DNA of 49,803 bases from Komagataeibacter melaceti. GTDB taxonomy: Bacteria > Pseudomonadota > Alphaproteobacteria > Acetobacterales > Acetobacteraceae. Positions 1 through 49,803 of the stretch are shown here, piece by piece; the first letter of the stretch is position 1; each line of letters starts with the position of its first letter. Below the pieces are notes generated by a model. It had not been told where the DNA came from and did not search any database. It worked only from the letters and a program-made list of their open reading frames with translations. Position numbers and translations under genes: made by a program. Location of the stretch: the NCBI RefSeq assembly GCF_003403295.1, contig NZ_QUWV01000055.1:1-49803 (forward strand), given 5' to 3'.

Positions 1-1
1 G

Positions 2-439
2 CCCGCCCCCAAGCCCCGCGCGCCACGCACCAGCCGGGCCAGCACGGCGGCGGCCAAGGAAATACAGGATTCGCACGCGCGCATTTCCATGCTGACGGAC
101 AGCATCCGCAAGCTCGACCTGGAACTGCGCGATACCCGCGCGCATAACGCGGCCCTGCGCTCGGAACTGTACCAGACACAGCAGGCCCGCGCCGAAACGC
201 AGGTGGCCCTGTCCATTGTGCAGAAACAGAGCCGCCAGCCCACCCGCCGTTCGGGCCTGCTGGTCGCGATCGCGCTGGGGCTGCTGACCGGCGTCGCCCT
301 GACCGAAGCATGGCATACGCTTGTCTCGAGCAGCCCGGCGCAGGCCAGCGCCGCCTACCCGCCCGTGCACCATGGCGGGCAGGCATGGCTCCTGCCGCCG
401 CTCCATTCCCCCTATCAGTCCGGAAATATGCTGTCATGA
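2..439 (+). CDS. Coiled-coil, single-pass membrane protein (5' end outside window)
   Basis: The frame is open from the first bases of the window, so this is the C-terminal 145 residues of a longer protein. The visible part has a charged, Gln/Glu/Arg-rich helical stretch (likely coiled coil, after the ATG at 89), then one hydrophobic segment (LLVAIALGLLTGVAL, about bases 259-303) and a short Ala/Pro/His-rich tail. This suggests a membrane-anchored protein with a cytoplasmic coiled coil. Its stop overlaps the start of the next gene (ATGA at 436-439), so the two are probably translationally coupled. I do not recognise a family. The ATG at 89 could be a start, but the coding-like sequence upstream argues against it. 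Confidence 0.6.
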   Translation, partial: PAPKPRAPRTSRASTAAAKEIQDSHARISMLTDSIRKLDLELRDTRAHNAALRSELYQTQQARAETQVALSIVQKQSRQPTRRSGLLVAIALGLLTGVALTEAWHTLVSSSPAQASAAYPPVHHGGQAWLLPPLHSPYQSGNMLS

Positions 440-1893
440 CCGCATCCCCCTCCCCCACACTGGCCCGGCATGACCTGATCGCCCGCTTTACGGAGATAGT
501 GGGGCCGACAGGCATCCTGACCGACGCGGCGGATACCGCGCCCTTCTGCACCGACTGGCGCGACCTGTATCACGGCCGCGCGCTGGCCGTGCTGCGCCCT
601 GCCGATACCGAGGCCCTGTCGCGGATCGTGCGCCTGTGCGCCGAACATGACGTGCCGATGGTGCCGCAGGGCGGCAATACCAGCATGGTGGGCGGCGCCA
701 CGCCCGATGGCACCGGGCGGGAGGTCGTGATCTGCCTGTCACGCATGAACCGCATCCGCAACATCGACCCCCATGACCTGACCATGGAGGTGGAGGCCGG
801 CGTTACGCTAAAGGCGGCGCAGGAAGCCGCGTGGGAGGCGGGATTCATGCTGCCGCTGTCCATCTCGTCCGAAGGTTCGGCGCAGATCGGCGGCGTGCTG
901 GCCACCAATGCGGGCGGCAACAACACCCTGCGTTACGGCAATGCGCGCGAACTGGTGCTCGGCCTTGAGGCCGTCATGCCCGATGGCGGCGTGTTCCATG
1001 GCCTGCGCCGCCTGCGCAAGGACAATACCGGCTATGCCCTGCGGCAGTTGCTGGTTGGCTCGGAGGGGACGCTGGGCTTCATTACCACCGCCATCATGCA
1101 GCTCTCCCCCCAGCCGCGTGAAATCGTGGCCGCCCTGTGCGCGGTGGAAGATGCCGATGCGGCGCTGAAGCTGCTGGGCCTGCTGCGCGGGCGTGACCCG
1201 GCGCTGGTGCAGGCGTTCGAGTTCATGTCCGGCACGGGCATGGACCTGGTGACCAGCCTCATCCCCGCCACCTCCCTGCCGCTGGAGGAACGCGCACCGG
1301 CCTACGTGCTGGTCGAACTGGCCACGCCGCGCCCGGACGCGGAACTGCGCGAATATGCCGAGGGCGTTCTGGGCGATGCGCTGGAAGCGGGAATCATCAC
1401 CGATGCCGTAATAGCCGAGAGCGAGGGCCAGCGCGCGGGGCTGTGGAAACTGCGCGAGGAACATGCCGAGGCCCAGCGCCGCGCGGGGGCGAGCGTCAAG
1501 AACGACGTATCGGTGCCCGTAAGCCATGTGCCCGAACTGATAAAGCGTGCGACAGCGGCCTGCACGGCGCTGATACCGGGCATCCGCCCCGCGCCGTTCG
1601 GCCATATGGGCGATGGCAACATCCACTTCAACCTGGTGCAGCCCGAAGGCATGGCGCCGGAGGCGTTCCTGGCCCGCAGCCATGACATCATGGACACGGT
1701 GGCCGCGATCGTGAAGGAACTGGACGGCTCCTTCTCCGCCGAGCACGGGGTGGGCCAGCTCAAGCCCTACATGATGCCCGCATGGCGTGGCGGCGCGGAA
1801 CTGGCGGCCATGCGCCACATCAAGGCGGCACTTGACCCGCGCAACCTCATGAACCCCGGCAAGGTCCTGCCCCCTGCCACACAGGACGCATGA
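436..1893 (+). CDS. FAD-binding oxidoreductase of the GlcD / D-lactate / D-2-hydroxyglutarate dehydrogenase family
   Basis: A 485-residue flavoprotein expected to oxidise a D-2-hydroxyacid and pass electrons to a carrier or quinone. The N-terminal half is a PCMH-type FAD domain, with VPQGGNTSMVGGA and the glycine-rich SEGSAQIGGVLATNAGGNN region. The C-terminal half is an FAD-oxidase C domain carrying HMGDGNIHFN and EHGVGQLK, the metal and substrate region of this family. The start at 436 overlaps the upstream stop and begins just before the conserved region. Length is normal for single-subunit members. Substrate (lactate, glycolate or 2-hydroxyglutarate) cannot be settled from sequence alone. 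In acetic acid bacteria such enzymes usually feed the respiratory chain, but that is inference here. Confidence 0.88.
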   Translation: MTASPSPTLARHDLIARFTEIVGPTGILTDAADTAPFCTDWRDLYHGRALAVLRPADTEALSRIVRLCAEHDVPMVPQGGNTSMVGGATPDGTGREVVICLSRMNRIRNIDPHDLTMEVEAGVTLKAAQEAAWEAGFMLPLSISSEGSAQIGGVLATNAGGNNTLRYGNARELVLGLEAVMPDGGVFHGLRRLRKDNTGYALRQLLVGSEGTLGFITTAIMQLSPQPREIVAALCAVEDADAALKLLGLLRGRDPALVQAFEFMSGTGMDLVTSLIPATSLPLEERAPAYVLVELATPRPDAELREYAEGVLGDALEAGIITDAVIAESEGQRAGLWKLREEHAEAQRRAGASVKNDVSVPVSHVPELIKRATAACTALIPGIRPAPFGHMGDGNIHFNLVQPEGMAPEAFLARSHDIMDTVAAIVKELDGSFSAEHGVGQLKPYMMPAWRGGAELAAMRHIKAALDPRNLMNPGKVLPPATQDA

Positions 1894-1940
1894 CGCCACG
1901 GCACAGGCATGTAACAGACTGTTCGCGCATCCATGCGTGG

Positions 1941-1956
1941 GGGGATCACCCCTTTT
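1941..1956 (+). terminator. Short GC hairpin with T-run, possible weak terminator
   Basis: GGGG (1941-1944), loop ATCA, CCCC (1949-1952), then TTTT (1953-1956). It lies between the FAD oxidoreductase stop and the lptF start chosen here. The stem is only 4 bp, so the call is weak. If real it favours the lptF start at 1987 over the in-frame ATG at 1933, which would place the hairpin inside the coding region. Confidence 0.3.
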
Positions 1957-1986
1957 GCCCCGGCGGGAACGGGGCTAGACAGGGGC

Positions 1987-3153
1987 ATGCCTGTCGTCCG
2001 CCCCGTTCCTGACCGCCTTGCGCCACGCCTGTCGATTCTGGACCGCTACGTGCTGCGCCAGCTCCTGCTGGCGCTCGTGGCCAGCACCGGCGCGCTGGCA
2101 ACCCTGATCTGGCTGACCCAGTCGCTGCATTTCGTATCACTCGTGGTCGGGCGGGGGCTTTCGCTGCGCGTGTTCCTGGAGCTGACCAGCCTGCTGATTC
2201 CCTCCTTCGTCGCGGTCATCCTGCCGATCACGACCTTCGTGGTGGTGCAGTTCATCTACCAGCGCCTTGGCACCGACCGCGAACTGACCGTGATGCAGGC
2301 GGCGGGACTGTCACCATTCATGATGGCGCGGCCGGGGCTGTTCTGCGCGGCCATCGCCACGGGGCTGTGCCTGGTGCTGAATGTGTGGGTCGTGCCGGTT
2401 TCCTACCATGCCTTCCGCCAGTACGAATTCCAGATCCGCAACCGCATGGCCGCCTTCCTGATACAGGACGGGGTCTTCACGCAGGTATCGGACAACATGA
2501 CTGTCTATATCCGTGAACGCGCCAAGGACGGCACGCTGCGCGGCATCATGGTGGAAGATGACCGCACCCCCGGCGCGGAAGCCACGATACTGGCGGAAAA
2601 GGGCACGCTGGTCATCAATGACGAACAGCCGCATGTGGTCCTGTTCAACGGCTCGCGGCAGGAGATCGACAGCCATACCGGGCGGCTCAACGTGCTGACC
2701 TTCGCGCGCAACACCATTGACCTGTCCAGCCCGCACGGGTCGCACACCCGCCTGCCAGACGCCAATGAACTCTCGATCGCGCAGCTCCTGCACCCGGACA
2801 TGCGCCAGTATTCCCCCCGTGATGAAAGCAAGATGTTCATCGAGGCATGGCGCAGGCTCAGCACGCCGTTCTGCGCATTTTCATTCGCCATGATCGGCCT
2901 GCTGGGGGCGATGGGCGGCACCTATTCCCGCCAGGCCAGCATCGTGCGCCCCGTGCTGGCCATACTGGGCATCGTGGCCGTGCAGGCGCTGACGCTGATG
3001 GTGCAGAACCTTGCATCGCGCAACCTGCACCTCATGCCGCTTATGTGGATATGCACGCTGGGGCCGGGCGTGATCTGCGCCTTCATCCTTTTCGTGCCGG
3101 AATTCCGGTCGGATCGTGAACCGCTGGTCCGTGTGGGCAGCCCCCGCGCATGA
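1987..3153 (+). CDS. lptF: LPS export ABC transporter permease LptF
   Basis: Inner-membrane permease of the LptB2FGC complex, which extracts lipopolysaccharide from the inner membrane and pushes it onto the Lpt bridge. The 388-residue product opens with the family hallmark LDRYVLRQLLLALVAS followed by a first membrane helix. Further helices follow near the N terminus, then a soluble periplasmic (beta-jellyroll) segment and C-terminal helices, as expected for the YjgP/YjgQ family. I chose the ATG at 1987 because an AGGGG-type ribosome site lies just before it and the 18 extra residues from the ATG at 1933 look unlike the family. The stop overlaps lptG (ATGA at 3150-3153). The ATPase gene lptB is not in the window. 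Confidence 0.9.
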   Translation: MPVVRPVPDRLAPRLSILDRYVLRQLLLALVASTGALATLIWLTQSLHFVSLVVGRGLSLRVFLELTSLLIPSFVAVILPITTFVVVQFIYQRLGTDRELTVMQAAGLSPFMMARPGLFCAAIATGLCLVLNVWVVPVSYHAFRQYEFQIRNRMAAFLIQDGVFTQVSDNMTVYIRERAKDGTLRGIMVEDDRTPGAEATILAEKGTLVINDEQPHVVLFNGSRQEIDSHTGRLNVLTFARNTIDLSSPHGSHTRLPDANELSIAQLLHPDMRQYSPRDESKMFIEAWRRLSTPFCAFSFAMIGLLGAMGGTYSRQASIVRPVLAILGIVAVQALTLMVQNLASRNLHLMPLMWICTLGPGVICAFILFVPEFRSDREPLVRVGSPRA

Positions 3154-4265
3154 GGCCCGCCTTCACCCTGTCGGTCTATATCGCGCGGCAGTTCACCTAT
3201 GCCACGCTGGCCGTGATCATGTTCCTGACCGGGCTGATCACGATGTTCGACTTCATCGACCTGCTGCGCCGCGTCTCCACCCGGCCCAACGTGCCCACAT
3301 CTCTGGTCAGCGAGATCGCGCTGCTGCACGTGCCGTTCGCCTGCCTCGAGATCCTGCCCTTCGGGGTGCTGCTGGGCGGCATCATCTGCTTCTGGCGGCT
3401 GGCGCGGTCGTCCGAACTGGTGGTGGCGCGGGCGGCCGGTATCTCGGCATGGCAGTTCCTGACGGGGCCGATCATCTGCGCGGTGCTGATCGGGGCGACG
3501 GCGACCACCTGTGTCTCGCCCCTGTCCTCCATCATGTACCGCCGGGCGGAGGCACTGGACCGGCAGTACCTGCGCGACAATAACGGCAAGTCCCTCAACC
3601 TGAGCGGCGGCACGCTGTGGCTGCGCCAGGGCGATAACGGGCTGGTGGACCATGGGGTGGACATCATCCACGCCCGGCATGTCAGGCTGAGCGGGGGCGT
3701 GCTGCATCTGGGCGCCATAACCATATTCCGCATGGGGCCGGATGACGGGCTGATCACCCGGCTGGAGGCCGATAACGGCTATCTGGGCAAGGGGCGGTGG
3801 ATACTGAACGCCACCCACCAGCTCCGCCCCGACGAACTGCCCGAGGACATGGGCCGCGTTACCCTGCCCGCCGACCTGACACTGGCGGGGGTGGAGGAAA
3901 GTTTTGCCTCCCCCGACACGTTATCCGTCTGGGCGCTGCCGGGCTTCATCCGCCAGCTCAACCGCTCCGGCTTTTCCACCATCCGCCACCGGCTGCATTT
4001 CCAGACCCTGCTGACCCTGCCCGTGCTGTCGGGCACCATGGCGCTGGTGGCGGCGGGATTTTCCATGCGGCCCGCCCGCCGGGGTGGCGTCGTGCGCATG
4101 ATCAGCTTTGGCGTGGCGGCTGGTTTTGCGCTGTTTGCCATATCCAAGATCGCGGCGCAGTTTGGTGAAACGGGTGCCCTTCCCCCCCTGCTGGCAGCGT
4201 GGGCGCCAACAGGGGCGGGGCTTTGTCTTGCAGTCACGCTACTTCTTCATCTAGAGGACGGTTAA
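3150..4265 (+). CDS. lptG: LPS export ABC transporter permease LptG
   Basis: Second permease of the LPS exporter, 371 residues, partner of LptF. It starts with the typical MRPAFTLSVYIARQF, followed by a membrane helix, and has the LptF/LptG pattern of N-terminal helices, a periplasmic domain (about residues 100-260) and three C-terminal helices. The start overlaps lptF by ATGA and the stop overlaps the lptD start (TAATG at 4263-4267), so lptF, lptG and lptD are one tightly coupled transcript. The order and coupling put the inner-membrane and outer-membrane ends of the LPS export machine under one control. Confidence 0.92.
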   Translation: MRPAFTLSVYIARQFTYATLAVIMFLTGLITMFDFIDLLRRVSTRPNVPTSLVSEIALLHVPFACLEILPFGVLLGGIICFWRLARSSELVVARAAGISAWQFLTGPIICAVLIGATATTCVSPLSSIMYRRAEALDRQYLRDNNGKSLNLSGGTLWLRQGDNGLVDHGVDIIHARHVRLSGGVLHLGAITIFRMGPDDGLITRLEADNGYLGKGRWILNATHQLRPDELPEDMGRVTLPADLTLAGVEESFASPDTLSVWALPGFIRQLNRSGFSTIRHRLHFQTLLTLPVLSGTMALVAAGFSMRPARRGGVVRMISFGVAAGFALFAISKIAAQFGETGALPPLLAAWAPTGAGLCLAVTLLLHLEDG

Positions 4266-6658
4266 TGTCCCGTCCCCCTCCCCTTCCGCGCGCGCCATTA
4301 CCGCTACGGCCCGGCGTCGCCCCGCGGCGGTTTCCGCGCGGGGCGCTGTTCTGCGCGACCATGCTGGGGGGGATCGCGCTGGGGCTGGGGGCACAGACGC
4401 CACAGGCCCGCGCGGATGCGCCCAAGCGCAGCATGCCCATCCACGCCCCCAAAAGCCAGCCACAGGCCCCGGTGACGTTTTCGGGCACGGTGTCCAACAC
4501 CGACCCGATGACCTTCCAGGCCGACCATGTCTCCTATGACAGCAGGAACGGCATCGCGACATGGACCGGCAATGTCCAGATCTGGCAGAATGACCAGATC
4601 ATGCGGGCGGACAAGGTCATATACGACCGCAATACCGGCATCGCCTCAGCCCGTGGCAACGTGGCGATGGTGGAGCCGGACGGGACCGTGCTGTTCACGG
4701 ATTACGCGGAACTGAGCAACGGCATGCGCGATGGCATCATGACGCGCATGTACGCCCAGATGTATGACAACGCCCGGCTGGCGGCCAATGGTGTGCGCCG
4801 CACGGGCGGCAAGGTGAGCGACCTGACCCGCGTGGTCTATACCGCGTGCGAGATCTGCGCCCGCCACCCCGAGCGCGCGCCCTTCTGGCAGATCCGCGCC
4901 TATGACGCCACGCATGACATGCAGCACAAGCGCATGGAGTTCCGTGATGCGTTCGTGGACTTCTTCGGGGTGCCGATTTTCTACCTGCCCACCTTCTCCA
5001 TGACCGACCCGTCGGTGCGGCGGCAGAGCGGCTTCCTGACCCCCGGCTTCACGCCCCATAACCGCTACCTGGGCACCTATGTCACCATTCCCTATTACTG
5101 GGTGCTGGACAAGCAGTCGGACGTCACGCTGGAGGGGCTGTTCTCCACCCGTACCGGCCCGCAGATCAGCGCGAATTACCGCCGCTATTTCAGCAACGCG
5201 CGGCTGAACATCAACGCGGGCATCGCGTATGACACGCATCATGACATAAGCTACACCAACACCTTCGGCCAGCAGGTCGAAAGCGCGGACAACCACGGTG
5301 TGCAGGGCTACTTCTTCGGCAGCGGCCAGATCGCGCTGAACAAGACATGGCGCGCGGGCGCGAACATACGCTGGGCCAGTTCGCCCAACTACATGCGCGA
5401 CTACCGCGTAACCGGCTACGGGCAGGATACGCTCAATTCCAACGTCTATCTCGAAGGGTTCGGAACGGGGTCATATTCCCGCATCGACGCGGAAGCCTAT
5501 CAGGGCCTGAACCAGGGCATCATCCACAACCACGACCTGCCATGGGTGCTGCCGCGCTACACCTACAGCTATTTCGGCAGGCCCGATGCGTGGGGCGGGC
5601 GGTTCAGCCTCGATACGACGGATTTCTACGTCTATCGTAACAATGGCACGTCGGACCAGCGCGGGCAGCTTTCGCTCAACTGGGACCGGCCGTTCCATAA
5701 CAAGCTGGGCCAGATCTGGGACCTGACCCTGCATGTCGAATCCGCCATCCACCGCGCCACCCAGCTCAACCAGCAGCCCAACTACGCCGGCACCACGCGC
5801 GCGCAGGTGGAGGGGCAGGTCCTGCCCACCATCGGGCTGAAAATGAACTGGCCGTTCCTGCGCAGCTTCAACCACAATACGGGCACGCAGATACTTGAGC
5901 CGATCGTGCAGTTCCTGGCCGCCCCCAACACGGGCAACAGCACGTCACGGAACATACCGAACGAAGACAGCCTGACCTACGAATTCACGGATTCGACGCT
6001 GTTCGCCATCAACCGCTACCCCGGCACCGACCGGCTGGATGGTGGGCTGCGCGCCAATGTCGGCCTGCACAACAACTGGACATGGAACGGCCACCAGATT
6101 GACGTGCTGATTGGCGAGAGCTTCCAGGAGCATGTCGATCACAACCGCATCCCCTATTCCGGGCTGGGCCACCACCTGTCGGATGTGGTGATGGGCACGC
6201 ACATGGTGCCCAACCAGTTCTTTGATTTCGACGGCAAGATGCGGCTCGACCCGTATGCGGGCAAGGTGGACTTTGGCGATGCGCTGGGCAGCGCGGGTTT
6301 CCGGCATTTCCGCGTGACGGGTGGCTACCTGTTCGAGCCGGTGACCCCATATTATTATTATGCCGAAAGGTCATATACCAACACACCGCCCGCCATTTAC
6401 TATAAGCCGGTGAGCGAACTGACGGTGGGGGCTGCCTCCAACTGGGATCACTGGCATCTGGCCGCCTACCTGCGCCGGAGCCTGTCGCGCAATGAAAGCG
6501 TGTCGGTTGGTGGCGATGCCGGGTTCCAGAATGACTGTTTCGGGCTGGATGTCATGTATCTCAAGCAGTACACCACGATTGGTGGCCAACAGAGCAATTC
6601 GACCGTAATGTTCTCCCTTACGTTCAAAACCATCGGTACATTTGGTATGAATGGCTGA
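4265..6658 (+). CDS. lptD: LPS assembly outer-membrane protein LptD
   Basis: The 797-residue outer-membrane translocon that inserts LPS into the outer leaflet. It has a long Arg/Pro-rich signal region with a hydrophobic core (about residues 26-43) and an Ala-x-Ala-type cleavage area near ARADAP. An OstA/LptA-like beta-jellyroll domain follows (about 70-190), then the C-terminal beta-barrel. Cysteines are visible at about 195 and 198 (ACEICA) and about 758 (NDCFG). E. coli LptD needs inter-domain disulfides for function; here the C-terminal side offers a single Cys rather than an adjacent pair. AGGA lies 7 nt before the ATG. It overlaps lptG and surA, the chaperone that folds this barrel. Confidence 0.92.
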   Translation: MSRPPPLPRAPLPLRPGVAPRRFPRGALFCATMLGGIALGLGAQTPQARADAPKRSMPIHAPKSQPQAPVTFSGTVSNTDPMTFQADHVSYDSRNGIATWTGNVQIWQNDQIMRADKVIYDRNTGIASARGNVAMVEPDGTVLFTDYAELSNGMRDGIMTRMYAQMYDNARLAANGVRRTGGKVSDLTRVVYTACEICARHPERAPFWQIRAYDATHDMQHKRMEFRDAFVDFFGVPIFYLPTFSMTDPSVRRQSGFLTPGFTPHNRYLGTYVTIPYYWVLDKQSDVTLEGLFSTRTGPQISANYRRYFSNARLNINAGIAYDTHHDISYTNTFGQQVESADNHGVQGYFFGSGQIALNKTWRAGANIRWASSPNYMRDYRVTGYGQDTLNSNVYLEGFGTGSYSRIDAEAYQGLNQGIIHNHDLPWVLPRYTYSYFGRPDAWGGRFSLDTTDFYVYRNNGTSDQRGQLSLNWDRPFHNKLGQIWDLTLHVESAIHRATQLNQQPNYAGTTRAQVEGQVLPTIGLKMNWPFLRSFNHNTGTQILEPIVQFLAAPNTGNSTSRNIPNEDSLTYEFTDSTLFAINRYPGTDRLDGGLRANVGLHNNWTWNGHQIDVLIGESFQEHVDHNRIPYSGLGHHLSDVVMGTHMVPNQFFDFDGKMRLDPYAGKVDFGDALGSAGFRHFRVTGGYLFEPVTPYYYYAERSYTNTPPAIYYKPVSELTVGAASNWDHWHLAAYLRRSLSRNESVSVGGDAGFQNDCFGLDVMYLKQYTTIGGQQSNSTVMFSLTFKTIGTFGMNG

Positions 6659-8051
6659 CCTGATGCGTGAAAGACCGAGCCGGATGTCCTTCTTCCCCGC
6701 CACCCGTGGCGCTGCCCTTCCCCCCGTACCACGCCGTGGCCGTGCGCTGGCGCTCGCCCTGCTGGCAGGGATGGTGCTGGTGGGGCATGGACCGGCGGCG
6801 TCCGCCCGTTCGGCCCGCTCCATTGCCCAGCAGGCGCAGGCGGCGGAAGACCAGGACGCCATCATCGCCACCGTCAACGGTTCGGTGCTGACCAAGCGCG
6901 ATGTCGATACGCGCGGCCGCCTGTTCGCCCTGTCCTCGGGCCTTGATGTCAGCGATGACATCATGCAGCGCCTGCGCCCGCAGATCGTGCGCCAGCTGAT
7001 CGACGAACGGCTGCGCATGCAGGAAATGCTCGACCGCCACATCAACGTGCCGATCAAGCAGATTGCCGACGCCATATCCGGCATCGAGCAGCGCAACGGC
7101 ATGCCCGAGAACACGCTGCGCAATAAGCTGGCGGAAGATGGCGTGTCCCTGACCACCCTGATCGACCAGATCCGCGTGCAGCTTGGCTGGACGCAGGTGC
7201 TGCGGCAGGAAACGGGCGAGCGCGGGCGTATTACCGCATCCGAGATCGAACAGCGCATGGCCGCGCTGAAGCGTGAGGACGGCAAGCCGGAATACATGAT
7301 CAGCGAGATCTTCGTTCCCGTCGAAGATCCGCGCCATACGGAAAACGAGCTAAAATTTACCGAAACCATCATTCAGGAACTGCGTGAGGGCGCGCCGTTC
7401 CCCATCGTGGCCGCGCAGTTCTCACAGGGGCAGAGCGCGCTTGAAGGCGGCATGATGGGCTGGATGCAGGAAGACGGGCTTGACCCGCAGGTGGTGGAAG
7501 TGGCGCGCCAGATGCCCGATGGCGCCATTTCCAACCCCATCCGCGTGGCGGGTGGCTATGTCATCGCCACCATTGCCGAGCGGCGGACCGTGGGCCACCA
7601 GATGGCCACCATCATATCCATGCGTCAGGCCTTCTTCCCCTTCGATGTGCCGCTTGACCCGGAAAACCCGACCGACCAGCAGAAGGCGGCACTTGACCAG
7701 GCCAACACCTTCTCCACCGCCGCCAAGAACTGCGACCAGGTGGAAGCACAGAACAAGAAGCTGGGGGAAAAGCACCCGAGTGATCCGGGCGAGCTGATGC
7801 TGAACCGGCTCAACCCGCGCATGCGCGAGGTCATTGACCCCCTCGCCCCCGGTCAGGCCAGCCATCCGCTGGTGTCGGAAGACGGGATCGTGGTGCTGAT
7901 GGTCTGCTCGCGTGAGGAGCGCAACATCGCCATCCAGACCCCCAGCGAGATTGCCGACCACCTGCTGAACGAACGCGTGGAACAGACATCACGCCAGCTC
8001 AACCGCGATCTCCAGCGCAAGGCGATCATTGACATGCGCTCGAAGTCCTGA
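6651..8051 (+). CDS. surA: SurA-like periplasmic chaperone / peptidyl-prolyl isomerase
   Basis: A 466-residue secreted protein expected to escort unfolded outer-membrane proteins through the periplasm. A signal sequence with hydrophobic core ALALALLAGMVLVG ends near ASARS. A SurA N-terminal domain follows (about residues 65-190: helical, with IIATVNGSVLTKRDV at its start), then a parvulin domain (about 214-312, including SEIFVP and GGMMGWM). A second, more degenerate parvulin-like segment lies before the C-terminal helix (GQASHPLVSEDGIVVLMV). The start at 6651 overlaps lptD by 8 nt; in-frame ATGs at 6663 and 6684 are alternatives. Position directly after lptD, its main client, supports the name. 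Confidence 0.88.
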   Translation: MADLMRERPSRMSFFPATRGAALPPVPRRGRALALALLAGMVLVGHGPAASARSARSIAQQAQAAEDQDAIIATVNGSVLTKRDVDTRGRLFALSSGLDVSDDIMQRLRPQIVRQLIDERLRMQEMLDRHINVPIKQIADAISGIEQRNGMPENTLRNKLAEDGVSLTTLIDQIRVQLGWTQVLRQETGERGRITASEIEQRMAALKREDGKPEYMISEIFVPVEDPRHTENELKFTETIIQELREGAPFPIVAAQFSQGQSALEGGMMGWMQEDGLDPQVVEVARQMPDGAISNPIRVAGGYVIATIAERRTVGHQMATIISMRQAFFPFDVPLDPENPTDQQKAALDQANTFSTAAKNCDQVEAQNKKLGEKHPSDPGELMLNRLNPRMREVIDPLAPGQASHPLVSEDGIVVLMVCSREERNIAIQTPSEIADHLLNERVEQTSRQLNRDLQRKAIIDMRSKS

Positions 8052-8058
8052 CCCCAGC

Positions 8059-8907
8059 ATGACCATACTGGAACGGCCACAGGGCCTTGAGCCGCTGCGC
8101 GAGACCATTGCGCGGCACGGGCTGGATGCACGCAAGGCGCTGGGGCAGCACTTCCTGCTCGATCCCGGCATTACCGCGCGGATCGCCTCGCTTGCGGGGG
8201 ATCTGGCCGGGCAGCATGTGGTGGAAGTCGGCCCCGGACCGGGCGGGCTGACCCGCGCACTGCTGGATACGGATGCAGCCGGTATCATCGCGGTGGAGGT
8301 GGATACCCGCGCCGTGGCCGTCATTTCGGAACTGGCGGCACAGGTTCCCGGTCGGTTGCGCGTGATCGAGGCCGACGCCATGCGTCAGGACCTGAGCACG
8401 CTCTGCCCCGCGCCACGGCAGATCATTGCGAACCTGCCCTATAATGTCGGCACGCCGCTGCTTGTGGGCTGGCTGCGACAGGCCAGCGCATGGACGCGGC
8501 TGACGCTCATGTTCCAGCAGGAAGTGGCCGAGCGCATATGCGCCGCCCCCGGCTCATCCCATTACGGCCGGCTGGGCGTGCTGGCGCAGTGGACGTGTCG
8601 CTGCGGCATGCTCATGCATATTCCACCGGGGGCGTTCTCTCCCCCACCCAAGGTCCACTCGGCCGTGGTGGGCCTGATCCCGCATGCCGGGCAGCCCGAT
8701 GCGGAACTGTTCCGCGCGATGGAGCGCATTACGGCAGCAGCTTTCGGCCAGCGGCGCAAGATGCTGCGTGGCGCGCTGAAATCGGTGGGGGGCGAGGCCC
8801 TGCTGTCCGAAGCCGGGATTGATGGCAGCCGCCGGGCGGAAACGCTGGACATTGCGGAATTCGACCGCCTTGCCCGTATTCACGCCCGCAATACCGCCGC
8901 TTCGTAA
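8059..8907 (+). CDS. rsmA: 16S rRNA (adenine1518/1519-N6)-dimethyltransferase RsmA (KsgA)
   Basis: This enzyme dimethylates two adjacent adenines in helix 45 of 16S rRNA, a late check on 30S assembly. The 282-residue product has LGQHFLLDP near the N terminus, the SAM-binding loop VEVGPGPGGLTRALL and the catalytic NLPYNVGTPLL motif. The helical C-terminal domain contains FGQRRKMLR. It starts 7 nt after the surA stop, so it is the last gene of the lpt-surA operon. In many Proteobacteria pdxA lies between surA and rsmA; here it is absent. The 3' end overlaps the convergent cfa gene by 28 bp. Confidence 0.95.
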   Translation: MTILERPQGLEPLRETIARHGLDARKALGQHFLLDPGITARIASLAGDLAGQHVVEVGPGPGGLTRALLDTDAAGIIAVEVDTRAVAVISELAAQVPGRLRVIEADAMRQDLSTLCPAPRQIIANLPYNVGTPLLVGWLRQASAWTRLTLMFQQEVAERICAAPGSSHYGRLGVLAQWTCRCGMLMHIPPGAFSPPPKVHSAVVGLIPHAGQPDAELFRAMERITAAAFGQRRKMLRGALKSVGGEALLSEAGIDGSRRAETLDIAEFDRLARIHARNTAAS

Positions 8908-10148
8908 AACGGGGAGGCCGCACCCTCGCGGTGCGCTGCCGCCACCGGGCTGTGGCCCATCATGTAATCCCGTGCGAGCGGCACGGCATCAATCTCACGC
9001 GTAAGCTGCAACTGGAAATTCAGGTGCCCCTGCACGCGGAAGGCCAGTTCGGACACCACGAGATAGAATTCGAACATGCGGCAGAAGCGCGCGTCATACA
9101 TCCGCGCGATCAGTTCCCGCCGCGCTGCGAACCGGCTGCGCCAATGGGCGATGGTACGGGCGTAATGCAGCCGCCAGATCTCGCAGTCCGTCATCCATAA
9201 CCCCGCGCGTTCCACTGCGCCCACCGCCTCGCTCACCGCCGGGGAATAGCCACCGGGGAAGATGTAGCGGTCAATCCACGGGTTGGTCACGCCCGGCCCT
9301 TCCACCCGCCCGATGGAATGCAGCACCATAACACCCGCAGGCTTCAGCGCACGGCGCATGGCGTCAAAGAACAGCCCGTAATGGGCAACGCCCACATGCT
9401 CGAACATGCCGATGGAAATGATCCGGTCGTACTGGTGCACCACGGCGCGATAATCCAGCAGTTCAAAGCGTATCCGCCCTTCCAGCCCGGCTTCTCGCGC
9501 GCGCTGGCGGGCAATGTGCAACTGCTCCACCGACAGGGTGATGCCCGTGACGCGCGCCCCGTAATCGCGCGCCAGTGTCAGCGCCATGCCGCCCCACCCG
9601 CAGCCGACATCCAGCACGCTCATACCGGGGTGCACCAGGTGCAGCTTGGCGGCAAGGTGGTGTTTCTTGGCGGACTGCGCCTGTTCCAGCGTTTCGTTCC
9701 CGGTGGGAAAGTAACCGCAGGAATACTGCATGTCCTCATCAAGAAAAAGCCGGTAGAGCCTGCTGTCCAGATCGTAATGATGCGCGACATTCCGCCGGGC
9801 GCGCCGCAGGGTATTATTCTGGAGCCATTTGCGCGCCATGTAGCGCATGGTGGAGAAAAAACGCTCCCCCGCCGGGCTGCGCTCCATCACGTTGAGCATG
9901 AGCACATGCAGCAGGTCATACAGCGTGCAGTCCACGGGCAGCAGAGTGCCCGCCATGTAAGCCTCGCCCACCTTCAGCGCGGGGTCGAGCAGCAGGGCGC
10001 GGGCCGTGGCGCGATCGGCAATCCACATGCCCGCGCGTGGCCCGGGCCGCCCCGTATAGACCCGCCTGTCCCCACCCGGATAATGGACTTCCAGCCGCCC
10101 GCTGGTAATGAAATGCGCAAAGGCCCGGTCCAGCAGTACAGACGCCAT
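8880..10148 (-). CDS. cfa: Cyclopropane-fatty-acyl-phospholipid synthase
   Basis: A SAM-dependent enzyme that adds a methylene bridge to unsaturated acyl chains of membrane phospholipids, usually linked to acid and solvent tolerance. The 422-residue product has the family N-terminal region (GRLEVHYPGG) and HHYDLDSRLYRLFLDEDMQYSCGYF, shortened here to its key HHYD and YSCGYF motifs. The SAM motif LDVGCGWGGMA and ISIGMFEHVG are also present. I set the start at the ATG at 10148, preceded by AAGGAGGG about 7 nt upstream; an in-frame ATG 21 nt earlier would place this ribosome site inside the gene. It converges on rsmA with 28 bp of coding overlap and no room for a terminator. Confidence 0.93.
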   Translation of the reverse strand: MASVLLDRAFAHFITSGRLEVHYPGGDRRVYTGRPGPRAGMWIADRATARALLLDPALKVGEAYMAGTLLPVDCTLYDLLHVLMLNVMERSPAGERFFSTMRYMARKWLQNNTLRRARRNVAHHYDLDSRLYRLFLDEDMQYSCGYFPTGNETLEQAQSAKKHHLAAKLHLVHPGMSVLDVGCGWGGMALTLARDYGARVTGITLSVEQLHIARQRAREAGLEGRIRFELLDYRAVVHQYDRIISIGMFEHVGVAHYGLFFDAMRRALKPAGVMVLHSIGRVEGPGVTNPWIDRYIFPGGYSPAVSEAVGAVERAGLWMTDCEIWRLHYARTIAHWRSRFAARRELIARMYDARFCRMFEFYLVVSELAFRVQGHLNFQLQLTREIDAVPLARDYMMGHSPVAAAHREGAASPFYEAAVLRA

Positions 10149-10210
10149 CGGCCTACCCTCCTTGCCCAAGCACTCCCGCAGGTAGAACGCACCAGTCCCG
10201 AAAACGGCAA

Positions 10211-10240
10211 AAGCCCGGAAGAGTTTCCTCTTCCGGGCTT
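10211..10240 (-). terminator. Rho-independent terminator of the rpsF-rpsR-rplI operon
   Basis: A perfect 13-bp stem: arms 10211-10223 (AAGCCCGGAAGAG) and 10228-10240, with a 4-nt loop. On the minus strand it is followed by a T-rich run (TTGCCGTTTT, 10210 down to 10201). It lies 41 nt after the rplI stop, between rplI and cfa, and should end the ribosomal-protein transcript. Confidence 0.85.
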
Positions 10241-10280
10241 CCGTATCTCCGTCCGCCCGTGGGGCGGCGTATCTGATCGT

Positions 10281-10871
10281 TCAGACGGCGGGCGCTTCCT
10301 CGATGGCGGTTTCTTCCGAAACCTCACCTTCGGTCACGATGCCTTCTTCGGCCAGGGTCGGTTCGTCGTCACGATCGACGCCGATTTCCTCACCACGTGC
10401 CTGACGTTCCGCTTCTTCCTCGGAACGGGCGACGTTTACGGTCACCTGCATCGCCACTTCCGGGTGCAGGGCAACGCGCACGTCATACAGGCCAAGCTGC
10501 TTGATCGGCTCGGGCAGCACCACCTGGTTGCGGGTGATGCTCAGGCCAGCCTTGGTCGCGGCTTCGGCGATGTCACGGGTGGTGACGGAGCCATACAGGC
10601 TGCCGCTGTCGCCGGCCTGACGGATCAGGATGACGGACAGGCCGTGCATGCGCTCGGACAGGCGCTCGGCCTCCTCGCGGTTCTTGAGGTTCTGGGCCTC
10701 AAGCTGCACGCGCTCACGCTCGAAACGCTCGCGGTTGTGCGCGTTGGCGCGGATCGCCTTGCCCTGGGGCAGCAGGAAGTTACGGGCGTAACCCGGCTTC
10801 ACCGTGACGATCTCGCCCATCTGGCCCAGCTTCTCGACGCGCTGGAGCAGAATGAGTTCTACTGCGGACAT
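10281..10871 (-). CDS. rplI: 50S ribosomal protein L9
   Basis: Large-subunit protein that binds 23S rRNA near the L1 stalk base. The N-terminal domain is unmistakable ([19 protein letters not shown], then [16 protein letters not shown]), followed by the long connecting helix and the C-terminal domain ([21 protein letters not shown]). At 196 residues it is clearly longer than the roughly 150 of E. coli. The extra part is an acidic Glu-rich tail after about residue 155, a type of extension seen in alphaproteobacterial L9 proteins. It is the last gene of the rpsF-rpsR-rplI operon, 13 nt after rpsR. Confidence 0.96.
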
Positions 10872-10884
10872 GTTCCTGCCTCCC

Positions 10885-11160
10885 TCAGCTTACAATGTAG
10901 GGCAGCAAGGCCAGGAAACGGGCGCGCTTGATGGCCTGGGCCAGTTCGCGCTGCTTCTTGGCGGAGACTGCCGTGATGCGGCTGGGAACGATCTTGCCAC
11001 GCTCGGACAGGAAGCGGCTCAGCAGGCGCACGTCCTTGTAGTCGATCTTCGGCGCGTTGGGGCCGGAGAACGGGCAGGACTTGCGACGACGGTAGAAGGG
11101 ACGACGCGCGCCAACCGCAACGCGGCGGGCGGCGGGATTGATCTCGGTAGTTTCGGACAT
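10885..11160 (-). CDS. rpsR: 30S ribosomal protein S18
   Basis: Small-subunit protein that forms a heterodimer with S6 on the platform. The 91-residue product has the family core ([40 protein letters not shown] and [11 protein letters not shown]). The N terminus is slightly extended with Arg and Ala. It lies 6 nt after rpsF and 13 nt before rplI in the conserved order. The Cys in KSCPF is retained. Confidence 0.96.
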
Positions 11161-11166
11161 CAGCTC

Positions 11167-11637
11167 TTACTCCGCTTCGGCGCTGACGCGCTGCTGTTCT
11201 TCACGCTCGTTACGGGCGCGGAACTCCTCGCGGTCATCGAAACTGCGGCGGGGACGGCCGCTTTCGAACCGGCCCGAGGGCTTGGGCCCACGGAAGCCAC
11301 GCTCACGCTCATCGCCCTTGCGCGACAGGATGACGGACGGTGCCTCGTCAATCTCGTCCACACGCAGGGTCAGCACGCGCAGCACATCTTCATTCAGGCC
11401 GAGCTGGCGCTCGATTTCCTTGATGGCGGCGGGAGACGCGTCAAGACCCAGAAGCATGTAATGCCCCTTGCGGTTCTTCTTGATACGGTAGGCCAGCGTG
11501 CGCAGGCCCCAGTATTCGCGCTTCTTGACAGAGCCGGATTCCGACTCAAGCTGGGTCGCGATGCCATCAGCAATGGCCTCGACCTGCTGCTGCGACACGT
11601 CATTACGTGCGATCAGCACGACTTCATACAACGGCAT
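11167..11637 (-). CDS. rpsF: 30S ribosomal protein S6
   Basis: Small-subunit protein, partner of S18. The 156-residue product begins MPLYEVVLIARNDVSQQQVE and contains the conserved WGLRTLAYRIKKNRKGHYML. The C-terminal third is a charged Arg/Glu/Gly-rich tail, which makes the protein longer than the E. coli one (about 131-135). First gene of the rpsF-rpsR-rplI operon. A GGGAG ribosome site lies a few bases before the ATG. The leader contains a stem-loop (11668-11691) that could serve S6:S18 feedback control. Confidence 0.96.
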   Translation of the reverse strand: MPLYEVVLIARNDVSQQQVEAIADGIATQLESESGSVKKREYWGLRTLAYRIKKNRKGHYMLLGLDASPAAIKEIERQLGLNEDVLRVLTLRVDEIDEAPSVILSRKGDERERGFRGPKPSGRFESGRPRRSFDDREEFRARNEREEQQRVSAEAE

Positions 11638-11667
11638 TGGTACTCCCTTCGGATCACTTCAACCCCG

Positions 11668-11691
11668 CATGGACGGACACGGTCCGCCATG
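11668..11691 (-). promoter_or_regulatory. Stem-loop in the rpsF leader, candidate S6:S18 autoregulatory site
   Basis: On the mRNA strand the arms are CATGGCGGAC and GTCCGTCCATG, pairing over 10 bp with one bulged base and a CGT loop, about 30 nt before the rpsF start. Many bacteria carry an RNA motif in the rpsF leader that binds the S6:S18 dimer. The position fits, but I cannot show that this hairpin has that motif's conserved bulge, so the regulatory role is inference. Confidence 0.4.
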
Positions 11692-11780
11692 TTGCCCAGT
11701 GGGCACGGGTATAGCCGGGCGCGATGCCACACACCCGGCAGGGAAGGAGCGGGTTGAAACACAAACCCGCCCATTAGACA

Positions 11781-11805
11781 AGAAAAAAGTGCAGGCCGTC
11801 CCTGC
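11781..11805 (-). terminator. Rho-independent terminator after the GNAT gene
   Basis: Stem GCAGG (11791-11795) pairs with CCTGC (11801-11805) around a 5-nt loop. On the minus strand it is followed by ACTTTTTTCT (11790 down to 11781). It lies 11 nt after the stop of the GNAT gene and separates it from the rpsF promoter region. Confidence 0.65.
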
Positions 11806-11816
11806 CCCGCGCGGGT

Positions 11817-12353
11817 TCAGGCCACCCGCAGGCGGGCGGGCAGCGGCAGGCCCAGGGCATCGGGGATGGCCCAGATTTCATGGATGGTCCTGACCTTGCG
11901 AAACCCCGCGCGCAGATAGGTCGGCAGCGCGCGCGGATGGTCGGCCGAACAGGTGTTGACCCTGACCGCCGCGGGCCGCGCCTGCCATGCGCGCGCGACC
12001 ATGTGGTGCAGGAAGACACGCCCGATCCCGCGCCCGATCCACGCGGGCAGCAGGCCGAAATAGGCAATGTTCACATCCGGCCCGTGGCGGCTGTCCAGTT
12101 CGCAGAACCCTGCGGGAATGGTGCCGTCATAAAGTACATGCACCCCGATGCCGGGGCTGGACAGCAGGCGGGCCAGTTCCGGGTCGGGCATGACCCGACG
12201 CAGCCACCAGCAGTAATCCCGCCCCACCGCGTCATACAGGCCGCGATACCAGCCCACATCGGGGCGCGCGACCTGCCGGATACCATAGCCCCACGGCAGG
12301 GCTGGCGGATGGGCGGGGGGCTGACGGTCCATGCACAGGAACGTAATGTCCAC
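11817..12353 (-). CDS. GNAT family N-acetyltransferase
   Basis: A 178-residue acetyltransferase that would transfer an acetyl group from acetyl-CoA to an unknown amine. The acetyl-CoA-binding motif A is visible as [20 protein letters not shown], followed by [13 protein letters not shown], a typical GNAT C-terminal segment. The family-like opening ITFLCM...PP and [16 protein letters not shown] suggest that the GTG at 12353 is the start; the ATG at 12332 would lose the first strand. The frame also stays open back to 12422, overlapping the rpoD stop. It lies just after rpoD on the same strand and ends at its own terminator. The substrate is unknown. Confidence 0.75.
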
Positions 12354-12369
12354 GCCAATCTGTGTTCCA

Positions 12370-12397
12370 CCGCCGCCGGGTTCTTCCCGCGCGGCGG
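12370..12397 (-). terminator. Strong GC stem-loop after rpoD, without a T-run
   Basis: Outer arms of 6 bp (12370-12375 with 12392-12397) and inner GGG/CCC around a TTCTT loop give about 11 bp with one bulge, starting 11 nt after the rpoD stop. There is no T-run, so intrinsic termination is doubtful. It may instead slow or trim the transcript before the GNAT gene, whose GTG lies 17 nt further on. Confidence 0.35.
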
Positions 12398-12408
12398 CAC
12401 ATGGAACC

Positions 12409-14385
<1,977 letters not shown>

Positions 14386-14499
14386 GCCCGATCAATCCCC
14401 ACCCAGCAAATCCGTGTTACGCGCGCGTGGCCAACCTGCCCGCGCACGGTTGGCGCGTCCGTTCCGCCTGTCAGTTCACAGGGAAACAGAATGCTGCCA

Positions 14500-14528
14500 A
14501 TTATACCGTTTTCATCTGCATTTGTCTG
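14500..14528 (-). promoter_or_regulatory. Sigma-70-type promoter of rpoD
   Basis: On the minus strand there is a perfect -10 TATAAT (14505-14500) and a -35 CAGACA (14528-14523, four of six matches to TTGACA) with exactly 17 bp between them. Transcription would begin near 14493, giving a leader of about 108 nt before the rpoD ATG. The gap after dnaG otherwise holds nothing I can recognise. Confidence 0.75.
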
Positions 14529-14603
14529 GTGCAGGTGGTCGATAACATGGCCGAAGTCAAGGGCAGGCGCTGTGCATTTGATGTAATCGGGTTATTTTCC
14601 GCG

Positions 14604-16406
<1,803 letters not shown>

Positions 16407-16428
16407 CGGGCAGTGTCTCCGGCAGCCG

Positions 16429-16887
16429 TTATACCGAAAGCTGCGCGCGCACGACAGCGCTCGCGCGTGCGGGGTCGAGGGCCGCGCCAAACTGTTCCTT
16501 CAGCGCGCCCATGACCTTGCCCATGTCCTTCATGGATGTGGCGTCGGTGCGTTCGATGGCTTCGCGCACGGCGGCCTCGATGGTGGCGTCGTCCAGGTCG
16601 GGGGGCAGGTAGTCACGGATCACGGCGATTTCCGCCTCTTCCTTTTCCGCCAGTTCGGGGCGACCGCCCTTGACGTACAGCGCCGCCGATTCCGTGCGGG
16701 ACTTGACCATGCCGCGCAGCATGGAAATCACGGCCTCGTCGCTGACCTCATCCTCGCCCTTGGCCCGCCCGGCGATATCGACATCCTTCAGCTTTGCGGT
16801 GATCATGCGGATGGTGCCGACCTTTTCGCTCTGGCCCGCCTTCATGGCTGCTTTCAGATCATCCTTGAAACGTGCGCGCAGGGACAT
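16429..16887 (-). CDS. GatB/YqeY domain protein
   Basis: A 152-residue stand-alone YqeY-like protein (SLRARFKDDLKAAMKAGQ; KVGTIRMITAKLKDVDI; IRDYLPP; MGKVMGALKEQF). The domain is related to the tRNA-binding tail of GatB, and the free-standing form often sits beside dnaG and rpoD. Its biochemical role is not firmly known. The ATG at 16887 is preceded by GAGGAG 9 nt upstream; a TTG 9 nt earlier is less likely. It heads the yqeY-dnaG-rpoD operon and is divergent from HTH-carA, sharing the 148-bp gap with the twin palindromes. Confidence 0.9.
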   Translation of the reverse strand: MSLRARFKDDLKAAMKAGQSEKVGTIRMITAKLKDVDIAGRAKGEDEVSDEAVISMLRGMVKSRTESAALYVKGGRPELAEKEEAEIAVIRDYLPPDLDDATIEAAVREAIERTDATSMKDMGKVMGALKEQFGAALDPARASAVVRAQLSV

Positions 16888-16933
16888 GACTGTCAACTCC
16901 TCTGCCCGGCGGGGGCACGATGCCCTTCATGCC

Positions 16934-16948
16934 GGGAATAATTTTCCC
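16934..16948. promoter_or_regulatory. Palindrome GGGAA-N5-TTCCC, copy 1 (candidate operator)
   Basis: GGGAATAATTTTCCC, with 5-bp arms identical to those of copy 2 and an AT-rich centre. It lies in the divergent gap, 47 bp upstream of the yqeY ATG and 87 bp before the HTH-carA ATG. Two matching palindromes 38 bp apart suggest a dimeric DNA-binding protein; its identity is inference. Confidence 0.55.
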
Positions 16949-16971
16949 ATGGTCCTGATGTGCCGGTATGT

Positions 16972-16986
16972 GGGAATTTTCTTCCC
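16972..16986. promoter_or_regulatory. Palindrome GGGAA-N5-TTCCC, copy 2 (candidate operator)
   Basis: GGGAATTTTCTTCCC, which extends by one more pair (T16971/A16987). It starts 38 bp after copy 1 and ends 49 bp before the HTH-carA ATG at 17036, where a repressor or activator of carAB could act. Confidence 0.58.
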
Positions 16987-17035
16987 AACCGGGCAGGACG
17001 CTGTTAGGCAATACTCCCGGAAGGGACATCATCCA

Positions 17036-17242
17036 ATGCCGATGACGATAGAAAACATTATCGAGCGCCTTGGCGGCGCCGAACAGGCCGCGCGCCTGAC
17101 CGGCGTCAGCACCGAGGCCATTCGCAAATGGCGGCAGGCGCGCGCCATACCGCCCAAGCACTGGACAACCGTGCTGCGCGCAACCGGCCTGTCACTGTCC
17201 GACCTGCAACCCGCCACAGAATCCGACCGACCGGAGCCCCCG
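17036..17242 (+). other. HTH domain encoded in frame ahead of carA
   Basis: Residues 1-69 of the fused frame: a helix-turn-helix core at about residues 13-38 ([20 protein letters not shown]), a following helix to about residue 58, then a Pro/Glu-rich linker into CarA. It resembles small Cro/C1-type DNA-binding proteins. From memory, and unverified, NCBI uses the name 'carph-isopro domain' for short HTH-like segments found next to carbamoyl-phosphate synthase. No stop codon separates it from carA, so if it is translated a fusion must be made unless translation restarts at 17243. Confidence 0.65.
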
Positions 17243-18433
17243 ATGAGCACGCCAAACCCGCCCGCACCGGCCGACAGGCCCAAAGCCGCGACAGCCGCCC
17301 TGATCCTGGCCGATGGCACCGTCCTGTGGGGGCGTGGATTCGGCGCATATGGCACGGATGCGGCCATTGGCGAGATCTGCTTTTCCACCGGCATGACCGG
17401 CTATCAGGAAACGCTGACCGATCCGTCATTCGCCGGGCAGATCATCACCTTCACCTTCCCCCATATCGGCAATACCGGCGCCACGGCGGAAGATGATGAA
17501 GCCGACCGCGTACGGGCCCGCGCGCTGGTGGTGAAGGAAGACCTGACCGCGCCGGCCAACTGGCGCGCTACCGAGTCGCTCGATGCATGGCTCAAGGAAC
17601 GCAACATTCCGGGCATCTGCGGCATCGACACCCGCGCCATCACCCTGCGCATCCGTGACGGCGGGCCGCAGACCGCTGTCGTCGCCTACCCCGAGGATGG
17701 CAATTTCGACCTGCCCGCCCTGCAGGCCCGCGCACGCCAGTGGCCGGGGCTGGAAGGGATGGACCTTGCACGCGAAGTCACCTGTGCCGCCCCCTACGCA
17801 TGGACCGAGGGTGTATGGAAGTGGCCGCATGGCACCGAACCCCTGCCCGCGAAGCGGCGTAAGGTGGTCGCGGTCGATTACGGGGCCAAGCGCAACATCC
17901 TGCGCTGCCTGGCGTCCGCCGGGTGTGATGTGACCGTGGTACCCGCCACCGCCACGGCGGAGGAGATACTGGCGCTCGACCCCGCGGGCGTGTTCCTGTC
18001 CAACGGACCGGGCGACCCGGCGGCCACGGCCGAATACGCGGTCCCCGCCATCCGTGGCGTGCTGGAAGCGGGCAAGCCGCTGTTCGGCATCTGCCTTGGT
18101 CACCAGCTTCTGGCGCTGGCGCTGGGCGCCACGACCTACAAGCTGGCGCGCGGCCACCGGGGGGCGAACCAGCCGGTCAAGGACCTGGCGACGGGCAAGG
18201 TGGAAATTACCAGCCAGAACCATGGTTTTGCGGTGGATGAAAAATCCCTGCCCGCCGATGTGCGCGCGACCCATGTCAGCCTGTTCGATGGCTCGAACGA
18301 AGGGATCACCACCAGCCGCTACCCGGCCTTTTCGGTGCAGTACCACCCCGAGGCCAGCCCCGGCCCGTCCGACAGCCATTACCTGTTCCGCCGCTTTGTC
18401 GATCTGATCGACACCACAACCAAAGCTGCCTGA
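17036..18433 (+). CDS. carA: Carbamoyl-phosphate synthase small subunit with in-frame N-terminal helix-turn-helix extension
   Basis: Glutaminase subunit that supplies ammonia to CarB for carbamoyl phosphate, the precursor of pyrimidines and arginine. The CarA proper begins at the ATG at 17243 (396 residues; E. coli 382). It has the CPSase small-chain domain, then a class I glutamine amidotransferase with nucleophile Cys284 (GICLGHQ, codon 18092-18094) and the YHPEASPGP histidine region. The frame is open upstream without a stop to an ATG at 17036 with a good GGAAGGGA site. The 69 added residues form a Cro/YdaS-like HTH ([20 protein letters not shown]). GGAG also lies 7 nt before 17243, so one or two products are possible. 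carB follows after 13 bp. Confidence 0.88.
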
Positions 18434-18446
18434 AAGCCGACCCGAA

Positions 18447-21400
18447 ATGCCAAAACGGACAGACATAAGCTCCATCCTGATTATCGGCGCCGGCCCGATC
18501 GTGATCGGCCAGGCGTGCGAATTCGACTATTCCGGCGCGCAGGCCTGCAAGGCCCTGAAGGAAGAGGGCTACCGCGTCATTCTGGTCAACTCCAACCCCG
18601 CCACGATCATGACCGATCCGGGGCTGGCGGATGCGACCTATATCGAGCCGATCACCCCGGAATTCGTCGAGCGCATCATCGAGCGTGAAAAGCCCGACGC
18701 CGTGCTGCCCACCATGGGCGGCCAGACCGCGCTGAACACGGCCATGGCGCTGGACAAGTCCGGCTTCCTGAAAAAGCACGGGGTTGAACTGATCGGCGCG
18801 AACGCCGAGGTGATCGACCGGGCCGAGGACCGCCAGAAATTCCGCGAGGCGATGGACGCCATCGGCATCGAAAGCCCGCGCAGCCTGATCGCCCATTCGC
18901 TGGAGGAAGCCCGCGCGGCGCTGGGCAATGTGGGCCTGCCCGCGGTCATCCGCCCGTCCTTCACCATGGGTGGCTCGGGCGGCGGCATCGCCTACAACCG
19001 CGAGGAATTCGACCGCATCGTCACCTCCGGCCTCGACGCCTCCCCCACCACGGAAGTCCTGATCGAGGAATCCGTGCTGGGCTGGAAGGAGTACGAGATG
19101 GAGGTCGTGCGCGACAGCGCGGACAACTGCATCATCATCTGCTCCATCGAGAATATCGACCCGATGGGCGTGCATACCGGTGATTCCATCACCGTGGCCC
19201 CCGCCCTGACCCTGACGGACAAGGAATACCAGCGCCTGCGTGACATGTCGCTGGCCTGCCTGCGCAAGATCGGGGTGGAAACGGGTGGCTCGAACGTGCA
19301 GTTCGGCATCAACCCCGTTGATGGCCGCGTGGTGGTGATCGAGATGAACCCGCGCGTGTCACGCTCCTCGGCACTTGCGTCCAAGGCGACGGGCTTCCCC
19401 ATCGCAAAGGTCGCGGCCAAGCTGGCGGTGGGCTACACGCTGGATGAACTGACCAACGACATTACCGGCAGCACCCCGGCATCGTTCGAGCCGACGATTG
19501 ATTATGTCGTGGTCAAGATCCCGCGCTTCACGTTCGAGAAATTCCCTGGCACGCCCGCCCTGCTCTCCACCAGCATGAAATCGGTTGGCGAGGCGATGGC
19601 CATTGGCCGCTCCTTCCCCGAGGCGCTGCAGAAGGGCCTGCGCTCGATGGAAATCGGGCTGGCGGGCCTCGACCCGGTTGAAGAACCGGGCGATGGCGGC
19701 CCCGATGCGTTCCGCGCCGCACTCTCCCAGCCCCGGCCCGAGCGCATCCTCATGGCAGCGCAGGCCCTGCGCGCAGGGCTGAGCGTGGAAGACATCCACG
19801 ATGCCTGCCGGTTCGAGCCGTGGTTCCTGCGCGAACTGGCCAAGATTGTCGCGGCCGAGCACACGGTCATGCGCGACGGCCTGCCCGAGGACGCCGACAG
19901 CCTGCGTGCGCTCAAGTCCATGGGCTTTTCGGACACCCAGCTTGCCCGCCTGTCCGGCACCAATGCGGATGAAATCGCGAAGCTGCGCGAAGGCCGTGGC
20001 GTGTTGCCGGTCTACAAGCGCATCGACACCTGCGCGGGTGAGTTCGCATCCCCCACGCCGTACATGTATTCCACCTATGAAGGTGGGTACGGCGTGCCGG
20101 AATGTGAAAGCCGCCCGACGGACCGCAAGAAGATCGTCATCCTTGGTGGCGGTCCGAACCGCATCGGCCAGGGGATCGAGTTCGACTACTGCTGCGTCCA
20201 TGCCGCCTACGCCCTGCGTGAGGCCGGTTTCGAGACGATCATGGTCAACTGCAACCCCGAGACCGTCTCGACCGACTACGACACGTCCGACCGCCTGTAT
20301 TTCGAGCCGCTGACGGCCGAAGACGTGATCGCCCTGATCCGCCGCGAGCAGGAAAACGGCACGGTCCTGGGCTGCATCGTGCAGTACGGTGGCCAGACGC
20401 CGCTCAAGCTGTCGCATGCGCTGGAGGCCGCGGGCATCCCGCTGCTCGGCACGCCCGCCGATTCGATCGACCGGGCCGAGGACCGTGAGCGCTTCCAGGC
20501 CATGCTGCACAAGCTGGGCCTGCGCCAGCCCGCCAACGGCATCGCCCGCAGCCCGGCGGAAGCCGAGGCCGTGGCCGAGAAGATCGGTTACCCGGTGGTG
20601 GTCCGCCCGTCCTACGTGCTGGGCGGGCGCGCGATGGAAATCGTGCATGACCGCGCCAGCCTGCAGCGCTACATGCGCGTGGCCCTGCAGCTTGCGGGCG
20701 CGGAAGTGGCCAACGGCCCGGTGCTGATCGACCATTACCTGAACGACGCGATCGAGGCGGATGTGGACTGCATCGCCGATGGCGACGAGGTGTACGTGGC
20801 CGGCGTGATGGAACATATCGAGGAAGCGGGCATCCATTCGGGTGACAGCGCATGTTCGCTGCCCCCCTATACGCTCTCCCCCGCCATCGTGACCGAACTC
20901 AAGGCCCAGACCGAAGCCATGGCGCGCGAGCTTGGCATTGTCGGCCTGATGAACGTGCAGTACGCGATCAAGGGGCAGGAGATCTTCGTGCTGGAGGTCA
21001 ACCCGCGTGCCTCGCGCACCGTGCCGTTCGTGGCCAAGGCGACGGGCGTTCCGGTGGCCAAGATCGGCGCACGGGTCATGGCGGGCGCGAAGCTGGGCGA
21101 ATTCCGGCTTGATGACCGCGCCGTCGCCCCGCATGTGGCGGTGAAGGAAGCGGTCTTCCCGTTTAACCGCTTCCCCAACGTGGATACGATCCTTGGCCCC
21201 GAGATGCGCTCCACGGGCGAGGTGATGGGCCTTGATGCCTCGTTCGAGCGCGCCTTCGCCAAGTCACAGCTTGCCGCGGGCGTGAAGCTGCCGCTGTCGG
21301 GCACGGTGTTCCTGTCCGTGCGTGACAGTGACAAGGCGGCCGTGAAGTCACTGGGCCGTCGCCTGTCGGACATGGGCTTCACCATCATGGCCACGCGCGG

Positions 21401-21701
21401 CACCGCCACCTGCCTGCGTGAGGCCGGGGTGAACGTGCGCGTGGTCAACAAGGTGCTGGAAGGCCGACCGAACTGCGTGGACGCCATCCGCTCGGGCGAG
21501 ATCCAGATGGTCATCAACACCGCGCAGGGCGCGCAGGCGGTTACGGACAGCTTTGACATCCGCCGCTCCGCGCTGACGCATGGCATCCCGCACTACACCA
21601 CCATCGCGGGCGCGCGGGCCGCGACGCATGCCATTTCGGCCATGCGTGAGGGGGTTCTTGAAGTCGCGCCACTTCAATCCTATTTTAAAGGATCATTCTG
21701 A
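18447..21701 (+). CDS. carB: Carbamoyl-phosphate synthase large subunit
   Basis: Makes carbamoyl phosphate from bicarbonate, ammonia delivered by CarA, and two ATP. The 1084-residue product has the duplicated architecture: two preATP-grasp/ATP-grasp halves ([20 protein letters not shown] in the first; [20 protein letters not shown] in the second). An oligomerisation domain lies between them and a C-terminal MGS-like regulatory domain follows (about residue 940 onward, including [18 protein letters not shown]). Full length with no interruption. It is 13 bp after carA and followed by a strong hairpin, so carA-carB form one unit. Confidence 0.97.
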
Positions 21702-21711
21702 GCGTATCGCA

Positions 21712-21761
21712 CCCACGCGGGCGTCCTGCCGGTTCATACACCGGCGGGATGCCCGCGTGGG
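21712..21761 (+). terminator. Long hairpin after carB
   Basis: Two 21-nt arms (21712-21732 and 21741-21761) pair over their full length with only two G-U positions, around an 8-nt loop. The outer arm is CCCACGCGGGC. It starts 10 nt after the carB stop. There is no T-run, so it is either a non-canonical terminator or an mRNA-stabilising structure. Confidence 0.6.
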
Positions 21762-21795
21762 ACCGCATGCGATATGCCGGGTACGGCAACCAACA

Positions 21796-21814
21796 GTCAG
21801 TTATGGAAACTGAC
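21796..21814 (+). promoter_or_regulatory. Inverted repeat just upstream of greA
   Basis: GTCAGTT (21796-21802), spacer ATGGA, AACTGAC (21808-21814). The repeat ends 20 bp before the greA TTG start, next to the ribosome site. It could be an operator or an RNA hairpin in the leader. A smaller TGCCG/CGGCA hairpin lies at 21775-21788. Confidence 0.4.
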
Positions 21815-21834
21815 CTTCACCTCGGGGACAAATC

Positions 21835-22308
21835 TTGCAGAAATTTCCGATGACAGGCCCCGGCCTGCAACGGCTTGAAGACGAACTGCGCAAGCTCAAG
21901 AGTGAAGAACGCCCCGCGATCATACGCGCGATTGCCGAGGCGCGCAGCCATGGCGACCTGTCGGAAAACGCGGAATACCATGCCGCGCGTGAACGCCAGT
22001 CCTTTACCGAAGGGCGCATTCAGGAACTGGAGGAAATCGTCTCCTCCGCCGAGGTGATCGACCCGGCCACCCTGTCGGGCGACCAGGTGAAATTCGGCGC
22101 CCGCGTGAAGCTGGTGGATGAGGAAACCGACAAGGAAGCCACCTACCAGATCGTGGGCGTGTACGAAGCCGACATCAAGCAGGGGCTGCTGTCCATTTCC
22201 TCGCCGCTGGCCAAGTCGCTGATCGGCAAGAGCATTGGTGACAGCGTATCCGTGCCCGCCCCCGGCGGCGACCGGACCTATGAAATCCTGGAAGTCACCT
22301 ACGGCTAG
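21835..22308 (+). CDS. greA: Transcription elongation factor GreA
   Basis: Rescues backtracked RNA polymerase by stimulating cleavage of the transcript 3' end. The 157-residue product has the N-terminal coiled coil (LQRLEDELRKLKSEERPAII, then EARSHGDLSENAEYHAARE with the acidic tip residues) and the C-terminal FKBP-like domain (ADIKQGLLSISSPLAKSLIG). The start is a TTG: the opening QKFPMT matches the usual family N terminus, which the later ATG would truncate, and GGGGA lies about 7 nt upstream. It is 133 bp after carB and 9 bp before the threonine ammonia-lyase gene. Confidence 0.95.
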   Translation: MQKFPMTGPGLQRLEDELRKLKSEERPAIIRAIAEARSHGDLSENAEYHAARERQSFTEGRIQELEEIVSSAEVIDPATLSGDQVKFGARVKLVDEETDKEATYQIVGVYEADIKQGLLSISSPLAKSLIGKSIGDSVSVPAPGGDRTYEILEVTYG

Positions 22309-22317
22309 GCATACATC

Positions 22318-23514
22318 GTGATCACGCTTGAAGATATCACCGCCGCCGCACAGCGGATAAAGGGGCGCGTCCTGCACACGCCCACAGTCCCGTGCCAGAC
22401 AATCTCGCGGGCAACCGGCGCGGATATCGTGCTCAAGCTCGACAACCTGCAGGCCGTGGGTTCGTTCAAGGAGCGCGGGGCCGCCAACAAGCTCGCCCTG
22501 CTCACGCCGCGTGAGCGTGAACGCGGGGTGATTACCGTCTCGGCGGGCAATCATGCGCAGGGTGTCGCGCGCCATGCCTCGCTGCTGGGCATTGACGCGG
22601 TGATCGTCATGCCGCGCTTCACCCCCGCCGCCAAGGTCACGCGCACCGCCGCATGGGGCGCGCGCGTGGTGCTGGAAGGCAACAGCTTTGCCGAGGCCAC
22701 GGCCCACGCCAACGCCCTGTGCCAGCGTGAAGGCCGGGTGTTCGTCCACCCCTATGACGACCCCGAGGTCATGGCCGGACAGGGCACGTTCGCGCTTGAA
22801 CTGCTCGAGGATGCAGGGCCGCTCGACACGTTCGTATGCCCCATTGGCGGTGGCGGCCTGCTGTCGGGCTGTGCGGTGGCCGCGCGTGCGCTGCGCCCGG
22901 ATATGGATATCATCGGGGTGCAGGTGGAAAATTTCTCCTCCCTCGCCGGTTTCCCGGGCGATGAGGTGATGCCGCCCGGTGGCGCCACCATTGCGGAAGG
23001 GATTGCGGTGCTCCAGATCGGCCGCCAGCCGCTGGAGGTCATTCGCGGCCATGTTTCCAACGTGCTGGTCGTGCCGGAAAGCGCGATCGAGACCGCCATC
23101 ACCATGCTGGCCGAAGGGGCGAAGCAGGTCAGCGAAGGGGCCGGGGCTACCGCGCTGGCGGCAGTGCTAACCTATCCCGAACTGTTCCGGGGCAAGCGCG
23201 TGGCGCTGCCGGTCACGGGCGGGAACATCGACAGCCGCATCCTGGCCAATACCCTGCTGCGCTCCCTGCTGCGCGACGGGCGACTTTTGTGCCTGAAAAT
23301 GGAAATACCCGACCGGCCTGGCGTGCTGGCCGACATTTCGCGCAAGATCGGTGACGAAGGTGGCAACATCATCGAGGTCTCGCACCAGCGCCTGTTCACC
23401 ACGCCCAGCGTGCAGGCGGCCGAACTGGAAGTGATGATCGAGGCCCGTGACCCCGAACACGCCCGCGCGCTGGAAGCGGAACTGGCCAAGACCTACATCG
23501 TGCGCCGCGCCTGA
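22318..23514 (+). CDS. ilvA: Threonine ammonia-lyase (threonine dehydratase)
   Basis: PLP enzyme converting L-threonine to 2-oxobutanoate and ammonia, the entry to isoleucine synthesis. The 398-residue product has the PLP lysine in GSFKERGAANK, the SAGNHAQG phosphate/substrate loop and the GGGGLLSGCAVA cofactor loop. A C-terminal ACT-like domain (about 325-398: EIPDRPGVLADISRKIGDEG) probably binds an allosteric amino acid. The start is a GTG, 9 nt after greA, so the two are probably co-transcribed. Length and single ACT domain match the shorter TdcB/IlvA type; whether it is biosynthetic or catabolic cannot be decided here. Confidence 0.92.
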   Translation: MITLEDITAAAQRIKGRVLHTPTVPCQTISRATGADIVLKLDNLQAVGSFKERGAANKLALLTPRERERGVITVSAGNHAQGVARHASLLGIDAVIVMPRFTPAAKVTRTAAWGARVVLEGNSFAEATAHANALCQREGRVFVHPYDDPEVMAGQGTFALELLEDAGPLDTFVCPIGGGGLLSGCAVAARALRPDMDIIGVQVENFSSLAGFPGDEVMPPGGATIAEGIAVLQIGRQPLEVIRGHVSNVLVVPESAIETAITMLAEGAKQVSEGAGATALAAVLTYPELFRGKRVALPVTGGNIDSRILANTLLRSLLRDGRLLCLKMEIPDRPGVLADISRKIGDEGGNIIEVSHQRLFTTPSVQAAELEVMIEARDPEHARALEAELAKTYIVRRA

Positions 23515-23543
23515 ACGGCGTAGTCCAATCGTAACACGCAACT

Positions 23544-23573
23544 GGCCCGTGGCGGGGAAAGCCGCCACGGGCC
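23544..23573. terminator. Shared hairpin between convergent ilvA and upp
   Basis: A perfect 12-bp stem, GGCCCGTGGCGG (23544-23555) with its complement at 23562-23573, and a 6-nt loop. It lies 29 nt after the ilvA stop and 7 nt after the upp stop. There is no clear T-run on either strand, but the position suggests it serves both directions. Confidence 0.6.
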
Positions 23574-23580
23574 GTGCGCC

Positions 23581-24234
23581 CTACCGGGTGCCGAACAGGC
23601 GGTCCCCCGCATCGCCCAGACCGGGGCGGATATAGCCGTGATCGTCCAGCCCGCGGTCAATCGCGCAGGTCACGATCCGCACATCGGGATGCGCCGCGCG
23701 CAGGCGGGCCACGCCCTCGGGTGCCGCAAGCAGGCAGACAAACACCATGTTGCTACATCCCGCCTGCTTGAGCCGGTCAATGGCCGCGACCGCGCTATGG
23801 CCCGTCGCCAGCATGGGATCGACCACCAGGCTGACACGGTTATCAAGTTCCTCGGGCAGCTTGAGGTAATATTCCACCGGCTCCAGCGTTTCGGGGTCGC
23901 GGTACATCCCGACATAGCCCACGCGCGCCGAGGGTACCAGATCGAGCAACCCGTCCAGAATCCCGTTGCCTGCGCGCAGGATGGAAATCAGGCACAGTTT
24001 CTTGCCCGCAAGGCGGCGGGCCTGCATGTGTTCGAGCGGCGTGTCGATTTCCACCGTTTCCAGCGGCAGGTCACGCATGGCCTCGTAACCGAGCAGCAGG
24101 CTCAGTTCCCGCGCCAGATGGCGGAACACGCCGGTCGGGGTCTCACGCTCACGCATGAGGGTCAGCTTGTGCTGGACCAGCGGGTGGGTGACAACAACAA
24201 CGCCATCATCATGCATGGCAGCGGGTTCGGTCAT
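23581..24234 (-). CDS. upp: Uracil phosphoribosyltransferase
   Basis: Pyrimidine salvage: uracil plus PRPP gives UMP. The 217-residue product has [17 protein letters not shown] at the N terminus, the [14 protein letters not shown] region, the PRPP loop [15 protein letters not shown], and the C-terminal uracil-binding segment ([20 protein letters not shown]). Length is normal. It is downstream of msrB by 30 nt on the same strand. Salvage sits close to carAB, the de novo pathway, but on the opposite strand. Confidence 0.95.
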
Positions 24235-24264
24235 ATCGGTTCCTTGTCAGGGTGGAAAACAGGT

Positions 24265-24666
24265 TCAGCCTGCGCCATCGCGCGGGACGAAGCTGAGGGC
24301 AAGCCCGTTCATGCAGTAGCGCAGGCCGGTGGGCGGCGGCCCGTCGGGAAAGACATGGCCCAGATGGCCGTTGCAGTGCGCGCAGTGGACCTCCGTGCGG
24401 GTCATGCCGTGGCTGGTATCGGTCGTGGTGCCGAGCGCGCCGGGTATGGCATCGAAAAACGAAGGCCAGCCGCTGCCGCTCTCATATTTGGTACCAGACC
24501 GGAATAACGGCGTGCCGCACCCGGCGCAACGATATTCACCGGCACGCTTTTCATCATTCAGCGGGCTGGAGCCGGGGCGCTCGGTGCCGTGTTCGCGCAG
24601 GATGCGTGCCTGCTCGGGGGTCAGGTGGCCACACTGGGTGGCGCCTGTGCTGGCTGGATCGGACAT
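24265..24666 (-). CDS. msrB: Peptide-methionine (R)-S-oxide reductase MsrB
   Basis: Repairs the R form of methionine sulfoxide in proteins using a catalytic cysteine and thioredoxin. The 133-residue product shows the zinc-binding CxxC pairs (Cys47/Cys50, CAGC; Cys95/Cys98, CAHC), the SGSGWPSF substrate region and the catalytic Cys118 in RYCMN. There is no signal peptide, so it acts in the cytoplasm. It leads a short operon with upp and is divergent from gpmI across a 90-bp gap. Confidence 0.95.
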
Positions 24667-24756
24667 GAGTGTTTTTTCCTCCGTCAGACGGACATTTCAC
24701 GCTGACCGCTTTTAGGGCATCATGCCATATAAAATAAAACAGGGAGATCATACCCC

Positions 24757-26310
24757 ATGAGCGACCATGGAACAGTGAACAAGGCGCGCCGTCCCGTCAT
24801 GCTGGCCGTGCTGGACGGCTTCGGCTGGCGGGAAGACCCTGCCGACAATGCGGTAAGCAGCGCCGCCACGCCAGCCTTTGACCGGCTGTGGCGCTCTGGC
24901 CCGCATGCCTTCCTCAAGACGTGTGGGGAGGATGTCGGCCTGCCGCAAGGGCAGATGGGCAATTCGGAGGTCGGTCACCTCAATATCGGCGCGGGCCGGG
25001 TCGTCATGCAGGAACTGCCGCGCATTTCCACAGCACTGCGCGATGGTTCGGTCGCGCGTGGGCAGGTGATGGGCGACTTCATCGCCGCACTGAAGGCCAG
25101 CGGCGGCACCTGCCATCTCATGGGGCTTGTCTCTCCCGGTGGGGTACATGCCCATCAGGACCATGCCGTGGCACTGGCGCATATCCTGCGCGCAGCCGGT
25201 ATTCCCGTCACCCTCCACATCTTTACCGATGGCCGCGACACCGCCCCGCAATCCGGCCACGGCTATGTCAGCCAGGTGCTGTCCGCCCTGCCCGAAGGGG
25301 TCAGGATCGGCACGGTTTCCGGGCGCTATTACGCCATGGACCGCGACCGGCGCTGGGACCGGGTGGAGAAGGCCTATAACGCCATCGTCGCCGGTCAGGG
25401 CGAACAGGCCGGCGATGCGCTGCACGTGCTGGACAAGGCCTATGCCGCCGGGGTTACGGACGAATTCATCGTCCCCACCGTGATTGGCGAATATGGCGGC
25501 ATGCGCGATGGCGATGGCGTGCTGAGCTTCAACTTCCGCGCCGACCGCATCCGCCAGTTGCTCGATGCGCTGCTTGAGCCGGATTTTGATGGCTTTACCC
25601 GTGTGCGCATCATCAGGCCCGCCGCCGTTGTGGGCATGACGCGCTACAGCGACCGGCTGGCCGAACTGATCGGCGTGCTGTTTCCGCCCGAGGAACTGCA
25701 TGACCTGCTGGGCGATGTGGTCAGCGCCGCCGGGCTGAAGCAGATCCGCATGGCCGAGACGGAAAAATACCCGCACGTCACCTACTTCCTCAATGGCGGG
25801 CGCGAACACCAGCTTCCCGGCGAGGACCGGGTCATGGTCCCCTCCCCCAAGGTCGCGACCTATGACCTGCAACCCGAAATGTCGGCCCCCGAACTGACCC
25901 AGCGCGCGGTGGAGGCGATTGACAGCGGCAAATACGACCTGATCGTTCTCAACTTCGCCAATGCGGACATGGTGGGCCATACCGGCATGCTGCCTGCCGC
26001 CGTCAAGGCGGTGGAGGCGGTGGATCGTGGCCTTGGCCGGATTGCGGAGGCCATCGAACGCGCAGGCGGCGCGCTGCTGGTCACCGCCGACCATGGCAAC
26101 GCGGAAACCATGTTCGACCCGCAGACCAATGGCCCGCACACCGCCCACACGCTCAACGTGGTGCCCGTGGTGCTGAGCGGGGTGGATAACGTCCACCTGC
26201 ATGATGGCCGGCTGGCGGATATCGCGCCCACGCTGCTCCAGCTCATGGGGCTGCCCCAGCCCGCGGCCATGACCGGGCACTCCCTTATCGACGGGCCGAC
26301 GCCATCCTGA
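24757..26310 (+). CDS. gpmI: 2,3-bisphosphoglycerate-independent phosphoglycerate mutase
   Basis: Interconverts 3- and 2-phosphoglycerate using two metal ions and a phosphoserine intermediate. The 517-residue product has the first metal site at VLDGFGWRED, the catalytic serine in QMGNSEVGHLNIGAGR and the second metal cluster in VTADHGNAETMFD. The family's central domain is also present (RDTAPQSGHGYV; GRYYAMDRDRRWDR). The ATG at 24757 follows GGGAGA. First gene of a plus-strand run gpmI-envC-ctpA-rppH. The short gap upstream contains AT-rich sequence (TATAAAATAAA near 24728) that may hold the promoter, but no convincing -35. Confidence 0.95.
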   Translation: MSDHGTVNKARRPVMLAVLDGFGWREDPADNAVSSAATPAFDRLWRSGPHAFLKTCGEDVGLPQGQMGNSEVGHLNIGAGRVVMQELPRISTALRDGSVARGQVMGDFIAALKASGGTCHLMGLVSPGGVHAHQDHAVALAHILRAAGIPVTLHIFTDGRDTAPQSGHGYVSQVLSALPEGVRIGTVSGRYYAMDRDRRWDRVEKAYNAIVAGQGEQAGDALHVLDKAYAAGVTDEFIVPTVIGEYGGMRDGDGVLSFNFRADRIRQLLDALLEPDFDGFTRVRIIRPAAVVGMTRYSDRLAELIGVLFPPEELHDLLGDVVSAAGLKQIRMAETEKYPHVTYFLNGGREHQLPGEDRVMVPSPKVATYDLQPEMSAPELTQRAVEAIDSGKYDLIVLNFANADMVGHTGMLPAAVKAVEAVDRGLGRIAEAIERAGGALLVTADHGNAETMFDPQTNGPHTAHTLNVVPVVLSGVDNVHLHDGRLADIAPTLLQLMGLPQPAAMTGHSLIDGPTPS

Positions 26311-26363
26311 CACCACGCCTGCACCGCCTGTTCCGCCGGTGGGGCACGGCTGTCCGTGCCCCC

Positions 26364-27650
26364 GTGCTGCTGTCCTGCTGCCTGGCACTACCTGCCGGGG
26401 GGCCGGTCGCCCATGCCCAGGCCCCGGCGGCCGCCCCCGCGCATCACGCGACGACGGATGAACGGCGCATCCGCCAGCAGCTTGAGGCCGCGCGCACCGC
26501 GCATGAAAACCTGCTGGCGCGCGAGCAGCAGCAGGCGCATGACCTTGCCGAACGCCGCAAGGAGGAGCAGGCCGCGCGCGAACAGGCCCGCCTTGACGCG
26601 GAAAAGGCCGCCGCCCTGTCCGCCGCAACGGTGGACGCCACGGCCCGCCTGCAACGCACCGAGCAGCAGGCCGCCGACCTCGACAGCCGTATTGCCGACC
26701 TGCATACGGAACAGGCCGCCCTGCGCGCGCAACTGGCGCGCGAGGTCGCCCGCCTTTCCCCCCTGCTGCCACTGGCGGAGCGGCTGTCGCTCTACCCGGC
26801 GGATACGCTTCTGGCCGTGCCCCTGCCCGCCGACCGCGCGGTGACGGGACTGCTGGTGGTGCATGGCATGATGGCCGACATCGCCAGCCAGGCCCGCATC
26901 ATCCACGACCGCCGTGCCCGCCTGCTCCAGCTTGATGATGAACTGGCCCAGCAGCAGCAGCAGATGCACCACGTGGTGAACGAGCGCGAAAGCCAGCGCG
27001 ATACGGTCAACCGCGCGGCCCGTGCGGCGCTGGAGGCCCAGCAGCGTTCCAACGCCGCCGCCGCCAGTGCCGCACAGGCCGTGGAGGACGCAGCCCGCCG
27101 GGCATCGAGCGTGCAGGACGCCATTGCCCGCATTGAGGAAACCGAACAGCGCGCCGAAAAGAATCTTGAACTGGCTGCCCGCGCCGCCGAACGCGCGCAC
27201 AACCTGCGCGAAGCCTCCGCCGCCCGCCACCAGGCGCAGGAAATGGCGGCAGGCGGCGGCCCCGGCATTACCCCCGTAACCGGCGGCGCGGGCGCGCCCG
27301 TGGCGGGCACGGTACTGACCGCATGGGGCCAGCAGACCGAAAGCGGGGCCGCAACGGGCGTGACCTACGCCCCCCCGTCACGCGCAAGCGTGCGCGCGCC
27401 CTGCACGGGACGTATTGATTTTGCCGGCCCGTTCCGCACATACGGACAGATGATAATCCTTGATTGCGGCAAACATTACCGCTTCGTGCTGGCGGGCCTG
27501 GGTGAGATCGCGGTTACGGCGGGCCAGCAGGTCAGCCATGGCGCGGCGGTGGGCCAGATGCCACAATGGAGCGGGGGCGGCAGCAGGCCGACGCTGTTCG
27601 TGCAGTTGCGCCACGGCGGCAATGCCGTCAATCCGGCCCCCTATCTGTGA
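26364..27650 (+). CDS. EnvC-like murein hydrolase activator (degenerate LytM/M23 domain)
   Basis: A secreted coiled-coil protein expected to activate cell-wall amidases during division. The 428 residues contain a signal sequence ending near AHAQA, a long coiled coil with many Gln/Arg/Ala (about 30-290), and a C-terminal M23 fold (VRAPCTGRIDFAGPF, MIILDCGKHYRFVLAGL). The final metal motif HxH is replaced by FVQLRHGG, so peptidase activity is probably lost, as in EnvC. The GTG at 26364 leaves no basic n-region. The frame is open upstream, and a CTG at 26307, overlapping the gpmI stop, would add an Arg-rich start (TPRLHRLFRRW). Confidence 0.85.
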   Translation: MLLSCCLALPAGGPVAHAQAPAAAPAHHATTDERRIRQQLEAARTAHENLLAREQQQAHDLAERRKEEQAAREQARLDAEKAAALSAATVDATARLQRTEQQAADLDSRIADLHTEQAALRAQLAREVARLSPLLPLAERLSLYPADTLLAVPLPADRAVTGLLVVHGMMADIASQARIIHDRRARLLQLDDELAQQQQQMHHVVNERESQRDTVNRAARAALEAQQRSNAAAASAAQAVEDAARRASSVQDAIARIEETEQRAEKNLELAARAAERAHNLREASAARHQAQEMAAGGGPGITPVTGGAGAPVAGTVLTAWGQQTESGAATGVTYAPPSRASVRAPCTGRIDFAGPFRTYGQMIILDCGKHYRFVLAGLGEIAVTAGQQVSHGAAVGQMPQWSGGGSRPTLFVQLRHGGNAVNPAPYL

Positions 27651-27797
27651 TGTGGCGCGAGACGGTTTTATCCCCATGCAAGTTCGGTATATGCTGCCCA
27701 CCCGTGACGGGCGCGGCAGATCACGCTACAACGCAACGCGAAGAATACATGCAGGCCAGCCGGACCAGGGCGGCGGGCATCCAGGAGACAACGACGC

Positions 27798-29417
27798 ATG
27801 AAGTTCCGTAATGGCTTGCTGATCGGTTGCGCCTTTCTTGCAGGGCTCGCGGCGGCCCCGCAGATCGCTCACTACTCGGCAGGCAGGGGTGGCGCACTCG
27901 CCCCCATGGCCCATGCGGCTGATATTGTCCCGAAGGATGACAACACCCCGCGCGAGATCGAACAGCTCATGTTCCTGTTCGGCTATGTGCTGGAAAAGGT
28001 GAAGGCGAATTATGTCGAGCCCGTATCGACACGCGACCTGATCACCAACTCCCTCAACGGCATGCTGAGCGGGCTGGACCCGCACAGCTCCTACATGACG
28101 GAAAAGCAGTTCTCGGACCTGCAGGTCCAGACCAAGGGCTCCTTTGGCGGGCTGGGGCTGGAAGTACAGGGCGAGGACGGGCATGTCCGCGTCGTCTCCC
28201 CCATTGACGACACGCCCGCCGCCCGCGCAGGCATCAAGCCCGGTGACTTCATTGTCGCGATCGACGGCAAGAATATCGACGGCCAGCCACTGGACCAGGT
28301 GGTCACGCGCATGCGTGGCAAGCCCGATACCCGCATCACGCTGACGCTGATCCGTGAAAAGACGCCCAAGCCCATCATCGTGACGCTGACCCGCGCGGTC
28401 ATTCCGCTGCAGGTCATCAAGTCCTCGCTGTACGACACCATCGGCTACATCCGAATCGCGCAGTTCAATGAGGAAACGCAGTCCGGCCTGCTGGCAGCGT
28501 ACAAGAAGCTCCAGGCCCAGACACATAACAAGATGGCGGGGCTGATCATCGACCTGCGCTCCGATCCGGGCGGGCTGCTGACACAGGCCATCGACGTGGG
28601 ATCGGACTTCATCCGCAATGGCGAGATCGTGTCCACCCGCGCACGCCACCCGCAGGACAGCCAGCGCTGGGATGCCCATAACACCGACATCACCAACGGC
28701 CTGCCCGTTGTCGTGCTGATCAATGGCGGTTCCGCCTCCGCCAGTGAAATCGTGGCCGGGGCGCTACAAGACCACCAGCGCGCCGTGCTGCTGGGGGAAA
28801 AGACCTTTGGCAAGGGTTCGGTGCAGACCATCCTGCCCATTCCGGGTGAAGGCGCCATCCGCCTGACCACGGCGCGCTACTACACGCCGTCGGGCCGCTC
28901 CATCCAGGGGCTGGGCATCGTGCCTGACATCACGGTGCGCGAGGCACGCGATGACCCCGGCTACAGCATCCATGAAGCCGACCTGGCCCATATCATCAAG
29001 AACCGGGGCGGCAACACCGCGCAGCCGCCATCGCGCACTGACCTGCCGGCCATAGCCAAGTCCATTCCCGCGCAGCCGCCCGCGAACTGGCCTGAATTCG
29101 ACCCGCAGAAGCCCGCAACCGACTTCCAGCTCCAGCAGGGGCTGAAGGTCGTGCGCGCCATGGCGGGCCTGCCCGTGGCGGCCGAGCCGCCTGCACCGGC
29201 TGAAAAGACGCCCGCAAGCCCGGCCACGGCGGCCACGACCCCGACACCGCCCAAGGCGGCGGAACCGCCCACGCCCTCCATCCCGGCGGAAAAGCAGGCA
29301 GCCCCCGAAAGCCCGGCGGCCACACCCGCCCCGGCTACATCGGCACCTTCCACTCCGGCGCCTGCCGCCCCGGCAACACCCGCGCCTGCAGCACCTGCGG
29401 CACCCGCCCATCCCTGA
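27798..29417 (+). CDS. ctpA: C-terminal processing peptidase, S41 family
   Basis: A periplasmic serine protease that trims or degrades proteins from the C terminus, often cell-wall enzymes. The 539-residue product has an N-terminal signal or anchor segment (about residues 5-25), a PDZ domain (about 108-190: GSFGGLGLEVQG, AARAGIKPGDFIVAIDG) and the S41 catalytic core. By alignment from memory with E. coli Prc, the Ser-Lys dyad would be Ser314 (GSASASE) and Lys339 (TFGKG). The last 85 residues are Ala/Pro/Thr low complexity. GGAGA lies before the ATG. It follows envC by 147 bp; both act on peptidoglycan turnover. Confidence 0.93.
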   Translation: MKFRNGLLIGCAFLAGLAAAPQIAHYSAGRGGALAPMAHAADIVPKDDNTPREIEQLMFLFGYVLEKVKANYVEPVSTRDLITNSLNGMLSGLDPHSSYMTEKQFSDLQVQTKGSFGGLGLEVQGEDGHVRVVSPIDDTPAARAGIKPGDFIVAIDGKNIDGQPLDQVVTRMRGKPDTRITLTLIREKTPKPIIVTLTRAVIPLQVIKSSLYDTIGYIRIAQFNEETQSGLLAAYKKLQAQTHNKMAGLIIDLRSDPGGLLTQAIDVGSDFIRNGEIVSTRARHPQDSQRWDAHNTDITNGLPVVVLINGGSASASEIVAGALQDHQRAVLLGEKTFGKGSVQTILPIPGEGAIRLTTARYYTPSGRSIQGLGIVPDITVREARDDPGYSIHEADLAHIIKNRGGNTAQPPSRTDLPAIAKSIPAQPPANWPEFDPQKPATDFQLQQGLKVVRAMAGLPVAAEPPAPAEKTPASPATAATTPTPPKAAEPPTPSIPAEKQAAPESPAATPAPATSAPSTPAPAAPATPAPAAPAAPAHP

Positions 29418-29439
29418 TCCCGACCGGAGCCACGCGCGC

Positions 29440-29943
29440 ATGACCGAGCCATCCACCCTGCCCTACCGCCCCAATGTCGGGGCGCTCCTGTTCAACCGGC
29501 AGGGCATGGTGCTTGTCGCGCGGCGCACGGACATGCCCGGCGCGGGTGGCCCGCCGGACCAGGGGGTATGGCAATGCCCGCAGGGTGGCATTGATGAAGG
29601 GGAAACGCCCGAAACCGCCGTCCTGCGCGAACTGGGCGAGGAAATTGGCACCACCGCCGCCCGGCTCATCGCAGCCTATCCCGAATGGCTCAGCTATGAC
29701 CTGCCCGCCCACCTGATTGGCAAGGCGCTGGGCGGGCGCTATCGCGGGCAGCGGCAGAAATGGTTCGCGCTGCGCTTTACCGGGCAGGATGCGGATATCC
29801 GGCTGGATACACACCAGCCGGCTGAATTCGACCTGTGGAAATGGGTCAGCCTGACGCAGCTCCCGCAGCTTAACGTGGGCATAAAGAAAGACATCTATAC
29901 CCGGCTTGCGACTTACTTCGCCCCTTACGCCACGGCGGCCTGA
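29440..29943 (+). CDS. rppH: RNA pyrophosphohydrolase RppH (Nudix)
   Basis: Removes pyrophosphate from the 5' triphosphate end of mRNA, opening it to decay. The 167-residue product has LPYRPNVGALLFNRQGMV and the complete Nudix box: Gly-x5-Glu at GGIDEGE, then RELGEEIGT. The W-x-Y/RppH-type C-terminal region is also present (GQRQKWFALRFTG; FDLWKWVSLTQLP). It starts 22 nt after ctpA and its last 19 bp overlap the end of a convergent second Nudix gene. Confidence 0.93.
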   Translation: MTEPSTLPYRPNVGALLFNRQGMVLVARRTDMPGAGGPPDQGVWQCPQGGIDEGETPETAVLRELGEEIGTTAARLIAAYPEWLSYDLPAHLIGKALGGRYRGQRQKWFALRFTGQDADIRLDTHQPAEFDLWKWVSLTQLPQLNVGIKKDIYTRLATYFAPYATAA

Positions 29944-30347
29944 GGCGGCAGGAGCCCCGCCGCCACAAGCGCGGTAAGTGTCTGCCCACGCAGCAGGGGG
30001 GCCAGCGTCAGGTTGGGCACGTCCTGTGCCGCAAGCCAGCGCAGTTCCGCAATTTCGGCATCAGCCACGGGGGTGCCATTCAAACGGGCCAGCCATATGC
30101 GCGCCTGAACGGTGTATCCCGGCTCATTGGCGGCGGGGGCGGTAAAGTCGCCTGCCAGTTCCGCGCCCAGCGTCAGGCCGCAGCCCAGTTCCTCACGTAT
30201 TTCACGGTGCAGGGCCTGTTGCGGGTCCTCGCCAGCCTCGGGCTTGCCGCCGGGCAGCATGAACGCCGCCGTATTGCGCTTGCGCACCACCAGCACCCGC
30301 TCGCGCACGATGACCGCCGCACAGACAACCGTGATAAGACCCGCCAT
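29925..30347 (-). CDS. Nudix hydrolase (MutT-like)
   Basis: A 140-residue Nudix enzyme with a short N-terminal strand (ITVVCAAVIVRERVLVVRKR) and the box LPGGKPEAGEDPQQALHREI followed by REELG. The size and compact form resemble MutT/NUDT1-like nucleotide-cleaning enzymes, but the substrate cannot be read from sequence. It starts 14 nt after the EmrB-like gene on the same strand, so it is probably the last gene of the emrA-emrB transcript. It converges with rppH with a 19-bp coding overlap. Confidence 0.88.
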   Translation of the reverse strand: MAGLITVVCAAVIVRERVLVVRKRNTAAFMLPGGKPEAGEDPQQALHREIREELGCGLTLGAELAGDFTAPAANEPGYTVQARIWLARLNGTPVADAEIAELRWLAAQDVPNLTLAPLLRGQTLTALVAAGLLPPQAAVA

Positions 30348-30361
30348 ACCCCGATACCTTT

Positions 30362-31936
30362 CTATTTATGGCCACCCTTGAGCGGCGACATGAGGAAACA
30401 GAAAGGTACGACAAGCAGCGAGCCGATACCAAGGATCATGAAAACCTCGTTATAGGCCAGAATGGCGACCTGACGCTGGAACTCCCTGTACAGCCGCCCC
30501 ATCGCCACGTTATTGACCGCCGTCTCGGCATAGCCGCGGGCAATCGCCACGGCACGGCTCTGCGCCAGATATTCCCTGAACGGCTGGTGATAGGGTGTCA
30601 TCCAGTGGACCATCTGGTTCTGGTGCGCCTGGCGGATCTCGGTCACCATGGCCGTCGCGCCTGAGATGCTGAGCGAACCCAGCACGTTGCGCGCCATGCT
30701 GAACAGGGCCGAGCCATCGGGGTTCAGTTCACGCGGCAGGGTGGCGTAGGTGATGGTGGAAATCGGCACGAACAGGAAGGCCAGCGTGGCCGTCTGGCTC
30801 ATGCGGAACATGACCAGATGCCGGAAATCAAGCTGCGGCACCAGTTGCGCCGACCAGAACATGCTCGTTCCCATCAGGAAGAACCCGCACGCGATGATGT
30901 AGCGCAACTGCACGAACTTCATGGAAATGCCGACCAGCGGGATCAGCACGATCACCGCCAGCCCGCCGGGTGACAGGATCAGCCCCGACAGCGTGGCCGT
31001 ATAGCCCATTACCTGCTGGGAAAACTGCGGCACGATAATGGCCGAGGAATAGAGCAGCGCCCCCACCGCCCCCATAAGCCCCGTGCCCACGGCGAAATTG
31101 CGGTCCTTGAACACCCGCAGGTCCACCGCCGGGTGCTTGCATCGCAGTAGCCAGATGACCGCCCCGCCAATGCCCAGCACCGCAAGGATGGCCATGATCA
31201 CGATGATGCGCGAGCCGAACCAGTCCTCATCCTCGCCGCGGTCAACCGCCACCTCAAGGCAGCCGAAGCCGATGGTGATGAGACCGATGCCGATGTAGTC
31301 GAGCGGCGCGCTCTGCTTGCGGGCCCATGGCGGGTCATCCACAACCATCGAGACGGCAATGGTGGCCAGGATGCCAACCGGCACGTTGATGAAGAACACC
31401 CACCGCCACGAATAGTTATCGGTAATCCACCCGCCCAGCGACGGGCCAAGCACCGGGGCGACCACGGTGGCGATCGCGGTCAGGCCAAAGGCCGCCGCGC
31501 GCTTGTCGGGCGGGAAGGTGTCAAGGATGATGGATTGCTGGTTGGGCTGTAGCCCGCCGCCAAAAAAGCCCTGCATCAGCCGGAACAGGATCAGTTCGGG
31601 CAGGCTGGCGGAAATGCCGCACAGGAAGGATGAGAGCGAGAACATGGCGATGCAGATCAGGAAATAGCGCTTGCGCCCAAACAGCTTGCCAAGCCAGCCC
31701 GAGATCGTCAGCACGATGCCGTTCGCCACCAGGTAGGACGTCAGCGTCCATGTCGCATCATCATAGGTGGAGGACAGGCTCCCCGCGATATGCGGCAGCG
31801 CCACGTTGACAATGGTGGTGTCCAGAATCTCCATGAAAGCGGCCACCGTCACGATCACGGCGATCAGCCATGGATTGTGCTTCGGCTTCCAGTCCGCCCC
31901 ATCAGCCGGGGGGGACGCCGGGGCGGACGCGCTCAT
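30362..31936 (-). CDS. DHA2-family MFS drug efflux permease, EmrB-like
   Basis: A 524-residue proton-driven multidrug transporter with about 14 membrane helices. Motif C-like and loop sequences are visible: the LDTTIVNVALPHI N-terminal signature of DHA2 proteins, NGIVLTISGWLGKLFGRKR, and the antiporter motif VAPVLGPSLGGWI. Together with the EmrA-type fusion protein it should form a tripartite pump with an outer-membrane channel encoded elsewhere. The start overlaps the emrA-like stop (ATGA at 31933-31936). Substrates are unknown; the family exports hydrophobic acids and antibiotics. Confidence 0.92.
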   Translation of the reverse strand: MSASAPASPPADGADWKPKHNPWLIAVIVTVAAFMEILDTTIVNVALPHIAGSLSSTYDDATWTLTSYLVANGIVLTISGWLGKLFGRKRYFLICIAMFSLSSFLCGISASLPELILFRLMQGFFGGGLQPNQQSIILDTFPPDKRAAAFGLTAIATVVAPVLGPSLGGWITDNYSWRWVFFINVPVGILATIAVSMVVDDPPWARKQSAPLDYIGIGLITIGFGCLEVAVDRGEDEDWFGSRIIVIMAILAVLGIGGAVIWLLRCKHPAVDLRVFKDRNFAVGTGLMGAVGALLYSSAIIVPQFSQQVMGYTATLSGLILSPGGLAVIVLIPLVGISMKFVQLRYIIACGFFLMGTSMFWSAQLVPQLDFRHLVMFRMSQTATLAFLFVPISTITYATLPRELNPDGSALFSMARNVLGSLSISGATAMVTEIRQAHQNQMVHWMTPYHQPFREYLAQSRAVAIARGYAETAVNNVAMGRLYREFQRQVAILAYNEVFMILGIGSLLVVPFCFLMSPLKGGHK

Positions 31937-33039
31937 TCCGTGTGGACCGTCGGCTCGACCGACAGGCCGAGCGACAGCGGCACATCCTGACGCAGCCCTT
32001 CGTCAATCAGGATCTTGACCGGCACGCGCTGGACAATCTTCACGTAGTTGCCGGTCGCGTTCTCGGGCGGGAAGGCGCTGAAGGTGGCCCCGGTGCCAAG
32101 CTGCAGCGAATCCACATGCCCCTTCAGCTTCAGGAACGGATAGGCGTCCACCGCCACATCCACCTTCTGGCCGGGGCGCATGTGGGTCAGCTGGGTTTCC
32201 TTGTAGTTGGCCACGACCCAGACCTCCGGCTCGACAATCGACAGCATGGTCTGCCCTGCGGAAACATAGGTGCCGCGCTCGATATTGCGCTGCGAGATCC
32301 AGCCATCATGCGGGGCGCGGATCACGGTCCATTCCAGGTTCAGTTCCGCCTCGCGCAGTTTCGCCTCGGCCTGCATCACCTGCGCTTCCTGCTGGGAAAC
32401 ACGGGTGGCGGTGCTGGAAATGTTGGGGATGACCGGCTGCGCGATTTCAAGGTTACCCTGCGCCTGCAGCACCTGCGCCTTTGCGGCGTTGAGCGCGGCG
32501 GTGGCGTAGTCGATGTTCTGCTGCGATGTCGCTTCACGCGTTACGCCATGCTGGCGGCGGTAGTCGGTCTCCGCCCGGAACTGCTGGGCCTGCGCGGCCT
32601 GAAGCTGGCCCTGCGCCACCATGAGACGACCGGGAAAGTCCTTTTTCGCCACATCCAGCAGCAACGCCGCGTTGCTGGCCTGCGCGCGCGCGATCTGCAG
32701 CGCCGCCGCCGCCTGGTCACGCTGGGCGCGCCAGTCACGGTCATCAATACGGGCCAGGATGTCACCCGCATGCACGTACTGGTTGTCATTGACCAGCAGT
32801 TCGGTCACGTAGCCATGCACATGCGACGCCACGGCCACGGCGCGACCGGCGGTAAACGCGTCGTCGGTTTCCACCTCGTTACGGTGCAGGAACCAGTAAA
32901 CCCCACCAACCAGCAGGAGCAGCAGCGCACCGCCAATCAGGATCAGCTTACGACGGGATGAGGTCTCAGCCTTCTTTTCCTGTTCGTTATCCTGCGCGGC
33001 ATGTCCGTCTTCAGGTGCCTTACCTTCATCCACGGCCAT
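31933..33039 (-). CDS. Membrane fusion protein of an EmrAB-type efflux pump (HlyD family)
   Basis: A 368-residue periplasmic adaptor. It has a short cytoplasmic N terminus rich in Lys/Glu, one membrane helix (LILIGGALLLLLVGGVYWFL), the first lipoyl half (VASHVHGYVTELLVNDNQYV with HAGDILARID), and a long alpha-helical hairpin (about residues 105-220). The second lipoyl and beta-barrel parts follow (VIRAPHDGWISQRNIERGTY; MRPGQKVDVAVDAYP). It links the EmrB-like permease to an outer-membrane channel. GAGGGA precedes the ATG at 33039. A perfect palindrome lies 53-75 bp upstream, pointing to repressor control. Confidence 0.92.
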   Translation of the reverse strand: MAVDEGKAPEDGHAAQDNEQEKKAETSSRRKLILIGGALLLLLVGGVYWFLHRNEVETDDAFTAGRAVAVASHVHGYVTELLVNDNQYVHAGDILARIDDRDWRAQRDQAAAALQIARAQASNAALLLDVAKKDFPGRLMVAQGQLQAAQAQQFRAETDYRRQHGVTREATSQQNIDYATAALNAAKAQVLQAQGNLEIAQPVIPNISSTATRVSQQEAQVMQAEAKLREAELNLEWTVIRAPHDGWISQRNIERGTYVSAGQTMLSIVEPEVWVVANYKETQLTHMRPGQKVDVAVDAYPFLKLKGHVDSLQLGTGATFSAFPPENATGNYVKIVQRVPVKILIDEGLRQDVPLSLGLSVEPTVHTE

Positions 33040-33091
33040 CTGGTTCCCTCATCATCACGTTGGTTGCAGCCCTGATCCTGTCATTCAGCAT

Positions 33092-33114
33092 ATTGACCGA
33101 ACGGGTCGGTCAAT
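33092..33114. promoter_or_regulatory. Perfect palindrome upstream of emrAB, candidate TetR-type operator
   Basis: Arms ATTGACCGA (33092-33100) and TCGGTCAAT (33106-33114) around a 5-bp centre (ACGGG), 53 bp before the emrA-like ATG. The size and symmetry fit a TetR/AcrR-family operator, and TTGACC inside it could double as a -35 element. No TetR-like gene is adjacent, so the regulator would be encoded elsewhere. Confidence 0.65.
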
Positions 33115-33177
33115 CCATGGCACGAAGCCTGCCATACTTCAACCGCCATTCCCGCCCTGCCCGCACATTCAGGTGGC

Positions 33178-34962
33178 TTAAAGCGTAAAGGCCTGATTAT
33201 GGACCATGCGGGCGTACAGCCCGTTTTCACGCATCAGCGCGTCATGCGTTCCACATTCCACTGCCCTTCCCTCCGCCATGACCACCACAAGGTCAGCCGA
33301 ACGGACGGTGGACAGGCGGTGCGCCACCACGATGGTGGTGCGCTGGTGGCGCAGGCCGGCCAGCGCCTGCTGGATAATGGCCTCGCTCTCGCTATCAAGC
33401 GCGCTGGTGGCCTCATCCAGCAGCAGCACGCGTGGGTTGCGCAGCAGCGCGCGCGCCAACGCCACGCGCTGCCTCTGCCCGCCCGAAAGCCGCTGCCCGC
33501 CGGGGCCAACCCGCGTGGCATATCCCTGTGGCAGCGCCGCGATGAACGTATCGGCGGCGGCGGCACGGGCGGCGGCGTGCACCTGCGCATCGGTCGCCTG
33601 CGGGTTGCCCATGCGGATGTTATCCATGACCGGCAGGTCGAACAGGAGCGTATCCTGGCTGACATAGGCGATCGCATCACGCAGTTCGGCCACGATCAGC
33701 CGCCGCAGGTCCACGCCATCAAGCGTGATCCGCCCGCCCGATACATCATGCAGGCGCGGGATCAGGGACAGCGCGGTGGACTTGCCCGCCCCGGACGGGC
33801 CGACAAGTGCCACGGTCAGCCCGGCGCGAGCCGTGAAATCCAGCCCGTTCAGGCCCATCCGGCCATCGGGGTAGCGGAAAAACACCTTCTCGAACCGCAG
33901 GTCCCCCTCACCGGCAGGCAGTGCAACCGCATCGGGCGCCTGCGCCACGGTGATGGGTTCATCAATCACGTCAAACACCCGCTGCAGGCCACCCAGCCCC
34001 TCCTGCAGGGCGATATTGAGCGTGCCCAGCGCGCGCAGCGGGCGGGCGGCCAGCAAAAGGGCTGCCACAAAGCCGGAAAAGTCACCCAGCGTGGCCCCGC
34101 CCTGTGTCGCGCGCCATCCCGCAAAGCCAAGGACGGCAGCCACGGCAGCCCCGCCCAGTACCTCAAGCATCGGGTCCACACGGGCACGCCCCCGGGCAAT
34201 GCGCAGCAGGCGGTCATGCAGCGTGTCCAGAACGGTGGCGGCGCGCGCCTGTTCGGACTGCTCCAGCCGATAGACCCGGATGGTGCGCGACTGGCTGAAG
34301 CTTTCGGTCAGCATGGCGCTGGTCTCGCCAATCTGCTCGTGCACGCTGCCGGATTCCCGCCGCAGCCGCTTGCCCAGCCTGCGCACCGGCATGGCGGCCA
34401 GCGGGTACAGCACGGCGGCGATCAGGCTGAGTTCCCAGTCCATGTACAGCATGGACGCGATCAGCCCCACCACCGTCACGGCGTCGCCCAGTGCATTGGT
34501 GGCGCGGATCAGGGCCTCACGAATCGATACGGCATCGGTGGTGAAACGGGCCGCGATCTGGGCCGGGGCCTCGGTCTCCATGCGGGAAATGTCGGCCTGC
34601 ACCAGATGGTGGAACATACGCCCCTGCAGGCCACGGATGACCACCAGCACCAGCGACTGCACCGCAATCGACTGCCCGTACTGCGATACGGCCTTGGCCA
34701 GCGTGATCGCCACCACAAGGATCGGAACCTGATACAGGATACGCGGGTCATGATCGGCAAACATGTCCAGCGCGCGCTGGATCACCAGCGGGTACAGCGC
34801 ACTGAATATGGCCATGAGCGCCGTCAGCACCCCAACGGCCAGTATGCGCAGCTTGTGGCCCGCCAGCTCATCATGCCACAGCCGCCGCATCAGGCGACGC
34901 GACGGCGCCATTCCATCCGGCGCGGCGTGCCTGTCGGCCTCAGGCGTTTGAATTACGTTCAT
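33178..34962 (-). CDS. ABC exporter, ATPase fused to permease (MsbA-like)
   Basis: A 594-residue half-transporter that works as a homodimer. The N-terminal six-helix export domain (about residues 25-320) is followed by the nucleotide-binding domain with Walker A GPSGAGKST, Q-loop YVSQDTLLF, signature LSGGQRQRVALARAL, Walker B RVLLLDEATSALD and H-loop VAHRLSTV. The general form matches MsbA/lipid or drug exporters; lipid A flipping is plausible but not shown by sequence. The ATG at 34962 is preferred over a TTG 30 nt earlier. It is transcribed toward emrA with a 138-bp gap and lies 52 bp after cca. Confidence 0.88.
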   Translation of the reverse strand: MNVIQTPEADRHAAPDGMAPSRRLMRRLWHDELAGHKLRILAVGVLTALMAIFSALYPLVIQRALDMFADHDPRILYQVPILVVAITLAKAVSQYGQSIAVQSLVLVVIRGLQGRMFHHLVQADISRMETEAPAQIAARFTTDAVSIREALIRATNALGDAVTVVGLIASMLYMDWELSLIAAVLYPLAAMPVRRLGKRLRRESGSVHEQIGETSAMLTESFSQSRTIRVYRLEQSEQARAATVLDTLHDRLLRIARGRARVDPMLEVLGGAAVAAVLGFAGWRATQGGATLGDFSGFVAALLLAARPLRALGTLNIALQEGLGGLQRVFDVIDEPITVAQAPDAVALPAGEGDLRFEKVFFRYPDGRMGLNGLDFTARAGLTVALVGPSGAGKSTALSLIPRLHDVSGGRITLDGVDLRRLIVAELRDAIAYVSQDTLLFDLPVMDNIRMGNPQATDAQVHAAARAAAADTFIAALPQGYATRVGPGGQRLSGGQRQRVALARALLRNPRVLLLDEATSALDSESEAIIQQALAGLRHQRTTIVVAHRLSTVRSADLVVVMAEGRAVECGTHDALMRENGLYARMVHNQAFTL

Positions 34963-35014
34963 TCGTCGGCCTATAGCCGCATGGCTGCGCAAAACAAAGC
35001 GTTACCACATATTG

Positions 35015-36241
35015 TTACAAATTATGTCGCTCGTGTTGCAAAACCGTCTGCATCCGCCCGATGCAGGCGGCATGATCGGCCGTACAGCCGCCTTCCAGCC
35101 ACCATTGCCGCACCTGCCCCAGCACACGCCCCACGGTCAGGCCGGGATTGCAGCCCGCCGCGACAAGGTCACGCCCCGTCAGTGGAAAAACCGGCTTTTC
35201 CATGCCATCGACCATGGTGCGCAGGGCCGTCCATGCCGGATCGGGCGCGCCGGAATCATCAGCCTGCCGCAGCCATGTACGCCACATCAGGTCACGCCGG
35301 TCATGATCCGCCAGCATGGGGGCAAGCCGTGCCGCGTCCATGCCGGGCAGCGGCATGACCGTGCCCCGTGTCTGCGCCAGCGCCGTGCTGTCGGCACGCG
35401 AGAGCCTGAGCCGTTGCGACACCGCACGCGGCTCCCCCACCACCAGTGCCGCCAGGCGCAGGATGGCATCCACCGGCGCATCACAGGCCAGCAGGCGCGC
35501 CAGCCGGGAAATGTCACAGCCTTCGGGCAGGACATGGCCCAGCACGCCGCAGTCGCGCATCTGCTCCAGCGTCGCCACCACCTGCGGGCCAACGAGGATA
35601 CGCCGGAGTTCAAGCCATATCCGCTCGACCGAAAGGCGGTCGATCATACCGGCCAGCCCGGTTATGGCCACCATCGCCGCCCCATCCGGGGCGCCACGCC
35701 CGTAACGGGCCTGAAAGCGGAAGAAGCGCAGGATACGCAGCGCATCTTCCGTAATGCGCTGGTGGGCCTCCCCCACAAAGCGGATGCGCCCCGCCGCCAG
35801 GTCGGCCTGCCCGTTGAAATAGTCATGGACCACGCCCGCGCTGTCACACGACATGGCGTTGATGGTGAAATCCCGCCGGGCCGCGTCCTCCCGCCAGTCA
35901 TGGGTCCATGCCACGGTGGCGTGGCGGCCGTCGGTTTCCTCATCCCGGCGCAGGGTCGTGATCTCGAAGGGGCGACCATCGAGCACGGCAGTGACCGTGC
36001 CATGCGCAAGGCCGGTCGGCACCACCTTTATCCCGGCATGGCGGAGCAGCTCCATCACGGATTCGGGGGCATGCGGGCTGGCAAGGTCCATGTCCGTCAC
36101 CCCGCGCCCCAGCAGCAGGTCACGCACCGCGCCGCCCACCAGCCGGGCATCGGGCAGGATGGCCCACAGCCGTTCAAGCTGGGCCATCACGTCGGGCATG
36201 TCGCGGCGCAGGCGCGCCAGTGGCGGGTCAGCCGCGATCAT
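35015..36241 (-). CDS. cca: CCA tRNA nucleotidyltransferase / poly(A) polymerase family
   Basis: Adds or repairs the CCA end of tRNAs from CTP and ATP. The 408-residue product shows the class II nucleotidyltransferase head: DARLVGGAVRDLLLGR, the metal-binding VTDMDLAS, and RRDFTINAM. The RNA-binding segment follows (ITEDALRILRFFRFQARYG). The C-terminal region is all-helical. Acetobacteraceae usually carry one such enzyme, so CCA-adding activity is likelier than poly(A) tailing. It overlaps the DUF1285 gene by 4 bp (ATGA, 36238-36241), so the two are coupled. Confidence 0.92.
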   Translation of the reverse strand: MIAADPPLARLRRDMPDVMAQLERLWAILPDARLVGGAVRDLLLGRGVTDMDLASPHAPESVMELLRHAGIKVVPTGLAHGTVTAVLDGRPFEITTLRRDEETDGRHATVAWTHDWREDAARRDFTINAMSCDSAGVVHDYFNGQADLAAGRIRFVGEAHQRITEDALRILRFFRFQARYGRGAPDGAAMVAITGLAGMIDRLSVERIWLELRRILVGPQVVATLEQMRDCGVLGHVLPEGCDISRLARLLACDAPVDAILRLAALVVGEPRAVSQRLRLSRADSTALAQTRGTVMPLPGMDAARLAPMLADHDRRDLMWRTWLRQADDSGAPDPAWTALRTMVDGMEKPVFPLTGRDLVAAGCNPGLTVGRVLGQVRQWWLEGGCTADHAACIGRMQTVLQHERHNL

Positions 36242-36813
36242 GCACAGCCATCATCAGGCATGGTGGATAGCGGGAAAAACACATTCTGGCTCCAGACCCC
36301 AAGACAGGGCACGCCCTGATGGTGCCCCGCCACCGCCAGCGCCGCCAGTTCATAATAGACCGCGCGCGCTATCCGCGCCTCGATCGGCCAGGCGCCATCG
36401 CCATCGCGTATGTGCAGGTAGGGCACCGGCCCCGTGCCGCAGCCATCGCACGGCACGTCCCATGCGCAGCGAATCGGGTGCTCCGGCCCGGCGCAGATCA
36501 CCTGATCGACATTGGTGCGGAAAGAGAGCACCTGCGCCCGCCCGCATCCATGCCATTCCAGTTCCGTGGCGACGAAGGGGGCGTCCTCCACCTCGATCGT
36601 GCCCTGCTCGACCGGCGTCTGCAGGCGATAGCCGCCCTGCGCGTCGCGCCGCAGGGTGGACGCGAACAGACAGACCATCGGTTTGCGGCGGATGGGGCTG
36701 CCACGGTACAGCCATGTCCCATCCCGCCTGATAAGGAAAGGCAGCGCGCCGCATGTGGCCGCTGGCTTCAGGGCTGGGGGCGGCAGGGTCTGTCCTGCCT
36801 CGAAATCATCCAT
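36238..36813 (-). CDS. DUF1285 domain protein
   Basis: A 191-residue protein with the whole DUF1285 pattern: IRRDGTWLYRGSPIRRKPMV, the LQTPVEQGTIEVEDAPFVA strand region, FRTNVDQVICA, PYLHIRDG and the C-terminal GVWSQNVFFPL. No enzyme activity is established for the family; solved structures resemble small beta-rich folds. Alphaproteobacteria commonly encode it beside cca and divergent from a moxR operon, exactly as here. The ATG at 36813 is chosen; a TTG sits immediately before it. First gene of a DUF1285-cca transcript. Confidence 0.85.
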   Translation of the reverse strand: MDDFEAGQTLPPPALKPAATCGALPFLIRRDGTWLYRGSPIRRKPMVCLFASTLRRDAQGGYRLQTPVEQGTIEVEDAPFVATELEWHGCGRAQVLSFRTNVDQVICAGPEHPIRCAWDVPCDGCGTGPVPYLHIRDGDGAWPIEARIARAVYYELAALAVAGHHQGVPCLGVWSQNVFFPLSTMPDDGCA

Positions 36814-36844
36814 CAATTGCGTTAACCCGACACTATGGAAGCTG

Positions 36845-36878
36845 CTTGACTTGATATAGGGATCAACACCGGCTTGAT
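36845..36878. promoter_or_regulatory. Iterated CTTGAT/ATCAA elements between DUF1285 and moxR genes
   Basis: CTTGAC (36845-36850), then CTTGAT (36850-36855), ATCAA (36862-36866) and CTTGAT again (36873-36878, 23 bp after the first copy) lie in the 94-bp divergent gap. The alternating orientation suggests a control site for one or both operons. I see no firm -10/-35 pair here. Confidence 0.35.
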
Positions 36879-36907
36879 GAAACCCCCGGACGTGTCAGAC
36901 TGTTGGA

Positions 36908-37957
36908 ATGATGACCATGGATGATAACCCTTCCCTCCATGCAGCGCCGCAGGCGGGCATGACATCCCCCGCCCTGACGGGCGAGCAGATCGCCACGCAG
37001 GCCGAAAGCATGAGCAGGCAACTGGCGCGCGTGCGCACGGAAATCGGCCGTGTCATCCTGGGGCAGGACCGGGTGGTGGACCTGGTGCTGACCAGCATAC
37101 TGGCGGGCGGGCATGCGCTGCTGGTGGGCGCGCCGGGGCTGGGCAAGACATTGCTGGTCACGACGCTGGGCCGTGTCATGGGCATGGATGCACGCCGCGT
37201 GCAGTTCACGCCCGACCTCATGCCGTCCGACATTCTGGGCAGTGAAATACTGGATGAGGATGAAAGCGGCCGCCGCAGCTTCCGCTTCGTGGCGGGGCCG
37301 GTCTTCTGCCAGCTTCTCATGGCTGATGAGATCAACCGCGCCAGCCCCCGCACCCAGTCCGCCCTGCTGCAGGCCATGCAGGAGCGTGAGGTGGCGATAG
37401 CGGGCACCAACCACCGCCTGCCGCGCCCGTTCCATGTGCTGGCCACCCAGAACCCGATCGAGCAGGAAGGCACCTACCCCCTGCCGGAGGCCCAGCTTGA
37501 CCGTTTCCTCATGCAGGTGACGCTCGACTTTCCCTCCGCCGATGCCGAGCGCAGCATGCTGCTGGCAACCACCGGCACCACCACGGCCACGGCCGAACCC
37601 GTGCTGACCGCAGCCGACGTGATACAGGCACAGGCCCTGGTGCGCGCCCTGCCGGTGGGTGAGCAGGTGGTCGATGCGATCGTGCGGCTGGTCCGCGCCG
37701 CCCGCCCCGAAACCACCGATGACCCCACCATCCGCGAGGCCGTGGCCTGGGGGCCGGGACCACGTGCGGCGCAGGCGCTGATGCTGGCCACCCGCGCACG
37801 CGCGCTGCTGGAGGGTCGCCTTTCCCCCTCCATCGAGGATGTGGCCGCCCTTGCCCACCCCATACTGGTCCATCGCATGGCGCTGTCCTTTACCGCGCGG
37901 GCGGAAAATGTCCGCCTGCCCGCGCTGGTCGATACGCTGGTCGGACGGATCGGCTGA
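36908..37957 (+). CDS. MoxR-family AAA+ ATPase
   Basis: A 349-residue AAA+ protein thought to act as a chaperone-like remodeler together with VWA-domain partners. Walker A is GAPGLGKT (residues 74-81) and Walker B is LLMADEI (about 136-142). Sensor 1 is in ATQNPIEQEGTYPLPEAQLD, and a helical lid domain follows. Three in-frame ATGs occur at 36908, 36911 and 36917; GGA lies just before the first. It opens an operon with DUF58, BatA/DUF4159 and VWA-like genes, the classical MoxR gene set. Its physiological target in this group is unknown. Confidence 0.93.
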   Translation: MMTMDDNPSLHAAPQAGMTSPALTGEQIATQAESMSRQLARVRTEIGRVILGQDRVVDLVLTSILAGGHALLVGAPGLGKTLLVTTLGRVMGMDARRVQFTPDLMPSDILGSEILDEDESGRRSFRFVAGPVFCQLLMADEINRASPRTQSALLQAMQEREVAIAGTNHRLPRPFHVLATQNPIEQEGTYPLPEAQLDRFLMQVTLDFPSADAERSMLLATTGTTTATAEPVLTAADVIQAQALVRALPVGEQVVDAIVRLVRAARPETTDDPTIREAVAWGPGPRAAQALMLATRARALLEGRLSPSIEDVAALAHPILVHRMALSFTARAENVRLPALVDTLVGRIG

Positions 37958-37959
37958 CA

Positions 37960-38958
37960 TTGCCTTCCCCCCGGTCCCTCCTTTCACGCCTGTATGGCGG
38001 CGCGCGGCAGGCCGCGGGCCGGGCGGCCCCCGCGCCGGGCATGGCGGAAACCGCATTCCTGCCCCGCAACGCGGTAGCCGCGACCGCTCTGGCGGATTCA
38101 CTGGCCAGCAGGCTGCCCATGCTGGTCGCCACCGCGCGCCGCATTGCCGAAAACATGGGCCAGGGCAGCCACCCCCGCCGCAAGGCCGGACAGGGTGACG
38201 AGTTCTGGCAGTACCGTCCCGCAGCGGCAGGCGAACCTGCCAGCCAGATCGACTGGCGGCAGTCCGCGCGGGGGGACCGTGCCTTCGTACGGGAGCGGGA
38301 GGCACAGACCCCCCACACCATCTGCATCTGGTGCGATAACAGTGCCTCCATGCGCTGGCATTCGGAGGAAGGACTTCCCCTGAAGGCCGAGCGCGCTTTC
38401 CTGCTCGCGCTGGCCTGCGCTGCCATGCTGCTGCGCCAGGGCGAACATGTCCGGCTGCTGGCAACCGATGGCGCGCCCCCGCTGCGCCTGTATGGCCACC
38501 GCGCGCTGGAGCAGATGGCCCACAGCCTGATCGCGGCCCTGCGCGCCACAACGGACACGCCCACCCTGCCCCAGCCGGCTTCCGTCCCCACACGCAGCCG
38601 CGTGCTGCTGTTTGGTGACGGGCTTTATCCGCCGGACGTGCTGGCCACCTTCCTGCGCGCGCTGACTGCCCGGCAGGCCACCTGCACGCTGGTGGAAACC
38701 GTGGACCCGGCAGAAACACGCCTGCCCTATGAAGGCCATGTGCGCTTTACCGGGCTGGAAAACGAAGCGCCCCTGCTGCTGACCGGCAGTGCTGAACTAC
38801 GGCACGACTACGCCACGATCTGGCAGCGCCATCAGGACCGGCTGCGCACGCTGTGTCAGGCCGCGGGCAGCCCGCCGGTGCTGCATATGACCGACCAGCC
38901 GCCTGAAAGTGCCCTGCTGGCGCTGCACGCCCTGCCGGGCATGGGGGGCAGGCCATGA
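37960..38958 (+). CDS. DUF58 domain protein
   Basis: A 332-residue cytoplasmic or peripheral protein with the DUF58 core (DEFWQYRPAAAGEPASQIDW and the adjoining RQSARGD). This is a VWA-like fold usually encoded right after moxR and thought to be its partner. The start is a TTG 2 bp after the moxR stop; the next ATG in frame (38041) would remove 27 residues but keep the core. It overlaps the following gene by ATGA (38955-38958). The metal-binding motif looks like a variant of the VWA MIDAS (WCDNSASMR). Confidence 0.88.
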   Translation: MPSPRSLLSRLYGGARQAAGRAAPAPGMAETAFLPRNAVAATALADSLASRLPMLVATARRIAENMGQGSHPRRKAGQGDEFWQYRPAAAGEPASQIDWRQSARGDRAFVREREAQTPHTICIWCDNSASMRWHSEEGLPLKAERAFLLALACAAMLLRQGEHVRLLATDGAPPLRLYGHRALEQMAHSLIAALRATTDTPTLPQPASVPTRSRVLLFGDGLYPPDVLATFLRALTARQATCTLVETVDPAETRLPYEGHVRFTGLENEAPLLLTGSAELRHDYATIWQRHQDRLRTLCQAAGSPPVLHMTDQPPESALLALHALPGMGGRP

Positions 38959-41678
38959 TCCTTCTCGCACCATGGATGCTGCTGGGGCTGCTGGCCCTGC
39001 CCGTGGTCTGGTGGCTGCTGCATGCGCTGCCGCCCGCCCCGCGGCAGCAGTCCTTTCCACCCGTAACGCTGCTGGCCAGCCTTGACGCGCCCCCGCCGGA
39101 TGCGACCTCCGCCCCGCCATGGCGGCTGCTGCTGCGCTGCCTTGCAGTGCTGGGGCTGGTATTGGGGCTGGCGCAGCCGGTTTTCCCGCGCGGGCAGGCT
39201 GGCGTAGCCGATGCCGACTGCCTGATCGTGCTGGACAATGGCTGGGCCGCCGCGTCCAGTTGGCCCCAGCGCCTCCACGCGCTGGACAGCATGCTCGACC
39301 ATCTTTCACGCGGGGGACATAGCGCACGGCTGCTGCTGACGGCGCGCAACGATGCGCTGGACACCATTGCGGTCCAGCCCGCGCGGCAGGCCGACATGCT
39401 GCGTGGCGTCATCGACCCCATGCTGCCGCGCCCGTGGCCGGTGGACCGCGCGGCGGCGGCCGGGGCGCTGGCGCAACTGGCCGGACAGGGCTGGCATGGC
39501 CCCGTCATCTACATTGCCGACGGGCTGGCCAGCCCCGCCGATCCCGCCTTTGACGCCGCACTGGCCAAAATCGGCCCCGTGCATGAAATGCGCCTGCCGG
39601 ATGCCGCCATTACCCTGCTCTCCCCCACCCCCACGGGGGAAGGCAGCCTGGCCACTCGCCTGCGCGCCGTACCGCGCGCCGTGCCGCGCACGTGGCAACT
39701 GCGCCTTGAAACCCCGACCGGCGGCACGCTGGGCCTGCTGCCGGTGACCCTGCCTGCCGGCGCGGACCATGTGGATGTCACGCCCGACCTGCCGGCGGAG
39801 ATGCGCAACAGGCTCGACCACCTCTCGCTCGACGGTGTGACGGGGCCTGCGGGCCTGCGGCTGCTGGATGAACGCGAGCGCCAGCGTCCGGTGGGGCTGA
39901 TTGCCGGGTCCAGTTCCGACACGCCACTCATGGGCAGCCTGTTCTATCTGCGCCGCGCGCTCCAGCCCGGCGCCGAACTGCGCGAGGGCGATCTGGACAC
40001 GCTGCTTTCCCGCCCGCTTTCGGTTATCATCGCCCCTGACGGCACTCTGGGCAGCCCGGACAGCCGCAAGAAGGTCGAGGCATGGATACGCGCGGGCGGC
40101 ACGCTGGTCCGCTTTGCGGGGCCGCTGCTCATTCAGGGGGCGGACAGCCCCGGCCACGCCCCGGCCGACGCACTCCTGCCGGTCCCACTCATGGGGGGGG
40201 AACGTGTGCTGGGTGGCACCATGTCATGGAGCAAACCGGAACGGCTGGCGGCCTTCCCGGCTTCCTCCCCGTTCCATGACCTTGAGGTTCCCGATGATGT
40301 CACCGTCTCGCGGCAGGTGCTGGCGCAGCCTTCCACCGACCTGCAGGCGCATAGCTGGGCGCGGCTGACCGATGGCACGCCACTGGTCACCCATGCCGCA
40401 CTGGGCCGGGGGCAGGTGGTGCTGTTTCATGTCACCAGCACGGCGGAATGGTCGAACCTGCCCCTGTCGGGCCTGTTCGTGGGTATGCTGCAACACCTGA
40501 TCGATCAGGCATCGGGCATTGATACGCCTGCGGGCACCACCCTGCTGGCCCCCTATATGGTAATGGACGGGGATGGCACGCTGGTCTCCCCGCCTGCGGG
40601 CGCACAGGCGCTGCGGGCCGATGCCTTTGGCCATACTGGGCCCTCGCCCGAGCATCCGCCGGGACTGTACGGACCGCGCAACAGCCGCCGTGCGCTCAAC
40701 CCGGGCGATGATCCCGCCCCGCTTGTGGCGCAGTCCGCCGTGGGCACCGTGTCGGATCTGGGTGGACAGGTGGGAGACATCACCATCGGGCCGCTGCTCA
40801 TGGTGCTGGCGGCGCTGCTGCTGCTGGCCGATGGCGCGGTGACGGTTTTCCAGCGCGGGCGCAAATGGACCCGCCGCGTGGCGGCAGGAATGATATTATG
40901 CGCCTGCGTGGCGCACGGCCCCGCCCATGCGGCAGAACTGCCCGCCAACGTGCCTGCGGCCGCACTTGAAACGCGGCTGGCCTATATCGACACCGGCCAC
41001 GCCGATATCGACACCGTATCGCGCGAAGGGCTTCAGGGCCTGTCCGATTACGTCAATGCCCGGACATCCGCCGTGCTGGGCCACCCTGACGGTGTGGTGC
41101 CGGAGCGTGATGACCTGTCCTACTACCCCCTCATCTACTGGCCAGTCACGGCTGATGCCACGACCAGTCCCGCCCGCACGGCGGCGCTCAATACCTACAT
41201 GCGCCATGGCGGCATCCTGCTGATCGACACGCAGGGCCAGGACCCCGCCACCGCGCCGGACAGCGCCAGCGGCTTTACCGGCTCGGCTCCCGGCACGGCG
41301 GCAGCCCTGCGGCGGATGACGGCGGGGCTGGACATTCCGCCGCTTACCCGGCTCGATAACCATCATGTCCTGTCGCATACCTTCTATCTGCTGCATGACT
41401 TTCCCGGCCGGTACGACGGCATGCCAGTATGGGTGGCGCAAGAAGGCGACAGCACGAATGATGGCGTCAGCCCCGTGATTATCGGCAGCAATGACTGGGC
41501 GCATGCCTGGGCCGTGGATGACAGCGGCAATACCCCGTACGCCCCCGTTCCCGACGGGGCGGAACAGCGGGTCACGGCCTACCGGTTCGGGGTCAACGCC
41601 GTCATTTACGCGCTGACGGGCAATTACAAGGCGGATCAGGTGCATGTGCCCGCCCTGCTGAAGCGGCTTGGGGAGTGA
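38955..41678 (+). CDS. Membrane protein with N-terminal BatA-like and C-terminal DUF4159 domains
   Basis: A 907-residue protein. The first 70 residues match the BatA/aerotolerance N-terminal pattern: two helices (LLAPWMLLGLLALPVVWWLL and a second near LLRCLAVLGLVLGLAQPV). A VWA-like region (about 85-200, LIVLDNGWAAAS) and a large soluble part follow. A helix near residue 615 (LLMVLAALLLLADGAVTVF) and a signal-like segment come next, then DUF4159 (about 670-905: LAYIDTGHADIDTV, YPLIYWPV, GGILLIDTQGQD), which has a glutamine amidotransferase-like fold without an obvious catalytic triad. ATGA couplings on both sides tie it to the MoxR module. Confidence 0.88.
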   Translation: MILLAPWMLLGLLALPVVWWLLHALPPAPRQQSFPPVTLLASLDAPPPDATSAPPWRLLLRCLAVLGLVLGLAQPVFPRGQAGVADADCLIVLDNGWAAASSWPQRLHALDSMLDHLSRGGHSARLLLTARNDALDTIAVQPARQADMLRGVIDPMLPRPWPVDRAAAAGALAQLAGQGWHGPVIYIADGLASPADPAFDAALAKIGPVHEMRLPDAAITLLSPTPTGEGSLATRLRAVPRAVPRTWQLRLETPTGGTLGLLPVTLPAGADHVDVTPDLPAEMRNRLDHLSLDGVTGPAGLRLLDERERQRPVGLIAGSSSDTPLMGSLFYLRRALQPGAELREGDLDTLLSRPLSVIIAPDGTLGSPDSRKKVEAWIRAGGTLVRFAGPLLIQGADSPGHAPADALLPVPLMGGERVLGGTMSWSKPERLAAFPASSPFHDLEVPDDVTVSRQVLAQPSTDLQAHSWARLTDGTPLVTHAALGRGQVVLFHVTSTAEWSNLPLSGLFVGMLQHLIDQASGIDTPAGTTLLAPYMVMDGDGTLVSPPAGAQALRADAFGHTGPSPEHPPGLYGPRNSRRALNPGDDPAPLVAQSAVGTVSDLGGQVGDITIGPLLMVLAALLLLADGAVTVFQRGRKWTRRVAAGMILCACVAHGPAHAAELPANVPAAALETRLAYIDTGHADIDTVSREGLQGLSDYVNARTSAVLGHPDGVVPERDDLSYYPLIYWPVTADATTSPARTAALNTYMRHGGILLIDTQGQDPATAPDSASGFTGSAPGTAAALRRMTAGLDIPPLTRLDNHHVLSHTFYLLHDFPGRYDGMPVWVAQEGDSTNDGVSPVIIGSNDWAHAWAVDDSGNTPYAPVPDGAEQRVTAYRFGVNAVIYALTGNYKADQVHVPALLKRLGE

Positions 41679-43819
41679 TGGACATGCCCGACCTGTCACG
41701 CCACATGATGGCATTCAGCCCCCTCATCCCCATGTGGGCCATCTACCTGCTGCTGGCCGCCGCCATCGTGCTGACGGTGTCCGGCCTGCTGCGCCGGGTG
41801 CGTGGCAGCCTGTGGCGGCTGCTGGCGCTGGTGGCGGTCATCGCGTGGCTGTGCAACCCCCAGCGTATTACCGAAACATGGCGCCCCCTGCCGGAAACGG
41901 CGCTGGTGGTGGTGGACCAGTCCGCCTCCATGTCCGAACGCAACCGCGCGGACATGGCGCGCAACGCCGCCGAGCAGGCGCAGGCCGAGATGAACCGCGT
42001 GCCGGGGCTGGTGCCCCGTATCGTGACCCTGCGCGAGACCCGGCATGGCGGCACACGGCTGTTCGAGACGCTGCAGCAGGCGGCAGCCGACATCCCGCCC
42101 TCGCGCCTGGCGGGCGCGGTCCTGATTACGGATGGCGAGGACCATGACGTTCCGGCCAGCGTGCCCGACATGCTCAACCCCGATGACGGGCACGGCCACC
42201 GCACCGCCCTGCCGCTGCACGTATTACTGACGGGCCGGGGCGAGGAAACCGACCGCCACCTGCGCGTGCTGCAGGCCCCGCCCTTCGCCATCGTGGGCAA
42301 GGACGTAACCATCCGTGTGGAAGTTGACGACCAGGGCGCGCACCCCGCCCCCGACGCAACCACACAACTGACCCTGACACTGGGGGATGGTGCCAGCTTT
42401 ACCCGCCCCGTCCGGATCGGCCAGCCGCAGGACATTACCCTGCCCGTCACCCACCCCGGCGAGATGCTGGTCGGCCTGTCCGCCCCGGAACTGCCCGGCG
42501 AGGTCTCGACACGCAACAACCATGATGTCATCCGCATCAACGGCGTGCGCGACCGGCTGCGCGTGCTGCTGGTGTCCGGCACGCCAAACCAGGGCGAGCG
42601 CGTATGGCGGCGGCTGCTCAAGGCCGACCCTTCGGTCGATCTGGTGCACTTCACCATCCTGCGCCCACCCGACCGCGATGATGGCACGCCGCTGTCCGAT
42701 CTCGCGCTGATCGCCTTTCCGGTCAATGAACTGTTCCAGCAGAAGATCGGGCAGTTCGACCTCATTATTCTGGACGGGTTCGAGAACCGGGGCATCCTGC
42801 CGGAATCCTACCTGCGCAACATCGTCAACCACATCCGCGCCGGTGGCGGGCTGCTGCTGATCGGCGGGCCCGAATTCCTTACCCCCGGCTCGTTGCAGGA
42901 TACGGCGCTGTCCAACATCCTGCCTGCCCATGTCTCGACAGGCGACGGCATGGCCGTGCAGCGTTTCCGGCCCGACCTGACCGATACAGGCCAGCGCCAT
43001 CCGGTAACCTCCGGCCTGCCCGGCGCGCCGGAGCATGCGGGCGCCACGCCGGGCTGGGGGCCGTGGTACCGCAGCCTGCGCACGGACGCATCCCGTGGCG
43101 AGGTCCTGATGACCGGGCCCGACCGGCAGCCCCTTCTGGTGCTTGACCATGCGGGAAAGGGGCGTGTCGCCTTCCTGCTGTCGGATCAGGCATGGCTGTG
43201 GTCACATGGCGAGGGCGGTGGCGGCCCGCAGTCGGAACTGCTGCGGCGTATCTCGCACTGGCTGATGAAGGAGCCGGAACTGGAGGAAAACCAGCTTGAG
43301 GCCACCATCACCGCAGGGCAAATGACGATCACCCGCCGCGCCATCACCGCAGGTCCGCCGCCGGTGGTGCATGTGATCGCACCCGATGGCGCGATACAGT
43401 CGGTCACGCTGGAACCTGCCGACAATACCGGCCTGAGCCGCGCCCGCCTGCCCGCGCGCCAGGACGGGATATGGACCGTGCGCGATGATGAGGGCCATGA
43501 AGCCTTTGCCGCCCCCCGCGCCGAAGACCCGGTGGAGAGTGCTGACCTGCGGGCCACGGCCTCCATCCTTACCCCGATCGTGGCCGCCACGGGCGGGGGC
43601 ATACACTGGCTGGGCGATGACCCCCGCCACCCGTCCCTGCCACAGTTCGTGATGGAAAACGGCAGGCATGGCTCCTCAACCGGGCAGTTCGCCTTTCCCG
43701 CGCGCGGGGCGCACAGTGTCTCGGGGCAGCAGGCGCGCACCCTCCTGCCCGCATGGGCCGTGGGCGTGTTCGTGATCCTGATGCTGCTTGTGGCATGGTG
43801 GCGGGAAAGCCGTGCATGA
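41675..43819 (+). CDS. VWA-like / amidotransferase-like membrane protein of the MoxR cluster
   Basis: A 714-residue protein with two N-terminal helices (IPMWAIYLLLAAAIVLTVSG; LLALVAVIAWL), a VWA-like segment with MIDAS-type VVDQSASMSE, and a long soluble region. The latter includes a class I glutamine amidotransferase-like part (GGGLLLIGGPEFLTPG), and a C-terminal helix (WAVGVFVILMLLVAWW) follows. No catalytic Cys-His-Glu set is evident. It overlaps the DUF4159 gene by ATGA and completes the four-gene coupled set. It probably assembles with the preceding proteins at the inner membrane. Confidence 0.82.
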   Translation: MMDMPDLSRHMMAFSPLIPMWAIYLLLAAAIVLTVSGLLRRVRGSLWRLLALVAVIAWLCNPQRITETWRPLPETALVVVDQSASMSERNRADMARNAAEQAQAEMNRVPGLVPRIVTLRETRHGGTRLFETLQQAAADIPPSRLAGAVLITDGEDHDVPASVPDMLNPDDGHGHRTALPLHVLLTGRGEETDRHLRVLQAPPFAIVGKDVTIRVEVDDQGAHPAPDATTQLTLTLGDGASFTRPVRIGQPQDITLPVTHPGEMLVGLSAPELPGEVSTRNNHDVIRINGVRDRLRVLLVSGTPNQGERVWRRLLKADPSVDLVHFTILRPPDRDDGTPLSDLALIAFPVNELFQQKIGQFDLIILDGFENRGILPESYLRNIVNHIRAGGGLLLIGGPEFLTPGSLQDTALSNILPAHVSTGDGMAVQRFRPDLTDTGQRHPVTSGLPGAPEHAGATPGWGPWYRSLRTDASRGEVLMTGPDRQPLLVLDHAGKGRVAFLLSDQAWLWSHGEGGGGPQSELLRRISHWLMKEPELEENQLEATITAGQMTITRRAITAGPPPVVHVIAPDGAIQSVTLEPADNTGLSRARLPARQDGIWTVRDDEGHEAFAAPRAEDPVESADLRATASILTPIVAATGGGIHWLGDDPRHPSLPQFVMENGRHGSSTGQFAFPARGAHSVSGQQARTLLPAWAVGVFVILMLLVAWWRESRA

Positions 43820-43934
43820 CGCAGATATGATTAGATATCGCATCCGCCGCCATTTTGCGCTAATCAACAGGCCTGTCCGGTATCGTGGTGGTCGTGCCGC
43901 GCGACGGGCCGGACGCTCACTCTCGGGACAGGAC

Positions 43935-44531
43935 ATGATTTCCAGATCCGGTATATATCTTCTTGTCACCGCCCTGTTCGCGGGCGTGCCTGCCGTGTGC
44001 GTGCCTGTCCAGATGGCGCACGCGCAGGAAGCCGACGATGCCGAGGCGGAAGCCGAAGCCGCTGACGCCGCAAAAAAGGCCGAGGCCCGCCGTGCTGCAA
44101 AGGCGGCTGCCCCGCCTGCCGCCCTGCCCGGCGCTGAATCGCGTGAGGAAGAACACGGCCACGCCAATTCCGACATGAACCCGACGGATGCGCTGTTCGA
44201 CGCCATCAACCGCGGCAGTCTTGGCGCGGCGAAGGAAGCCCTGAACCGGGGCGCCGACATGACCGGGCATAACGAACTGGGCCAGTCGCCGCTGGATATG
44301 GCGATCGACCTGAACCGCAACGACATCACCTTCCTGCTGCTGTCCATGCGCACCTTTTCGGATTCAGACCCGCATTTCGCCTCCAACAGCCTGGAGGAAG
44401 GCGGGGATGACATGCCGCCGCTGACCATGCCCCGGCATGGCTCGACCCATGCTTCGGCGGACCGGCGCTACGATGCATCAGGCGGACATGCCGAACCCTC
44501 CGTCGGGTTTCTGGGCTTCGGCGGCAGCTAG
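43935..44531 (+). CDS. Secreted ankyrin-like repeat protein
   Basis: A 198-residue protein with a signal sequence (IYLLVTALFAGVPAVCVPV, cleavage near AHAQE) and an Ala/Glu/Lys-rich helical linker. About one and a half ankyrin-like repeats follow (NPTDALFDAINRGSLGAAKE and LNRGADMTGHNELGQSPLDM), with a low-complexity tail. The ATG at 43935 is chosen because the signal peptide starts there and GGGACAGGAC lies just upstream. The gap from the preceding gene is 115 bp, so co-transcription with the MoxR module is possible but not certain. It would act in the periplasm as a protein-binding module; the partner is unknown. Confidence 0.75.
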   Translation: MISRSGIYLLVTALFAGVPAVCVPVQMAHAQEADDAEAEAEAADAAKKAEARRAAKAAAPPAALPGAESREEEHGHANSDMNPTDALFDAINRGSLGAAKEALNRGADMTGHNELGQSPLDMAIDLNRNDITFLLLSMRTFSDSDPHFASNSLEEGGDDMPPLTMPRHGSTHASADRRYDASGGHAEPSVGFLGFGGS

Positions 44532-44544
44532 CCCGTCCGACCTG

Positions 44545-45810
44545 TCAGGCCGGGGCGTTCAGGCCCGCCTCGATCGTGGTGATTTCATGGGTGATTTCAT
44601 CTACCCCGCGCGTGGCGCGGCGGCGGGTATTGGTCAGCAGGATGAATTCCACCGTCATCGGGCGGGGGGAATAACGCTGGCTGCTCACACGGTAACGCTT
44701 GTAGCTGCGGGTAAAGACCTGCACATCACCACGTTCATGGTTGGCGCGGACCATATCCACAAGGGGTATGAAGCCGTCCGTGCTGTAGCTGGTTGCGATC
44801 CAGTGGGTGGGCAGGCACGATAACAGGCTCCTGTACGCCGCCAGCGCCTGCCTGCGGTAATTGTAGGGGCTGCGGCGCTGGGTGCGCCAGTCCTGCCGTA
44901 TGGCTGCCTTGTCCCGCCCGGTGATCTTGGGGGCGAGTTCCGGCCCGTCCCACAGGGCGATCGTGTTGAGCACGTGGTAATTCGCGCCATAGGGATGCTG
45001 GTTATAGGGCGGGTCCACATAGGCAATGGCGCCCTCCCCCACATGGTCGGTCAGGTTCGCGGCCAGTTGCTGTGCATCCATGCGCAGGACGGGGTTGTCA
45101 CGCCCGTTATCAAAAAAGCAGGCCGGACGCAGGCTCAGTTCCGCCGCGATACGATAAAGTGCGGTGCCGGTGCGCCCGCCCCAGCCATGGTGAAATCCCT
45201 TGAACAGGCCGCTGGTATTGCTGTTGTAGCTGGCGCTGTACAATAACGGGGCCAGCAGGCAGGCTTTCTGCCCTGCATCAAGCAGGCCGTCCTGCTCCCA
45301 TTGCGCGATGCGGTTGCGGATGGCGTCAATGCGCATGCCGTTCTTGCGCATGTAGAACATGCGGTCGCGCGCAGTGTCGTAATGCACGTCATCATCGGGG
45401 CAGAGGTGTTGCGTGACCCACCCTTCCTCGGGCGGCAGGGCATTGAGTTCGGCAATGACCTGATCGTAACTGCGCCCACCGTGAAAGACCGGGGCCGACT
45501 GCATCCCCACATGGCAGCGGTTCAGCAGTTCGCTATAGGGTTCCCAGTCATTGGATACGACGCGGAAGCCAAGGCTCTTGGCCAGGCGCGAGACAACCCC
45601 CGTCCCGGCAAACAGGTCCACGAAATCGGTCCGTTGCGGCACCGCGCCGGTTGCGGCGATGGCCTGCGCGATCAGGCCCAGCAGCTTGCGCTTGTTGCCG
45701 ATATAGGGGATCAACTGGCTGAACAGGTAGTCATCCGTCGCAACGGCGGAATGACGCGTAGCCTTCCACTGCGTTGCAGCCGTCATGTCCGTCCCATGAG
45801 CCATGACCAT
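44545..45810 (-). CDS. D12-class adenine-specific DNA methyltransferase
   Basis: A 421-residue N6-adenine methylase. It has YIGNKRKLL (motif X), VDLFAGTGVVSRLA (SAM loop, about 65-77) and the catalytic YVDPPYNQHPYG (DPPY at 266-269), in the alpha-class order. The target site cannot be read from sequence. There is no restriction endonuclease next to it. It follows ccrM by 4 bp on the same strand; possible starts are ATGs at 45810, 45804 and 45786, and I chose the first for coupling. Its 3' end faces the convergent ankyrin-like gene 13 bp away. Confidence 0.88.
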   Translation of the reverse strand: MVMAHGTDMTAATQWKATRHSAVATDDYLFSQLIPYIGNKRKLLGLIAQAIAATGAVPQRTDFVDLFAGTGVVSRLAKSLGFRVVSNDWEPYSELLNRCHVGMQSAPVFHGGRSYDQVIAELNALPPEEGWVTQHLCPDDDVHYDTARDRMFYMRKNGMRIDAIRNRIAQWEQDGLLDAGQKACLLAPLLYSASYNSNTSGLFKGFHHGWGGRTGTALYRIAAELSLRPACFFDNGRDNPVLRMDAQQLAANLTDHVGEGAIAYVDPPYNQHPYGANYHVLNTIALWDGPELAPKITGRDKAAIRQDWRTQRRSPYNYRRQALAAYRSLLSCLPTHWIATSYSTDGFIPLVDMVRANHERGDVQVFTRSYKRYRVSSQRYSPRPMTVEFILLTNTRRRATRGVDEITHEITTIEAGLNAPA

Positions 45811-45814
45811 GCCA

Positions 45815-46918
45815 TCAGGACGCGACGGCTGACTGCTCCGCCCGGATTTCGCCCCGCAGTTCATCAAGCTGCACCATGGTATCCCCCCGTTCAAAATACC
45901 AGAATGTCCACCCGTTGCATGATGGCGCATTGGTCAGGGTCGCGCCCATCTTGTGAATGGAGCCACGGTTGCGCCCGCTGACCAGCGTGCCATCGGGCGA
46001 GACGGTGGCCCGCACGCGCTTCTGCCGGTCCATGAGCACCGTGCCCGCCGGCACCATCCCGCGTTCGACCAGCAGGCCAAAGGGCACGCGCGGGCTTTCG
46101 CGCCGGGCCGGGGTGGTCAGCACGCTGTCCAGCGGCACGGGCTTTTCGCGCCGGGCGCGGCCGATCGCGGCCTCAGCATAGTCCGGGTGGCGCTCGATCC
46201 CGATAAAGCGCCGCCGCAGCCTGCGCGCCATGGCAGTCGTGGTGCCGGTGCCCGCGAACGGGTCCAGCACGACATCATCCACATTGGTCGAGGCGACAAG
46301 CACGCGGTGCAGCAGGCTTTCGGGCTTCTGCGTGGGGTGCAGTTTCAGCCCGTGCTCGTTACGCAGGCGTTCGCCGCCGGTACATAGCGGCAGGTACCAG
46401 TCGGAGCGCATCTGCACATCGTCATTGAGCGCCTTCATCGCCTGGTAATTGAAGCGGTAGCGGCTGTCCGGCCCCCGCGCCGCCCAGATCAGGGTTTCAT
46501 GCGCGTTGGTGAACCGGCGGCCGCGAAAATTGGGCATCGGGTTGGATTTGCGCCAGATGACGTCATTCAGTATCCAGAACCCCAGATCCTGCAGGATCGC
46601 ACCGATACGGAAAATGTTATGGTACGATCCGATCACCCATATCGTGCCGTCCTTGCGCAGCACGCGCCGTGCCTCACCCAGCCAGGCGCGGGTGAACGCG
46701 TCATAGGCCTTGAGATCAGCAAACTTGTCCCAGTCATCATCCACGCCATCGACGATACTGTCATCGGGGCGGCGCAGTTCGCCACGGAGCTGGAGGTTGT
46801 AAGGCGGATCGGCAAACACGCAGTCGATCGAGGCATCGGGAAGCGTGCGCATCATTTCCACGCAGTCCCCCCGCAGCACCTGGTCCAGAGGCAATTCCAT
46901 CATAACCGCACCGCTCAT
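45815..46918 (-). CDS. ccrM: CcrM-type GANTC adenine methyltransferase
   Basis: The cell-cycle DNA methylase of Alphaproteobacteria, which methylates adenine in GANTC after replication. The 367-residue product has the beta-class order: catalytic ADPPYNLQLRG (DPPY at 37-40), then IWRKSNPMPNFRGRR and HPTQKPESLLHRV, then the SAM loop LDPFAGTGTTTAMA. The C-terminal extension (about 250-367) matches the CcrM DNA-recognition part, including NGWTFWYFE. The ATG at 46918 is 7 nt after the rnhB stop, the conserved rnhB-ccrM pair. Five GANTC sites cluster upstream of rnhB. Confidence 0.93.
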   Translation of the reverse strand: MSGAVMMELPLDQVLRGDCVEMMRTLPDASIDCVFADPPYNLQLRGELRRPDDSIVDGVDDDWDKFADLKAYDAFTRAWLGEARRVLRKDGTIWVIGSYHNIFRIGAILQDLGFWILNDVIWRKSNPMPNFRGRRFTNAHETLIWAARGPDSRYRFNYQAMKALNDDVQMRSDWYLPLCTGGERLRNEHGLKLHPTQKPESLLHRVLVASTNVDDVVLDPFAGTGTTTAMARRLRRRFIGIERHPDYAEAAIGRARREKPVPLDSVLTTPARRESPRVPFGLLVERGMVPAGTVLMDRQKRVRATVSPDGTLVSGRNRGSIHKMGATLTNAPSCNGWTFWYFERGDTMVQLDELRGEIRAEQSAVAS

Positions 46919-46925
46919 GATCTGT

Positions 46926-47579
46926 TCAGCATGATGGCTGCTCCGTGCTTGGGGGTGAAAACCGGGGAATGGAAGCCTGCACGATGCGGCGCACCGTCCC
47001 GAAGGCAAGGCGATGGTGCGGGCTGACGCCATCGGCTTCCAGCGCCGCACGGTGGATGGGGGTGCCGTAGCCCGCGTTGCGTTCCCAGCCGTAGCTGGGC
47101 CAGCGCAGGGAAAGCCGCGTCATGAGCCGGTCACGAATGACCTTGGCCACGACGGACGCCGCCGAGATGGAGAGGCTGATCGCATCCCCGCCCACGACGC
47201 ATTGCGCCGGGCACCCGAAGCGGGGTGCGGCGTTTCCATCAACCAGAACCAGTTCAGGGGGGCGCGGCAGGCGCGCGACGGCACGCTGCATGGCGATCCA
47301 TGACGCGCGCAGGATGTTGTGCTGTTCGATTTCCGTAACCGAGGCGGCACCCACGCCGATCAGGATATCGGGGGTGCCGTGCAGGATATCGTAAAGCTGC
47401 TGCCTTACGGCGGGTTTCAGCTTTTTTGAATCATCCAGCCGTTCGGCCAGCACGCCCGGCACGCCGGAGGAGAAGATGACCGCCGCCGCGACGACGGGGC
47501 CAGCCAGCGGGCCGCGACCAACCTCGTCCACCCCGGCGACCAGTCCCCCATGCGCCTGCTCAAGCGTGTAATCCGGCAT
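46926..47579 (-). CDS. rnhB: Ribonuclease HII
   Basis: Cuts RNA in RNA-DNA hybrids and single ribonucleotides in DNA. The 217-residue product has the catalytic [33 protein letters not shown], and the Gly/Tyr-rich [11 protein letters not shown] end. I chose the ATG at 47579, which follows GGGAAGGA; an ATG at 47630 also gives an open frame, but it lies inside the left arm of the inverted repeat. It heads the rnhB-ccrM-D12 operon. Confidence 0.94.
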
Positions 47580-47595
47580 CCATTCCTTCCCGTCC

Positions 47596-47632
47596 GGATG
47601 CGAATCGACCTGTAACTGCCCGATTCGCATCC
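47596..47632 (-). promoter_or_regulatory. 12-bp inverted repeat with a GANTC site in each arm, in the rnhB-ccrM leader
   Basis: GGATGCGAATCG (47596-47607) and its exact complement at 47621-47632 flank a 13-bp centre. Each arm holds one GANTC site (47602-47606 and 47622-47626). The repeat ends 17 bp upstream of the rnhB ATG. As RNA it would form a 12-bp hairpin right before the ribosome site. As DNA it could be a methylation-sensitive operator. Confidence 0.7.
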
Positions 47633-47728
47633 GATTTCCGTTCTGAAAGGATGGAAACCATTTTTATGCAGGGTTGCGCAAGATGCTGTGGACTCATCGA
47701 GTCCCTTAAAATTAAAAAAAAACGACTC
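47602..47728. promoter_or_regulatory. Cluster of five GANTC methylation sites upstream of rnhB-ccrM
   Basis: GAATC 47602, GATTC 47622, GACTC 47691, GAGTC 47699 and GACTC 47724 (start positions). By chance about one is expected per 256 bp, and fewer in GC-rich DNA. The pair at 47691 and 47699 forms GACTC-ATC-GAGTC. In Caulobacter two GANTC sites in the ccrM leader make its transcription sensitive to methylation; a similar role here is inference. Confidence 0.65.
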
Positions 47729-47744
47729 GGGGCTGTATCAGCCC
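47714..47744 (-). terminator. Terminator-like hairpin and T9 run after the CsbD-like gene
   Basis: On the minus strand GGGCTG pairs with CAGCCC (47744-47739 with 47735-47730) around a 3-nt loop that includes the stop codon, and nine T residues follow after seven bases (47722-47714). It should end the CsbD-like transcript ahead of rnhB. Confidence 0.5.
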
Positions 47745-48040
47745 TTGCGGCGGGGGATGAAAATAAGCCCCATGATGGTCCCGAGTGCTGCCGCGATACC
47801 CAGCGAGAACAGCGGGCGTTCGCGCACGAAGGTCACGGCGCGTTCGATCCGGCCCTCGCCTTCCTCGTACAGATCGGCAAATTCCTGGCGCGCCATACCG
47901 GCAAGCTGGTCAACCTTCCCCTCCGCCTGCAGCCCGGCGTCACCGGTCAGGCCACCGGCGGCATCCTTCAGGCGGCCTACGCCCTGATCCACGACGCCAG
48001 TGGCTTTGGTCTCGATTGTGTTGGGGGTGTCGTCCGACAT
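47738..48040 (-). CDS. CsbD / DUF883-like small membrane-anchored protein
   Basis: A 100-residue protein. The N-terminal part has a CsbD-like repeat (VGRLKDAAGGLTGDAGLQAE, then GKVDQLAG). It continues with an amphipathic helix (FADLYEEGEGRIERAVTFV) and ends in a hydrophobic, glycine-containing segment with a basic tail (FSLGIAAALGTIMGLIFIPRRKG), as in ElaB/YqjD-like ribosome or membrane-associated proteins. Such genes often respond to stress. GGAG lies 8 nt before the ATG. It is divergent from an MFS gene across a 91-bp gap and upstream of rnhB on the same strand. Confidence 0.75.
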   Translation of the reverse strand: MSDDTPNTIETKATGVVDQGVGRLKDAAGGLTGDAGLQAEGKVDQLAGMARQEFADLYEEGEGRIERAVTFVRERPLFSLGIAAALGTIMGLIFIPRRKG

Positions 48041-48131
48041 TCTATTCGCTCCATGATAGCGCAGGTGTGTAACGTAACCTCATAACGCGGCGATGGCGCA
48101 TCGGGTTCCGTACCGTCTATCATGCATCATC

Positions 48132-49604
48132 ATGCCCCCCTTGACGACAGCCGCCACCGCATTGCCCCGGCCCCCTGCGGGCATGGCCTCCGTTTCCACC
48201 AGATACAAGCGGTTCATGGCCCTGATCGTGGCCAGCCTCATGATGATGGAACAGATCGACGGCACGGCGCTGGTCACGGCGCTGCCCGCCATGGCGCGCG
48301 ACTTCCATGTCGATATCCCGCAGACCAGCATCGCCCTTACGGTGTACATGCTCGGGCTGGCCGCACTCATTCCCGCATCGGGCCACATGGCGGAGCGTTT
48401 TGGCAGCCGGACGACGCTGCGCTGCGCCATCATGCTGTTCCTGTCCGGCTCGCTGCTATGCGCGTGGGCGCCCAGCCTGACGGTGCTGGCGCTGGCGCGC
48501 ATGGTGCAGGGCGCGGGCGGGGCGATGATGGTGCCGGTGGGGCGGCTGGTCATCCTGCGCACGGTGCCCAAGTCGGAACTGCTGTCCGTCATGGCGTGGG
48601 TCATGCTGCCCGCCACGATCGGCCCCATGTCAGGGCCGGTGCTGGGGGGGCTGCTGACCACATGGCTGTCATGGCGGTGGATTTTCTACATCAACCTGCC
48701 GCTTGGCCTGCTGGCCATCGTGCTGGCGGGGCGTTTCATCCCGCAGTCACGGGCCAGCCAGCCCCCACCCTTCGACCTGAAGGGCAATATCCTGTCCGCC
48801 ACCGCGCTGGCGGGGCTGATATTCGGCATGGAACTGCTGACCCATCCGGGCTTTCCGCGCCCGCTATCGGTGGGGCTGCTACTGCTGGCCCCCATCTGCG
48901 CCGTGGCCTATCTGCGCCATGCGCGCGGGCTGGCGCACCCGGTCCTTGACCCGGCGCTGCTACGGATCGCGACCTTCCGCATCTCGGTCCTGGCGGGCGG
49001 GCTTACGCGCGTGGCCACCGCCGGGATCATCTTCCTCCTGCCCTCGCTGCTCCAGACCCGGTTCGGGGCCAGCGCGGCGCAGAGCGGGCTGATCACGTTC
49101 ATCGCGCCGGTGGGGGCGATCATCATGCGTTCCGTCGCGCCGGGCATCTATCGTGGCCGGGGGTTCCGCGCAGTGATGTGCGCGGCCAGCCTCGTGCTGC
49201 CGTGCATATGCGGGCTGCTGGCCCTGTTCCGCCCCGGCATGGGCATGGCGTGGCTGCTGGTGCTGCTGGGCGTGAACGGCATGGGGCAGACGCTATTGTT
49301 TACCGGCTACAACACCGTGGCCTATGCCGATGTGCCCCCCGCGCGCATGAGTGCGGCCACCAGCCTGTACGCCACCTGCCAGCAGGTGATGCTGACACTG
49401 GGCATATGCCTTGCGGCGGGGGCGCTGGCCATCTTCCACCTTGTGCCGCCCGTATCGACGCGGGGGCTGGACTACAGCCTGACATTCATGATCTGTGGCG
49501 GGGTCGCGCTGCTGGCGCTGCCCATCCTGCGCGGGCTGTCAGCCAATGCGGGCGCATCCGTAAGCGGGCATGACGGCGCATCCGCCGGAAAGGACGCGGA
49601 CTGA
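48132..49604 (+). CDS. DHA2-family MFS transporter
   Basis: A 490-residue proton-driven efflux permease, the second DHA2 protein of the window. It has MMMEQIDGTALVTALPAMAR (start signature), GSRTTLRCAIMLFLSGSLLCAW, the antiporter motif MLPATIGPMSGPVLGGLL, and about 14 hydrophobic segments. The ATG at 48132 is assumed; those at 48093 and 48183 are alternatives and no ribosome site clearly decides. No fusion-protein gene adjoins it, unlike the EmrAB pair at 30-33 kb. Its substrate is unknown. Confidence 0.87.
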   Translation: MPPLTTAATALPRPPAGMASVSTRYKRFMALIVASLMMMEQIDGTALVTALPAMARDFHVDIPQTSIALTVYMLGLAALIPASGHMAERFGSRTTLRCAIMLFLSGSLLCAWAPSLTVLALARMVQGAGGAMMVPVGRLVILRTVPKSELLSVMAWVMLPATIGPMSGPVLGGLLTTWLSWRWIFYINLPLGLLAIVLAGRFIPQSRASQPPPFDLKGNILSATALAGLIFGMELLTHPGFPRPLSVGLLLLAPICAVAYLRHARGLAHPVLDPALLRIATFRISVLAGGLTRVATAGIIFLLPSLLQTRFGASAAQSGLITFIAPVGAIIMRSVAPGIYRGRGFRAVMCAASLVLPCICGLLALFRPGMGMAWLLVLLGVNGMGQTLLFTGYNTVAYADVPPARMSAATSLYATCQQVMLTLGICLAAGALAIFHLVPPVSTRGLDYSLTFMICGGVALLALPILRGLSANAGASVSGHDGASAGKDAD

Positions 49605-49761
49605 AATACCCCGCGGATTTCCACTTACGCCCTTTGGCGAGAGTGTTACATTCATTAACCCAGTCCATCCAGCACCCATGGTAATACTATGGCAGAGTCG
49701 ATCCGTGACCCTATTTTCGTGATGGCCCGGCCCTTCATACAGCAGGCAGAAAACCGACCGC

Positions 49762-49803
49762 ATGGATACACCTCCCTCCCCGTCCCGCCCCCCGGTCAAC
49801 GAC
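49762..49803 (+). CDS. Possible start of a gene running off the window
   Basis: ATG at 49762 followed by 13 open codons (MDTPPSPSRPPVND) to the window end. AGCAGGCAG lies about 12 bases upstream. The 157 bp before it contain TAATACT near 49682 and a GAGTC site at 49695 but no convincing promoter. Too short to identify. Confidence 0.3.
   Translation, partial: MDTPPSPSRPPVND

What the first reader, a model, noticed from the sequence alone, without database searches (positions are those of the whole stretch)
16934..17242. HTH domain fused in frame to CarA, facing two matching palindromes
Seen: an open frame from the ATG at 17036 joins a 69-residue Cro/YdaS-like HTH to CarA with no stop. Two 15-bp palindromes with identical GGGAA/TTCCC arms lie 38 bp apart just upstream. 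Known: HTH domains bind palindromic operators as dimers, and carAB is the committed step to pyrimidines and arginine. Inferred: the HTH could bind these sites and control carAB (and perhaps the divergent yqeY-dnaG-rpoD operon), making the enzyme or a second, shorter product a sensor. A 'trigger' enzyme of this layout is worth testing.
Basis: partly seen in the sequence, partly recalled or inferred. Interest (0 to 1): 0.7.

Follow-up and report, generated by a model that had tools for sequence, protein, structure and literature searches.

The report
CarA enzyme with built-in DNA-binding head
In acetic acid bacteria and their relatives, the enzyme subunit that starts pyrimidine and arginine synthesis carries a phage-Cro-like DNA-binding head, and matching binding sites sit on its own promoter, so the enzyme most likely turns down its own gene directly.

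Summary
The Cro-like HTH is in 198 of 200 genomes searched in the order and in frame with CarA in 118 of 120 CarA loci read (50 genera); the other two lack the HTH. A palindrome, TGGGAA-N5-TTCCCA or CCGGAA-N5-TTCCGG, lies within 200 bp upstream of 117 of 118 fusions, twice in 94. No site of 10 of 12 or better precedes 31 of 31 HTH-less carA genes. In 53 of 118 loci the 17-bp operator fills the gap between a -35-like TTG and a weak -10-like box just before the ATG. Helix residues 34/36 and the outer operator base covary, residue 34 with two independent changes. Best model: HTH-CarA represses its own promoter, a fused trigger enzyme. The same HTH family heads LeuA and NAD(P)H-hydrate epimerase, with other N5-spaced palindromes upstream. 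Many linkers keep an internal ATG with Shine-Dalgarno, so an HTH-less CarA may also be made. Binding, sign and ligand are untested.

The parts
16933..16949 (.). Upstream operator of the pair, CGGGAATAATTTTCCCA (11 of 12 consensus positions)
   Evidence: same sequence in the 9 loci of the genus read, own included
16971..16987 (.). Downstream operator TGGGAATTTTCTTCCCA (12 of 12); its right half overlaps a proposed -35 (TTCCCA 16982-16987)
   Evidence: the genome has one exact 17-bp match
17005..17010 (+). Proposed -10 region (TAGGCA), 17 bp after TTCCCA; weak, from eye alignment of related loci
   Evidence: against it, a sigma-70 consensus scan found no promoter here
17019..17026 (+). Shine-Dalgarno-like GGAAGGGA before the HTH-CarA start
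   Evidence: read
17036..17209 (+). Cro-like HTH domain, residues 1-58; helix 26-35 expected to read DNA (Q34; R36 just after it)
17210..17293 (+). Variable linker; residues 59-76 modelled with pLDDT under 50 (Pro/Ala-rich across relatives)
17243..17245 (+). In-frame internal ATG with GGAG at 17233-17236: possible second start giving CarA without HTH
   Evidence: a linker ATG with SD occurs in at least one member of 28 of 50 genera
17036..18433 (+). HTH-CarA open reading frame (465 aa plus stop); CarA homology begins at residue 87
18447..21701 (+). carB, 13 bp after carA
   Evidence: CarB named by reading the sequence
16429..16887 (-). divergent yqeY
   Evidence: Pfam YqeY PF09424, 148.8 bits

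Best explanation
HTH-CarA is a fused trigger enzyme: the small subunit of carbamoyl-phosphate synthase carries a Cro-like DNA-binding head on a flexible linker. Two heads bind as a dimer to a 17-bp palindrome (TGGGAA-N5-TTCCCA) on its own promoter, and a second dimer usually binds a like site about 38-39 bp upstream. The downstream site lies either between the -35 and -10 boxes or over the -35 box, so bound protein should block RNA polymerase: carA, with carB where they form an operon as in the window, is repressed by its own product. Repression thus follows the amount, and possibly the assembly or ligand state, of the enzyme; paired sites would suit a multimeric enzyme presenting several heads. 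In many species an internal start may also yield CarA without the head, giving a mixed pool. Shown here: the fusion, the conserved sites, their place before the gene, their absence where the head is absent, covariation of head and site, and the predicted Cro fold. Inferred: promoter boxes, binding, dimerisation, repression rather than activation, any ligand response, the second product.
For: HTH in 198 of 200 genomes of the order; in frame with CarA in 118 of 120 CarA loci read, the other two having no HTH, and in 80 of 80 loci of a second, named collection fetched by the HTH. 15 of 100 loci have no ATG, GTG or TTG in the linker, so there CarA should come from the HTH start. Sites: 117 of 118 loci, at least one member of all 50 genera. 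Spacing of neighbouring sites 37-40 bp in 67 of 91 cases (sites of at least 9 of 12 in the first 100 loci). No site of 10 of 12 or more before 31 of 31 carA genes without HTH. Exact 17-bp motif: 53 of 62 listed sites lie at carA, in 41 of 44 genomes. Place: 53 of 118 loci have the site 10-16 bases before the ATG, with TTG just before it in over 90%. Covariation: 11 of 11 loci with Ser34 have C at the outer operator base; Gln34 with R/K/Q/H/N at 36 has G in 135, a tie in 3, C in 0; Ser34 needs two separate changes on the CarA tree, each clade with a Gln34 sister (L124, L121) carrying the G-type site. Out of sample: 7 of 7 new Ser loci C, 10 of 11 new Gln loci G. Fold: best matches are N15 Cro alone and on operator DNA (2hin, 6on0).
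Against: No binding, expression or proteomic data. Gln34 with Gly36 has both types (18 G, 5 C, 1 tie), so residue 34 alone is no code; the genomes are related and the tree is a quick one. Foldseek E-values for the Cro match are weak (0.011; none at 0.001 or better) although its probability is 1.00. Nine exact motif copies lie away from carA and one genome has 11 such copies, 9 of them one sequence, none at carA. 24 of 118 loci lack a second site at the threshold used. The -10-like box is poorly conserved and no sigma-70 consensus promoter was found in the window. carB right behind carA was seen in 68 of 118 loci only, by a motif search of the bases held. 38 bp is not a whole number of helical turns, so same-face cooperativity is not obvious.
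Confidence: 0.82

Rival explanations
1. The palindromes belong to a separate transcription factor; the HTH on CarA is a protein-interaction or assembly domain.
For: No binding data; other HTH proteins of the genome were not surveyed; an HTH fold can serve other roles (recalled).
Against: No site of 10 of 12 or more before 31 of 31 carA genes without HTH, 53 of 62 listed exact motif copies lie at carA, and HTH residues and site change together, residue 34 in two separate clades. A separate regulator would have to track CarA's head.
Confidence: 0.08
2. Two products: full-length HTH-CarA is mainly the repressor, while an internal start (17243 in the window) gives plain CarA as the main enzyme subunit. 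Compatible with the best explanation.
For: Linker Met 87 of 2452 residues against 398 of 44231 in the core; SD-like sequence before 67 of 87 linker ATGs against 11 of 398 core ATGs and 254 of 2365 non-ATG linker codons; 116 of 118 linkers located.
Against: 22 of 50 genera show no linker ATG with SD in any member read and 15 of 100 loci have no possible start in the linker, so it cannot be the general rule. The ATG could be a relic of the start before fusion; near relatives are counted many times.
Confidence: 0.35
3. HTH-CarA activates its gene, or mainly acts on the divergent yqeY operon, rather than repressing carA.
For: The upstream site could let it contact RNA polymerase; yqeY is divergent in 106 of 118 loci, and two sites were found in 89 of these 106 against 5 of the 12 others.
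Against: The downstream site lies between -35-like and -10-like boxes or over a proposed -35, and its place is more constant relative to the carA ATG than to yqeY.
Confidence: 0.1
4. The open frame is a chance join of a leader peptide or small gene with carA.
For: Short open frames with this HTH exist elsewhere.
Against: Frames open in all HTH-bearing loci read despite linkers of very different length; an ATG start in 100 of 100.
Confidence: 0.02

Closest known systems
Trigger enzymes with a DNA-binding part: PutA, BirA, NadR of E. coli (PMC8249747, passages read)
   Same: Enzyme and DNA-binding function in one protein; PutA binds the spacer between putA itself and putP and represses (as that paper states).
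   Different: Different enzyme (a subunit of heteromeric, biosynthetic CPSase) and different DNA-binding domain; recalled: PutA uses a ribbon-helix-helix. Ligand response untested here.
E. coli carAB control (PMC6245113, passages read)
   Same: carAB is under trigger-enzyme control there too (PepA, PyrH).
   Different: There separate proteins act (ArgR, PurR, RutR, IHF, PepA, PyrH); the passages read do not describe CarA as DNA-binding.
Phage N15 Cro / P22 Cro / YdaS-type HTH
   Same: Closest solved sequence (2hin, E 0.0065) and fold (2hin, 6on0).
   Different: Those are small free proteins; this one is the N-terminal head of an enzyme with another operator.
NCBIfam NF046037 carph-isopro domain
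   Same: Hit far over cut-off; the name (my reading) already couples carbamoyl-phosphate and isopropylmalate synthases, so NCBI's curators probably knew both fusions.
   Different: A family model; the calls give no operator or role, and no paper in the library holds the name.

Membership tests
NCBIfam NF046037 carph-isopro domain | score above curated cut-off over the domain | tested here: met
   70.3 bits against 38, positions 1-54 of 54
Pfam YdaS_toxin / P22_Cro | score above gathering cut-off | tested here: inconclusive
   YdaS_toxin 30.9 over 30 for the HTH alone, 29.2 for the whole protein; P22_Cro 29.3 under 30.2
Trigger enzyme (enzyme with own DNA-binding domain) | intact enzyme in the same chain | tested here: met
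   CPSaseIIsmall 450.5 bits, cut-off 307.35; C353, H437, E439 invariant in 52 aligned proteins; their catalytic role is recalled; activity not tested
Trigger enzyme (enzyme with own DNA-binding domain) | DNA-binding domain fold | tested here: met
   AlphaFold2 model and Foldseek match to N15 Cro, free and on DNA; prediction only
Trigger enzyme (enzyme with own DNA-binding domain) | candidate cognate sites at the regulated promoter | tested here: met
   117 of 118 loci with HTH; 0 of 31 without
Trigger enzyme (enzyme with own DNA-binding domain) | binds DNA and changes transcription | not testable with these tools
   needs gel shift, footprint, reporter
Trigger enzyme (enzyme with own DNA-binding domain) | regulation answers to substrate or end product | not testable with these tools
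   needs expression assays with uracil, arginine, UMP, ornithine

The most novel reading that the evidence does not exclude
The carph-isopro HTH is a portable self-regulation head: it has been fused more than once to the N-terminus of unrelated enzymes (CarA, LeuA, NAD(P)H-hydrate epimerase, crotonyl-CoA reductase), and at least three times an own N5-spaced palindrome arose on the enzyme's own promoter, head and operator co-evolving. In CarA many lineages also keep an internal start, so one gene would make both a repressor-enzyme and a plain enzyme subunit, letting the assembly state of CPSase set repression.
Probability: 0.5. Interest if true: 0.87.

Novelty: new variant of a known kind. Interest (0 to 1): 0.8.

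Why it matters
How acetic acid bacteria control carbamoyl phosphate, shared by pyrimidine and arginine synthesis, turned up in none of the paper searches made here. This offers a one-gene answer that a gel shift can test. It would put a committed-step enzyme directly on its own promoter, add CPSase to the short list of trigger enzymes, and provide a natural protein-DNA co-evolution set: one head, one promoter, over 100 genomes, two independent changes of residue and operator. The LeuA and epimerase fusions suggest a reusable way in which enzymes become their own regulators.

Tried and rejected
Rfam search of 16700-17400 gave no match up to E 1. One search read minus-strand loci the wrong way round; redone. 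One search picked wrong reading frames for the outgroup carA genes and is not used; one search replaces it. One search failed by a faulty search expression for 18 loci; one search replaces it. One search used a wrong frame for yqeY and dnaG; its site and linker counts are used, its neighbour counts are not (instead). Other targets of the palindromes: the own-genome copies of the 15-bp pattern were looked at by context only (14 loci), and eight loci with off-carA copies of the 17-bp motif from other genomes likewise; no shared second target stood out, but gene names were not searched. The idea that residue 34 alone sets specificity was dropped after five Gln34-Gly36 loci with C-type sites turned up. 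The one crotonyl-CoA reductase fusion read has no palindrome of note upstream. For LeuA and epimerase heads the consensus was read off the same few loci: 6 of 7 LeuA loci have two sites of at least 9 of 12 (shuffles 0.03); 8 of 8 placed epimerase loci have a site of at least 9 of 14 (shuffles 1.58), the best ones scoring 11 to 14; one of nine epimerase loci was not placed. These are leads.

Full report
What is there. The frame from the ATG at 17036 runs without a stop through carA to 18433, with carB 13 bp further on. The first 58 residues are a Cro-like helix-turn-helix: NCBIfam carph-isopro 70.3 bits against a cut-off of 38; the closest solved sequence is phage N15 Cro, E 0.0065. AlphaFold2 on 52 aligned fusions gives an all-helical head, a low-confidence linker (59-76) and a CarA body (mean pLDDT 83.7). 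The head alone has block means of pLDDT above 90 over residues 11-50, and Foldseek ranks N15 Cro, free and bound to operator DNA, first (E 0.011, probability 1.00; no match at E 0.001). Two palindromes with GGGAA/TTCCC arms and 5-bp centres lie at 16934-16948 and 16972-16986.

The fusion is old and general. The HTH is found in 198 of 200 genomes drawn from the order. I read 102 CarA loci first: in 100 the HTH is in the same open frame as CarA; the other two (genomes of 1.7 and 1.9 Mb, though several with the head are as small) have CarA without it. With 18 further loci the set is 118 fusions of 50 genera, each one frame of 441-506 aa. A second collection, scanned for the HTH, gave 80 of 80 fused, among them named species of Komagataeibacter, Novacetimonas, Gluconacetobacter, Acetobacter and Rhodopila. 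The window itself is most like Komagataeibacter (up to 99% identity of the head). Linkers differ greatly in length and sequence yet stay in frame. In 15 of 100 loci the linker holds no ATG, GTG or TTG. Of 54 loci outside the order that fetched (their best hits, not all hits), none holds CarA. carB was seen behind carA in 68 of 118 loci, in 58 of these within about 60 bases; in the other 50 a motif search of the bases held did not show it, so the operon is not universal.

The sites go with the head. Within 200 bp upstream, 117 of 118 fusions have a site with at least 11 of 12 fixed positions of TGGGAA-N5-TTCCCA or CCGGAA-N5-TTCCGG; 94 of 118 have two of at least 10 of 12. In the first 100 loci 67 of 91 spacings between neighbouring sites (of at least 9 of 12) are 37-40 bp, 38 being commonest. 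Of 31 carA genes without the HTH (29 other Alphaproteobacteria, being those fetched among 87 genomes with a hit over the cut-off, and the two exceptions) none has a TGGGAA-type site of 10 or more in up to 400 bp upstream (one had only 161 bases); the best score 9. In 57 later loci of non-identical sequence 52 have a site; four of the five misses carry CCGGAA-like sites at the same places, the fifth has mixed arms. The exact motif is largely private to carA: of 62 listed sites in 44 genomes with a known carA place, 53 lie at carA, in 41 of the 44 (the listing was cut, and 13 listed sites in genomes without a listed carA place were set aside). 31 of 120 genomes have no exact copy at all.

The sites lie where a promoter should be. 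In 53 of 118 loci the downstream site ends 10-16 bases before the ATG. Aligned, these show TTG in over 90% directly before the 17-bp site and a poorly conserved TA-rich hexamer directly after it, about six bases before the ATG. The operator would then be the promoter spacer and the transcript leaderless or nearly so (inferred). In the other 65, the window included, the site is mostly further up; in those I compared by eye its right half TTCCCA stands about 17 bp before a TA-containing hexamer (for example L001, L014, L024). For the window this is weak, as a sigma-70 scan finds nothing, and in L028 and L030 the script picked a Shine-Dalgarno region instead of the operator. Either place predicts repression.

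Head and operator covary. Residue 34 sits in the helix expected to read DNA. In 174 distinct loci, all 11 with Ser34 have C at the outer base of the half-site (CCGGAA); Gln34 with Arg, Lys, Gln, His or Asn at 36 has G in 135, ties in 3 and C in none; Gln34 with Gly36 has 18 G, 5 C and 1 tie; the one Thr34 is mixed. So at least two residues count. On a quick tree of the CarA part Ser34 needs two separate changes, forced by well-supported branches, each clade with a Gln34 sister (L124, L121) that keeps TGGGAA. The covariation was noticed on 5 loci (4 Ser, 1 Thr) and then tested on 18 new ones: 7 of 7 Ser loci C, 10 of 11 Gln loci G. The Fisher p ignores kinship and is not used. This is the strongest evidence that the head itself reads these sites.

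A second product is likely in many species. Met makes up 87 of 2452 linker residues against 398 of 44231 in the core; 67 of 87 linker ATGs follow GGAG, GAGG or AGGA within 5-16 bases, against 11 of 398 core ATGs and 254 of 2365 other linker codons (116 of 118 linkers located). 28 of 50 genera have such an ATG in at least one member, 22 in none. The window has one at 17243 with GGAG at 17233-17236. Near relatives are counted many times.

How it would work. Two heads on a palindrome block RNA polymerase at the carA promoter; the paired site suggests two dimers or a larger assembly. In E. coli, CPSase moves between heterodimer, dimer and tetramer, UMP favouring the heterodimer and ornithine the tetramer (PMC6245113, passages). 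If that holds here, assembly state could be read out at the promoter; but UMP would then loosen, not tighten, a multimer-dependent repressor, so simple concentration homeostasis is as likely. No ligand claim is made.

A wider pattern. The same HTH family is fused in frame to 2-isopropylmalate synthase (L231); that head was found in 7 of 60 genomes of that order, and all seven frames run into LeuA-like sequence (read by eye). It is also fused to NAD(P)H-hydrate epimerase/dehydratase (L051); that head was found in 9 of 11 genomes of the family, the enzyme part being checked by family search in L051 only. Upstream lie other palindromes with the same 5-bp centre: TTAGAC-N5-GTCTAA-like pairs and TGTACGT-N5-ACGTACA just before the ATG. 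A crotonyl-CoA reductase fusion (L058) showed none, and L041 carries the HTH on a mitofilin-like protein. NCBI's name carph-isopro fits carbamoyl-phosphate and isopropylmalate synthases (my reading).

What is known. The library of papers gave no hit for the domain name, for carbamoyl phosphate synthetase with helix-turn-helix and Acetobacteraceae, or for Komagataeibacter with carA and carbamoyl. A search on carAB, Gluconobacter, pyrimidine, repressor and operator (at least four terms) found 29 papers, of which I saw the listing of 15, none by title on acetic acid bacteria. Further searches showed no paper on such a fusion in their listings. Most subscription papers are not held, so absence in print is not shown. 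E. coli's trigger enzymes are listed as BirA, NadR, PepA, PutA and PyrH (PMC8249747, passages). The find is a new variant of the trigger-enzyme kind, well supported by comparison and untested at the bench.

Noticed in passing
L231:196-1695 (and L258-L264): carph-isopro HTH fused in frame to LeuA (2-isopropylmalate synthase), with TTAGAC-N5-GTCTAA-like palindromes upstream, some starting with TTTGACA that could be a -35.
   Followed up: partly
L051 and L265-L273: The same HTH fused to NAD(P)H-hydrate epimerase/dehydratase (checked in L051), with TGTACGT-N5-ACGTACA-like sites 8-11 bases before the ATG in the 8 loci placed.
   Followed up: partly
L058:1486-2985: The same HTH fused to crotonyl-CoA carboxylase/reductase; no clear palindrome upstream.
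   Followed up: partly
L041 (similar-looking proteins in other loci): The HTH heads a mitofilin-like protein (Pfam Mitofilin 45.6 bits for L041): why such a protein has a DNA-binding-like head is unexplained.
   Followed up: no
L130, L131: Two genomes of the order (1.7 and 1.9 Mb) have CarA with neither the head nor the operators.
   Followed up: yes
genome G105: Eleven exact TGGGAA-N5-TTCCCA palindromes, 9 of them TGGGAAACACCTTCCCA or its complement, none at carA: perhaps a repeated element.
   Followed up: no
upstream of loci such as L114, L107, L121: Apparent leaderless carA promoters, with a -10-like box about six bases before the ATG.
   Followed up: partly
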